A model generated the notes under the pieces. The model saw nothing but the letters and a program-made list of their open reading frames with translations, was not told the origin of the DNA and made no database searches. The translations under genes and the position numbers were made by a program. Source: Salibacterium aidingense DSM 18341 (lineage in GTDB: Bacteria > Bacillota > Bacilli > Bacillales > Marinococcaceae). Taken from it: a stretch of DNA of 41,283 nt. Of the stretch, positions 1-41,283 are shown in pieces. Each line of letters begins with the position of its first letter. Within the stretch, counting starts at the first letter, position 1. Location: contig NZ_AUCI01000029.1 of the NCBI RefSeq assembly GCF_000429685.1, positions 1 to 41,283 of the forward strand. The letters run 5' to 3'.

Positions 1-263
1 AAAATCGCCAGTTCTTCTTCTTTATCCGCCAGTTCCTTTTCTTTGGCTTTCAACTGGCGTTCCAGGTCTTTGACGTGTTGGTGGTCGACAACCGGTTCGT
101 CGTCAAATTCGCGGTATTGCTTCATCCATTCATACAACGCGCTTCGAGGAATCTGTAAGTCCTCGGCAATGTCGGTGATGTTTTTCTGTTGTTTGTGCTG
201 CTGGACATAACGGACCGTGTCCTTTTTAAAAGCTTCGCTGTACTGTTGACGCTGTTCACCCAT
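1..263 (-). mobile_element. IS3-family OrfA (transposase HTH subunit), partial
   Basis: Reading leftward from an ATG at 263, an open frame of about 87 codons runs off the window edge. It begins MGEQRQQYSEAFKKDTVRYV and continues with a helix-turn-helix (ITDIAEDLQIPRSALYEWMKQY), then a Lys/Glu-rich heptad stretch (DLERQLKAKEKELADKEEEL), the usual OrfA leucine-zipper region. This is the DNA-binding first ORF of IS3-type elements; OrfB with the DDE catalytic core would lie outside the window. The start is set by AAGGAGGG six bases upstream of the ATG. The element's left terminal repeat probably lies near 305-330, where the bottom strand reads AAAAAGTGGACACC, a typical IS3-group terminal sequence, but the exact boundary cannot be fixed from one end. 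Confidence 0.85.
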
Positions 264-330
264 GGGGGAACCCTCCTTGTTGGTTTTATCATGCCATGTC
301 CATGAAGAAGGTGTCCACTTTTTATTCTAA

Positions 331-454
331 ATTTATTTGTTCCGTTATTGCCTTAATCGTAAAAAAGGCGCTCTGATGCCCGGATAGCGGAATAGATGTC
401 CGAAAAAGCCGCCGAAAGCCCCTGTTTCTGCCATGTAACGGAACAGATGTCCAC
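331..454. repeat. Inverted-repeat element, copy 1 of 3
   Basis: Three units of one degenerate motif occur here: TTTGTTCCGTTATT (337-350), and in opposite orientation GATAGCGGAATAGATGTCC (383-401) and GTAACGGAACAGATGTCC (435-452). The first two face each other around a loop of about 32 nt, so the transcript could form a hairpin. The same motif and spacing recur at 15594-15758 and 40802-40928. The left arm is truncated or degenerate next to the IS3 end, which suggests the IS landed in or beside it. No coding potential is supported in the gap 264-511. Confidence 0.65.
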
Positions 455-511
455 AAGGGTACTGCCTGTAGTACACGATTGAACATCTGGCGGAGACCCT
501 TCCTTTTTTTG

Positions 512-2605
512 CTACGGTTGAATCCACCTTTTGAGCCGGTCGAAGAATTTTTCCTCCTGTTCGGGGAGCTCGTCTTCTTTTTGGTTTTCCGGGCTGCCGG
601 CCCCGGAGGATTCTTCTTTTTCTATTTCCTCGGTGCAGGAACGCTGCGGCTGGGTTCCTGTTTCAAAAGCAACAGTGCGGGAGGCGCCGCATTCTTCTGA
701 AGCAAGAAGTCCGGTTTCTGGATCTATGTCCACTTTGACGATATTATCCGGCGGAGAAAACGCTAATTTTAATTCATCCTCTAACCCTTCCTCCATAAAC
801 TGGGCCCAAATTCTCTTCGAAATCTGCCCTTCCTGCGAATGATTCATCTCTCTGTTATCATCGTAGCCGACCCATACAGAGGTGACAAGCTGCGGGGAAA
901 AACCGACCATCCAGCTGTCAAAGTCCGTTGATCCGCTTTTGCCGGCAAGCGGCCGGTCGATTAAATGAGCAACAGAGCGGCCGGTGACGGAGGTATAACT
1001 GTCCATGGACACATCAAAAACTCCCTGCATCATATCGGTGACGACATACGTTTTTTGAGGGTCAAACACCTGTTTCGTTTCGGGCTCGGTATCTAACAGT
1101 ACATTCCCTTCGGCATCGACTATCTTCTGGATGAACCGGGGTTCTGCTTTTTTGCCGCCATTGGCAAAGGGAAGATAACCGGCAGCAAGATCCATTACTT
1201 TTACGTTTTGGGTGCCGAGGGCCAGGGAGGGAATAGGGGAAAGCTCTGCCGTTATACCGGCTTGTTTCGTTGTTTCCACGAGCGCCTCCGGTCCCAGGTA
1301 TAAATGGGTTTTTACTGCAAAAATATTGTCTGATACCGCTAATGCTTCATACATTGGAATAAAGTCATCGGCGTATATTTCTCCATAATTACCAGGGGCG
1401 TATACATTGTTATTTTCTCCAACTTTAAATTCCGTGGGTTGACTGCGGAATGAAGTAAGAGGGGTGAACCCATCCTCCAGGGCGGCATAGTATAAAAATG
1501 GTTTTAACGCAGAACCTGGAGAGCGCGAGGCGTTTATTACTCTGTTAAATGTACTTTCTTCGTAGCTCTTTCCACCCACTAAGGCACGAACGTCTCCACT
1601 TTGTGGATCCATGGCAACAAGCGCACTCTGCAGCTCCGAATCCTTAGGAATTTCCAGTCGCACCCATTTTTCCGCCTTTTTCTGCAGCTCCGGGTCCATG
1701 GTTGTATATATCCGCAGCCCTCCCTTTTCCAATAATTGTGGATCGATATCGTATTTCCTTTCCAGCAGTTGTTCTATATAATCCTGAAAGTAAGGACCAG
1801 TTCTGTCATCCGCCAATTGCCCCGGCGGCTGGAGAGAGAGCTCAGCGTTTTCCGCCTGTTCTCTTTCTTGCGTTGTAATCATTCCTGTGTCTTCCATGGA
1901 GGCCAGCACAAGCTTTTGTCTTTCCTTGGCCCGTTCCGGATAAGAGAAGGGAGAATAATAAGCAGGGCCTTTTGGTACCCCGGCCAGGAGAGAGGCTTCT
2001 GCTAAAGACAAAGAGTCAACCGATTTATTAAAATAAAGACGTGAAGCGGCTTCAATGCCATAGGCACCGTGACCGAAATAGATAGTATTTAAATATCCTT
2101 CCAGTATCTCTTCTTTTTCGTAATGCACTTCCAGCCGGAGAGCATAAAATGCTTCCTCCAGCTTCCGGGACCATGTTTTTTCATGAGTTAAAAACAAATT
2201 CCGGGCATATTGCTGCGTAATGGTGCTGGCTCCCTGTGATTTAGATAATGTTTTAATGTTGGTTGCGACCGCGGAAGCGATACGGGAAAGGTCAAAACCA
2301 TTATGTTCATAAAACTCCCTGTCTTCAATGGCAATGGCAGCCTGGACAAGATAGGGAGACATGTTTTCAAGATCCTCCCAATACCGCTGCTGTCCATTAT
2401 GGTGTTCCCCAATGACGGAATGATCTGCACCATAAAACACGGTGGACTGTTCCACCTGGATAGGAGGCGGCTTGAGCAGAAACGCGAAGCAAATGGCCGC
2501 AAGCATTCCGCTTATTCCCAGTATCCCGAGCAACAGCATGCTTCTGAAAAACAGCCGTATGATTCCTGGTTTCCGCCGGTCGCTCCGGCGCACCGCTGTG
2601 TTCAT
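512..2605 (-). CDS. pbpG: Class A penicillin-binding protein (PbpG-like)
   Basis: Bifunctional peptidoglycan synthase that polymerises lipid II and crosslinks stem peptides at the outer face of the membrane. The 697-residue protein has a basic N-terminus, one membrane anchor (about residues 17-44), a GT51 transglycosylase domain with the catalytic EDREFYEH (about 94-101) and QGASTITQQ (124-132), and a transpeptidase domain with SALK (365-368), SDN (425-427) and KSGST (556-560). KSG replaces the usual KTG, a tolerated family variant. The C-terminus is an acidic low-complexity tail. Length and sequence resemble B. subtilis PbpG (about 690 residues), a PBP expressed in the forespore; the family call is firm and the symbol less so. 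The ATG is preceded by GGAGGGG. It is transcribed divergently from the GDPD gene and no clear terminator follows. Confidence 0.9.
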   Translation of the reverse strand: MNTAVRRSDRRKPGIIRLFFRSMLLLGILGISGMLAAICFAFLLKPPPIQVEQSTVFYGADHSVIGEHHNGQQRYWEDLENMSPYLVQAAIAIEDREFYEHNGFDLSRIASAVATNIKTLSKSQGASTITQQYARNLFLTHEKTWSRKLEEAFYALRLEVHYEKEEILEGYLNTIYFGHGAYGIEAASRLYFNKSVDSLSLAEASLLAGVPKGPAYYSPFSYPERAKERQKLVLASMEDTGMITTQEREQAENAELSLQPPGQLADDRTGPYFQDYIEQLLERKYDIDPQLLEKGGLRIYTTMDPELQKKAEKWVRLEIPKDSELQSALVAMDPQSGDVRALVGGKSYEESTFNRVINASRSPGSALKPFLYYAALEDGFTPLTSFRSQPTEFKVGENNNVYAPGNYGEIYADDFIPMYEALAVSDNIFAVKTHLYLGPEALVETTKQAGITAELSPIPSLALGTQNVKVMDLAAGYLPFANGGKKAEPRFIQKIVDAEGNVLLDTEPETKQVFDPQKTYVVTDMMQGVFDVSMDSYTSVTGRSVAHLIDRPLAGKSGSTDFDSWMVGFSPQLVTSVWVGYDDNREMNHSQEGQISKRIWAQFMEEGLEDELKLAFSPPDNIVKVDIDPETGLLASEECGASRTVAFETGTQPQRSCTEEIEKEESSGAGSPENQKEDELPEQEEKFFDRLKRWIQP

Positions 2606-2751
2606 TTTTTCCCCTCCTGCCTTAAAACGTGTTTTTATCCATTTTGGGTTATTTTTTTCTCTTTTAAACTTAAATCATCGTTCTGCCCCTCATAAGTTCT
2701 AATTTTTGGTGTATACTGGAAAGAGAAATGATGATAAAGGAGTAGTATAAT

Positions 2752-3501
2752 ATGGCGCAATGTATCGCTCACCGCGGATGGTCCGGCCAAGCACCGGAAA
2801 ATACATTAGCCGCTTTTGAGCGGGCCTGGTCTTCTCCAATAGTAGATGGCATCGAACTGGATGTTCATCTTTCCAGGGATAAAGTTCCGATTGTCATTCA
2901 TGATCAAACGGTAGATCGAACGACAAATGGACACGGCCTGGTTAAAAGCTATACGGTCAATGAATTGAAAGAACTCGATGCCGGATCCTGGTATAAAAGC
3001 AGCTTCGCCGGGGAAACCATTCCGACATTGGAAGAAGTGCTGCGGGAGATGGATGGGAGCACGTCTTTGACGATAGAACTCAAACAAAGAAGAAACATCT
3101 ACCCGGGGCTGGAGGAAAAAGTAAGCCATCTGCTGCGAAAATATGATATGGCCGAAAAAACATTGGTAGGTTCTTTTGATCATGTCGCTGTCCAGAAAAT
3201 AAAACAGATGGATCCTGCGCTTCATACGGGTTTAATAGTAATGAGCAGCCCCCTCCTTGTTCTGGAGCAGATGTTGACGGCAGATGCCGATCATCTTATG
3301 ATCTATCATGAAATGCTGACACAGGAATTAGTAGAGAGGATACATAACCAGGGCGGCCGGGTGAACGCCTGGACAGTAGACAAAACAGCAGCCGTCCAGC
3401 GGCTGTATGAGCTGTCACCGGAGCTGCTTATTACGTCCAATCATCCGGATATCGTCTGGGAAGCTGTAGAACAAGGAAATAACGACAAAACAGACGTTTA
3501 G
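2752..3501 (+). CDS. Glycerophosphodiester phosphodiesterase
   Basis: Hydrolyses glycerophosphodiesters from phospholipid or teichoic-acid turnover to glycerol-3-phosphate and an alcohol. The 249-residue protein is a single GDPD TIM barrel. The signature residues are visible: HRG (7-9), ENT (16-18), the metal ligands in IELDVH (E35, D37) and the IHD pair (H50-D51), followed by the late lysine motif ELKQRR. There is no signal peptide, so a cytoplasmic enzyme of the YqiK/UgpQ type is likely. AAAGGAG lies ten bases before the ATG. TATACT near 2712 could be the -10 of its own promoter. It ends before a bidirectional hairpin shared with the convergent HAAS gene. Confidence 0.92.
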   Translation: MAQCIAHRGWSGQAPENTLAAFERAWSSPIVDGIELDVHLSRDKVPIVIHDQTVDRTTNGHGLVKSYTVNELKELDAGSWYKSSFAGETIPTLEEVLREMDGSTSLTIELKQRRNIYPGLEEKVSHLLRKYDMAEKTLVGSFDHVAVQKIKQMDPALHTGLIVMSSPLLVLEQMLTADADHLMIYHEMLTQELVERIHNQGGRVNAWTVDKTAAVQRLYELSPELLITSNHPDIVWEAVEQGNNDKTDV

Positions 3502-3628
3502 CACAGGCCAGGTCTAAATTAAGGTTCTTTTTCTGCCCGTTTTTTAAAGGTCTTAGCGGTGAAAAAAAGTAAGGAAATGCTGGGAGAAACATTTTCTATA
3601 GATTGTAATCTTTCTATTTTCAGGATCA

Positions 3629-3676
3629 AAAAACCGCGCTATCGGCTGTGTGCCATTTACCAATAGCGCGGTTTTA
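3629..3676. terminator. Bidirectional rho-independent terminator
   Basis: AAACCGCGCTAT and ATAGCGCGGTTTT form an 11-bp GC-rich stem with about 20 nt of loop, flanked by A-run and T-run. It lies between two convergent genes and can stop transcripts from both sides. Confidence 0.85.
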
Positions 3677-3682
3677 TTTGCT

Positions 3683-4690
3683 TTATTTAGCTTTACGAAC
3701 CTTAATCCCTCCAGCTATAACGTCCCATAATAAACCAAATATCAAAAGAATCAGCATCCAAAATGTAAGTTGTTCCCAGATCAGACGAATGGTCTCATAA
3801 CTTTCGCTGCCCTTTATTACAAAACCATGCTGTACAAGCTCGTTCATGAAATTCGGATTCCAGAATAGAGCGTCTGTCATGATGAAAAGGACTAGTACAA
3901 TGGAAAATAGATTAACAGCAGCAGTGAACCCGACCAATGAATACGTCCACTTTTCATAGAAAAACTTTAAACATTCCTTCACAATACCAAACCCAAAAAC
4001 AATGAGAATAACCACCAGGAACGAACCGTATGTGTCTTCGTTTAAAAATGAAACAATACCGGCAAACCTATCTTCACGAAAGATCCAGATGCCAAAATAA
4101 TCATTTGAAAACGCTAGTATCACAATAACCAGCACGTAAAATACAATCCCTGCAATTGGTTCCCTTCTTTTAATCTGTCTTTTCGGGTCGGGAACCGGCG
4201 GCAGATTTGATGGCTTCCATTCCTTATCTTGCTGCAGTTTTTCCAACGCCCCGTTACCGAAATATTCTGCCAGGGCAAATCCTAAGGTGATCCAGCCAAA
4301 GACCATGGGAAGGATAGTAAAAAAGGAAACGAGGTAGTTGACAAAATAATCAACAATGTTAATTGGATTTAAAATCACCTGGATAATGAAAACAGCAGAA
4401 AATGCTGCAACCGTCGAGATCAAACTAATCTTTAGAACCATCGTATACAAATCGTACAGTTCCGGGCCGATGACATACTTTTTTGTGCCTCTGTATTTCC
4501 GTGCTAAATTCTTTGGAGGACCAAGTTCCAACAATACGTCTTCCACATCTTCTTCTGTAACATCCCTGTCTTGGACACGCTCATAGACCATATCTTCTAT
4601 CAAGCTGCGAAGTTCGTCTGCAACATCTTTTCTTTGCGCGTCCGGCAGTCTTCTGGTGACCGCATAAACGTACCGGTCAATCGTTTTCAT
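3683..4690 (-). CDS. HAAS-domain polytopic membrane protein
   Basis: The 335-residue protein starts with an about 70-residue soluble helical domain (MKTIDRYVYAVTRRLPDAQR, then DVEDVLLELGPPKNLARKY), the HAAS/DUF1700-type domain typical of membrane proteins encoded with PadR regulators. Six or so hydrophobic segments follow (near residues 85-110, 120-150, 180-205, 225-245, 260-275, 310-330). The molecular function is unknown; family members are thought to be sensors or envelope-stress effectors. Its ATG at 4690 overlaps the end of the PadR gene by 14 nt, so the two are probably translationally coupled. Confidence 0.8.
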   Translation of the reverse strand: MKTIDRYVYAVTRRLPDAQRKDVADELRSLIEDMVYERVQDRDVTEEDVEDVLLELGPPKNLARKYRGTKKYVIGPELYDLYTMVLKISLISTVAAFSAVFIIQVILNPINIVDYFVNYLVSFFTILPMVFGWITLGFALAEYFGNGALEKLQQDKEWKPSNLPPVPDPKRQIKRREPIAGIVFYVLVIVILAFSNDYFGIWIFREDRFAGIVSFLNEDTYGSFLVVILIVFGFGIVKECLKFFYEKWTYSLVGFTAAVNLFSIVLVLFIMTDALFWNPNFMNELVQHGFVIKGSESYETIRLIWEQLTFWMLILLIFGLLWDVIAGGIKVRKAK

Positions 4691-5036
4691 CTTCTCCGCC
4701 TCTTTTCATCATTAGATTATCCATACTTGCGACAATGTTTAGCCACTCGACTCGCACCAAATCTAACACTTCTTTTCCAGTATTACTTAATACGTAATAT
4801 TTCCTCGGTCGTGCCTCATTCGTATCCCAATTGCTTTCCAAAAGACCTTGTTTTTCCAGTCTTCTCAGCAGCGGATATAAGGTCCCCGCTTCCACCTGAA
4901 TTCCTTTCTTTTTTAATGTTGTGATAAGGGAGTACCCATATCGAGGCTCATAAAGCTGACTCAGAGCTCCAATTGTAATGGTCCCCCGCCTCAGTTCCTG
5001 CATCAATTTGTCTATATGATCATGTGCATCGCTCAT
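4677..5036 (-). CDS. PadR-family transcriptional regulator
   Basis: 119-residue winged-helix repressor. The N-terminal PadR domain is clear (LRRGTITIGALSQL, then RYGYSLITTLKKKG, VEAGTLYPLLRRLEKQGLL, and RPRKYYVLSNTGKEVL, the wing), with a short C-terminal dimerisation helix. I place the start at the ATG at 5036, which has AGGAG at proper distance; the upstream in-frame ATG at 5072 lies in a TATAGTATAATA box that looks like the -10 promoter element. PadR/HAAS pairs are usually autoregulated; the AT-rich 5040-5110 stretch is the natural operator region, but I cannot define the site. Confidence 0.88.
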   Translation of the reverse strand: MSDAHDHIDKLMQELRRGTITIGALSQLYEPRYGYSLITTLKKKGIQVEAGTLYPLLRRLEKQGLLESNWDTNEARPRKYYVLSNTGKEVLDLVRVEWLNIVASMDNLMMKRGGEDEND

Positions 5037-5239
5037 AGCATCAACTCCTGAATTTATTATACTATATGACACACACTATTGTAAGTGATAAATTATTATT
5101 TATGTAACTTTATATTATGACTCAAATAGTAAGATGCTTGATGAGTCTTTTATTTTGGCGGGAAAACAACGTCACTCATTGCAATGCGGAATAAGGCGGA
5201 TAATACAAGAGGATAGTGTGAACCAGCTGATGGTTTCCA

Positions 5240-5269
5240 TTGACTTGAAAGAGGAAGACGGGATAAAAT
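5240..5269 (+). promoter_or_regulatory. Candidate sigma-A promoter of psuKG
   Basis: TTGACT (5240-5245), an 18-nt spacer, then TAAAAT (5264-5269), about 50 nt before the psuK start. This fits a housekeeping promoter. Confidence 0.5.
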
Positions 5270-5321
5270 TGGTTTGAACATAAGTTTATAATTAAAACAA
5301 ATGTTTAGGGAGGTGAGGGGC

Positions 5322-6443
5322 GTGACAAATGAGGACCGAGAACCCTTGACAGGGAACGAACAAAGAATTTTACAGCTTATAAAAAAAGACCCATATGTCT
5401 CCCAGCAGGAGTTGGCAGAGGTGATGGGGCTGTCCCGGCCTTCGGTGGCTAACATCATTTCCGGTCTGGTACGAAAAAATTTTATTTTGGGTAAGGCGTA
5501 TATTTTAAACGAATCTGAACCGATTGTATGTATTGGCGGGGCTAATATTGACCGTAAGTATTACGTGAAAGATTCACTTCAATGGAGTACATCCAATCCG
5601 GTAACGTCCACAGACAGTGTAGGAGGTGTCGCTCGGAACATTGCAGAAAACCTGGGCCGTCTCGATATGGAGACGATCCTGCTCACTGCTGGAGGAACAG
5701 ATGCCGCCTGGACTCATATCAAGGAATCTTCGTCTTTATACATGAATGTGAGTTATGCTGCATTAATTCCCGAGATGACGACTGGCTCTTATTCAGCAAT
5801 ACTGGATGCGGACGGTGAAATGATTTTTGCTCTGGCGGATATGGATGTGTATGAAGCAATCACCCCGCAGTACATTTTGAAACATGACCGGCTGCTCAGC
5901 CGGGCAAAATGTGTAGCTGCGGATTTAAATTGTCCGAAAGAAACACTTCAATTACTGTGCCATAAAGCCAATCAATATAATCTGCCATTAATGCTGGTTA
6001 CCGTTTCAGCCCCTAAGATGACCCATCTTCCTGAAGATTTAAACGATGTAACCTGGTTGATTACAAATCGGGAAGAATCCGAAGCTTCTCTCGACAGAAA
6101 GATTACGGATAATGAAGAATGGAGAAAGGCAGTAACGCGATGGTTGGAAAAGGGTGTATCCAATGCTGTCATTACCGATGGAGGAAAGGGTGCCATGATT
6201 GGAAATGAAGAAGCAGGAATCTACCACGTCCCAGCCGTTCCTATGGAGAACGCTGTCGATGTTACAGGAGCCGGGGATGCTTTTTGTTCTGCTGTCCTTT
6301 ATGCATGGCTTGAAGGAAAAGATTTACCCGCAATTGCCAAGGCTGGTATGATAAATGCCGCTGAGACCCTTACTTCTGCTTATACCGTTAGAGAGAATTT
6401 ATCAGCAGCCCAGTTAAAAAAGGAAATGGAGGAAAGATCTTGA
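5322..6443 (+). CDS. psuK: Pseudouridine kinase with N-terminal winged helix
   Basis: PfkB-family kinase that phosphorylates pseudouridine to pseudouridine 5'-phosphate, the substrate of the next gene. Residues about 5-55 form a winged helix (LTGNEQRILQLIKK, QQELAEVMGLSRPSVANIIS), as in YeiI-type kinases, so the protein may also bind DNA or act as its own regulator. The kinase domain starts at IVCIGGANIDRKYY and includes the glycine-rich DSVGGVARNIAENLGRL and the C-terminal PfkB signature VDVTGAGDAFCSAVLYAW with the catalytic Asp of GAGD. I use the GTG at 5322 (373 aa), because GGGAGGTGA sits just before it; an ATG at 5301 lies upstream of that site. The stop overlaps the psuG start. Confidence 0.87.
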   Translation: MTNEDREPLTGNEQRILQLIKKDPYVSQQELAEVMGLSRPSVANIISGLVRKNFILGKAYILNESEPIVCIGGANIDRKYYVKDSLQWSTSNPVTSTDSVGGVARNIAENLGRLDMETILLTAGGTDAAWTHIKESSSLYMNVSYAALIPEMTTGSYSAILDADGEMIFALADMDVYEAITPQYILKHDRLLSRAKCVAADLNCPKETLQLLCHKANQYNLPLMLVTVSAPKMTHLPEDLNDVTWLITNREESEASLDRKITDNEEWRKAVTRWLEKGVSNAVITDGGKGAMIGNEEAGIYHVPAVPMENAVDVTGAGDAFCSAVLYAWLEGKDLPAIAKAGMINAAETLTSAYTVRENLSAAQLKKEMEERS

Positions 6444-7354
6444 ATAAATATATTAGATTATCAGAAGAAGTTCAACGAGCGAAAGAGGAGGGAAAACCGG
6501 TCGTAGCCCTGGAATCCACGATCATTTCCCACGGGATGCCGTATCCGCAAAATGTCACCACCGCCCGGGAAGTTGAACAGATCATCCGCGACGGCGGAGC
6601 GGTTCCGGCAACCATCGCCATATTAGAGGGAGAAATTAAAATAGGACTTTCCCGGGAAGAACTAGAAATACTGGGCCGTGCTGAAAATACGGCAAAGGCC
6701 TCTAGAAAAGACTTGCCGTATTTGATGGCAACGAAACAAAATGGAGCTACAACGGTGGCAGCGACGATGATTTGTGCAGCCATGGCCGATATTCCTGTTT
6801 TTGTAACCGGAGGAATCGGCGGAGTACACCGGGGCGCCGAATATTCGATGGACATCTCAGCAGATCTAGAAGAGCTTGCCCATACGAACGTGGCGGTAAT
6901 ATGTTCCGGAGCAAAATCCATTCTAGATCTTGGATTAACGATGGAATACCTGGAAACGAAAGGTGTCCCGGTGATGGGCTATCAAACGGATAGGCTGCCG
7001 GCCTTTTTCACACAATCCAGTGAATTTCCTGTTCACTTTAGAGTGGATGATGCAGCCACCGCAGCAGCCACGCTGAAGGGCAAATGGGAAATGGGAATGA
7101 ACGGCGGAGCGGTGATAGCGAATCCAATTCCGAAAGCGTATGCGATGAAAGAAGAAACGATCGCTGCCGTCATTGATGAAGCTGTCAGAGAAACAGAAGA
7201 ACAGGGGGTCACCGGAAAAGAGGTTACGCCGTTTCTGTTACAGAGGATAAATGAAGCCACGGGCGGGCAGAGCCTGGAAGCAAATATTGCCTTAGTAAAA
7301 CACAACGCAGCGGTTGGAGCCGAAATTGCTGCAACCTTGAATCAAAAACGATAA
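6440..7354 (+). CDS. psuG: Pseudouridine-5'-phosphate glycosidase
   Basis: Cleaves the C-C glycosidic bond of pseudouridine 5'-phosphate to uracil and ribose-5-phosphate, completing the salvage started by PsuK. The 304 residues cover the whole family: VVALESTIISHGMPYPQN near the N-terminus, the ATTVAATMICAA helix, the FVTGGIGGVHRG phosphate/active-site loop, and AVICSGAKSILDLG. The start is TTG within the stop overlap TTGA, supported by GGAGGAAAG seven bases upstream. No pseudouridine transporter is encoded in the window. A bidirectional terminator follows. Confidence 0.95.
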   Translation: MNKYIRLSEEVQRAKEEGKPVVALESTIISHGMPYPQNVTTAREVEQIIRDGGAVPATIAILEGEIKIGLSREELEILGRAENTAKASRKDLPYLMATKQNGATTVAATMICAAMADIPVFVTGGIGGVHRGAEYSMDISADLEELAHTNVAVICSGAKSILDLGLTMEYLETKGVPVMGYQTDRLPAFFTQSSEFPVHFRVDDAATAAATLKGKWEMGMNGGAVIANPIPKAYAMKEETIAAVIDEAVRETEEQGVTGKEVTPFLLQRINEATGGQSLEANIALVKHNAAVGAEIAATLNQKR

Positions 7355-7361
7355 AAATAAG

Positions 7362-7398
7362 AGAGGACCATTTCATCATCAGCTGTGAAATGGTCCTT
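7362..7398. terminator. Bidirectional terminator between psuG and opuD-like gene
   Basis: AGAGGACCATTTCA and TGAAATGGTCCTTCT form an 11-12 bp stem flanked by A-rich and T-rich tracts. It separates two convergent genes. Confidence 0.8.
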
Positions 7399-7409
7399 CT
7401 TTCGCTTGA

Positions 7410-8918
7410 TTATGCTGCTTTCGATTTTTTTGCCTTACTTTGTTTTCGTTCGTCGCGGACGGTTTTGAAGAAGGAGCCTCCCATTAGCAGCACTACGACG
7501 GAAAAGGGCAGGGCGGCAATAATCAGTGTATTCTGAAGGCCCTGGGTTCCGCCGAAATACATGACGACAGCTGCCACAAGTGAAAGCGCCACGCCCCATG
7601 AAATTTTTACGATACCGGCAGGGTCGATAGAGCCGTTGCTGGAAAGCATGCCAAGAACGAACGTGGCTGAGTCAGCAGAAGTGATAAAGAACACAGCGAT
7701 GACGACAATGGTCACAAGGGACATGAGAAATCCTAATGGGTATTCCTGAAGTACAGCAAAGGTCGCCGTTTCCATTGGATACTGGGAGATTTCTGCAATA
7801 CCGTTTTGTTCCAGATTCAACGCGGACACGCCGAATACTGTGAAGAAAATAAAGCATACAAGGGACGGTACAAACAGCACGCCGAGCATGAATTCCTTGA
7901 TAGAACGCCCCTTAGAGATACGGGCGATAAAGATCCCGACAAACGGGGACCAGGAAATCCACCAGGCCCAGTAAAAGATCGTCCATGCATCGATCCAATC
8001 CCGCGTTCCTTCATCGAGCGGGGCACTGCGGAAGCTCATATTGAAGAAATTGGAAATATAATTTCCGGTCGTACTTGTAAACATGTCTAAAATATACAAT
8101 GTGGGCCCGACGATGAACAGGGCGATCAGTAAGATAAAAGCCAGCCACATGTTTAAATTACTTAAGTATTTAATTCCTTTGCTGATTCCTGACCAGGCGG
8201 AAATAATAAACAATACGGTGGCAATAACGAGCACAATCACCTGTACAAAAAACGTATTCGGTGTGTTAAATAAAAAGGCAAGTCCTTCGTTGATTTGAGC
8301 CGTACCAAACCCAAGGGTGGATGCAACCCCGACAACAGTAGCGAACACAGCGAGGGAATCGATCAATGTCCCGGGCAAGCCGCGCATGCTTTTTTCCCCA
8401 AAAAGCGGTACAAGGGTAGCGCTGATAAGACCAGGATAGCCTCGATGGAACTTGAAATAGGCCAGGGTTAACGCCACTACAGCATAAACAGCCCAGGCAT
8501 GAATACCCCAATGAAAGAAGGCATACTGCAGGGAGTCCTGTATGGCCTGGTCCGTGCCAGCTTCTGCCTCCGGAGCATTGATGAAGGCATGGGAAATAGG
8601 TTCAGCGGTCGTCCAGAATACCATTGCCATTCCCATACCGGCAGTAAACAACATAGCAAACCAGGTAGGCAGATTGAATTCGGGTTTTGTATCTTCCTCC
8701 CCTAATTTAATTCTTCCGTATGGAGAGAAAATTAAATATACACAGAATCCAAGCATAAATACGACAATAATTAAGTAATACCAGCCAAAACCAGTGGAAA
8801 ACGTTGATGTCAGAGTGTTCGTCACTGACTCCAGCTGATCAGGCGAAGATGCCCCCCAAATAACAAGGATGGCACAAATTGCAATCGAAATCCAAAATAC
8901 TAACGTTACATTCTTCAC
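7410..8918 (-). CDS. opuD: BCCT-family glycine betaine transporter (OpuD-like)
   Basis: Sodium-coupled uptake carrier for glycine betaine and similar osmolytes. The 502-residue protein has twelve hydrophobic segments in BCCT order. The glycine-rich TM3 motif reads AGMGMAMVFWTTAEPISHAF, followed by FFHWGIHAWAVYA, and the conserved Trp-rich TM8 region reads IFYWAWWISWSPFVGIFIAR with the trailing SKGRSIKEF loop. Length matches OpuD (about 512). The start is GTG at 8918 with AGAGGTG six bases upstream; an ATG two bases earlier runs straight into TGA. The C-terminal tail is Lys-rich (RDERKQSKAKKSK), as in osmosensing BCCT carriers. The substrate is inferred from family, not proven. Confidence 0.92.
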   Translation of the reverse strand: MKNVTLVFWISIAICAILVIWGASSPDQLESVTNTLTSTFSTGFGWYYLIIVVFMLGFCVYLIFSPYGRIKLGEEDTKPEFNLPTWFAMLFTAGMGMAMVFWTTAEPISHAFINAPEAEAGTDQAIQDSLQYAFFHWGIHAWAVYAVVALTLAYFKFHRGYPGLISATLVPLFGEKSMRGLPGTLIDSLAVFATVVGVASTLGFGTAQINEGLAFLFNTPNTFFVQVIVLVIATVLFIISAWSGISKGIKYLSNLNMWLAFILLIALFIVGPTLYILDMFTSTTGNYISNFFNMSFRSAPLDEGTRDWIDAWTIFYWAWWISWSPFVGIFIARISKGRSIKEFMLGVLFVPSLVCFIFFTVFGVSALNLEQNGIAEISQYPMETATFAVLQEYPLGFLMSLVTIVVIAVFFITSADSATFVLGMLSSNGSIDPAGIVKISWGVALSLVAAVVMYFGGTQGLQNTLIIAALPFSVVVLLMGGSFFKTVRDERKQSKAKKSKAA

Positions 8919-9234
8919 ATTTTCACCTCTTACTTCTGCTTAAAAATAAACTCTTTTAGTATTTTCTAATTTAACTTAAAACTCCATTCTTAAATGAAAA
9001 ATAGAAAACCCCTGCTATGCTTTCAATAGTTTATATCGTAATAATATCTCATGAAATTTTCAACACCGGTAGGCCGGGAAAAACTGAAGGAAGAACGCTC
9101 TAATGCGCGTCTGAAGGGATATTTAATAGTTTAAAAAAATTAAATTTTTTCTTTATAAATTGAACACCGATGTTGAAATTTGGAATAATGTGTTAAAATC
9201 AGAGATGAGTTTTTGTAGTGGAAAGGGGAAAGAT
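8919..9234. other. AT-rich intergenic region between opuD-like gene and small ORF
   Basis: 316 bp with very AT-rich ends, presumably holding divergent promoters. TTGAAA (about 9173) and TAAAAT (about 9195) could serve the small ORF, but their spacing is short. I see no RNA gene or repeat. Confidence 0.4.
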
Positions 9235-9366
9235 ATGTTTTTGGATAGGTCTCCTTATGAAAAATCAGAGCAGGAGAAAGAATGGAAAAAGAAAGGCATA
9301 CAGGACAGGCCGCCAATGACCGGGAAAGGCAATAAAAAAAGGAAGTCGGGCGTGCCGGCTTCCTAG
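9235..9366 (+). CDS. Possible small basic protein (43 aa)
   Basis: Short ORF beginning MFLDRSPYEKSEQEKEWKKK, highly charged, with a basic C-terminus. It is supported by GGAAAGGGGAAAGAT directly before the ATG. Its last codons overlap the hairpin that terminates the convergent hsp20 gene, and its TAG overlaps the hsp20 stop. It resembles no family I can name. The good ribosome site argues for it; the small size and terminator overlap argue against. Confidence 0.4.
   Translation: MFLDRSPYEKSEQEKEWKKKGIQDRPPMTGKGNKKRKSGVPAS
9333..9364 (-). terminator. Terminator of hsp20
   Basis: On the bottom strand AGGAAGCCGG, a 5-nt loop and CCGACTTCCT form a 10-bp stem (one G-T pair) followed by seven T. 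It begins inside the hsp20 stop codon. Confidence 0.85.
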
Positions 9367-9803
9367 TTTAAATCGATTCTGTAACCGGATGAATCCTCCA
9401 AAGAATCTCTTGTTTTTGGTATTTTTAAGGTGAGTAGTCCATTGCTGAAATTACCGTCAATGTTTTCTTCATTCACATCACCTACATAAAAGCTTCGTTG
9501 GAATGAGCCGTACGAACGCTCTTTTCGAATATAATTATTATTCTCATCGTTCGTTTCTGTAGACTGCTCTTTCCTGCCTTCCAGCGTAATATAGCCATTT
9601 TTGTACTCTACGGTTACATCATCTTTGGAAAAACCAGGAAGTTCTGCTTCGACCAGATAATGATTGTTTTCATCTTTCACATCAACTTTCGGGTACTGCA
9701 ATCCAAACGGCCGTTCAAACAAATCGGTAGTACTGTCTTTGTCAAATAGATTTGGCAGCCAGTTGAAAAAGTCACGGTTGCGTTTAGGGAATAAATCAGC
9801 CAT
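9363..9803 (-). CDS. Small heat shock protein, Hsp20/alpha-crystallin family
   Basis: ATP-independent holdase chaperone that binds unfolding proteins under heat or oxidative stress. The 146-residue protein has a short N-terminal arm (MADLFPKRNRDFFNWLPNLF) and an alpha-crystallin domain from about residue 35, including YPKVDVKDENNHYLVEAELP, FSKDDVTVEYKNGYITLEG and the closing FSNGLLTLKIPK (A-x-x-x-n-GvL-type motif). The start is the ATG at 9803 with GGAGGTG nine bases upstream; an in-frame ATG at 9842 lacks a ribosome site. It stands alone, convergent with the small ORF and with the parS site upstream. Confidence 0.92.
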   Translation of the reverse strand: MADLFPKRNRDFFNWLPNLFDKDSTTDLFERPFGLQYPKVDVKDENNHYLVEAELPGFSKDDVTVEYKNGYITLEGRKEQSTETNDENNNYIRKERSYGSFQRSFYVGDVNEENIDGNFSNGLLTLKIPKTRDSLEDSSGYRIDLN

Positions 9804-10147
9804 ATTAAACACCTCCAAAAGTTCATGATGTGTTGTTTTCATTTATACTATACCAAGCTGATTTGACTTTTAAACATCATTTTTACGATACTATATGAAA
9901 ATTTAAGTCTGAACGTTTCACGTGAAACAAAATAAAAGAAATAAAGAACTTTTCGTATTTGCATTAGAGGAGCGCTATGCAGGACTTATGTTGACGCAGC
10001 GATAACAAGACGCAAAAATTTTCAAGCATAGAAGAAGAAATGTCATTAATCGCGCAACACAGGCTTTCCCTATTCTTTTTTAATTCAGCAGATTTCCTCA
10101 TAACAATAATAATCTTTTATTCACTTTAGGGTATAACATCCGGCTTT
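9804..10147. other. Gene-free region carrying parS
   Basis: About 340 bp between hsp20 and the msrA promoter. It contains the parS palindrome and the hsp20 promoter region, and otherwise only AT-rich sequence without a supported ORF or RNA. Confidence 0.5.
9914..9929. promoter_or_regulatory. parS site (ParB/Spo0J binding)
   Basis: CGTTTCACGTGAAACA matches the Bacillus parS consensus TGTTTCACGTGAAACA at 15 of 16 positions, and its inner 14 bp are a perfect palindrome. ParB nucleates here, spreads along the chromosome and recruits SMC for origin segregation. The site is intergenic. In Bacillus most parS sites lie in the origin-proximal part of the chromosome. Confidence 0.88.
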
Positions 10148-10176
10148 TTGCACATATAAAAAATATCGCTTAAACT
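10148..10176 (+). promoter_or_regulatory. Candidate promoter of msrA
   Basis: TTGCAC (10148-10153), a 17-nt spacer, then TAAACT (10171-10176), 30 nt before the msrA start. A reasonable but not perfect sigma-A promoter. Confidence 0.4.
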
Positions 10177-10206
10177 GAAAAGAAAGTCAATAAAGGGGGA
10201 GGAGCC

Positions 10207-10863
10207 ATGGAAGAGCGGTATCAGGCAGCTGAAACAACGAAACTGGAAACGGCGGTCTTCGGACTGGGCTGATTCTGGGGACCGGATGCCCAGTTCGGGC
10301 AGCTGTCAGGTGTTTATCGGACTCGTGTCGGCTATACCGGCGGCACTACCTCTGAACCAACATATCGGAATATGGGGGATCATACGGAATCGATTCAAAT
10401 TGTATTTGATCCGGAACAGATCAGCTATGAGGAATTGCTGCATAGGTTCTGGAACAGTCACAATCCCACGATAAAAAGCTTGTTCAGAGACCGCCAGTAT
10501 ATGTCTCTGTTGATATATCATGATGAAGTGCAGAGAGAGAAGGCGCTGGCTTCTAAGCAAAAACAAGAAGAAGCACTGGGAGTTTTGATAAAAACGGAAA
10601 TGACCAAAGATGCTGAGTTTTACCCGGCCGAACATTACCATCAGAAATATTTTCTGCGACGCTATAAAAAAGCGGTGGAAGCGCTCTCCAGGCTGTATCC
10701 AACGGAGGAGGGGTTCCGTGATGCTGCTGTGACGGCAAGGCTGAATGGGTTTGTGCGGGGACGTTCCTCCATGCAAGAACTGAAGCAGGAAATACAAACC
10801 TGGGGATGGAGTACGGAAACCGAAAATCAAACCATCGAGGTATTGGACTCAATCCGCTGGTAG
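10207..10863 (+). CDS. msrA: Peptide methionine sulfoxide reductase A with in-frame UGA at the catalytic codon (putative selenoprotein)
   Basis: MsrA reduces methionine-S-sulfoxide in proteins through an attack by the Cys of the GCFWG motif. Here the frame is open from ATG 10207 (preceded by GGGGGAGGAG) to TAG 10863 except for codon 22, TGA at 10270-10272, and the motif reads G-(UGA)-F-W-G. Downstream the family is intact: VYRTRVGYTGGTTSEPTYRN, GDHTESIQIVFDP, FWNSHNP and the late AEHYHQKY. The translated protein (218 aa counting codon 22) has no Cys anywhere, so there is no resolving Cys and no alternative nucleophile. This fits a one-Sec MsrA, as I recall for the clostridial enzyme from Alkaliphilus oremlandii. 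The alternative is a nonsense mutation that happened to hit the catalytic codon. An annotation from the downstream ATG at 10372 would miss the active site. Confidence 0.75.
10264..10303 (+). promoter_or_regulatory. Candidate bacterial SECIS stem-loop
   Basis: After the UGA at 10270-10272, UGCCC (10287-10291) and GGGCA (10297-10301) form a 5-bp stem around the loop AGUUC. The loop starts 19 nt after the UGA and has G at its second position, features reported for bacterial SECIS elements. An alternative stem, CUGGGC (10264-10269) with GCCCAG (10288-10293), enclosing UCUGG/CCGGA, would hold the UGA in an internal loop. The elements lie inside coding sequence, so either could be chance. Confidence 0.45.
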
Positions 10864-10945
10864 CGCATTTAGGGGCGCACTTTTAAATCACATGCTTTGC
10901 TTGCGCCCTTGTTTATCGATTCTCCCATATACCCAAAGAAATCAA

Positions 10946-10976
10946 GGCCAGCTGCATTTGCAGCTGGCCATTTTTT
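10946..10976 (+). terminator. Terminator of msrA
   Basis: GGCCAGCTGC, ATTT, GCAGCTGGCC: a perfect 10-bp stem followed by a run of six T. A weaker GGGCGCA/TGCGCCC hairpin lies upstream at about 10873-10911. No gene occupies 10864-11144. Confidence 0.88.
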
Positions 10977-11144
10977 AGAAGATAAGAAATTGTCATGAAG
11001 AATAAAGATTGAAAAATTCCGGCAAACGTAAAGAAAATGTTTGTGAATAAAAAAAAAGAGGAAGAAGCTAAAATAGATACTTACTGATAGAGGGTTGTAT
11101 CCACAGACCCTCTGGTTCTCTAATAAAAAAAGGAGGAAAACATA

Positions 11145-12230
11145 GTGAGTCAACACGTTTTATTTATTGGAGCCGGACAGGCGAACTTATCTGTATTAAA
11201 AAACTGGCAGAAAAACGCCCCAAAGAATGCGGAATGGACATTGATTTCTCCTTCGAGGTATCAATATTATACCGGGATGTTCTCTAGATTTATGGAAGGC
11301 CGCTGTGAGTTGGAAGATATCCGTATTGATTTGAAAGATTTCTGTCAAAAGCATGAAGGCCGTTTTATTGAGGAAAAAGTCACCGCGGTGGACAAAAACA
11401 GAAAGTTTGTTTTGACAGAAAACGGAAAATCTGTATCATATGATCTTCTCTCCGCCAACATTGGTTCCCAGCATGTCGACGGGTCGACCCCGGGTGTACG
11501 GGAGCATGCTTTGTTTTTGAAACCAAATGAAGAATTTCCAACTGTGGCGGCGAGTATGCAGCACACGGAATATCCAGTTATCGCCGGCGGAGGTATTACC
11601 GGAGTAGAGCTGGCCTTATCCCTGCAGGCATGGAGGCAGGCGAACCATAAGAAAACTCCGGTTACACTAATCACGGAGGAGTCCATTCTTCCGGAGGAAA
11701 AGAAAGAAGTTCGGGAGAAAATGCGGACGCTGCTGGATGAACGCGGGTTGCTTGTATATGAAAATACACCGGTAGAGAGTATAGATGCTGATGTGGTTTA
11801 TGCAGGCAGCGAAGTGATTCCGTACGGGGAAGTGCTGTGGGCAGCAGGTCCTGAACCACCGCTGATCTTTGATTACGCTAATCTTCCCGTTGATGAAACC
11901 GGATTTTTACTTGTATCCTCTACGCTTCAGTCCATTCATGAGCCCTCGATATTCGGAAGCGGGGATGGCGTCACCATAGATGAATATCCAGACCTGCCCA
12001 AAAATGGAGTTATTGTTGTTCAGGAGGCAAAGGTGTTAGAAACGAATATTTATCGTAAACTTCAGGAGAAAAAATTAAAAGCCTTTAACCCCCCAAAAAA
12101 ATACAGACAGATAGTAAATATCGGCCGCAAGCAGGGGCTTTATCTTCACGGCAGCCAGTACAATATCGGAAAAAGAGCGTGGAAAATAAAAAAACGGACG
12201 GATAAGAAATTTATGAAACAGTTTGAATGA
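11145..12230 (+). CDS. FAD/NAD(P)-dependent oxidoreductase of the SelD-associated type
   Basis: 361-residue flavoprotein of the NDH-2-like pyridine nucleotide-disulfide oxidoreductase superfamily. It has an N-terminal FAD motif (LFIGAGQANL, 6-15), the segment SPSRYQYYTGMFSRFMEG, a second dinucleotide-binding motif (VIAGGGITGVELALSLQ, about 145-161) and a C-terminal FAD contact (IFGSGDG). There is no redox CxxC and no membrane segment. The N-terminal pattern, including the Y-x-G-M-x-x-x-x-x-x-G segment, is what I recall of the family TIGR03169, members of which are fused to SelD (selenophosphate synthase) in some bacteria. No SelD domain is present here. The start is GTG, with AAGGAGG upstream. 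It directly follows the UGA-containing msrA, separated by a terminator. Its physiological role is not known. Confidence 0.75.
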   Translation: MSQHVLFIGAGQANLSVLKNWQKNAPKNAEWTLISPSRYQYYTGMFSRFMEGRCELEDIRIDLKDFCQKHEGRFIEEKVTAVDKNRKFVLTENGKSVSYDLLSANIGSQHVDGSTPGVREHALFLKPNEEFPTVAASMQHTEYPVIAGGGITGVELALSLQAWRQANHKKTPVTLITEESILPEEKKEVREKMRTLLDERGLLVYENTPVESIDADVVYAGSEVIPYGEVLWAAGPEPPLIFDYANLPVDETGFLLVSSTLQSIHEPSIFGSGDGVTIDEYPDLPKNGVIVVQEAKVLETNIYRKLQEKKLKAFNPPKKYRQIVNIGRKQGLYLHGSQYNIGKRAWKIKKRTDKKFMKQFE

Positions 12231-12236
12231 CATTAA

Positions 12237-12275
12237 AACAGCCCTGCAGGATCTCGTTATCCTGCAGGGCTGTTT
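12237..12275 (+). terminator. Strong rho-independent terminator
   Basis: AACAGCCCTGCAGGAT, CTCGTT, ATCCTGCAGGGCTGTT: a perfect 16-bp stem followed by T-run. It lies between the flavoprotein gene and the convergent eutB and can also serve eutB. Confidence 0.93.
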
Positions 12276-12299
12276 TTATGCTCAGTTGAAATTATATTT

Positions 12300-13274
12300 T
12301 TAAGAATGCAGGTAAGGGGCCACAGCCTGGTAATGTTCCCGCACGCCAATACTGTTTCCAGTGACCACAACGACAGCCGGCCCTTCCGGCTGAACGGCGC
12401 CATCAAGAAGGGCACTGACTCCTACTGCAGCAGCTCCTTCCACGACAAAACGGTGGGTTTCATATAAAAATGCCATGCCCCGTGCAATCGATTCCTCCGA
12501 AAGACGTAGACGTTCATCCACATACCTGGTGATCATAGGCAGGGTATAGCGGTTATTGAGACCGATTCCGCCGAGAAGACTGTCGGCATACGTAGGATGT
12601 TCCGGCGATTCGACCGGTGTTCCGGCTTGAATACTGTCATCCATTGCTGCGCCTTTTTTTACGGACAGGCCGCTGATACGAATCGAAGGATCGGTTTCTT
12701 TTAAAGCCAGGCCCATTCCGGAAAGCAGTCCTCCGCCGGATAATCCGGCGAGTACGTTTTTCACTTCCGGCAGTTCTTCCAGTATTTCCAGGCCGATGGT
12801 GCCCTGACCGGCAATGATTTCCGGGTGGTCGAAGGGAGGTATGAGAATAAACCCTTTTTCCTGCTGTAATCTCCGGCAGACTTCTGCCGCTTCATCCTGA
12901 CTTTCCCCTTCAATATGAAGTTCCGCTCCACTTGCCTGAAGGGCTTCTATTTTTGCCGGCGGCACGTATTCCGAGACACAGACCACGGCACGTAACCCAA
13001 GCTCCGCCGCTGCATAAGCCACAGCAAACCCATGATTGCCTGTAGAAAAGGTAATAACACCGCGGGCCCGTTCCTGGGGTTCCAAAGAAGCCATCATATT
13101 AGCAGCGCCCCGCAGTTTAAATGCACCGGTGGGCTGCATCTGTTCCAGCTTCAAATAGACCGGGACCCCTGTTTTTTCAGAAAGAACGGGAGAGGAGACT
13201 AACGGGGTTTTCGGAAGCAACTCCTGTAGTCGTTTCTTGGCAACCCATATGTCGCGGACTGTCATGGTCTTCAT
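12300..13274 (-). CDS. eutB: Hydroxyectoine utilisation dehydratase EutB
   Basis: PLP-dependent threonine-dehydratase-fold enzyme. The 324 residues show the Schiff-base lysine in PTGAFKLRGA (K53), the phosphate/substrate loop STGNHG (77-82), the cofactor loop LSGGGLLSG, and no C-terminal ACT domain, so it is not a regulated biosynthetic IlvA. The combination FDHPEIIAGQGTIGLEIL, KKGAAMDDS and ADSLLGGIGLNNRYT matches EutB, which acts on the diaminobutyrate derivative from hydroxyectoine. The divergent neighbour is the ectoine hydrolase gene, which strongly supports this assignment. The cyclodeaminase partner EutC is not in the window. The ATG at 13274 has AAAGGGG upstream. Confidence 0.85.
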   Translation of the reverse strand: MKTMTVRDIWVAKKRLQELLPKTPLVSSPVLSEKTGVPVYLKLEQMQPTGAFKLRGAANMMASLEPQERARGVITFSTGNHGFAVAYAAAELGLRAVVCVSEYVPPAKIEALQASGAELHIEGESQDEAAEVCRRLQQEKGFILIPPFDHPEIIAGQGTIGLEILEELPEVKNVLAGLSGGGLLSGMGLALKETDPSIRISGLSVKKGAAMDDSIQAGTPVESPEHPTYADSLLGGIGLNNRYTLPMITRYVDERLRLSEESIARGMAFLYETHRFVVEGAAAVGVSALLDGAVQPEGPAVVVVTGNSIGVREHYQAVAPYLHS

Positions 13275-13346
13275 AAAACCCGCCCCTTTATTAAATATTT
13301 AGTCATGAATCCCTCTCTTCTTAGAATAAAGTGATTAATAAGCAAA

Positions 13347-13365
13347 TGTCTATCATAATTTGACA
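13347..13365. promoter_or_regulatory. Possible operator in the eutB/doeA intergenic region
   Basis: TGTC-TATCATAATTT-GACA is a short interrupted palindrome midway between the divergent starts. A TTGACA box (13360-13365) overlaps it on the top strand but no good -10 follows. The controlling protein is unknown. Confidence 0.3.
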
Positions 13366-13418
13366 GACGAACCTGGCAGAAGCAGCACGGAGTTTGTCGG
13401 AAAAAGGGGAGATGGAGG

Positions 13419-14582
13419 GTGCGGTCCTTAACATTATTTTCGAAAAACGAATACCTGGAACGTATCACTAAGGTGAAAAAAAAGATGGAGGAAAAAGGGC
13501 TGGATGTCCTTTTTATCAGTGACCCGGCCAATATCAATTATCTTACCGGCTATGATGGCTGGTCCTTTTATGTACCGCAGATGGTTATTCTTTTTTTAGA
13601 AGAAGACGAACCGTATTGGTTCGGAAGAGCACAGGACGTAAACGGGGCCCGGGCTACCTCCTGGCTGTCTCCATGCCGGCTGCTTTCTTATGATGATGAA
13701 TATGTGCATTCCAGGATAAAGCATCCCATGGAAGTGCTGGCTTCGTGGATGAAACGATATAAAACGAAAGTGAAGCGGGCCGGGGTGGAGATGGAAGCCT
13801 ATTATTTTTCTCCTCGTGCGCTGCAGCGGTTAGAAAGAAAATGTTCCTGGCTGCGCTTTAACGATGCACATTTGCTGGTAAACGAAGTACGTATGATAAA
13901 GTCCAATACGGAAATTATGTATATGAAAAAAGCTGGAAACATTGCAGAACTTGCCATGGAAGCGGGATACAATGCCGTACAGGAAGGAGCGCGGGTATGT
14001 GATGTAGCAGCTGCTATTTCTCAGGCGCAGATCAGCGGCACCGCAGAATTTGGGGGGGATTATCCTGCGATTGTTCCACTGCTTCCAGCCGGTGCTTTAA
14101 CGTATGCGCCCCACATCAGCTGGACCGATGAAGCATTAAAAAGCGGAGATCCGGTTATTATAGAACTGGCAGGTTGTTACGGCCGTTATCATGCTCCTCT
14201 TGCCAGAACTGTTTCCGCAAACAAACCGAATGACATCATGACACGGTTAGCTGAAGCGGTTACAGAAGGGATCGAGACCGTGCTGGATCAAATCAAACCA
14301 GGACTAAGCTGTGAAGAAATTGAGCAGTTGTGGCAGGAAACGATTGCCCGCCGCGGGTATTGTAAGGATTCGCGCATTGGCTATTCCATCGGTGTCAATT
14401 ACCCACCCGACTGGGGAGAACATACCGCTTCCCTTCGTCCCGGAGATAAAACCATTTTAGAACCTAATATGGCTTTTCACCTTATCCCGGGCATTTGGCT
14501 GGAAGATGTAGGAGTAGAAATCAGTGAAAGCTTTGTCGTAACCGAGGATGGCTGCGAACTGCTCTGCCGCTTTCCCCGTTAA
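13419..14582 (+). CDS. doeA: Ectoine hydrolase DoeA (EutD), M24 family
   Basis: Opens the ring of ectoine to acetyl-diaminobutyrate, the first step of ectoine catabolism. The 387-residue protein has the creatinase-like N-terminal domain (FISDPANINYLTGYDGWSFY, then YWFGRAQDVNGARAT) and a pita-bread M24 domain containing GGDYPAIVPLLPAG, the segment IELAGCYGRYHAPLARTV and RIGYSIGVNYPPDWGE. The canonical metal ligands of aminopeptidases are altered, as in DoeA. These segments closely match the Halomonas enzyme as I remember it. The start is GTG 13419 with GGGGAG seven bases before. Later pathway enzymes (DoeB, DoeC, DoeD) are not in the window. Confidence 0.88.
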   Translation: MRSLTLFSKNEYLERITKVKKKMEEKGLDVLFISDPANINYLTGYDGWSFYVPQMVILFLEEDEPYWFGRAQDVNGARATSWLSPCRLLSYDDEYVHSRIKHPMEVLASWMKRYKTKVKRAGVEMEAYYFSPRALQRLERKCSWLRFNDAHLLVNEVRMIKSNTEIMYMKKAGNIAELAMEAGYNAVQEGARVCDVAAAISQAQISGTAEFGGDYPAIVPLLPAGALTYAPHISWTDEALKSGDPVIIELAGCYGRYHAPLARTVSANKPNDIMTRLAEAVTEGIETVLDQIKPGLSCEEIEQLWQETIARRGYCKDSRIGYSIGVNYPPDWGEHTASLRPGDKTILEPNMAFHLIPGIWLEDVGVEISESFVVTEDGCELLCRFPR

Positions 14583-14723
14583 TAATAACCTGTCCTTCCG
14601 CTACACGCTTTATGCTTCCTATACGCATCTTTGCCTGTGTCTTTCTGCAATTACCAAAAAGTGTGCAGAAAATGTGAATCCGTATGAAGCATACTAAGGC
14701 TAAAAGGAGAAAGGAAGAGTCAG

Positions 14724-15392
14724 GTGAAAACAAACGATTTTTTTCAAAATATAAGAAAACAATTACTCGAACAGTTGAAAGAGCTCCCGGATTATGAGGA
14801 GCGGGATACGGAATTTGCTCAGGAAACCATAGGGGAGTTATCCAATTACGACAATCATCCCGCAGATCAGGCGACAGGGTTATATGAAAGAGAAAAAGAC
14901 ATGGCACTCGAACAACACTCTGACAGGGAAGCCATGCGGATTAAACAGGCCCTGCAGGCGATAGACGAGGGCACGTACGGAACCTGCGAAACGTGCGGGG
15001 AAGATATCCCGTATGAACGGCTGGAAGCTGAGCCCACTGCTCTTCAATGCATTCAGCATTCGTATGAAGAAACAGGCTGGGACGACCGGCCGGTGGAAGA
15101 AGAACGGCTGATTCCAGGAAAGGGCGGGTTTACGGAGACTGAGATGGAAGAAACAACACATGATCGTTTTGATGCAGAGGAAACCTGGGAACAAACCGCT
15201 TCCTATGGTACGTCGGATACCCCTCAGGATACGTATAATCCCGCGGAGGAATTCGAAGGTCTTTTCGGTAACAACCAGGATGAAACTGGGGCGGAAGAAA
15301 TGCTGGACGGCTTTTCCATGACAGACAGCGAGGGCAATCCCATTGATTTTGATCATGATGTAGACTTTTCCAAGGTGTATCTGCGCAGGTAG
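14724..15392 (+). CDS. yteA: YteA-family TraR/DksA-type zinc-finger protein
   Basis: 222-residue acidic protein with an N-terminal coiled-coil hairpin (about 1-80) and a DksA/TraR-type zinc finger with C88, C91, C109 and H112 (TCETCGEDIPYERL, then CIQH), followed by a long acidic tail ending DHDVDFSKVYLRR. This layout is that of the Bacillus YteA family, linked to sporulation; the function is not established, and the DksA-like fold suggests RNA-polymerase secondary-channel interaction. The start is GTG 14724 with GGAGAAAGGA upstream. CATACTA near 14691 resembles a sporulation sigma -10, which is only suggestive. It is followed by its own terminator. Confidence 0.85.
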   Translation: MKTNDFFQNIRKQLLEQLKELPDYEERDTEFAQETIGELSNYDNHPADQATGLYEREKDMALEQHSDREAMRIKQALQAIDEGTYGTCETCGEDIPYERLEAEPTALQCIQHSYEETGWDDRPVEEERLIPGKGGFTETEMEETTHDRFDAEETWEQTASYGTSDTPQDTYNPAEEFEGLFGNNQDETGAEEMLDGFSMTDSEGNPIDFDHDVDFSKVYLRR

Positions 15393-15396
15393 AAAA

Positions 15397-15430
15397 AAAC
15401 GGAGGTGGGGATATCCCCATCTCCGTTTTC
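15397..15430 (+). terminator. Terminator of yteA
   Basis: AAACGGAGGTGGGGAT and ATCCCCATCTCCGTTTT form a stem of about 15 bp with a T-rich 3' side. Confidence 0.9.
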
Positions 15431-16205
15431 TTAAAAAATAAAAAAGTATTTGATTTTTCGGGATTCTTATTGATTTTCACAGCCTTGTTTCAGCTGTATC
15501 TCCTGCTGGTAATTGGACAAATGCAGCGGCTTTCCAATGCACAGCTGAAGGGCTGGGTCTTCTCTCTGATTTTCGTTTCGTGTGCCGTGCCGGCGGACAT
15601 TCCGTTATCGTCTTGATTTTTTCCATGTGGAAGGGAGAGTGACATGTGTTTTGTTATTTCCCTTTTCAGCGTAAAAGGTCCAGAGTCGGAGTACGGAACA
15701 AATGTCCGTGAAAACCGTCCCAGCTCCCTCATTCGGCCATTTAACGGAATATATGTCCCTACGCCAAGTCCGCTGTCTATCATCACCCCTTGGAACCTGA
15801 CGAAAAGCATTTGCCTGAACCGGACAGCAGCCGTGGTGGAGGACACAAACCCCTGGAACGAAGCTCTTCGGATCCTCAACTTAGCTTTTGCCCCCATTAG
15901 CAAAGGGAGAAGAAAAAGGCTCGGCCTCCAAACGTTTTTCGGAGCCACGCAAAACAAAAACGGAAAGCGTAGTGTACTCCATCCACTGGATACCACGAAG
16001 GCAATATAACACTGCGCTGCTATCCGTCACTTCCCCTGCCTCTTTTCCGTCAGCATGGCAATCGGATGGCTCCCCTGTGCTGACAGCTTTGGAAAACACA
16101 GCAGAAAGCTTCAGCCTGCAGCAGGATATGCCTGCAAGAAAGGACTTAGCCTGGAACTGGGCGGGTTTCCGAGGTTAAGTTTTTCTTAATACCTGATTTC
16201 CCTTC
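15431..16205. other. Long gene-free region with repeat-like sequence
   Basis: About 775 bp without a convincing gene. The open frames here have no ribosome site and no recognisable protein pattern, and they overlap one another on both strands. The left half holds copy 2 of the inverted-repeat element. The right half (15850-16180) is GC-richer with short hairpins such as GGCTCGGCCTCC/CGGAGCC. It may be decayed mobile DNA or another dispersed repeat; I cannot identify it. Confidence 0.5.
15594..15758. repeat. Inverted-repeat element, copy 2 of 3
   Basis: Units: GGACATTCCGTTATC (15594-15608), GACATGTGTTTTGTTATT (15641-15658), then inverted GTACGGAACAAATGTCC (15691-15707) and TTAACGGAATATATGTCC (15741-15758). 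The stretch TTATTTCCCTTTTCAGCG followed by TAAAA between the middle units matches copy 3 closely, so the loop is conserved as well as the arms. Confidence 0.65.
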
Positions 16206-17138
16206 TTACTGTATCCATTCGTTTACGAGGTCGCGGTTCTCTTCAATCCATGCCTCAGCGCCGGCTTCCGGGTCATCCATTTCATTAATGGTTGCCATCA
16301 GAGAGCCAAGTGAGTCATCATCAAACTGCCAATTGTTCATCCACGTGACAACTTCCTTATTTTCATCTTCAAAACCCTCTTTTGTAATATAAACAATATC
16401 ATCGGCTTCGCCATACACGTTATCTGGATCCTCCAAATATTTCAGGTCATATTCAGAGAAAGCCCAGTGCGGGCTCCATAACGTCGTAACGATGGGCTCT
16501 TCATTTTGGTAGGCTTGATCCAATTCGGTCATCATTGCCTGTTCTGAAGAAGGCTGCAGTTCATAATCAAGCTCGTAATGCCCGATTACATCTTCCGTTA
16601 ATTCCATAAGGCTTGCGCCTGGTTCGATGCCGACAATATTGCCGTCCAGTTCTTCTGTATGATTATTTAAATCATCGATACTGTTTACCTCCTCCATGTA
16701 TGCCGGTACGGTTAAGCCAAGCTGTGTATTTTCATACCAAGGTTCTTGAATAGTGAAATCTTCTCCATACTTGTCAACATAACTTTTATCTGTATGAGGG
16801 ATCCAAACCTCCATGCCGATATCTAATTCTCCATCCGCTACTCCTGAAAACAATGCCGCTTTTTCTAAATTAACCAATTCCACCTTATAGCCTTCTTCTT
16901 CCAATAAAATTTTCCACATGTTTGAAGATGCTACATTTTCCGCCCAGTTGTTATAACCAATTTTAATGGTGTCACTACCACCAGAGGATTCTATTTCATT
17001 GTTCTCTTCCTGTGCATTTTCTCCGCTGTTTTCATCATCTTCTTCTCCATTTTCCGGGTTTTCTCCGCCTCCGCAGGCAGAAAGCAAAAGCGCTCCTGTT
17101 AACATTGCGGTAATACCTGACGTAACGTTGATTTTCAT
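16206..17138 (-). CDS. Glycine betaine-type ABC transporter substrate-binding lipoprotein (OpuAC family)
   Basis: 310-residue extracellular binding protein for a quaternary-amine-type osmolyte. It has a signal peptide with lipobox LLSAC (lipidated C22), an acidic linker (about 25-55) typical of secreted proteins of halophiles, then an OpuAC domain: IKIGYNNWAENVASSNMWK, LDIGMEVWIPHTDKSYV, EPWYENTQLGLTVP and TTLWSPHWAF. The Trp residues in these segments are candidates for the aromatic ligand cage. No permease or ATPase gene adjoins it, so it must work with a transporter encoded elsewhere. It lies 29 bp downstream of the DddP-like gene in the same orientation, so the two are probably co-transcribed. 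AAGGAGG lies before the ATG. Confidence 0.88.
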   Translation of the reverse strand: MKINVTSGITAMLTGALLLSACGGGENPENGEEDDENSGENAQEENNEIESSGGSDTIKIGYNNWAENVASSNMWKILLEEEGYKVELVNLEKAALFSGVADGELDIGMEVWIPHTDKSYVDKYGEDFTIQEPWYENTQLGLTVPAYMEEVNSIDDLNNHTEELDGNIVGIEPGASLMELTEDVIGHYELDYELQPSSEQAMMTELDQAYQNEEPIVTTLWSPHWAFSEYDLKYLEDPDNVYGEADDIVYITKEGFEDENKEVVTWMNNWQFDDDSLGSLMATINEMDDPEAGAEAWIEENRDLVNEWIQ

Positions 17139-17167
17139 TCATCAATTCCTCCTTTTACGCTTGTATT

Positions 17168-18397
17168 TTATCGAAGCAGCTCTTCTTCATATGGAAAGTG
17201 AGAAAGGGCTGCTGCTCCATCTTTTGTGATCAGCATCTGTTCTTCCAGCTTCACGCCTTCTGTTCCATTTTTGGCTCCAATATAACTTTCTATGCAAATG
17301 ATCATATTTTCTACAAATTCTCCATCGTACCCTTTTTGTTCGAAGTCTTCCGCATGGGCAATGATCGGATATTCGCCCGTGAAACCGGATCCGTGGGCGT
17401 TGCAGAAATAACGATTTGCAAAAAATTCTTTCGGAATCTTCCAGCTTTTTTCGGCATATTCCCGAAAGCTCACTCCGGGCTTGAGCAGTGCTTTATTGGT
17501 CATAACCTGTTCATAGGCTGTTTGATATAAGCGTTTTTGTTCTTTGGTTGGTTTGTCTCCCACGACGAAGCTTCGGGAAATATCGCAATAATAACCGAAA
17601 GGGCCGCAGGTATCCGTATCGAAACTCAGCATGTCTCCTTTCTGAATGGTCCGGTCACTGCATTCCTGGAACCATGGATTGGTACGCCGGCCGGAGCTGA
17701 GAAGCCTGGTTTCAATATAATCTCCTCCCATGGCAATATTTGACTGATGCAGGATAGACCATAATTCATTTTCAGTCATACCGGGTTTTGCTGCTTCATA
17801 CATGTTTCGTATGCCTATTTCTGAAGCTTTGATTGATATTTTAACTGCTTCAATTTCATCTTCGGATTTTACTGCCTTTGCATGCTCTACTGGGCGCTGG
17901 GCATCGACTGTTTCCAGGCCGTATCTGCGTAAAGCGAGATGTCCGGAGACCGGGAGCTGATCAACGGCGAGTTTTTTTTCTCCTCCTGCATATTGCTTCA
18001 TTAATGCTGTAATTTCAGCAGCAAAATGACCTGCGTCCCGGTTCAGGTTATCTCCTGCTGCAGCATAAGACAACATATACGCAGGCCTGATTTCATCCAC
18101 TGTTTCTACTCCTTCAAACAAGTGTTCACAGTTATCGAAATCAAATAAAATCACCGGTCCTTCTACCGGTATAAATACATACCGTCCTGGATTACGACGT
18201 ATGTATACCTCCATGTTCCGGGTCCCTGTAGCATAACGAATATTCATGGCATCAAATAAAAGACAGGCCGGATATCCGTTTTCCCGCAGCTGTTCTTTAA
18301 TGCGGTGCAGCCGGTACTGACGCATCCTTGCAATATTAATTTGTGATTTTTCATATTGCAGCTGTGTCACTCCCGGGGTGTGTTGATCTGTAAACAA
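17168..18397 (-). CDS. DddP-like M24-family metalloenzyme
   Basis: 409-residue creatinase-fold protein. Several segments match the DMSP lyase DddP as I recall it: FDAMNIRYATGTRNMEVY, GGDYIETRLLSSGRRTNPWF followed by QEC, and SFDTDTCGPFGYYCDISRSF. Metal ligands equivalent to DddP's are present (numbered from the TTG start: D260, D262, D272, H335, E370, E385), as is the Tyr preceding HG (Y330). The position of DddP's proposed catalytic Asp, six residues after that His, is Gly341. So DMSP cleavage cannot be assumed; hydrolysis or lysis of another osmolyte is possible. The longest frame starts at a GTG (18406) inside the ribosome site AGGAGGTG, so I use TTG 18397. It sits in an operon with a betaine-type binding protein, divergent from gntR. 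Confidence 0.75.
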   Translation of the reverse strand: MFTDQHTPGVTQLQYEKSQINIARMRQYRLHRIKEQLRENGYPACLLFDAMNIRYATGTRNMEVYIRRNPGRYVFIPVEGPVILFDFDNCEHLFEGVETVDEIRPAYMLSYAAAGDNLNRDAGHFAAEITALMKQYAGGEKKLAVDQLPVSGHLALRRYGLETVDAQRPVEHAKAVKSEDEIEAVKISIKASEIGIRNMYEAAKPGMTENELWSILHQSNIAMGGDYIETRLLSSGRRTNPWFQECSDRTIQKGDMLSFDTDTCGPFGYYCDISRSFVVGDKPTKEQKRLYQTAYEQVMTNKALLKPGVSFREYAEKSWKIPKEFFANRYFCNAHGSGFTGEYPIIAHAEDFEQKGYDGEFVENMIICIESYIGAKNGTEGVKLEEQMLITKDGAAALSHFPYEEELLR

Positions 18398-18451
18398 TAT
18401 GTTCACCTCCTGCTGAATTTTTGTTTGGTATTAGAATTCTTGTATGGTTTT

Positions 18452-18471
18452 AAACTTAACATAACAAGTTT
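18452..18471. promoter_or_regulatory. Possible GntR operator
   Basis: AAACTT-AACATAAC-AAGTTT is a 6-bp inverted repeat in the region between the DddP-like gene and gntR. A candidate leftward promoter (TTGTTA, 17 nt, TACAAG) overlaps it, so binding there could repress the operon. Confidence 0.35.
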
Positions 18472-18614
18472 TAAATTAATAGGGATAAGTTAAAATGTTT
18501 TTTAAGATTTTTGGGTTTGCCATATTCCGATTATGAACCATGCCCTTTCTTTTTCCTGCCGCGGTATTTTTTGATAAGATAGAAAAATAGGGACAGCAGG
18601 GAAGGAGAAGTTTG

Positions 18615-19340
18615 ATGGAAGATCAAAACAAAGAGACAGGACGAATTCCTTTATACCGGCAGATTAAGCAGTTAATTATTCATAATATCCAGACAAAGCA
18701 TTGGAAACCCGGTGATTTCATTCCTTCCGAATCCAAATTGCTTGATGAATTTAATGTAAGCCGCACTACTTTAAGACAGGCTATAAACTCATTGGTACAA
18801 GAAGGAGTGCTTGAAAGCAGGCAGGGGAAGGGAACCCAGGTGAAAATTCACCCGCCGGGCAAATTGGGGGAGCATTCTACTATTATGTTCCAGGAAGAAG
18901 GAGACCAGTTTTACTCCAGAATTCTGCGTATGGAATTTTCGTTTACCTTTTTTCAGGCTCAAAAACATTTAAACGTCCCCGAGAATGAAAAAGTTTTCCT
19001 GTTTGAACGGGTAAGAATGGCAGATGGTGATCCGATCGCGATTCTCCAGTTTTACACCCCGCAGCATATAGGAGAGCTGCTGATTAAAAGCGATCTTCAT
19101 GAACATGAACCTTATGCTGTGATAGAAGAAAATAATGGGATTCTTAAACAGGCCACAGACTGGGTCTCTGCTGTTAATGCAACTCCACATGAAGCGGATC
19201 TTCTGGGTATCCGGGGCGGGGAGTCTTTAGTAAGCATCTCCCGTTTAAGTTACGGCATCGATGAAAAGCCGGTTGAATTTTCCCGGACGATTTACCGGGC
19301 CGACCGTTTCAGCTACCGAGTGGAACTCGCCCACAATTAA
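18615..19340 (+). CDS. GntR-family regulator (HutC/UTRA subfamily)
   Basis: 241-residue transcription factor. Residues about 10-75 form the GntR winged helix (IPLYRQIKQLIIHNIQ, KPGDFIPSESKLLDEFNVSR followed by TTLRQAINSLVQEG, ESRQGKGTQV) and about 90-240 a UTRA ligand-binding domain (VFLFERVRMADGDPIAI, FSRTIYRADRFSYRVEL). Such proteins usually sense the substrate of the operon next to them. Its position, divergent from the DddP-like and OpuAC-like genes, makes that operon the likely target. The start is the ATG 18615 with GGAGAAG upstream (a TTG codon precedes it). Confidence 0.88.
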   Translation: MEDQNKETGRIPLYRQIKQLIIHNIQTKHWKPGDFIPSESKLLDEFNVSRTTLRQAINSLVQEGVLESRQGKGTQVKIHPPGKLGEHSTIMFQEEGDQFYSRILRMEFSFTFFQAQKHLNVPENEKVFLFERVRMADGDPIAILQFYTPQHIGELLIKSDLHEHEPYAVIEENNGILKQATDWVSAVNATPHEADLLGIRGGESLVSISRLSYGIDEKPVEFSRTIYRADRFSYRVELAHN

Positions 19341-19386
19341 ACAACAAATTATTGATTCTCTTGACAGTTTGGGAGGAATCGAATGC

Positions 19387-21243
19387 CTATCTATCGTTAT
19401 TGGAGAAGGATTCGTCTATAGGTGACGTTATAACACCGTCCCGAATATGGTAAAGACCTGGCTCGATGGTGTTAATATTGCTTTGCGGATCGAGGCAGCT
19501 TTGCATCTCGGGTGTCATTTCTAACACCATAAGATAGCCGGAACGGTTGAGATCTTCGCGTAAAGTCTGTTCTTCCTCTTCGGACGTACACATCGTGTGA
19601 ATGTAAGTATTTGCCGTCATGCGTTCATAACGCATGACATGTCGTAAAAATCCTCTATCGGATTCGCCGATAGCGTGAATGAGGGTCAGCCGCGTATTCC
19701 CGGAGATATTCTCCTGCTGGCGCAGCTCAGTCAACATGGAAGCAGCAGGGGGCCTGGAAGATGCTGCTGTATTTTCCTGGTTGAAAAATCCCTGGGCCCC
19801 GCCTGCAAACGGCAGCAATACACTGATTCCAATAAGTACGGGTGCTGCCTTCTTTAGAACCCTCGATAAGGCAGGATGCTCGTTTTCCATCCATTCTTTT
19901 AATAGAAAGACCATCACGACCCCGAGGAAGAAAATGACGGCGGACGATTGATATCGGTCAAATCCTGCCAGGTATTCGGCCTCCACTTCTGGCATTAAGT
20001 ATAAGTAAAGGAGATATAAAAGGCCCGTATATAAGAAATAAAATATATTCATAAAAACCGCGGCACTCAGAAGAGAGGCCGGCCATTGTTTAGAAAAGCT
20101 TCTTACGGCTGTAATCGTGAGAATAGCAAAAATATCGATCCATATGATCCCTTGAAATAAGGGGGAAGACAGATCAAAAGACGCGTGAAAAATCATAGGC
20201 AGCAAGTTTTCAATAAATTCCGGAGATTTATTAATATCCGTGAGTGTATCCCTTGTTATGGCAAATTTACTATCCTCGTATTCCGAAGTATAAGCTTTCG
20301 CGATATAACGGGACCATAACAGATTCACAAATAACGGGACCAGCAGTGTACATATTCCTGCCCGGCCGGCGGAGGCAAGTTTCTCTGTCCATGAGTGATC
20401 TTTGCGCAGGTATCGGAAAAACAAGCCTATAATCCAAAGGATGCTGAAAGCCAAAAAGATTTTGCCGCTGTCTTTGAGAAGGACAAGCGTTGATAGTATC
20501 GGCAGCAGCAGAAACGCCATTTGTCCCCAATTGTCTCGATAATACCAGGCGGTGACAAAAACGGCTGCTGAAATATACCCAAGCAGCGGATCTACCAGCA
20601 ATGTATAAATACTTGTGCTGTTTACCAATAACAATACCGCTGGAATAAATAAAAAAGCGGCAGCATGGACCGGTTTTTTCCAGGAACAGAAGATAAACAG
20701 GGGAGCAAGGGCCCCTGCAATAAAAATCCCCTGGGCGATGAGGGCCATACTTTCGGAAAAACCGGTGATGGAGACGATGTAATACACGAACAATGCGGCT
20801 CCCGGCGGATAGGTGGTATAGGTAATAATGCTCGATTCATCAGGAAGGCTGTTCGATTGCACCAGTTCTTTTACAATCAGCCCCCAATGGCTGAAATTGT
20901 CATAATGGAGAAAGACTGCTTCTTTTAATAAAACAGTGAAAAAAACACTGGCCGCGATAAAAAATATCAATCCAGGACTTAGGAGAGCAGATGCCTGCCA
21001 TTTCTTCTGGGTGTATTGGGACACGCTGTAAACAAACAACAGAAGGCCCCCGGCAAATAGAACATAAACCGTTTCTGCCAGCACATTCAACAGTCCTCCG
21101 AGAAAAAGGACAAGGATCGTGCTCGTGAAAAGAAAGAGGGGAAGGACCGCCGGGGCGATACGATATTTTACATATACACTTATCGCGTATCCTGAAAAGG
21201 ATAAAAATAAGAGCGCCAGCAGGAGCAGGACGTTAATAATCAC
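19387..21243 (-). CDS. Large polytopic membrane protein, probable glycosyltransferase or polymer-assembly partner
   Basis: 618-residue protein with about 12-13 hydrophobic segments from the N-terminus to residue about 480, then an about 130-residue soluble C-terminal domain. A long extracytoplasmic loop after the second third carries acidic residues (KAYTSEYEDSKFAITRD). The layout of many TM helices and a soluble tail resembles GT-C type lipid-linked-sugar glycosyltransferases, but I see no diagnostic motif, so the function is inferred from the neighbour. The start overlaps the end of the GT2-GtrA gene by 11 nt, indicating translational coupling. Near its end the C-terminal domain has a Cys pair region (MCTSEEEEQ, MQSCLDPQ). 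Confidence 0.7.
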   Translation of the reverse strand: MIINVLLLLALLFLSFSGYAISVYVKYRIAPAVLPLFLFTSTILVLFLGGLLNVLAETVYVLFAGGLLLFVYSVSQYTQKKWQASALLSPGLIFFIAASVFFTVLLKEAVFLHYDNFSHWGLIVKELVQSNSLPDESSIITYTTYPPGAALFVYYIVSITGFSESMALIAQGIFIAGALAPLFIFCSWKKPVHAAAFLFIPAVLLLVNSTSIYTLLVDPLLGYISAAVFVTAWYYRDNWGQMAFLLLPILSTLVLLKDSGKIFLAFSILWIIGLFFRYLRKDHSWTEKLASAGRAGICTLLVPLFVNLLWSRYIAKAYTSEYEDSKFAITRDTLTDINKSPEFIENLLPMIFHASFDLSSPLFQGIIWIDIFAILTITAVRSFSKQWPASLLSAAVFMNIFYFLYTGLLYLLYLYLMPEVEAEYLAGFDRYQSSAVIFFLGVVMVFLLKEWMENEHPALSRVLKKAAPVLIGISVLLPFAGGAQGFFNQENTAASSRPPAASMLTELRQQENISGNTRLTLIHAIGESDRGFLRHVMRYERMTANTYIHTMCTSEEEEQTLREDLNRSGYLMVLEMTPEMQSCLDPQSNINTIEPGLYHIRDGVITSPIDESFSNNDR

Positions 21244-22327
21244 TCACCTCTTCTCCGACATACGATGTTTCATTTTTGAATACCCATGTACGCTGGATAT
21301 AAAAACTGAGTAAAAACAACAGGGAGTCCACGCCGATTTTAATCGGTACTTCATGGCCCCCTAGTGTGTGATAAAGCATGTACACCCCGCCGGCGGACGC
21401 CCCCATCTGCAGGGCAGCCAGGGTGTAGTATTTCATCAGGGTCCGTGCTGGATACTGATAGGACCGGAAAACGACATTCCGATTCATGAGATAGTTAAAT
21501 AAAGACGATAACACCCTGGCGAAAATGGTGGCTGCAATGATAAACCCCATCGGCATCAGCGCTTTAAACAGGGTGGAAAATAAAGCAAATAAGCCCACAT
21601 CCACGACAAAAGAAGCCAGCGACGAAAACAGGAATCGAAGAAAGACATAATATATTTTTATCGAATCCAGAAGAGGATGGAAGTGGGAAGATTCATTGTC
21701 GTCGATATAAATGGTATCAACCGTTACTTCCGCGATCGACCGTTTATACGTTTTGCAGGCCAGAATCATTTTCATTTCAAATTCGTACCGCTCTCCGCTG
21801 ACCTGCAGCAATTCTTCGGTAAACGTGCGGGGGATCCCGCGGAGGCCTGTCTGGGTATCCGTAATTTTCATGCCGGCAGCGGCTTTGACTACCATCTTTG
21901 TCATGACATTTCCGAAACGGCTGCGCAGGGGGATGTCCTCTTCAGAAAAATCCCGGACACCCAGTATTAACTTATCAGGCTGGCGGATTAGTTCCTCCGC
22001 TGTTTTTTTTATGTCTTCCGGCCTGTGCTGACCATCCGCATCTGCTGTTACAACGCCGAGCCCTTTTGGGTGATGCCTGCTGTAATAGGCAAAAGCGGTT
22101 TTCAGTGCTTTTCCTTTTCCGCTGTTTTCCGCATGCCGAAGCACGCTGCACGATGGCATGCGGGCCAGGGTCTCAAATACAGGGGCGGAAGCTTCGCCGC
22201 TCCCATCGTCTACAATAATGATGTTTTCAAACGATTCCCGGCTCAACTCCCGAGCGATATAAATTAATTGATGATCCGGGTTGTAGGCCGGGATCACGAC
22301 CGAGATGTGCTCATATCTATCTGCCAT
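21233..22327 (-). CDS. Glycosyltransferase family 2 - GtrA fusion protein
   Basis: 364-residue two-domain protein. Residues about 5-220 are a DPM1/DPG-synthase-like GT2 domain: ISVVIPAYNPD, IIIVDDGSGE, ENSGKGKALKTAF and the metal-binding VVTADADGQHRPED. Residues about 240-355 are a four-helix GtrA domain (LRFLFSSLASFVVDVGLF, FNYLMNRNVVFRS, QRTWVFKNE). GT2 makes an undecaprenyl-phosphate sugar and GtrA is thought to flip it, so synthesis and translocation may be combined in one polypeptide. The next gene would use the lipid-linked sugar outside. The start is ATG 22327 with AAAGGTGAG before it, not the longer frame that extends to 22444. Confidence 0.88.
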   Translation of the reverse strand: MADRYEHISVVIPAYNPDHQLIYIARELSRESFENIIIVDDGSGEASAPVFETLARMPSCSVLRHAENSGKGKALKTAFAYYSRHHPKGLGVVTADADGQHRPEDIKKTAEELIRQPDKLILGVRDFSEEDIPLRSRFGNVMTKMVVKAAAGMKITDTQTGLRGIPRTFTEELLQVSGERYEFEMKMILACKTYKRSIAEVTVDTIYIDDNESSHFHPLLDSIKIYYVFLRFLFSSLASFVVDVGLFALFSTLFKALMPMGFIIAATIFARVLSSLFNYLMNRNVVFRSYQYPARTLMKYYTLAALQMGASAGGVYMLYHTLGGHEVPIKIGVDSLLFLLSFYIQRTWVFKNETSYVGEEVSDY

Positions 22328-22383
22328 AGGACGCTCACCTTTCATTAACCTTTGCGTATTGAGAATCAGGCTTGATAAGCAAA

Positions 22384-22413
22384 ACACCCATGACCTGCAC
22401 AGAACATGAGTGT
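22384..22413 (-). terminator. Weak terminator of yolD-like gene
   Basis: On the bottom strand ACACTCATG, 12 nt and CATGGGTGT pair (one G-T), followed by a short T-run. It lies after the YolD gene and before the GT2-GtrA gene. Confidence 0.5.
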
Positions 22414-22506
22414 TAAAGGATTTTCCGTCTTGTAATGAAAGCATTCCCTTGTTTTTGTCTATTTACACGTTTCCCTCTTAATGATAACGGATGGAAACGG
22501 GTGCGG

Positions 22507-22854
22507 TTACGAGTGCAGCTCAATATTAACTAAATCTTTAAAATGTAAATATTGAACGCCGTCTTTCGTCTGCAGATGAAACTGCTGCTGTTCATGATTA
22601 ATGTAATGGCAGGTGCCGATGATCTCATAAAAGAACCCCTCCTTCCAATAGGTAAAACGAAGCAGGTGATGGCGGCGCATAGCATCTCCGAGAAGCCATT
22701 CCAGTTCTTCCCAGCGCTGAGGATCCAGCTCCGGCTTTTTTACCCTTTCCTGCTTTTCCTGATGTTTCAGCCATTGTTCCCGGTGTTCGGGCAGGATCAT
22801 TCGGGAAGATTCCCAGCGCATGTTTGATCCTGGTGTGAGTTTATTTCCTTTCAT
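22507..22854 (-). CDS. YolD-like family protein
   Basis: 115-residue small protein with the YolD-like core: RMILPEHREQWLKHQ near the N-terminus, then a beta-rich domain (LLRFTYWKEGFFYEIIGTCH, QFHLQTKDGVQYLHFKDLVN). In other Bacillaceae YolD homologues often accompany the Y-family polymerase UvrX/YqjW in SOS-type operons; no polymerase gene is next to this copy, so it is an orphan. The biochemical role is unknown. The ATG is at 22854 with AGGAGGG a few bases before. Confidence 0.82.
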   Translation of the reverse strand: MKGNKLTPGSNMRWESSRMILPEHREQWLKHQEKQERVKKPELDPQRWEELEWLLGDAMRRHHLLRFTYWKEGFFYEIIGTCHYINHEQQQFHLQTKDGVQYLHFKDLVNIELHS

Positions 22855-22940
22855 CGGTCATCCCTCCTGGTATTATTGTATGGGAACGTTTGTTCTTTTA
22901 AAACCTTTAATATTTTCCAATTGATAGGACAGGAAGTAAA

Positions 22941-22953
22941 TTACTATTAGTAA
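22941..22953. promoter_or_regulatory. CatR operator upstream of catR
   Basis: TTACTATTAGTAA, a perfect 13-bp palindrome, covers the expected -35 position of a promoter whose -10 is TATAAT (22969-22974). A near-identical site lies before catD, so autoregulation is likely. Confidence 0.6.
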
Positions 22954-23005
22954 CCGCGAAAAGTGTATTATAATAAAAGAAAGAAAAAGGATCGGAGGTG
23001 TCGGC

Positions 23006-23335
23006 ATGGCTGCCATGGAATTGTGCCCGAAATTTGAAGAAGCGTTTCAACTTCTCGGGAAACGATGGGTCGGCATTATTATCCGGGTGTTGGAAGACGG
23101 ACCGATGCGTTTTAATAAAATCGCTGAACAAATTCCGGAAATTAGTAAAAAAATGCTGACGGAACGCCTGAAAGAGCTGGAGGAAGAAGGAATGGTGCAG
23201 CGGGAAGTGTTCCCGGAAACCCCGGTGCGGATTATGTATTCCTTAACCAATAAAGGAGAAGCAATTACTCCGGCACTGACTGAAATACAAAAATGGGCGG
23301 ATCACTGGGTCCATGTAAAAAGAGAAGAGAAATAA
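23006..23335 (+). CDS. catR: HxlR/DUF24-family redox regulator CatR-like
   Basis: 109-residue winged-helix repressor of the MarR/DUF24 class. Cys7 (AMELCPKFEEAFQLLGKRW) is the conserved N-terminal cysteine by which YodB and CatR sense quinones and diamide in B. subtilis. The HTH reads MRFNKIAEQIPEISKKML and the wing FPETPVRIMYSLTNKG. Length agrees with B. subtilis CatR (YvaP). It precedes homologues of its known targets catD and catE and shares with them a TTACT-N3-AGTAA operator. In B. subtilis the regulator gene is unlinked to catDE; here all three are adjacent. The ATG has GGAGGTG upstream. Confidence 0.82.
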   Translation: MAAMELCPKFEEAFQLLGKRWVGIIIRVLEDGPMRFNKIAEQIPEISKKMLTERLKELEEEGMVQREVFPETPVRIMYSLTNKGEAITPALTEIQKWADHWVHVKREEK

Positions 23336-23416
23336 AGACAGGGACACATCTATCCCCTTCCTGCTGCAATAGAGAATGTGAAAACCTCATGTCATAAGAG
23401 GTTTTGGTTTTATCTG

Positions 23417-23445
23417 TTGACTTACTAAAAGTAACCTGATATATT
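23417..23445 (+). promoter_or_regulatory. Promoter and operator of catDE
   Basis: TTGACT (23417-23422), a 17-nt spacer and TATATT (23440-23445) form a strong sigma-A promoter. TTACTAAAAGTAA (23422-23434) overlaps the -35/spacer, and a second half-similar site TTAGTTACTAA follows at 23446-23456. Repressor binding would block the polymerase. Confidence 0.7.
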
Positions 23446-23474
23446 TTAGTTACTAAATGGAAGGAGGTATCATT

Positions 23475-23882
23475 ATGTCTTTATTCGTTAGTATAGGGCT
23501 GTTGTTAATCCGGCTCGTTATCGGAGTGAGTTTTGCTGCCCACGGGTCGCAGAAACTGTTCGGCTGGTTTGGCGGACACGGGTTGAAAGCAACCGGCGAT
23601 TCTTTTGATTCAATGGGGATGAAGCCGGGTTATACGATGGCATTGCTGGCCGGACTGGCTGAGTTTGGAGGAGGCCTCCTGTTTGCGCTTGGTCTGCTGA
23701 CGCCGGTAGCGGGGATTTTAATTGCGGTTACAATGCTTGTTGCAATTATAAAAGTACACGGCCCAAACGGATTTTGGGCAACACAGGGCGGCTACGAATA
23801 TAATCTCATGCTTTTTGTTGTCGGAATTGGTGTGGCCTTTACCGGCGCAGGATTGTTTTCTCTTGATGCCGTTATTTTCTAA
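23475..23882 (+). CDS. catD: DoxX-family membrane protein CatD-like
   Basis: 135-residue integral membrane protein with four helices: ISIGLLLIRLVIGVSFAAHG-like first helix followed by SQKLFGWFGGHG, ALLAGLAEFGGGLLFALGLL, GILIAVTMLVAIIKVHGP, and a C-terminal helix (MLFVVGIGVAFTGAGLFSL). Its length matches B. subtilis CatD (YfiD). The protein is co-expressed with the extradiol dioxygenase CatE during catechol/quinone stress; its biochemical role is not clear, though DoxX proteins are linked to thiol or quinone redox work at the membrane. The start is the ATG 23475 after AAGGAGG, not the ATG at 23457. Confidence 0.85.
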   Translation: MSLFVSIGLLLIRLVIGVSFAAHGSQKLFGWFGGHGLKATGDSFDSMGMKPGYTMALLAGLAEFGGGLLFALGLLTPVAGILIAVTMLVAIIKVHGPNGFWATQGGYEYNLMLFVVGIGVAFTGAGLFSLDAVIF

Positions 23883-23903
23883 CCAGAGAGAGGATGAAGG
23901 AGC

Positions 23904-24761
23904 ATGCAGGATGTTTTGCCCCCGGAAACGATGATTGGGCGGGTCACTCTCATCGTGTCCGATTTAACAGCTTCCCTGCATTTTTATAGAGAAATGCTCG
24001 GATTTCACGTCTTGGAACAAACCTCCGGCACCGCGGTTTTGTCTGCTGATAACAAAAATGCGTTAATGGTGCTGGAGGAACGGACGGATGCGGTTCCAAA
24101 GCCGGCGGGAACATCGGGACTGTATCATGCTGCGATTTTGGTGCCGGACCGTCCGAGCCTGGGACTTACACTGCGTCGGCTGCTCGAAAGGGGGTATCCC
24201 CTGCAGGGAGCAGCGGATCACGATTTCAGTGAAGCCATTTATCTCGGTGATCCAGATGGAAATGGACTTGAAATATACAGAGACCGGGACCGGAGTCAAT
24301 GGAAATACGACAAGAAGGGCTGGATACACGCTCCAACGGTTCCATTGGATGCAGACAGTGTACTGCGGGAAGCCGAAGGAAAAGAATGGACCGGTATGCC
24401 CTCCGGCACCGTAATTGGCCATATCCACCTGCAAGCAGGAGATTTAGAGAAAAGCCGAACGTATTATGTGAATGGCCTCGGCTTTGAACCGACCGTTTAT
24501 ATGGGCTCCCATGCGTTATTTGTGGCGGCCGGCGGCTACCATCATCATATCGGCCTCAATATTTGGGCCGGCAAAGATGCCCCGCCCCCGCCGGAGCATG
24601 CAGCAGGTTTAAAGGAATACACGGTACTTCTTCCAGATGTGCAGACACTCGCTAACGTGCGGCACCGCCTGGAACAGGAAGGAATTTCATATCAACAAGA
24701 GAAGGCATCTATTGTCAGTCGGGATCCCTCTGGAAACCAGGTGCGGCTTCTGTCACGCTGA
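23904..24761 (+). CDS. catE: Two-domain VOC protein, catechol-2,3-dioxygenase CatE-like
   Basis: 285 residues, the length of B. subtilis CatE (YfiE). It consists of two vicinal-oxygen-chelate halves: residues about 9-130 (GRVTLIVSDLTASLHFYREM, LYHAAILVPDR, YLGDPDGNGLEIYRDR) and about 165-280 (IGHIHLQAGDLEKSRTYYV, YHHHIGLNIWAGK, VSRDPSGNQVRL). Candidate iron ligands are H of IGHIHL, H of YHHHIG and a Glu of LEIYRD, although the second domain ends in GNQVRL rather than GNxxEL. The enzyme would cleave catechol-type compounds and detoxify quinone precursors. It follows catD after 21 bp in one operon. Confidence 0.82.
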   Translation: MQDVLPPETMIGRVTLIVSDLTASLHFYREMLGFHVLEQTSGTAVLSADNKNALMVLEERTDAVPKPAGTSGLYHAAILVPDRPSLGLTLRRLLERGYPLQGAADHDFSEAIYLGDPDGNGLEIYRDRDRSQWKYDKKGWIHAPTVPLDADSVLREAEGKEWTGMPSGTVIGHIHLQAGDLEKSRTYYVNGLGFEPTVYMGSHALFVAAGGYHHHIGLNIWAGKDAPPPPEHAAGLKEYTVLLPDVQTLANVRHRLEQEGISYQQEKASIVSRDPSGNQVRLLSR

Positions 24762-24776
24762 TTCCTTTCATTTCTT

Positions 24777-24817
24777 AACCAAACAACTTTCTGAAAAAGA
24801 AGTTGTTTGGTTTTTTT
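24777..24817 (+). terminator. Terminator of catDE
   Basis: AACCAAACAACTT, about 10 nt, AAGTTGTTTGGTT, followed by seven T: a perfect 13-bp stem. Confidence 0.92.
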
Positions 24818-25354
24818 ACATACCAAACTTAATTTTTGGCCCCCAAGAGCCAAAAATTCATAAGCGCCTCAACCGATTAAAAGAAATGAGTTTGAAAATT
24901 TACGTAAAAGTAGAAGCTTACTAGATCATACAGGGAGGGATCCATGGCATCTAAGTCCAAATAACGATCTCAATATAATATGAAGAATATATACAATCAT
25001 GTTAGTCTGTTTATAGCTGGAAGGGGTACGAGACTTCTTATTATAGGAGCCAATAAATGTAAGTACAGAAGAACCAACGGTCGAGACAATGTCATACAAG
25101 CTGAAAAGAGGGGAATATCGATTGGCCAATGAGAAACAGACCTGTTCGTGTGGTGGAGTTTAAGGACTTAAGTAAAAGGCATCAAACAAATTCCCTATAT
25201 CTCTTATTTGTCTGTAGCGATTCCTGAGCACATTTATCTTAACTTCATTGTGGGAACTGCTGGTATATCGATGGTTCTCACGTTATTTATATGCTGTATT
25301 GCTGCGGCATTCGTGTGAAATGCCGCTCATAGAAGGTCAGGAGGATAAGAGGCA
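24818..25354. other. AT-rich gene-free region with a perfect hairpin
   Basis: About 540 bp with lower GC than the neighbourhood. AATTTTTGGC, 8 nt, GCCAAAAATT (24831-24858) is a perfect 10-bp hairpin just after the catE terminator. The rest has short frames without ribosome sites; GGGAGGGATCC before ATGGCATCTAAG (24944) opens only a six-codon peptide. The segment may be a scar of an inserted element, and it marks the boundary to the AT-richer acyltransferase pair. Confidence 0.45.
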
Positions 25355-26635
25355 ATGCAAAGATGGTACAAAATTGATAATGCTGGAAAAATTTTTCATG
25401 CGGTTAAAAAAGCCACAAACTCATCTGTTTTTAGAGTATCCATGCTTTTACATGAAGAAGTCGAACACGAGAAATTGCAAGAGGCAGTAGATATTGTGTT
25501 AAAAAGATTCCCCACGTTGGCTGTAAGGCTGCACAAAGGTGTTTTCTGGGACTTTATGGAGGGTAACGAAAACAGGCTGGTCACCGAGCAAGAAACAGAT
25601 TATCCCTGTCAACCTATCGATCCTTCCAGCAACAATGGGTATCTGATGAGGGTGCTTTATTACAAACGAAGAATTTCTGTTGAAATGTTTCATTCTCTGA
25701 CCGATGGCTCAGGGGCGGTTGAATTTTTAAAATCGTTGGTTTATCAATATTTATCTCTTAAAGGAAAAAATGTCGAAGCAGAGGGCAAGGTAATGTTGCC
25801 CGGAGAATTGCCGAGTAGATATGAAACCGAGGATAGCTATGAAAAGCATTATAAAAAAATCGAGGGGAATAAAAAGAAGGGAGCCAGAGCTTTTCATATT
25901 GAAGGGACCCCTTTTGAGCACCCGGGAAACAATGTGATTCATGGCGTGTTAGATAGTACAGCAGTGAAGACAGCGGCGAAACAACACGGTACCACGATCA
26001 CGGGATTTTTAACAACGATTTTGATTAACGCTATCTATTTAGAGGCGACTCGTTATGGAAATAACGAAGACCCGGTAAAGATTGCAATCCCGGTTAACTT
26101 GCGTCGATTATTTCCATCTAAAACCATACGAAATTTTTTTGGAATCGTTAATATTGGCATGTTTGTTTCGGAAAACATGCCTTTTCAAACGGTATTACAA
26201 GAAATCTCTACACAATTAAAACGAAAGACGGAAAAACAGCATTTGTACGAGCAAATTTACGATAACATGAAGCGGCAGAAAATGCTTTCGGCAAGATTTA
26301 TCCCTGTATGGATCAAACATATTGCCATGCGTTATGGGTTTAAGCATTTAGGGGAGCAATTGAAAACAATGACGCTTTCCAATCTCGGTCACATCCAGTT
26401 GCCAACAGCCATGAACGAACAAGTGGATCGGATGGAACTTGTGATGTACCCGACAGACAACAGTCCAATCAATTGCGGCATCTGTTCGGTCAATGATCAA
26501 TTAACGATTACGTTTTCACGATCCATTATCGAAACAGATATTATTAAAAGTTTTTTTCGTTACCTTACTCAAACCATTGGTCTAGAGGTTAAAGTGTATT
26601 CGAACAATTGGGGGATAAACGGTGAAACAATGTAA
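25355..26635 (+). CDS. Condensation-domain-like CoA-dependent acyltransferase (alcohol acetyltransferase type)
   Basis: 426-residue soluble protein of the BAHD/condensation/PapA5 superfamily. The catalytic HxxxDG motif is present as FHSLTDGSG (H113-G118), and the second half carries the structural segment IPVNLRRLFPSKTIRNFFG, similar to the DFGWG-region loop of the fold. Related Firmicutes proteins are annotated as alcohol acetyltransferases, but acyl donor and acceptor are unknown here. An AGGAGG ten bases upstream supports the ATG. The gene overlaps the next by 14 nt and the two are probably one functional unit. Confidence 0.75.
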   Translation: MQRWYKIDNAGKIFHAVKKATNSSVFRVSMLLHEEVEHEKLQEAVDIVLKRFPTLAVRLHKGVFWDFMEGNENRLVTEQETDYPCQPIDPSSNNGYLMRVLYYKRRISVEMFHSLTDGSGAVEFLKSLVYQYLSLKGKNVEAEGKVMLPGELPSRYETEDSYEKHYKKIEGNKKKGARAFHIEGTPFEHPGNNVIHGVLDSTAVKTAAKQHGTTITGFLTTILINAIYLEATRYGNNEDPVKIAIPVNLRRLFPSKTIRNFFGIVNIGMFVSENMPFQTVLQEISTQLKRKTEKQHLYEQIYDNMKRQKMLSARFIPVWIKHIAMRYGFKHLGEQLKTMTLSNLGHIQLPTAMNEQVDRMELVMYPTDNSPINCGICSVNDQLTITFSRSIIETDIIKSFFRYLTQTIGLEVKVYSNNWGINGETM

Positions 26636-27296
26636 GGATTGTCAAGTTATGATCGAAGACAACAGCGTAAAATGTCCCTTATGCTTTAAATCCGTTGTTG
26701 AAAAAAGGTCAACTTCCGACTGCACTTTTTATCCCGTAGGCCATAGACCCGAAGCAATGGCTGCGGGACGTTTATTTCCAAACATTAATTTATTTGTATC
26801 CGTTTTGATTATCAGTACGTGTTTGCTAATCAATATACTGACGACCCCCAATCATTTGTGGTTTATATATGTAATCGCGCCGGTTCTTTATCTTTTGCTT
26901 TTGTTTAATCACACCTTGTTGTCAAAATCCCATGTAGGTTCCAAAATCATTCTGCAAGTCTTGGGGCTTTCCAGCCTGCTATTTTTTCTGGATTACAATA
27001 CGGGTTTTGAACGGTGGTCTGTGAATATTGTGCATCCTTTTCTAGTTATTGGCGCAACGTTGCTCATTACAGTCATTATCATCGTACAAAGAATGAGGTG
27101 GCGGGACTATGTCGGCTATATCACCACAATGATCCTGTTGGGCTTCATGCCCCTTGCCCTATATTTAACCGGAATATCGAGTTCCCTATGGGCGAGCGCG
27201 GGGGCGGCTTTATACGCATTACTGACACTCATTGGTATGTTTTTGTTTTCTGATCAAAGTTTTAAAAATGATTTAAAACGACGATTTCACTTTTGA
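26622..27296 (+). CDS. Zinc-ribbon membrane protein (DUF6320 type)
   Basis: 224 residues. An N-terminal zinc ribbon (C4, C7, C18, C21: CKDCQVMIEDNSVKCPLC) precedes six hydrophobic segments between residues about 50 and 210, ending in a basic tail (KNDLKRRFHF). This arrangement fits the DUF6320 family, which is found next to alcohol-acetyltransferase-like proteins in Firmicutes. It may anchor or partner the acyltransferase at the membrane, for example in lipid or wall-polymer acylation, but this is inference. The start is GTG 26622, overlapping the preceding gene. Confidence 0.72.
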   Translation: MKQCKDCQVMIEDNSVKCPLCFKSVVEKRSTSDCTFYPVGHRPEAMAAGRLFPNINLFVSVLIISTCLLINILTTPNHLWFIYVIAPVLYLLLLFNHTLLSKSHVGSKIILQVLGLSSLLFFLDYNTGFERWSVNIVHPFLVIGATLLITVIIIVQRMRWRDYVGYITTMILLGFMPLALYLTGISSSLWASAGAALYALLTLIGMFLFSDQSFKNDLKRRFHF

Positions 27297-27420
27297 AGCA
27301 AAAGAACATAAATGCTCTATCCGAAAACTTATAAACAGTCCATATAAAATGATGCGCAGCAGAAGCAGGAATAAATGGCCGCGGTGACGAATGGTAAAGA
27401 CAGAAGGAGCGCGGTACGTG

Positions 27421-28179
27421 ATGCAGGTGTTTGATGCTCATTTTCATATTATTGACCCCGATTTTCCACTTCAGTCCAATCAGGGATATACCCCGCTGTT
27501 GTACCGCACGGAGGATTATCTGCAGGAAGCAGAGAAATACTCCATGACAGGAGGAGTGGTCGTTTCTGGTTCATTTCAGGGATATGACCAGTCCTATCTG
27601 ATACATGCTCTCGAGAAGCTCGGCCCCGGATTCGTAGGTGTAACGCAGCTTCCCCCGTCTGTCACAGAAGAGAAAGTGCTGGAGCTTCATGAAAAAGGAG
27701 TCCGAGGCGTTCGTTTTAATATTAAAAGGGGCGGTCGGGAACAGCTTAGGCATATGGAAGAATTGGCCCGGAAGGTGCATCGCTGGACGGGGTGGCACGC
27801 CGAATTATATGTGGAAGCTTCCATGCTGGAAGAGTTAAAGCCCGTAATAAAGCGGCTCCCAGCTATTTCGGTGGACCATCTCGGATTAACAGCAGCAGGT
27901 TTCGAAACGCTGCTTGAATTAGCCGCAGAAGGGATGCGGGTGAAAGCCACTGGTTTTGGCCGCGTAGATCTGAATGTACCAGAAGCCCTTGCGCGGATTT
28001 ATCAGGCTAATTCGGAAGCGCTTCTGTTTGGCACCGATCTTCCTTCCACCAGAGCACCACGGCCGTTTCAAGCGAGTGATATAGAGATTATAAAAGAAGT
28101 GCTGGGGGAAAAAGGGCAGAGAAACGTTCTTTATGAAAATGCGAAAAAATGGTACCGTATCGAACCTGACAAGGAATGA
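27421..28179 (+). CDS. Amidohydrolase-family TIM-barrel hydrolase
   Basis: About 252 residues in the amidohydrolase-2 / 2-pyrone-4,6-dicarboxylate lactonase-like fold. Visible are the metal motif FDAHFHIIDP at the N-terminus, the lysine/arginine strand VRGVRFNIKRGG, the later histidine strand ISVDHLGLT and the terminal catalytic Asp in LLFGTDLPSTR. The substrate is unknown. The start could be GTG 27418 (eight bases from AAGGAG) or ATG 27421; the longer frame from ATG 27391 begins upstream of that ribosome site. It overlaps or abuts the P-loop gene and is probably co-transcribed with it. Confidence 0.78.
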   Translation: MQVFDAHFHIIDPDFPLQSNQGYTPLLYRTEDYLQEAEKYSMTGGVVVSGSFQGYDQSYLIHALEKLGPGFVGVTQLPPSVTEEKVLELHEKGVRGVRFNIKRGGREQLRHMEELARKVHRWTGWHAELYVEASMLEELKPVIKRLPAISVDHLGLTAAGFETLLELAAEGMRVKATGFGRVDLNVPEALARIYQANSEALLFGTDLPSTRAPRPFQASDIEIIKEVLGEKGQRNVLYENAKKWYRIEPDKE

Positions 28180-28184
28180 TAGCT

Positions 28185-28772
28185 ATGCCGATCATTTGTA
28201 TAGAAGGTCCGCCGGCTGCCGGAAAAACCACGGCCGCCCTGGAGCTGGAAGACAGGTACGGGGCTTATGTCGTGCCGGAAACCCCTTTTCAGCAGGGGGA
28301 AAGCAGCTGGAATCAATGCGTGAATCAGGTAGAACGCTGGCGTCAGGCGCTTGAAAAATCAGGGCAGTATGCCGTCGTCGTGTTGGACGGAGATATTTTT
28401 GCCCCGCTGGTGTATGCTTCCTTGTGGAAGGATGCAGTGTCGCTGCAACAGTTAAATGAGCATTTTCAGTCAGTCTTTTTGGAACAGAAAATAGGACTGC
28501 CGGATCATTATGTTTATCTCTATGCTTCTCCTGCCACTCGTCAAAAAAGAATGGCCGGTGGGAGGGGAGTTCAAAGGGAAATACCGGCCGAAACCCATCA
28601 CCGGTATTACACACGTTTTTTACAACGAATCCCGACAAGTATGCAGGAAATCCGGGCAGGACATGAAGAAACAGCAGCCCGTGAAATCATGAGAAAGCTT
28701 TCTCCCATCCCGGAGCACCGGTATGAGATCCAATCATTTCAGTGTATGCAGAACATTTTACGGCAAGTGTAA
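28185..28772 (+). CDS. P-loop NTPase, probable small-molecule kinase
   Basis: 195-residue protein with Walker A IEGPPAAGKTTAA (6-18), a Walker-B-like VVLDGDIFAP and an Arg-rich lid region (SPATRQKRMAGGRG). This is the layout of the nucleotide/chloramphenicol-phosphotransferase-like kinases (AAA_18/AAA_33 type). The substrate is unknown. The ATG 28185 is nine bases from AAGGA; an ATG at 28176 overlaps the preceding stop but lacks spacing to a ribosome site. Confidence 0.72.
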   Translation: MPIICIEGPPAAGKTTAALELEDRYGAYVVPETPFQQGESSWNQCVNQVERWRQALEKSGQYAVVVLDGDIFAPLVYASLWKDAVSLQQLNEHFQSVFLEQKIGLPDHYVYLYASPATRQKRMAGGRGVQREIPAETHHRYYTRFLQRIPTSMQEIRAGHEETAAREIMRKLSPIPEHRYEIQSFQCMQNILRQV

Positions 28773-28830
28773 TCGCAGTCCATAATGATATGATAAAATA
28801 AAACAATGATGCCATTTTTACATAAAGTGA

Positions 28831-28955
28831 AACTTCCATCAGGGGGGGATTTTTACCCCCTTGATGGATAGTTAAACCAATCGGGGAGTTAGTCGTCCGT
28901 TATCTCCCGCTTACGGAGTTGAAGCGGGAGTTTTACGGACGCTTAGCACCGGGAT
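28831..28955. repeat. Structured double-hairpin element upstream of aroA
   Basis: Two strong stems lie side by side. The first (28837-28867) pairs CCATCAGGGGG with CCCCCTTGATGG around an AT-rich loop. The second (28895-28940) is nested: GTCCGT/ACGGAC outside and CTCCCGCTT/AAGCGGGAG inside. It could be a leader RNA for aroA, the terminator of the upstream operon, or the palindromic end of an IS200/IS605-type element whose transposase is gone. No T-run follows the second stem, so it is not a plain terminator. Confidence 0.5.
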
Positions 28956-28973
28956 AAAGAAAGGACGATGGAG

Positions 28974-30332
28974 ATGGGTGAACCAGATTTTAGAGCACGA
29001 TCCCCATGGGCCGCGTTAAATGATGTGGAGAATGTATCCATTGCCCCGCTTAAAGAGAGCCGGGTGCAGTCCAACATAACCATTCCAGGAAGCAAAAGCT
29101 TCACTAACCGGGCGCTGATTATGGCAGCATTGGCTGAGGGGAAGTCTACCCTTTCCGGAATATTGAAAAGTGACGATTCGTATTGGTGCATCGATGCGCT
29201 GCAGAAACTTGGAGCGGCAGCGGAAGTGAGCGGAGACACGGTCGTAATGGAAGGGTGCGGCGGCAGCTGGCCGGCAGACAACGCTGATCTTTACATAGGA
29301 GCTGCAGGTACCATTGCCCGCTTTCTACCCGGAGCGCTGGCTGTGGGAGACCATGGCACCTTCACGGTGGAAGCCAGTACGCGTATGAGTGAACGGCCGG
29401 TCCAGCCCTTGATCGAAGCATTGCAGACCCTGGGGGCAGAGGTGGAATATCTGGAGAAAGAAGGGTTTTATCCTCTCCGTCTGCAGGCACGAGGACTAAA
29501 AGGCGGGAATGTTTCAATTTCCGGCAAAGTCTCAAGCCAATTCATCAGCGGACTGCTGCTTGCCGGTCCTTATGCAAAAGAGACCCTTCAGTTGACGATT
29601 CCGGATTATATTGTGCAGCACGCTTACGTGAAAATTACGATTGATTTGATGAAGCAATTCGGAGCAGATGTGGAATATAACGAAGATCTGACAGAAATGA
29701 AAGTTCCGGCGGGAGGATACACGGGGCAGAATATGGCCCTGGAGGCAGATGCCTCGACCGCCAGTTACTTCATGGCCCTAGCAGCGATTAATAACGGCCG
29801 GATCCGCATTAATAACTTGACGATGCAGACGAACCAGCCGGATATTTACATGGTGGATATATATGAAAAAATGGGCTGCACGGTCATTAAAGGGGAAGAA
29901 TTTATTGAAATCCAGGGGGTTCCGCAGCTAAAAGGAGATTTTGAAATCAGCATGAAGGAAATGTCGGATCAGACTCTTACTCTTGCTGCTATCGCTCCCT
30001 TTGCAGACGGTCCGATTACCATCACTGATGTCGAACATATTCGTCATCATGAATCCGACCGTATTCACGCGGCGTGTACAGAACTCCGGAAAATGGGGAT
30101 TAAAGTGCAGGAATTCTCCGACGGGCTGAAAGTGTATCCCGGCACTCCGGTCGGGGTGGAACTGCATTCCTACGATGATCACCGCGTCGCCATGGCCTTA
30201 TCTCTGATCGGAACAAAAGTACCTGGTGTCTCTATTGAAGATCCCGGCTGCGTTTCTAAAACCTGCCCCACCTTTTATGATTTACTCGCGCAGCTCGGTG
30301 TGGCTGTTTCGTATAAAAGGAAAAAAGCGTAA
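28974..30332 (+). CDS. aroA: 5-enolpyruvylshikimate-3-phosphate synthase, divergent
   Basis: Joins PEP and shikimate-3-phosphate in aromatic amino acid synthesis. The roughly 452-residue protein has both inside-out domains. Conserved residues are present: GSKSFTNRAL, RMSERPVQPL, KVSSQFISGLLL, DASTASYF, MSDQTLT, HHESDRIHA, DDHRVAMAL and CVSKTCPTF. The PEP-binding loop, GNAGTAMRP in E. coli, reads GAAGTIARF here, which changes the positions equivalent to N94, A98, M99 and P101. P101 and its neighbours influence glyphosate sensitivity in other EPSP synthases. The gene stands outside an aro operon, so it may be the sole enzyme or a specialised paralogue. ATG 28974 has better spacing to AAAGGA than ATG 28968. 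Confidence 0.9.
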   Translation: MGEPDFRARSPWAALNDVENVSIAPLKESRVQSNITIPGSKSFTNRALIMAALAEGKSTLSGILKSDDSYWCIDALQKLGAAAEVSGDTVVMEGCGGSWPADNADLYIGAAGTIARFLPGALAVGDHGTFTVEASTRMSERPVQPLIEALQTLGAEVEYLEKEGFYPLRLQARGLKGGNVSISGKVSSQFISGLLLAGPYAKETLQLTIPDYIVQHAYVKITIDLMKQFGADVEYNEDLTEMKVPAGGYTGQNMALEADASTASYFMALAAINNGRIRINNLTMQTNQPDIYMVDIYEKMGCTVIKGEEFIEIQGVPQLKGDFEISMKEMSDQTLTLAAIAPFADGPITITDVEHIRHHESDRIHAACTELRKMGIKVQEFSDGLKVYPGTPVGVELHSYDDHRVAMALSLIGTKVPGVSIEDPGCVSKTCPTFYDLLAQLGVAVSYKRKKA

Positions 30333-30689
30333 TCAACAGGATACTGCCAGTGTAAACAGCCCCGGGAACTTGGAATGAGGGTCTGAAGCGTTATCATTGA
30401 AAATTTGCCTATCGAATATAATAAAGGCAGAGACATCGACGTGCCTCTGCTTGAGAAAGAAGTGAACAATCCCTCCATGAGGATAGTTAAAGAATAGTCT
30501 AAAGAAAACCCATCCTTCATTAGAGTGGCCGCTCTAAAGGATGGGTTTTCACTTTCTATGGCCAGACACGAGAACAAGCAGTACGGTCAGCACGACCATC
30601 AGGATCTTGAAGCTGAAAATGGAGAATTGGACATAATGCCCGCATTCAAAAAGATGGCATAACTTTAGAGAACTTTTCTTTCGTCAGCT
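30333..30689. other. Intergenic region after aroA with remnants
   Basis: About 350 bp. It holds the terminator at 30505-30550. Between 30555 and 30670 the bottom strand encodes a short hydrophobic segment (FKILMVVLTVLLVLVSG) without a start codon or ribosome site, possibly the end of a lost membrane protein gene. Confidence 0.4.
30505..30550. terminator. Strong bidirectional hairpin terminator
   Basis: AAAACCCATCCTT and AAGGATGGGTTTT flank an inner TTAGAG/CTCTAA stem around TGGCCG. A- and T-tracts on both sides allow function in either direction. Confidence 0.9.
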
Positions 30690-30908
30690 CTACGATTTTT
30701 GATCATCTTCTGGTTTCGTTACATTCGTTACTCCGATAAACGCTTCTCCGCCTTCTCCCTTTATGTCAGAAGATATTTTTTGAAGGTGATTTTCCCGACG
30801 AGTTGCCAAAGCTGCTTTAGCCCCTTTACTTGCTAATAGTTTGACCGTTGCTTCGCCAATACCTGAAGAAGCACCTGTGATAATAACGACTTCAACCTGT
30901 TCCTTCAT
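30690..30908 (-). pseudogene. Truncated short-chain dehydrogenase (5' fragment)
   Basis: The 72 codons encode only the NAD(P)-binding start of an SDR: VVIITGASSGIGEATVKLLA (TGxxxGIG) and an NADP-type arginine after beta-2 (ATRREN). The frame stops before the NNAG motif and the catalytic S-Y-K residues, so it cannot be an active enzyme. No continuation is found in other frames downstream. It looks like the remnant of a gene cut by deletion or insertion, at the edge of an oxidoreductase cluster. Confidence 0.75.
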
Positions 30909-30966
30909 TGATTGAATTTACAATAAACAGGGGGGCTGCACTTTGGTGCATCAAGAAAGTGTCTGG

Positions 30967-31920
30967 TTAGAAATTACCGAAACGGCTTCCTGCGGCTACG
31001 CCTTTGGGAGATATGCGTTCAATCTCTGCCAGATCATCAGCTGTTAGCGTCACTTGCAGCGCGCCAAAGTTTTCCTGCACACGTTCCAATCGTTTCGTTC
31101 CTGGAATCGGAACGATCTGCTCACCTTGACCCAGGAGCCAGGCCAGACTCAGTTGGGCGGGGGTGCAGCCTTTCTGTGCGGCCATTTTCACGATCAAGGA
31201 GACGACCTCAACATTCTTGACGAAGTTCTCGCCTTGGAACCTCGGGAAATGGCGTCGATAGTCATCTTCCGGCAAATCCTCAAATTTCTTGATCTGACCG
31301 GTCAGGAAGCCACGTCCAAGAGGGCTGTAAGGGACTAAGCCGATATCCAGCTCCTTTAGAGCCAGGAGGACTTCATCCTCCACTTCCCTGCTCCATAGGG
31401 AATACTCGGTTTCGACTGCGGTAATCGGATGCACCGCATGCGCTCTTCGGATGATATCGGCTGGCGCCTCCGACAACCCAATATATCGGATTTTCCCTTG
31501 CTTGACGAGATCGGCTAACGTTTCGACCGTTTCTTCGATGGGGGTATCAGGATCGGGTCGATGTTGGTAATAGAGGTCAATATAATCCAGTCCCAGGCTA
31601 TAGAGGCTGGCATCAACGGATTTCTTGATGTAGGCAGGGTCTCCTTTCGGACCTTGACCGTGCGTAATGCCAAATTTGGTGGCTATAACGGCCTCGTCGC
31701 GTCGGCCTTTTAGCGCTCGCCCAACTAATTTCTCATTTCCACCGAACTTCCCGAGCGAGAACTCACCGTATAGATCAGCCGTATCAAACATCGTCACACC
31801 CAAATCCAATGCCCCCCGGATCGTGCGCACAGATTCGTCGTTATCAGGCATCATCATCGTTCCGAGGCCGATGGCCGACACTTCTAACCCCTCGTTACCC
31901 AATTTTCTTCTCTGCAACAT
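30967..31920 (-). CDS. Aldo/keto reductase
   Basis: 317-residue NADPH-dependent carbonyl reductase of the AKR superfamily. The catalytic tetrad is visible: D46 and Y51 ([10 protein letters not shown]), K82 (VIATKFG) and H120 (LYYQHRPD). The NADPH-binding end reads [16 protein letters not shown]. The closest type is the YakC/IolS-like group of (S/T/R)-PIPGTKR-bearing reductases. Physiological substrates are unknown. It lies upstream of the SDR fragment and downstream of the XRE regulator in the same orientation, and the regulator may control it. Confidence 0.92.
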
Positions 31921-32024
31921 AAAGCTTCCCTCACTTCAACAAATCTATCTTCTGATTTTGATACACCCTTATTCTAAACGGTCCTGAATGAGGGAGCCAC
32001 ACTTCGTTTTTACTGGTAAAAAAA

Positions 32025-32843
32025 TTACCTGTCAGCATTTTTTTCATCTGTTATCGGCGTGTAGATACATATGTGAAGTTCAGGGCTGTCGGACAGATTC
32101 ACCAATGAATTGATGTCAAAAGTAACGGTTTTATTGACGCCGGGGCGCTGTAGAGTAATACGTTTTACTTTTTTGAGTTGTACATCGTAGGCCTTCCACA
32201 TCCGATCAAATTCCACACTGTTCATGCGAAGATGCTTCACCGTATCCTCAAACCAGGGATCGTCTCGGTGTTTGTCATAATATGTCCTGAAGACGGCAAC
32301 CGAATAACTTGCAAACTCTTCTATATTCACGATGCGACGGCGCATTTCCATATTTTCAAATAACAACCGAATAAAATAACGGTCTTCAACAGGAATGGAA
32401 GGAAAGTCAGCTACCCTTTCTTTGGCTGCTTCGTTCCAAGCGAGAACTTCCGTCCTCTCATTGGTAATATAAGAAGGGTAATCTACTTGATCGATAACCA
32501 TCTGCATTTGGGGATCTACTGCCATCGGGACTGGATGAGGCGTATTAGACGAGTGTGGATTCCATAACTGAAATAAATGACTCTTCTCCTCCGGTGATAA
32601 TTGGAGCGCTTTGGCGATGCTATCGATCACATCCCTGGAAGCGGTATATTCCCTTCCTTGTTCCAGCCAGGTATAGTAAGTGACACTTACATCTGCCAGT
32701 ATGGCGACTTCCTCACGCCGCAGTCCGGGCGTCTTCCGTTGCCCGTTGGAGAAGCTAAGCCCCACATCCTTGGGTGAAAGACGTTCTCTGCGTGATTTGA
32801 GAAACGATCCCATCGTTTTTGCTTTGCTGTTACTAACAGTCAT
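32025..32843 (-). CDS. XRE-family regulator with MmyB-type ligand domain
   Basis: 272-residue regulator. The N-terminal HTH (about 10-80) shows the family signature LKSRRERLSPKDVGL, RKTPGLRREEVAILADVSVT, YTWLEQGRE. The C-terminal MmyB-like ligand-binding (PAS-related) domain includes MVIDQVDYPSYITNERTEVL and ends with YTPITDEKN. Such proteins often sit beside aldo/keto reductases or SDRs and are thought to repress them. The start at ATG 32843 has GGAGGTGA about 11 bases upstream; a longer frame extends to 32918 without a ribosome site. Confidence 0.87.
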   Translation of the reverse strand: MTVSNSKAKTMGSFLKSRRERLSPKDVGLSFSNGQRKTPGLRREEVAILADVSVTYYTWLEQGREYTASRDVIDSIAKALQLSPEEKSHLFQLWNPHSSNTPHPVPMAVDPQMQMVIDQVDYPSYITNERTEVLAWNEAAKERVADFPSIPVEDRYFIRLLFENMEMRRRIVNIEEFASYSVAVFRTYYDKHRDDPWFEDTVKHLRMNSVEFDRMWKAYDVQLKKVKRITLQRPGVNKTVTFDINSLVNLSDSPELHICIYTPITDEKNADR

Positions 32844-33085
32844 AAGACGATCATCACCTCCATGATTGCAATGAAGATATCCAATTGAAAACAAATCAAT
32901 TCTCGTGATTCGGAACATGGTTTATTATAGGTAGCGGCAATTACTAAGGTTTTTATCTATTTAAGTGTAGCATACCCTAATATAAAGGATAATACCTTTC
33001 TCTCTTACTCCACTAAGGGATAATCTCTTGTCAATGCAAAAGAAATAATCGACTTCAAGGACGTCGCTCAAATGGTTTATTACTT

Positions 33086-33823
33086 TTAATTGAAACCGCC
33101 ATTCACGCGCAGTGTCTGTCCCGTGATCCAACCGGATTGTTCACGAACCAGCAGTTCCACAGCATCGGCGATATCTTCGGGTTCCCCCAATCGTTGAAAA
33201 GCATTCATTTTGGACAAATTTGCAATCATCTCTTCGGATTTGCCTCTTGTGAACAGTTCAGTATTCACGGGACCCGGTGCAATGCAGTTGATTGTAATTC
33301 CACTGGGTGCAAACTCTTTGGCCAATTGCCGGGTAATTTGCTCCACAGCTCCTTTCGTTGCGGCATAGACACTGTATGCTGGGAACATGCCGCCCAATAC
33401 GGAAGTGGAAACGTTCAAGATCCTGCCCCCTAGCTCCATATGATTCATTGCCTGCTGACAAGCGAAATAGGTGCCCTTTACATTCATGGCAAAATGCCGG
33501 TCAAAATCCTCTTCCGTCACATCCTTTATCATTTTGTTTTCCATAATGCCCACATTGTTGATCAAGATGTCGACCCGTCCCATCTGTTCAACGGTTTCCG
33601 CAAACAGCCTTTCCAACGCGCCGATGTTGCCAATGTCTGCCTGCACGGCAATGGCGTTTCCACCGGCGTTTACGATCGAATTGACCGTTTCTTTAGCCTT
33701 CTCCCGACTTGCCGAATAATTGACGACCACGTTGGCGCCACACGCAGCCAATCTTATGGCAATGGACTGGCCGATCCCTCTTGAGGCTCCGGTTACGATT
33801 GCGACTTTCCCTTGCAAATCCAT
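33086..33823 (-). CDS. SDR-family oxidoreductase (FabG-like)
   Basis: 245-residue classical SDR. It has the cofactor motif TGASRGIG (11-18), NNVGI in place of NNAG, a catalytic Ser in LNVSTSVLGG, the YxxxK motif (YAATK) and the terminal SGWITGQTLRVNGGF. It is complete, unlike the SDR fragment at 30690. The substrate is unknown; being divergent from an AraC regulator suggests an inducible detoxification enzyme rather than the fatty-acid FabG. It stands alone in its transcription unit. Confidence 0.9.
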   Translation of the reverse strand: MDLQGKVAIVTGASRGIGQSIAIRLAACGANVVVNYSASREKAKETVNSIVNAGGNAIAVQADIGNIGALERLFAETVEQMGRVDILINNVGIMENKMIKDVTEEDFDRHFAMNVKGTYFACQQAMNHMELGGRILNVSTSVLGGMFPAYSVYAATKGAVEQITRQLAKEFAPSGITINCIAPGPVNTELFTRGKSEEMIANLSKMNAFQRLGEPEDIADAVELLVREQSGWITGQTLRVNGGFN

Positions 33824-33993
33824 GTTTTATCCACCCTTCCTACTCAAATTGCTGTATGACCTGCAAGTTCATTGTAGGGGGTATGCTTTGCGACCCGGTA
33901 GATCAATCATGGATGATCATTGCCTGATCCTCTTCCATTTGATAAGATAACTTTCACATACTGGCGACATTTGAATTTGAAAGGAGTAATGAA

Positions 33994-34911
33994 ATGGAAC
34001 AAGGGAAAGTACAGGGTCATCAGAAAGAACTGGCCGATCAGGTTGAACGTTTCACCCGTTTTGACGCCACGCATGATACCGACATTCCTTTTCTACAAAT
34101 GATGCGTGCGTCTCGAAATTCCGCTCCTATGCATTCAGTCTATTCTTCTTCCCTTTGCTTTGTGGCGCAAGGCGCTAAAATGGCGATGTTGGGCAAAGAA
34201 AACTATCATTACGATCCGACCTCCTTTCTAGTCACTTCTGTGCATCTGCCCATCGCCAGCAAAATTATCGAAGCTTCGCCGGAAAGGCCGTTTCTGGGGG
34301 TTAAAATATATTTTAGTGCGGATGACATACTGGACATTATAAAAGAGTCGAATTCCTCCTGGGGGAAAGGCGGGGAATCAGAAAGGGGCATATTTATCGG
34401 TCAATCGACCTCTTTGTTGTACGATGCGATCATGAGGCTTGTTCGACTTCTGGATGCGCCTGATGAGATTCCGGTTCTTGCCCCGCTCATCAAAAGGGAA
34501 ATTATTTACCGCGTCCTGCAGGACGAAAAAGGCGACTGGATCAAGACGATTTTCAACAGCGGCAGCCATGCGCATTCGATCTCCAAAGTTATTCAGCTGA
34601 TCAAGCGGGACTATGACAAGCCGCTTCGTATTGACCGGTTGGTGAGAGAAGCCAATCTAAGCGCGTCTGCTCTTCATAAGCATTTTAAAAAAATCACCTC
34701 CATGAGTCCGCTGCAGTATCAAAAAAGGATTCGGCTGCAGGAGGCGCGTAGTCTATTAATCTCCGAATCGCTGGAAGCCATTGATGCGGGGTTTCGGGTC
34801 GGCTATGAGAGCCCCTCCCAATTCAATCGGGAATATGCCAGAATGTTCGGACTCCCGCCCATAAAGGATGCCAAACAAATGCGGGAAGTCTCGATCCCTT
34901 CGACACTTTGA
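33994..34911 (+). CDS. AraC-family regulator
   Basis: 305-residue regulator with an N-terminal AraC-type cupin domain (YSSSLCFVAQGAKMAMLGKE, the PF06719-like group) and a C-terminal double HTH (IDRLVREANLSASALHKHFK, SPLQYQKRIRLQEARSLL, DAGFRVGYESPSQFNREYAR followed by MFG). In other bacteria this subfamily is usually divergent from an oxidoreductase gene and activates it, as the SDR arrangement here suggests. AAAGGAG lies before the ATG. Confidence 0.9.
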   Translation: MEQGKVQGHQKELADQVERFTRFDATHDTDIPFLQMMRASRNSAPMHSVYSSSLCFVAQGAKMAMLGKENYHYDPTSFLVTSVHLPIASKIIEASPERPFLGVKIYFSADDILDIIKESNSSWGKGGESERGIFIGQSTSLLYDAIMRLVRLLDAPDEIPVLAPLIKREIIYRVLQDEKGDWIKTIFNSGSHAHSISKVIQLIKRDYDKPLRIDRLVREANLSASALHKHFKKITSMSPLQYQKRIRLQEARSLLISESLEAIDAGFRVGYESPSQFNREYARMFGLPPIKDAKQMREVSIPSTL

Positions 34912-35219
34912 TTTTTTTGCTCTAGAACACGATCGCGTCTCACATGATCGGTATAATAGATTCTAGATGCAACGGAGTACCCTTTAAGGATGGGGTTTAT
35001 AAAACCACATTTTGTTTTGTTGCCCTCTTTGAAGGCCGTTTGCATCGCTAATGAGGCAGGGGCAGTTCACCGCTGCCCCTTAAGGATAAATGTTTTTAAG
35101 GCTTCCACAGACTATTCCCAAGGGATATCTATACCCGTCTGTCCCCGCTGTGCCAAGATTTCAAACGAATTTCCTCGTCATTTTGCCATGTAACCCTGTC
35201 ACGGAGAGGAAGGCGGTGG
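34912..35219. other. Intergenic region between AraC gene and melA
   Basis: About 310 bp. AGGGGCAG/CTGCCCCT (35058-35080) is an 8-bp hairpin without T-run. Nothing else is recognisable. Confidence 0.4.
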
Positions 35220-36521
35220 TTAGTAAAAAACCGGCAGCCAGCTGCCATGGGCTTCGATAAGATCATCACAGAGAGAAATGATGTCATCGATAGAAAGCTC
35301 TGCGGCGGTATGAGGGTCGAGCATAGCTGCCTGATAAAGGTGTTCTTTTTTTCTACTTACGGCAGCTTCTACGGTAAGCAGCTGTGTGTTTATATTGGTA
35401 CGGTTCAACGCAGCAAGTTGTTCAGGCAGGGCCCCGACAGCAGTTGGTCTTACCCCGTTTCCATCTACAAGACAAGGGACCTCTACGCAGGCCTTTTCCG
35501 GAAGATTGCTGATTAACCCACCCGTATTCATCACGTTACCCCCAATGCGAAACGGTGTATCCGTCTCCATCGCTTCTATCATACCGGCGGCATACTCATC
35601 GGTACGCTCATGGGTAACCGTCTGCTCCTGTACCAGCTGACTTCGCACCGCTTTCCAGTTATTAATTTGTTCCACGCAGCGGCGAGGGTATTCATCCAGT
35701 GGGATATTATAACGGTCAATTAACTCCGGATACTGGCTTTTGATGAAGTAAGGGTGGTATTCCGCATTGTGTTCGGATGATTCTGTCACGTAGTATCCAA
35801 AGCGCTGCATGAGTTCAAAACGGACCATGTCCTGATGGGGATGCTGTTGTTTTTCAGCAGCTCTCTGCTTAATCTCGGGGTAGAGATCTTCGCCATTTTG
35901 ATGAATCTCCAGCAGCCAGGCCATATGGTTAATGCCGGCGATGGTAGACTGTACGTTTTCTGTGGATAGGCCGAGAGAATCCAGGAGTTCTGGTACACAG
36001 CTCTGGACACTGTGACATAAACCAACCGTTTTCACCCCGCCTTCTTCCTTCATAATTTTTGTCAACGCTGCCATTGGGTTCGTATAATTGAAAAACCATG
36101 CGTCGGGGCAGACTTCCTGCATGTCGTTGGCGATATCAAGAAGAACAGGAGCGGTCCGCAGGGTACGGAAGATGCCGCCGATGCCGGCCGTATCTCCAAT
36201 CGTCTGGCGCAGGCCGTACTTCTTCGGAATCTCAAAGTCTGTTATTGTGCAGGGTTCATAGCCGCCGACCTGGATGGCATTAATGACATATTTAGATCCC
36301 CGGAGTGCTTCTTTTCGATCTCTGTAAGGGGCAATATGAACACGGCTGTTGGTGGTATGTTTCAGCTTATTCAGCAGGGTTTCTGAATCTTTTAAACGTT
36401 GTTCATCGATATCAAACAGAGCAAATTCAAAATGCTGCAGAGCAGGAATGAACATGCAGTCGCCCAGGATATTTTTCGCAAATACCGTACTTCCCGCCCC
36501 AATAAACGTTATCTTATCCAT
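35220..36521 (-). CDS. melA: Alpha-galactosidase, GH4 family
   Basis: NAD- and divalent-metal-dependent glycosidase that hydrolyses alpha-galactosides such as melibiose in the cytoplasm. The 433-residue length fits B. subtilis MelA. Motifs: FIGAGSTVFAKNILGD (NAD binding), FFNYTNPMAALTK, GLCHSVQ with the CHS triplet typical of GH4 alpha-galactosidases, GINHMAWLLE and YYVTESSEHNAEYHPYF. The ATG at 36521 has GGGGAGG upstream; the extra 47 codons of the longer frame are not needed. No transporter gene is next to it. The divergent AraC gene is the likely regulator. Confidence 0.93.
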   Translation of the reverse strand: MDKITFIGAGSTVFAKNILGDCMFIPALQHFEFALFDIDEQRLKDSETLLNKLKHTTNSRVHIAPYRDRKEALRGSKYVINAIQVGGYEPCTITDFEIPKKYGLRQTIGDTAGIGGIFRTLRTAPVLLDIANDMQEVCPDAWFFNYTNPMAALTKIMKEEGGVKTVGLCHSVQSCVPELLDSLGLSTENVQSTIAGINHMAWLLEIHQNGEDLYPEIKQRAAEKQQHPHQDMVRFELMQRFGYYVTESSEHNAEYHPYFIKSQYPELIDRYNIPLDEYPRRCVEQINNWKAVRSQLVQEQTVTHERTDEYAAGMIEAMETDTPFRIGGNVMNTGGLISNLPEKACVEVPCLVDGNGVRPTAVGALPEQLAALNRTNINTQLLTVEAAVSRKKEHLYQAAMLDPHTAAELSIDDIISLCDDLIEAHGSWLPVFY

Positions 36522-36624
36522 TTCTGTTACCTCCCCATAGAATAAATTTGCTTTGTATAATTTTATAGTAATGAATGATGAAAAGGGATACAATGGTAAT
36601 ATCATGCGTATGGAGGGTAAAAAA

Positions 36625-37515
36625 TTGCTTATTGATGAAAACAGATTTGGGACATACGGCATTCGGTTTCATGACACAAGCAAAAAAGACACCGCCAATA
36701 TCTGGTCCATTGGGTTAGAAAAGCAGACCTCCACCACCTATGACTGGGATGGAAGAAATCGAAAGGAGGAGGATGTATATGTGTTTCAATATACGTTATC
36801 CGGAAAGGGTGTAATAGAAGCCGAAGGACGCTTATTTGTGTTAAAGCCGGGGGATGGTTTTTTTGTACACATCCCGGGAGATCACCGCTATTATTTACCT
36901 GAATATGCCGAAGGGCCATGGATCTTTATTTATATCACCCTGTTTGGCACAGAAGCCGCCGCCTGCTGGCATGCTATTTACGAACAGGCGGGAATGATCG
37001 TTTCCATTCCTAAAGAAAAAACGGTCATACAGAAGCTATTTCATTTGTATGAACAAGTACAAAGGGAAGAAATGACAGATATGTATACAGCTTCGGCCAG
37101 AGCCTATGAATTTTTGATGGAATGCCGGCGGTATATTTATGATATGGATGCTCCGAGAGCAGAGCTTCCCCCTGCTATTTTACGAGCATTGGATTACATG
37201 GCATCCCATTATTATGAAACGATGGGGCTGGAAGACTGTGCCCAAGCAGCTGGTTTAAGTAAATATCATTTTAACCGGAAATTCAGGGAGTACACCGGCC
37301 TTACTCCTTCCCAGTATATAACAAAACAGCGGATTGAAAGGGCAGTGGAATTGCTGCACAGTACTTCGTTTTCCGTGAAAGAAATTGCCGCAAAAGTCGG
37401 TTATGCGGATGCAAACTATTTTCATAAAGTATTTCGAAAATATGTAGGCACGTCTCCCGTGGAATTGAGGAAAGGAGAAATCATTCCGCCGATGGACCGT
37501 TTATTTATTCATTGA
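36625..37515 (+). CDS. AraC-family sugar-sensing regulator (probable melA activator)
   Basis: 296-residue regulator with an N-terminal cupin (YVFQYTLSGKGVIEAEGRL, KPGDGFFVHIPGDHRYYLP) and a C-terminal double HTH (LEDCAQAAGLSKYHFNRKFR, GLTPSQYITKQRIERAVELL, VKEIAAKVGYADANYFHKVF). Divergence from melA suggests control of alpha-galactoside use. I choose the TTG start at 36625 because GGAGGG precedes it by seven bases; the in-frame ATGs at 36553 and 36604 lack a ribosome site. Confidence 0.87.
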   Translation: MLIDENRFGTYGIRFHDTSKKDTANIWSIGLEKQTSTTYDWDGRNRKEEDVYVFQYTLSGKGVIEAEGRLFVLKPGDGFFVHIPGDHRYYLPEYAEGPWIFIYITLFGTEAAACWHAIYEQAGMIVSIPKEKTVIQKLFHLYEQVQREEMTDMYTASARAYEFLMECRRYIYDMDAPRAELPPAILRALDYMASHYYETMGLEDCAQAAGLSKYHFNRKFREYTGLTPSQYITKQRIERAVELLHSTSFSVKEIAAKVGYADANYFHKVFRKYVGTSPVELRKGEIIPPMDRLFIH

Positions 37516-37547
37516 CGGAGGTTTTTAAAAAAGCTGGGTGGAGGGTT

Positions 37548-38762
37548 TCAGAGTTCATCATCGGCAGCAAGGATAGGTACACTTACATCAAAGGCTTCGG
37601 GAGATTTAATCCCCATTCCCGTATTCACACAAACCACGGTATCCTCAGGATGAAGCCATGCTTCTTCCCGAAGACGGCGAACACCGGCAAAAGCAGCGGC
37701 ACCTTCAGGAGAAATAAATGTTCCTTCTTTGCGGGTAATCCATCGTTGTTCTGCCAGAAGATCGTGCTCACAAACCGCAACAGCACATCCCTTTGTCTCA
37801 TAAATCGCATTTAATACAAGAAAGTCACCGATCGAAGCGGGAACGTTAATATCAAAGGCAGCCGTGTAGGATTCCGGGTGGTTGTCTGCAGTTGTCTGGT
37901 GTTTTTCATAGGCCTCCACAATCGGGGCGCAGCTTTCGGCTTGAACGGCAACGAGCCTGGGTATTTTTTCTGAATCCACCCACCCCAGCTCCATCAATTC
38001 CTGCATTGCTTTATATATTCCTATAAATTCTGCTCCTTCGCCGACAGGGCAGGCAATAACGTCGGGAAGCTTCCATTGGAGCTGTTCTGCCAGCTCCAGA
38101 CCCATCGTCTTTTTTCCTTCAATACGGTAAGGCTCCTTGAAAGGAGAGGCATCGAACCACCCATATTTCTGAACCGCATGGCTGATGATCGTTCCGGCGT
38201 CGTGGATCAATCCATTAACAAGGTGAAGATCGGCCCCGGCAGCGGCACATTCCTTCCTGGAAATAATCGGAGCTTCCACCGGCATGACAATATGAGAAGT
38301 GATGGAAGCGCGGCTGCCATACAAAGACCAAGCAGCCCCCGCGTTGCCGTTGGCTGGCATAGCAATATCTGTTATCTTCCATTCTTTTGCTTTGGAAATA
38401 CCGGCTGCAGCGCCGCGGGCTTTGGAAGAACCGGAAGGAAGCAGGCTTTCATCTTTCATGAATAAATGATCCACTCCATAATTTTTTCCGGTTTTGATCA
38501 TTTCCACCAACGGGGTCATCCCTTCGCCTAATGAGACAATATCGTTTTCCTTTTTAACGGGCAGTAATTCATGATAACGCCAAAGCGAAGGAGGCCTTGC
38601 CATAACGGTTTCTTTCCGAAATTGAACCTTCAGGGCATCCATGTCATAGGCTGCCAGAAGGGGAGAGCCGCATTGGCATAGATGGGCCGGCTCTTTTGCG
38701 GAGTATTCCTGGCTGCAGGTAGGACAATACAGATGGGAAAGGTAGCTGAAAGCTTGAAACAC
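37548..38762 (-). CDS. Threonine synthase-like PLP enzyme with zinc-ribbon N-terminus
   Basis: 404 residues counted from the GTG at 38762 (GAAGGGA seven bases upstream; the ATG at 38798 has no ribosome site). The N-terminus is a zinc ribbon (CPTCSQEY, then CQCGSPLL), followed by a fold-type II PLP domain. The Schiff-base lysine is in PSGSSKARGA, which differs from the NPTGSFKDRG of normal threonine synthase, and the phosphate loop reads PANGNAGAAW. It may be a threonine synthase relative with another substrate, such as the cysteate-synthase-like or diaminopropionate-type lyases. It follows ypmS and ypmR in the same direction. Confidence 0.75.
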   Translation of the reverse strand: MFQAFSYLSHLYCPTCSQEYSAKEPAHLCQCGSPLLAAYDMDALKVQFRKETVMARPPSLWRYHELLPVKKENDIVSLGEGMTPLVEMIKTGKNYGVDHLFMKDESLLPSGSSKARGAAAGISKAKEWKITDIAMPANGNAGAAWSLYGSRASITSHIVMPVEAPIISRKECAAAGADLHLVNGLIHDAGTIISHAVQKYGWFDASPFKEPYRIEGKKTMGLELAEQLQWKLPDVIACPVGEGAEFIGIYKAMQELMELGWVDSEKIPRLVAVQAESCAPIVEAYEKHQTTADNHPESYTAAFDINVPASIGDFLVLNAIYETKGCAVAVCEHDLLAEQRWITRKEGTFISPEGAAAFAGVRRLREEAWLHPEDTVVCVNTGMGIKSPEAFDVSVPILAADDEL

Positions 38763-38797
38763 TAAACATTCCCTTCTTTCTCTATCCAAAAAGGACA

Positions 38798-39436
38798 TTA
38801 GGATTGGATATAATTCATAATGGTGCGCTGATTGAACGGCAGGCTTTCATAAGGAGCGTGTACACTAAAGGAGATCTCATCGTTTTCCAGATCAAATTGT
38901 TCGGCCCGTACTTGAATATTGCCGTTGCTGATATCGGTGACCGCAACATAAATATTTTCCCGCCCCGGATTCACTTCTATCCATTCAGGCATCTCATAAT
39001 TACGCTTAATATACTGCAGCACTTGACTATTTGGGAGCTGGAGCCGTCCCAGACGTATCGATTCCTGCTGCAAAAGAAGGTCTCCATTTTCCTGGACTTC
39101 GGGTTCGAGCTGAACGGTGGCAGGAATTTGTTGATTAAAAGCCTGCACCGAACCTGAGAGTTCAACGGTGTTATTTAAATCTACGGAATAGGAAACCTTT
39201 TGACTTTGTGGCAGTTGACTAATGTACTGTTCGATTAACTGGTTCAAATTCTCCTTATCCGATTCAATCGTAAAAGCTACATCTTTTTCCTCGGTTTCGT
39301 TTGCGGAAGGAGAAATGGGGTCGGCCGGGGGGACATTGAGTACAAGGAAAAGCCACAAAATAACGCCCAAATTAATCGTTAATAGGGAGATAAACAACCA
39401 TTTCCATAAAACTGCAGCTTTTATTTTTTTATTCAT
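38798..39436 (-). CDS. ypmS: YpmS-family membrane-anchored protein
   Basis: 212 residues with a short basic N-terminus, one membrane anchor (WKWLFISLLTINLGVILWLF, about 11-32) and an extracytoplasmic DUF2140 domain rich in beta strands. In B. subtilis ypmS follows ypmR, as here, and the pair probably acts together outside the membrane; the biochemical role is unknown. The gene overlaps the end of ypmR by 8 nt. Confidence 0.85.
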   Translation of the reverse strand: MNKKIKAAVLWKWLFISLLTINLGVILWLFLVLNVPPADPISPSANETEEKDVAFTIESDKENLNQLIEQYISQLPQSQKVSYSVDLNNTVELSGSVQAFNQQIPATVQLEPEVQENGDLLLQQESIRLGRLQLPNSQVLQYIKRNYEMPEWIEVNPGRENIYVAVTDISNGNIQVRAEQFDLENDEISFSVHAPYESLPFNQRTIMNYIQS

Positions 39437-40391
39437 TCTGGCTCGCCTCGTCAGATTCCGTGTTATCCTGATACTGTTCTATTCCGGGTTCAATATAATC
39501 CAAGACCCGGTCCGCGATAGAAGCGTACCCTCGTTGGTTTGGATGGAAATTATCCTCCGAAAAATACCCTGTTCCTGCATACTGGAAAATGTCCTGTATG
39601 GGAATGAAGACGGCATTGTCCTGTTCGGCGGTGACGTCTCTGCCTATCGTATTCCAGTCTCCTACTATTTGGTTTAGTTCAGGAATATTAGAGAAGTACA
39701 TATTAAAAGGATTATATATTCCCACGAGATAAATAGGCACCTCTTCATTTTGTGCTCTTATACGGTCAAATATTAATTCCAATCTTTCCTCGTAATTATC
39801 TTTTTCATCGGCAAAAGCTTCATAGGTCAAATCTGTCATATTGGCTCTAACGATTTTCATGATGTCATTAGCACCTACGGTAAGCAGAATCATATCTGCA
39901 TCTTTTACAGAAGAGGAGATATTAGGTTTTTCCAGGCGTCTCAATATCTGATCGCTGCGGTTGCCCCGTTTTCCGTAATTTTTAATGGTTATAGAAGATT
40001 CTAATTCGCTCTTTTTCAAGGACTTTTCCAGAATTCCCACGTAGCCGCCATCTTTGGTGGAGTCCCCCACTCCCTGGGTCAACGAATCACCGATGGCTAC
40101 AATATTCATATCTGATTCAATCAATATGTGCCGGGTTTCGTTGATGACAGACGCTACGGCTTCCTGTATATCATTGTCAAACGAGGTTTCCGCTTCTTCT
40201 TGGGCAGAAGAGGTTTTATTTTCCATAGAGGCCGGGTTATTTTCCTTACGGGACCCGTCTCGTTCCTCAGAGATATGGGATTGTATTTCCCCCGGGGGCT
40301 GTCCTGACAAGGAACTGCTGATGAGCCATGCGCCGGAGGGCATCATTAGTAAAAAAACAAGCCCGAGTAAGATAAGAGCCTTTTTTTTCAT
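39429..40391 (-). CDS. ypmR: SGNH/GDSL-family lipase/esterase YpmR-like
   Basis: 320-residue secreted or membrane-anchored hydrolase. An N-terminal hydrophobic segment (ALILLGLVFLLMMPSGAWLI) and a Ser/Glu-rich linker (about 30-85) lead to the SGNH domain. Its blocks are present: VAIGDSLTQGVGD (nucleophile Ser), NYGKRGNRS, TVGANDIM (N of SGNH) and DNFHPNQRGYASIA (catalytic Asp-His). It probably acts on acyl esters of the membrane or wall. It forms an operon with ypmS. Confidence 0.9.
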   Translation of the reverse strand: MKKKALILLGLVFLLMMPSGAWLISSSLSGQPPGEIQSHISEERDGSRKENNPASMENKTSSAQEEAETSFDNDIQEAVASVINETRHILIESDMNIVAIGDSLTQGVGDSTKDGGYVGILEKSLKKSELESSITIKNYGKRGNRSDQILRRLEKPNISSSVKDADMILLTVGANDIMKIVRANMTDLTYEAFADEKDNYEERLELIFDRIRAQNEEVPIYLVGIYNPFNMYFSNIPELNQIVGDWNTIGRDVTAEQDNAVFIPIQDIFQYAGTGYFSEDNFHPNQRGYASIADRVLDYIEPGIEQYQDNTESDEASQNE

Positions 40392-40801
40392 GTGGTATCA
40401 CACCTAAAAATATTCATTCCTGCGGTTCAAAAAATAAACGGGAATCGCGTGATTTTGTTATATGAGAATATCATAATTTCGTCAGATTGAAAAACAGTAG
40501 AGATGAAAAGGGGATGTTTTCTTATTTCCAGTATATCAGGTAAAGGGCTCAGGTGGGAAAAGCTTTCCCTTTTTAAGAAAATAAAAAACGTCCATCTTTC
40601 AGGGGACGCTGAGTGTAAAACTGGAGGCTGAATACCTACAAAGGATGGAGCTTGAGCTTTTTCTTATCGTTTGGTGACAGGTTTTATTGGGATCGTTTCC
40701 GAGGGAAGTCAGGGAGACCGGCATGCCACGCTCAGCACAAAGCTCGCAGACTCCATTTTCTGCTGATATGCGGACGACGCCTCTCTTTCACTGAAGCGGG
40801 A
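40392..40801. other. Intergenic region upstream of ypmR
   Basis: No gene is supported. It holds the ypmR promoter region, the terminator at 40577-40608, and an about 120-bp stretch (40660-40800) of GC-richer sequence of unknown nature bordering the repeat element. Confidence 0.4.
40577..40608 (-). terminator. Leftward terminator
   Basis: On the bottom strand CGTCC, 10 nt, GGACG followed by TTTTTTATTTT. The stem is short but the T-run is strong. It would stop transcription coming from the IS256 side before ypmR. Confidence 0.55.
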
Positions 40802-40928
40802 GGACATTTATTCCGCTATTTCTTCCATTTTTCGTATTTTGGAGGGGGAATCGGACATTTATGCCGTTATTTTCCCTTTTCAATGTAAAAAAAGCAGGCC
40901 GGGGGCCGAATAGCGGAACATATGTCCG
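40802..40928. repeat. Inverted-repeat element, copy 3 of 3
   Basis: Units: GGACATTTATTCCGCTATT (40802-40820), CGGACATTTATGCCGTTATT (40852-40871) and, inverted, AATAGCGGAACATATGTCCG (40909-40928). The last two pair over about 18 bp with few mismatches around a 37-nt loop (CCCTTTTCAATGTAAAAAAA then GCAGGCCGGGGGCCG), giving a long hairpin. The loop sequence resembles copy 2. The element ends 20 bp or so from the IS256 end. Confidence 0.7.
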
Positions 40929-41010
40929 AAAAAGCTGCTTCAGTCGGTCACGTCAATAATTTTGTGTAAGATGGCAGGGACCCTTTATGAACACTAGAAT
41001 TATTTCTTTT

Positions 41011-41055
41011 ATTCCTCCCACCTTCCCCTAGGGGAAGGTGGGAGGAATTTTTCAT
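41011..41055 (+). terminator. 38-bp perfect palindrome inside IS256
   Basis: ATTCCTCCCACCTTCCCCT and its exact reverse complement are joined with no loop (41011-41048) and followed on the top strand by T-rich sequence. It would stop top-strand transcription entering the IS from the chromosome. Confidence 0.75.
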
Positions 41056-41056
41056 T

Positions 41057-41283
41057 TTAGCTCGTGGTTCCATATTTTTCCCAAAACTTTTGTTGAAGCT
41101 CTGCCTTCTTCTTCGCAAAGCCGTGAGCCGTTTGTTGTTTGTTCTCATTAAACCGAATGCATTGGAGATAAATCATTTTCTCCACCGCCCGTTCGGTAGG
41201 GAAGGTGACACTCTTTTTGCTTCGGCGTTTGATTTCCGACATGAAGCGTTCTATCATGTTTGTACAATAAAGCTGCCGCTGCA
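41057..41283 (-). CDS. IS256-family transposase, C-terminal part
   Basis: The last 75 codons of a mutator-type transposase. The frame is open at the window edge and reads QRQLYCTNMIERFMSEIKRR at its start, the conserved T-N-x-x-E-R-x-x-x-E-[IL]-[KR]-R-R block around the catalytic Glu of the DDE core, then a C-terminal helical tail (KKKAELQQKFWEKYGTTS). The first two catalytic Asp lie outside the window. Confidence 0.88.
   Translation of the reverse strand, partial: QRQLYCTNMIERFMSEIKRRSKKSVTFPTERAVEKMIYLQCIRFNENKQQTAHGFAKKKAELQQKFWEKYGTTS

Follow-up and report, generated by a model that had tools for sequence, protein, structure and literature searches.

The question raised by this locus is whether a TGA codon lying inside an otherwise complete msrA gene is translated as selenocysteine (Sec) or is a stop. 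We examined it in the window, meaning the whole 41,283-nucleotide stretch of DNA analyzed here, which is contig 28 of a 4.4-Mb assembly with a completeness of 100. The features on which the argument turns are listed below, where CoMsrA denotes the selenoprotein MsrA of Clostridium oremlandii.

10195 to 10204, plus strand: purine-rich, ribosome-binding-like site GGGGGAGGAG, 5' of the msrA ATG, recognized from the sequence
10207 to 10863, plus strand: msrA, very probable selenoprotein methionine-S-sulfoxide reductase of 218 residues, with Sec at residue 22 and TAG as the stop
10270 to 10272, plus strand: UGA codon, very probably read as selenocysteine, the catalytic residue of GUFWG (conservation and tRNA-Sec co-occurrence)
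10287 to 10301, plus strand: SECIS-like hairpin UGCCC-AGUUC-GGGCA within the msrA coding sequence (comparative pairing and covariation)
10663 to 10860, plus strand: predicted C-terminal helical domain, about residues 153 to 218 (AlphaFold prediction, Foldseek match to CoMsrA)
10946 to 10969, plus strand: terminator-like stem, 3' of msrA (consensus scan only)

The frame from 10207 to 10863 comprises 219 codons, and its only in-frame stops are the TGA at codon 22 and the TAG at codon 219. An earlier note on this DNA had described a single in-frame TGA at the catalytic codon with the same frame continuing after it, a ribosome site before the ATG, and a protein with no other Cys; each of these descriptions was confirmed. 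The TGA coincides exactly with the catalytic codon of the G-U-F-W-G motif, and there are no Cys codons in the gene, leaving a single catalytic Sec as in proteins of the CoMsrA type. With the TGA read as a residue, the protein matched PF01625 with an E value of 6.5e-40 (137.3 bits against a cut-off of 23.7) and TIGR00401 with 120.8 bits (cut-off, 108.1). The standard ORF list gives for msrA only a 163-amino-acid ORF from the ATG at 10372, just the misreading that had been anticipated, and by itself this ORF scores 69.2 bits, below the TIGR00401 cut-off of 108.1. Since the standard list shows Sec-msrA as a truncated ORF, both a repair enzyme and a dependence on selenium can be missed. The purine-rich site before the ATG and the terminator-like stem downstream suggest that msrA is monocistronic, with a single-gene transcript; two terminator-like stems were counted, the same palindrome on both strands, against a shuffle mean of 1.1. 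A divergent ORF upstream of msrA was named Hsp20-like by eye. Elsewhere in the genome there are two further MsrA-family genes without a stop. A plasmid origin of msrA was considered and rejected, as a plasmid collection gave five haloarchaeal relatives at E ≤ 1e-20, all below 60% identity.

The closest solved structures are those of CoMsrA (4u66/4lwj; E value, 2.8e-53). The AlphaFold model of the window MsrA has a pLDDT of 92.4, and Foldseek aligned it to 4lwl and 4lwj over 204 columns with a TMq of 0.84 and 43 to 44% identity. Y53, E61, Q97, Y98, H145, and Y148 are the counterparts of CoMsrA active-site residues and, together with W24, are invariant in 25 aligned chosen loci, in which F23, corresponding to CoMsrA Phe17, is nearly invariant. 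The active site given for CoMsrA in the available part of its structural description comprises Tyr47, Glu55, Gln89, Tyr90, His137, Tyr140, and GUFWG (PMC4333827).

The genome that contains the window has the complete machinery for Sec. The earlier note had proposed a search for selA, selB, selD, and tRNA-Sec, and all four were present above curated cut-offs: tRNA-Sec at C7:159367 (56.4 bits), selB (351.5 bits), selA (551.4 bits), and selD (400.1 bits). ARAGORN calls the tRNA SeC with anticodon TCA. Its acceptor stem has 7 pairs; the acceptor stem of tRNA-Sec usually has 8. The selD gene has its own in-frame TGA, in the N-terminal GUGCK motif, which we take to be a known Sec position of SelD. 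The sel genes and tRNA-Sec lie within C7:159367-169077, less than 10 kb, and between selB and selD (L017:9471-15297) this cluster also holds a glycosyltransferase, a LysR regulator, and a phosphonate-type ABC transporter. A LysR gene at the equivalent place in genome G002 matches the NCBI model "selenium metabolism-associated LysR" with 329 bits (cut-off, 250), and the substrate-binding protein of the window's genome resembles the NCBI putative selenate transporter model at 167 of 250 bits, below the cut-off. The genes between selB and selD might serve selenium uptake. Visual comparison shows the sel cluster arranged in much the same way in G002 (where additional genes are present), G025, G026, G027, and G028.

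If the TGA encodes Sec, it should be kept in relatives that can decode it. In the family, msrA matches at E ≤ 1e-30 were found in 10 of 29 genomes, and the catalytic codon was TGA in all 10. Across 397 sampled genomes of the order there were 52 matches at E ≤ 1e-40, of which 44 have TGA and 8 a Cys codon at the catalytic position; the codon was checked in every one of the 52, the initial stop count having ignored the position of the stop. The TGA is clearly not confined to one isolate, a circumstance that the earlier note had said would count against a selenoprotein. Judged from the sequences, chance is excluded as its origin, because the codon is conserved in 10/10 family and 44/52 order matches. 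The alternation of codons that the note had suggested looking for was also found, with TGA, TGT, and TGC at 25, 24, and 15 of the first 64 loci, respectively (two duplicates counted in). The catalytic TGA is retained down to 37% identity and across several phyla; records with TGA include ones from Bacillota, Planctomycetota, Acidobacteriota, Pseudomonadota, and Actinomycetota, and every haloarchaeal form that turned up was a Cys form. Over the 120 bases around the site, the msrA of G020, a genome placed in the window's genus, does not differ from that of Salibacterium salarium (L026/L035), which suggests that this genus is Salibacterium (Bacillaceae).

The codon also tracks the presence of tRNA-Sec. 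In the order, tRNA-Sec was detected in 44 of 44 TGA genomes versus 0 of 8 Cys genomes (P = 1.3e-9), using a search with stricter filters in which weak matches may be lost. In the family, 14 of 29 genomes have both tRNA-Sec and selA and the remaining 15 have neither; Sec-msrA is found in 10 of the 14 versus 0 of the 15 (Fisher P = 5.0e-5). The rows are related, so that the P values here and below overstate independence. Four family genomes (G001, G003, G005, and G006) have the Sec pathway without Sec-msrA. When MsrA-family matches were collected more broadly, at E ≤ 1e-12 in the 29 family genomes, only 10 of 78 had the TGA. One relative, L143 of genome G331, has the conserved TGA and an in-frame TAA in msrA, in a genome that has tRNA-Sec; this msrA is a decaying copy and shows that copies can decay.

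A bacterial SECIS element is a hairpin shortly downstream of the UGA, by rule at 16 to 37 nucleotides, whose apical loop carries a G near its start. The stem with an AGUUC loop 19 nucleotides past the UGA, reported in the earlier note, was located as described, with UGCCC at 10287 to 10291, the loop at 10292 to 10296, and GGGCA at 10297 to 10301. The hairpin begins 14 nucleotides past the UGA and follows the consensus UGCCC-RGUUY-GGGCA. At least 4 of the 5 pairs form in 59 of 59 TGA genes (all 5 in 49 of them) versus 2 of 47 Cys genes, in which the protein at that place is similar. These pooled counts combine two sets, of 40 and 19 TGA genes and of 44 and 3 Cys genes. Loci L035 and L036 duplicate L026 and L032 and were left out before the counts, and L149, whose protein is identical to that of L043, was left out of the later hairpin counts and the trees; L143, with its extra TAA, was left out of both trees only.

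Covariation supports the hairpin. With 52 distinct TGA sequences, the bases pair in 96.2% of cells, and compensatory changes on both sides occur at 3 of the 5 pairs, in 12 cells. The covariation score was reached by none of 500 shuffles, and the number of pairs changed on both sides was matched by 16 of 500; when only the first 23 sequences were used, 51 of 500 matched it. When the 3' arm was slid, only 23 to 45% of cells paired; a slide of +3 gave 15 both-side-changed cells versus 12, but with 30.8% of cells paired. At Sec+9, 22 of the first 23 TGA genes write Gly as GGG, versus 5 of 36 Gly-bearing Cys genes, the latter number excluding three Cys rows (L086 to L088) without Gly at that position, and GGG makes up 36 of the 244 other Gly codons in those 23 TGA genes. 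In 22 later loci GGG alone was weak (14/17 TGA versus 2/5 Cys; P = 0.10), and pairing separated TGA from Cys genes (P = 1.1e-4). In the last TGA set, 5 of 19 genes are without GGG and their stems are still paired 5/5. In L166, L174, L175, L176, and L178 the third pair is no longer C-G but reversed, as G-C or G-U, with loss of GGG and retention of pairing; the stem was apparently preserved in these genes at the expense of an Ala-to-Gly change in the protein. G at loop position 2 is a poor discriminator, being present in 58 of 59 TGA genes but also in 34 of 47 Cys genes.

Folding energies and family models did not single the hairpin out. Single-sequence folding of 10270 to 10312 was no more stable than that of shuffles (z = -0.10), the segment from 10260 to 10320 is predicted to adopt another, more stable structure (-25.1 kcal/mol) that competes with the hairpin, and an Rfam scan at the msrA UGA site found no family at gathering score. 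The case for the hairpin comes from comparison between genes and not from folding energy; the loop distance of 19 nucleotides, the comparative pairing, and the covariation together mark it as a candidate SECIS element. Two Cys-type msrA genes, L047 from Paenibacillus shirakamiensis and L134, keep the hairpin, with 5/5 and 4/5 pairs, respectively, and these hairpins may be relics of a recent Sec-to-Cys change.

Could the UGA instead be read as Cys, or as Trp, by an altered tRNA? Cys does occupy the position in relatives without TGA, and our tRNA scan covered only loci matching the tRNA-Sec model. However, among the 35 ORFs of the window that we treated as genes, TGA is the stop of 9, and the 96 Cys codons in these ORFs are all TGC or TGT. 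The tRNA with a TCA anticodon is a tRNA-Sec by both Rfam and ARAGORN, the tRNA-Cys found in this genome has the anticodon GCA, and the hairpin goes with TGA genes in a setting where SelB, SelA, and SelD are present. Reassignment to Cys or Trp is therefore very improbable. It is hardly any more credible that Sec can be inserted while the main product is the fragment from 10372, or that the gene is mainly a selenium-sensing switch. Termination at UGA under selenium shortage is common to selenoprotein genes, and the ATG at 10372 does open a frame of 163 amino acids; against this, the fragment should be inactive, because it is without the catalytic motif and under the MsrA cut-off, and no operon partner is evident, with a terminator-like stem (a consensus match only) following msrA. 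That the TGA is a simple nonsense mutation in a decaying pseudogene, as the truncated ORF from 10372, the two stop-free msrA genes that might make a loss tolerable, and the extra TAA in G331 could suggest, is a reading we reject as next to impossible, since the frame is intact from TGA to TAG, the same codon is kept as TGA down to 37% identity in several phyla, the active-site residues and helical domain are retained, and tracking with tRNA-Sec is complete across the 52 order matches.

The window msrA is thus almost certainly a real selenoprotein gene, encoding a Sec-containing MsrA of the CoMsrA type (1-Cys class). The earlier note had reached the same view, which tRNA-Sec, selA, selB, selD, codon conservation, and the hairpin in TGA genes all support. 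The gene itself, the pathway genes, the conservation, the co-occurrence, the hairpin signature, and the predicted fold are established here. For MsrA we infer the actual insertion of Sec, the binding of SelB, catalysis, and the identity of the reductant. SelA and SelD would produce Sec-tRNA-Sec, which SelB would deliver to the UGA at 10270, aided by the hairpin just downstream, such that the ribosome would insert Sec rather than stop. By analogy with characterized MsrA proteins, Sec22 would attack methionine-S-sulfoxide and methionine would leave. This MsrA has no resolving Cys, and so the oxidized Sec22 would presumably receive its electrons straight from a separate thiol protein. The C-terminal helical domain would hold the active site in shape.

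What the Sec pathway serves was considered for the genome and for the order. Of four selenoprotein families tested in the window's genome, only MsrA and SelD carry TGA. Formate dehydrogenase was rejected as the reason for the pathway: none of the 59 matches found at E ≤ 1e-80 across the 29 family genomes has a TGA, and neither does any of the 4 matches to formate dehydrogenase alpha in the window's genome. For glycine reductase, GrdA was found in 0 of 4 genomes of the window's genus at E ≤ 1e-12. In the order, tRNA-Sec was above the cut-off in 178 of 397 sampled genomes, so that Sec decoding looks common there and the earlier note's description of it as rare in Bacillales does not hold; the order uses selenium far more than that note assumed. 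This MsrA went unmatched at E ≤ 1e-40 in 134 of the 178 genomes, where the pathway must therefore serve other selenoproteins. Sec use in Bacillales was already known, as the accessible parts of two papers attest: a 2006 survey records three selenoproteins from three families (PMC1794560), and Paenibacillus vortex has SelD and tRNA-Sec without a known selenoprotein (PMC5330540).

Other genes linked to Sec occur in some relatives inside the window's family. Genomes G002 and G028 each have a second tRNA-Sec downstream of a glycine/betaine reductase cluster (L122, L125, L152, L153, L155, and L156). The G028 cluster includes a betaine-type selenoprotein B, component C, a thioredoxin, and a thioredoxin reductase; the G002 cluster was otherwise assigned by resemblance. 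GrdA with TGA is encoded by two genes in each of these genomes and by one in G026 (L154), all three being relatives inside the family. The glycine/betaine reductase pathway is known mainly from anaerobes. Two tRNA-Sec matches per genome were seen in G002, G027, G028, G077, and G098; G028 has two full-length selA matches, and the second selA of G002 looks broken.

Sec/Cys exchange in MsrA tracks the Sec pathway. On the trees, Bacillota Cys forms are interspersed with Sec forms, and the outgroup is a Sec form. A careful tree of 46 Bacillota rows needs three changes, with 0% of 200 bootstrap trees needing only one, and a larger quick tree of 83 rows gave six changes, two of them forced by starred branches. 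A single Cys clade was not rejected when tested on the 46-row data (P = 0.174), and any fixed number of Sec-to-Cys changes in Bacillota was therefore dropped. The direction of change depends on rooting. We consider it possible, though somewhat doubtful, that the window's genus keeps the whole Sec pathway for MsrA and SelD, not for formate dehydrogenase, and that in lineages of the order that lose the pathway MsrA survives by repeated change of UGA to a Cys codon, with relic hairpins remaining. If true, a Sec-to-Cys change upon pathway loss would oppose the general trend of Cys-to-Sec with few Sec-to-Cys changes, as given in the part of the 2006 survey available (PMC1794560), and the Bacillota MsrA family would be a natural experiment on the worth of Sec in an enzyme without a resolving Cys. 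Matched Sec and Cys MsrA proteins in related hosts offer a direct test of the Sec advantage.

Sec-MsrA is a known family in the portions of two reviews drawn on here (PMC9312934, PMC13188914), and a partly available survey recorded it in marine metagenomes (PMC2398784). Among the matches listed, in a partial coverage of the literature, no title dealt with Sec-MsrA in Bacillales, and the parts seen of PMC5029168 and PMC12013277 hold nothing beyond a reference on MsrA in Bacillales. Canonical bacterial MsrA uses Cys with a resolving Cys, according to the accessible text of PMC4479559, which also adds a dimer route for the MsrA mechanism. The MsrA of the E. coli 1ff3 type shares the fold of the catalytic domain, and Foldseek aligned the 1ff3 chains with a TMq of 0.55 to 0.60 over 154 to 165 columns, versus 204 for CoMsrA. 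The Cys-type MsrA proteins from Paenibacillus, Planomicrobium, and Alkalibacterium have the same motif, an alignable sequence, and C-terminal parts of the same kind, whereas the haloarchaeal Cys-type proteins have a shorter C-terminal part. Most of the Cys-type relatives, like the window MsrA, are without a second Cys, but they differ from it in having TGT or TGC at the site and fewer than 4 of 5 hairpin pairs in 45 of 47 cases. Some TGA relatives carry one to three Cys residues. Bacilli relatives have a conserved (R/K)W tail, while those from Halobacteroidaceae and one Clostridia MAG are without it.

The closest likeness is to CoMsrA (4lwj, 4lwl, and 4u66), with which the window MsrA shares the same catalytic Sec, no other Cys, GUFWG, the active-site residues, and the C-terminal helical domain. 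The host of CoMsrA is an anaerobic Clostridium, whereas that of the window MsrA is presumably a salt-loving member of the Bacillaceae. In the part of PMC4333827 available, CoMsrA is described as having Sec and no Cys, as 20-fold more active than its Cys version, as recycled by glutaredoxin and not thioredoxin, and as almost losing activity without the helical domain. A Sec-MsrA of the CoMsrA type is already known and structurally solved, and the window gene adds a member.
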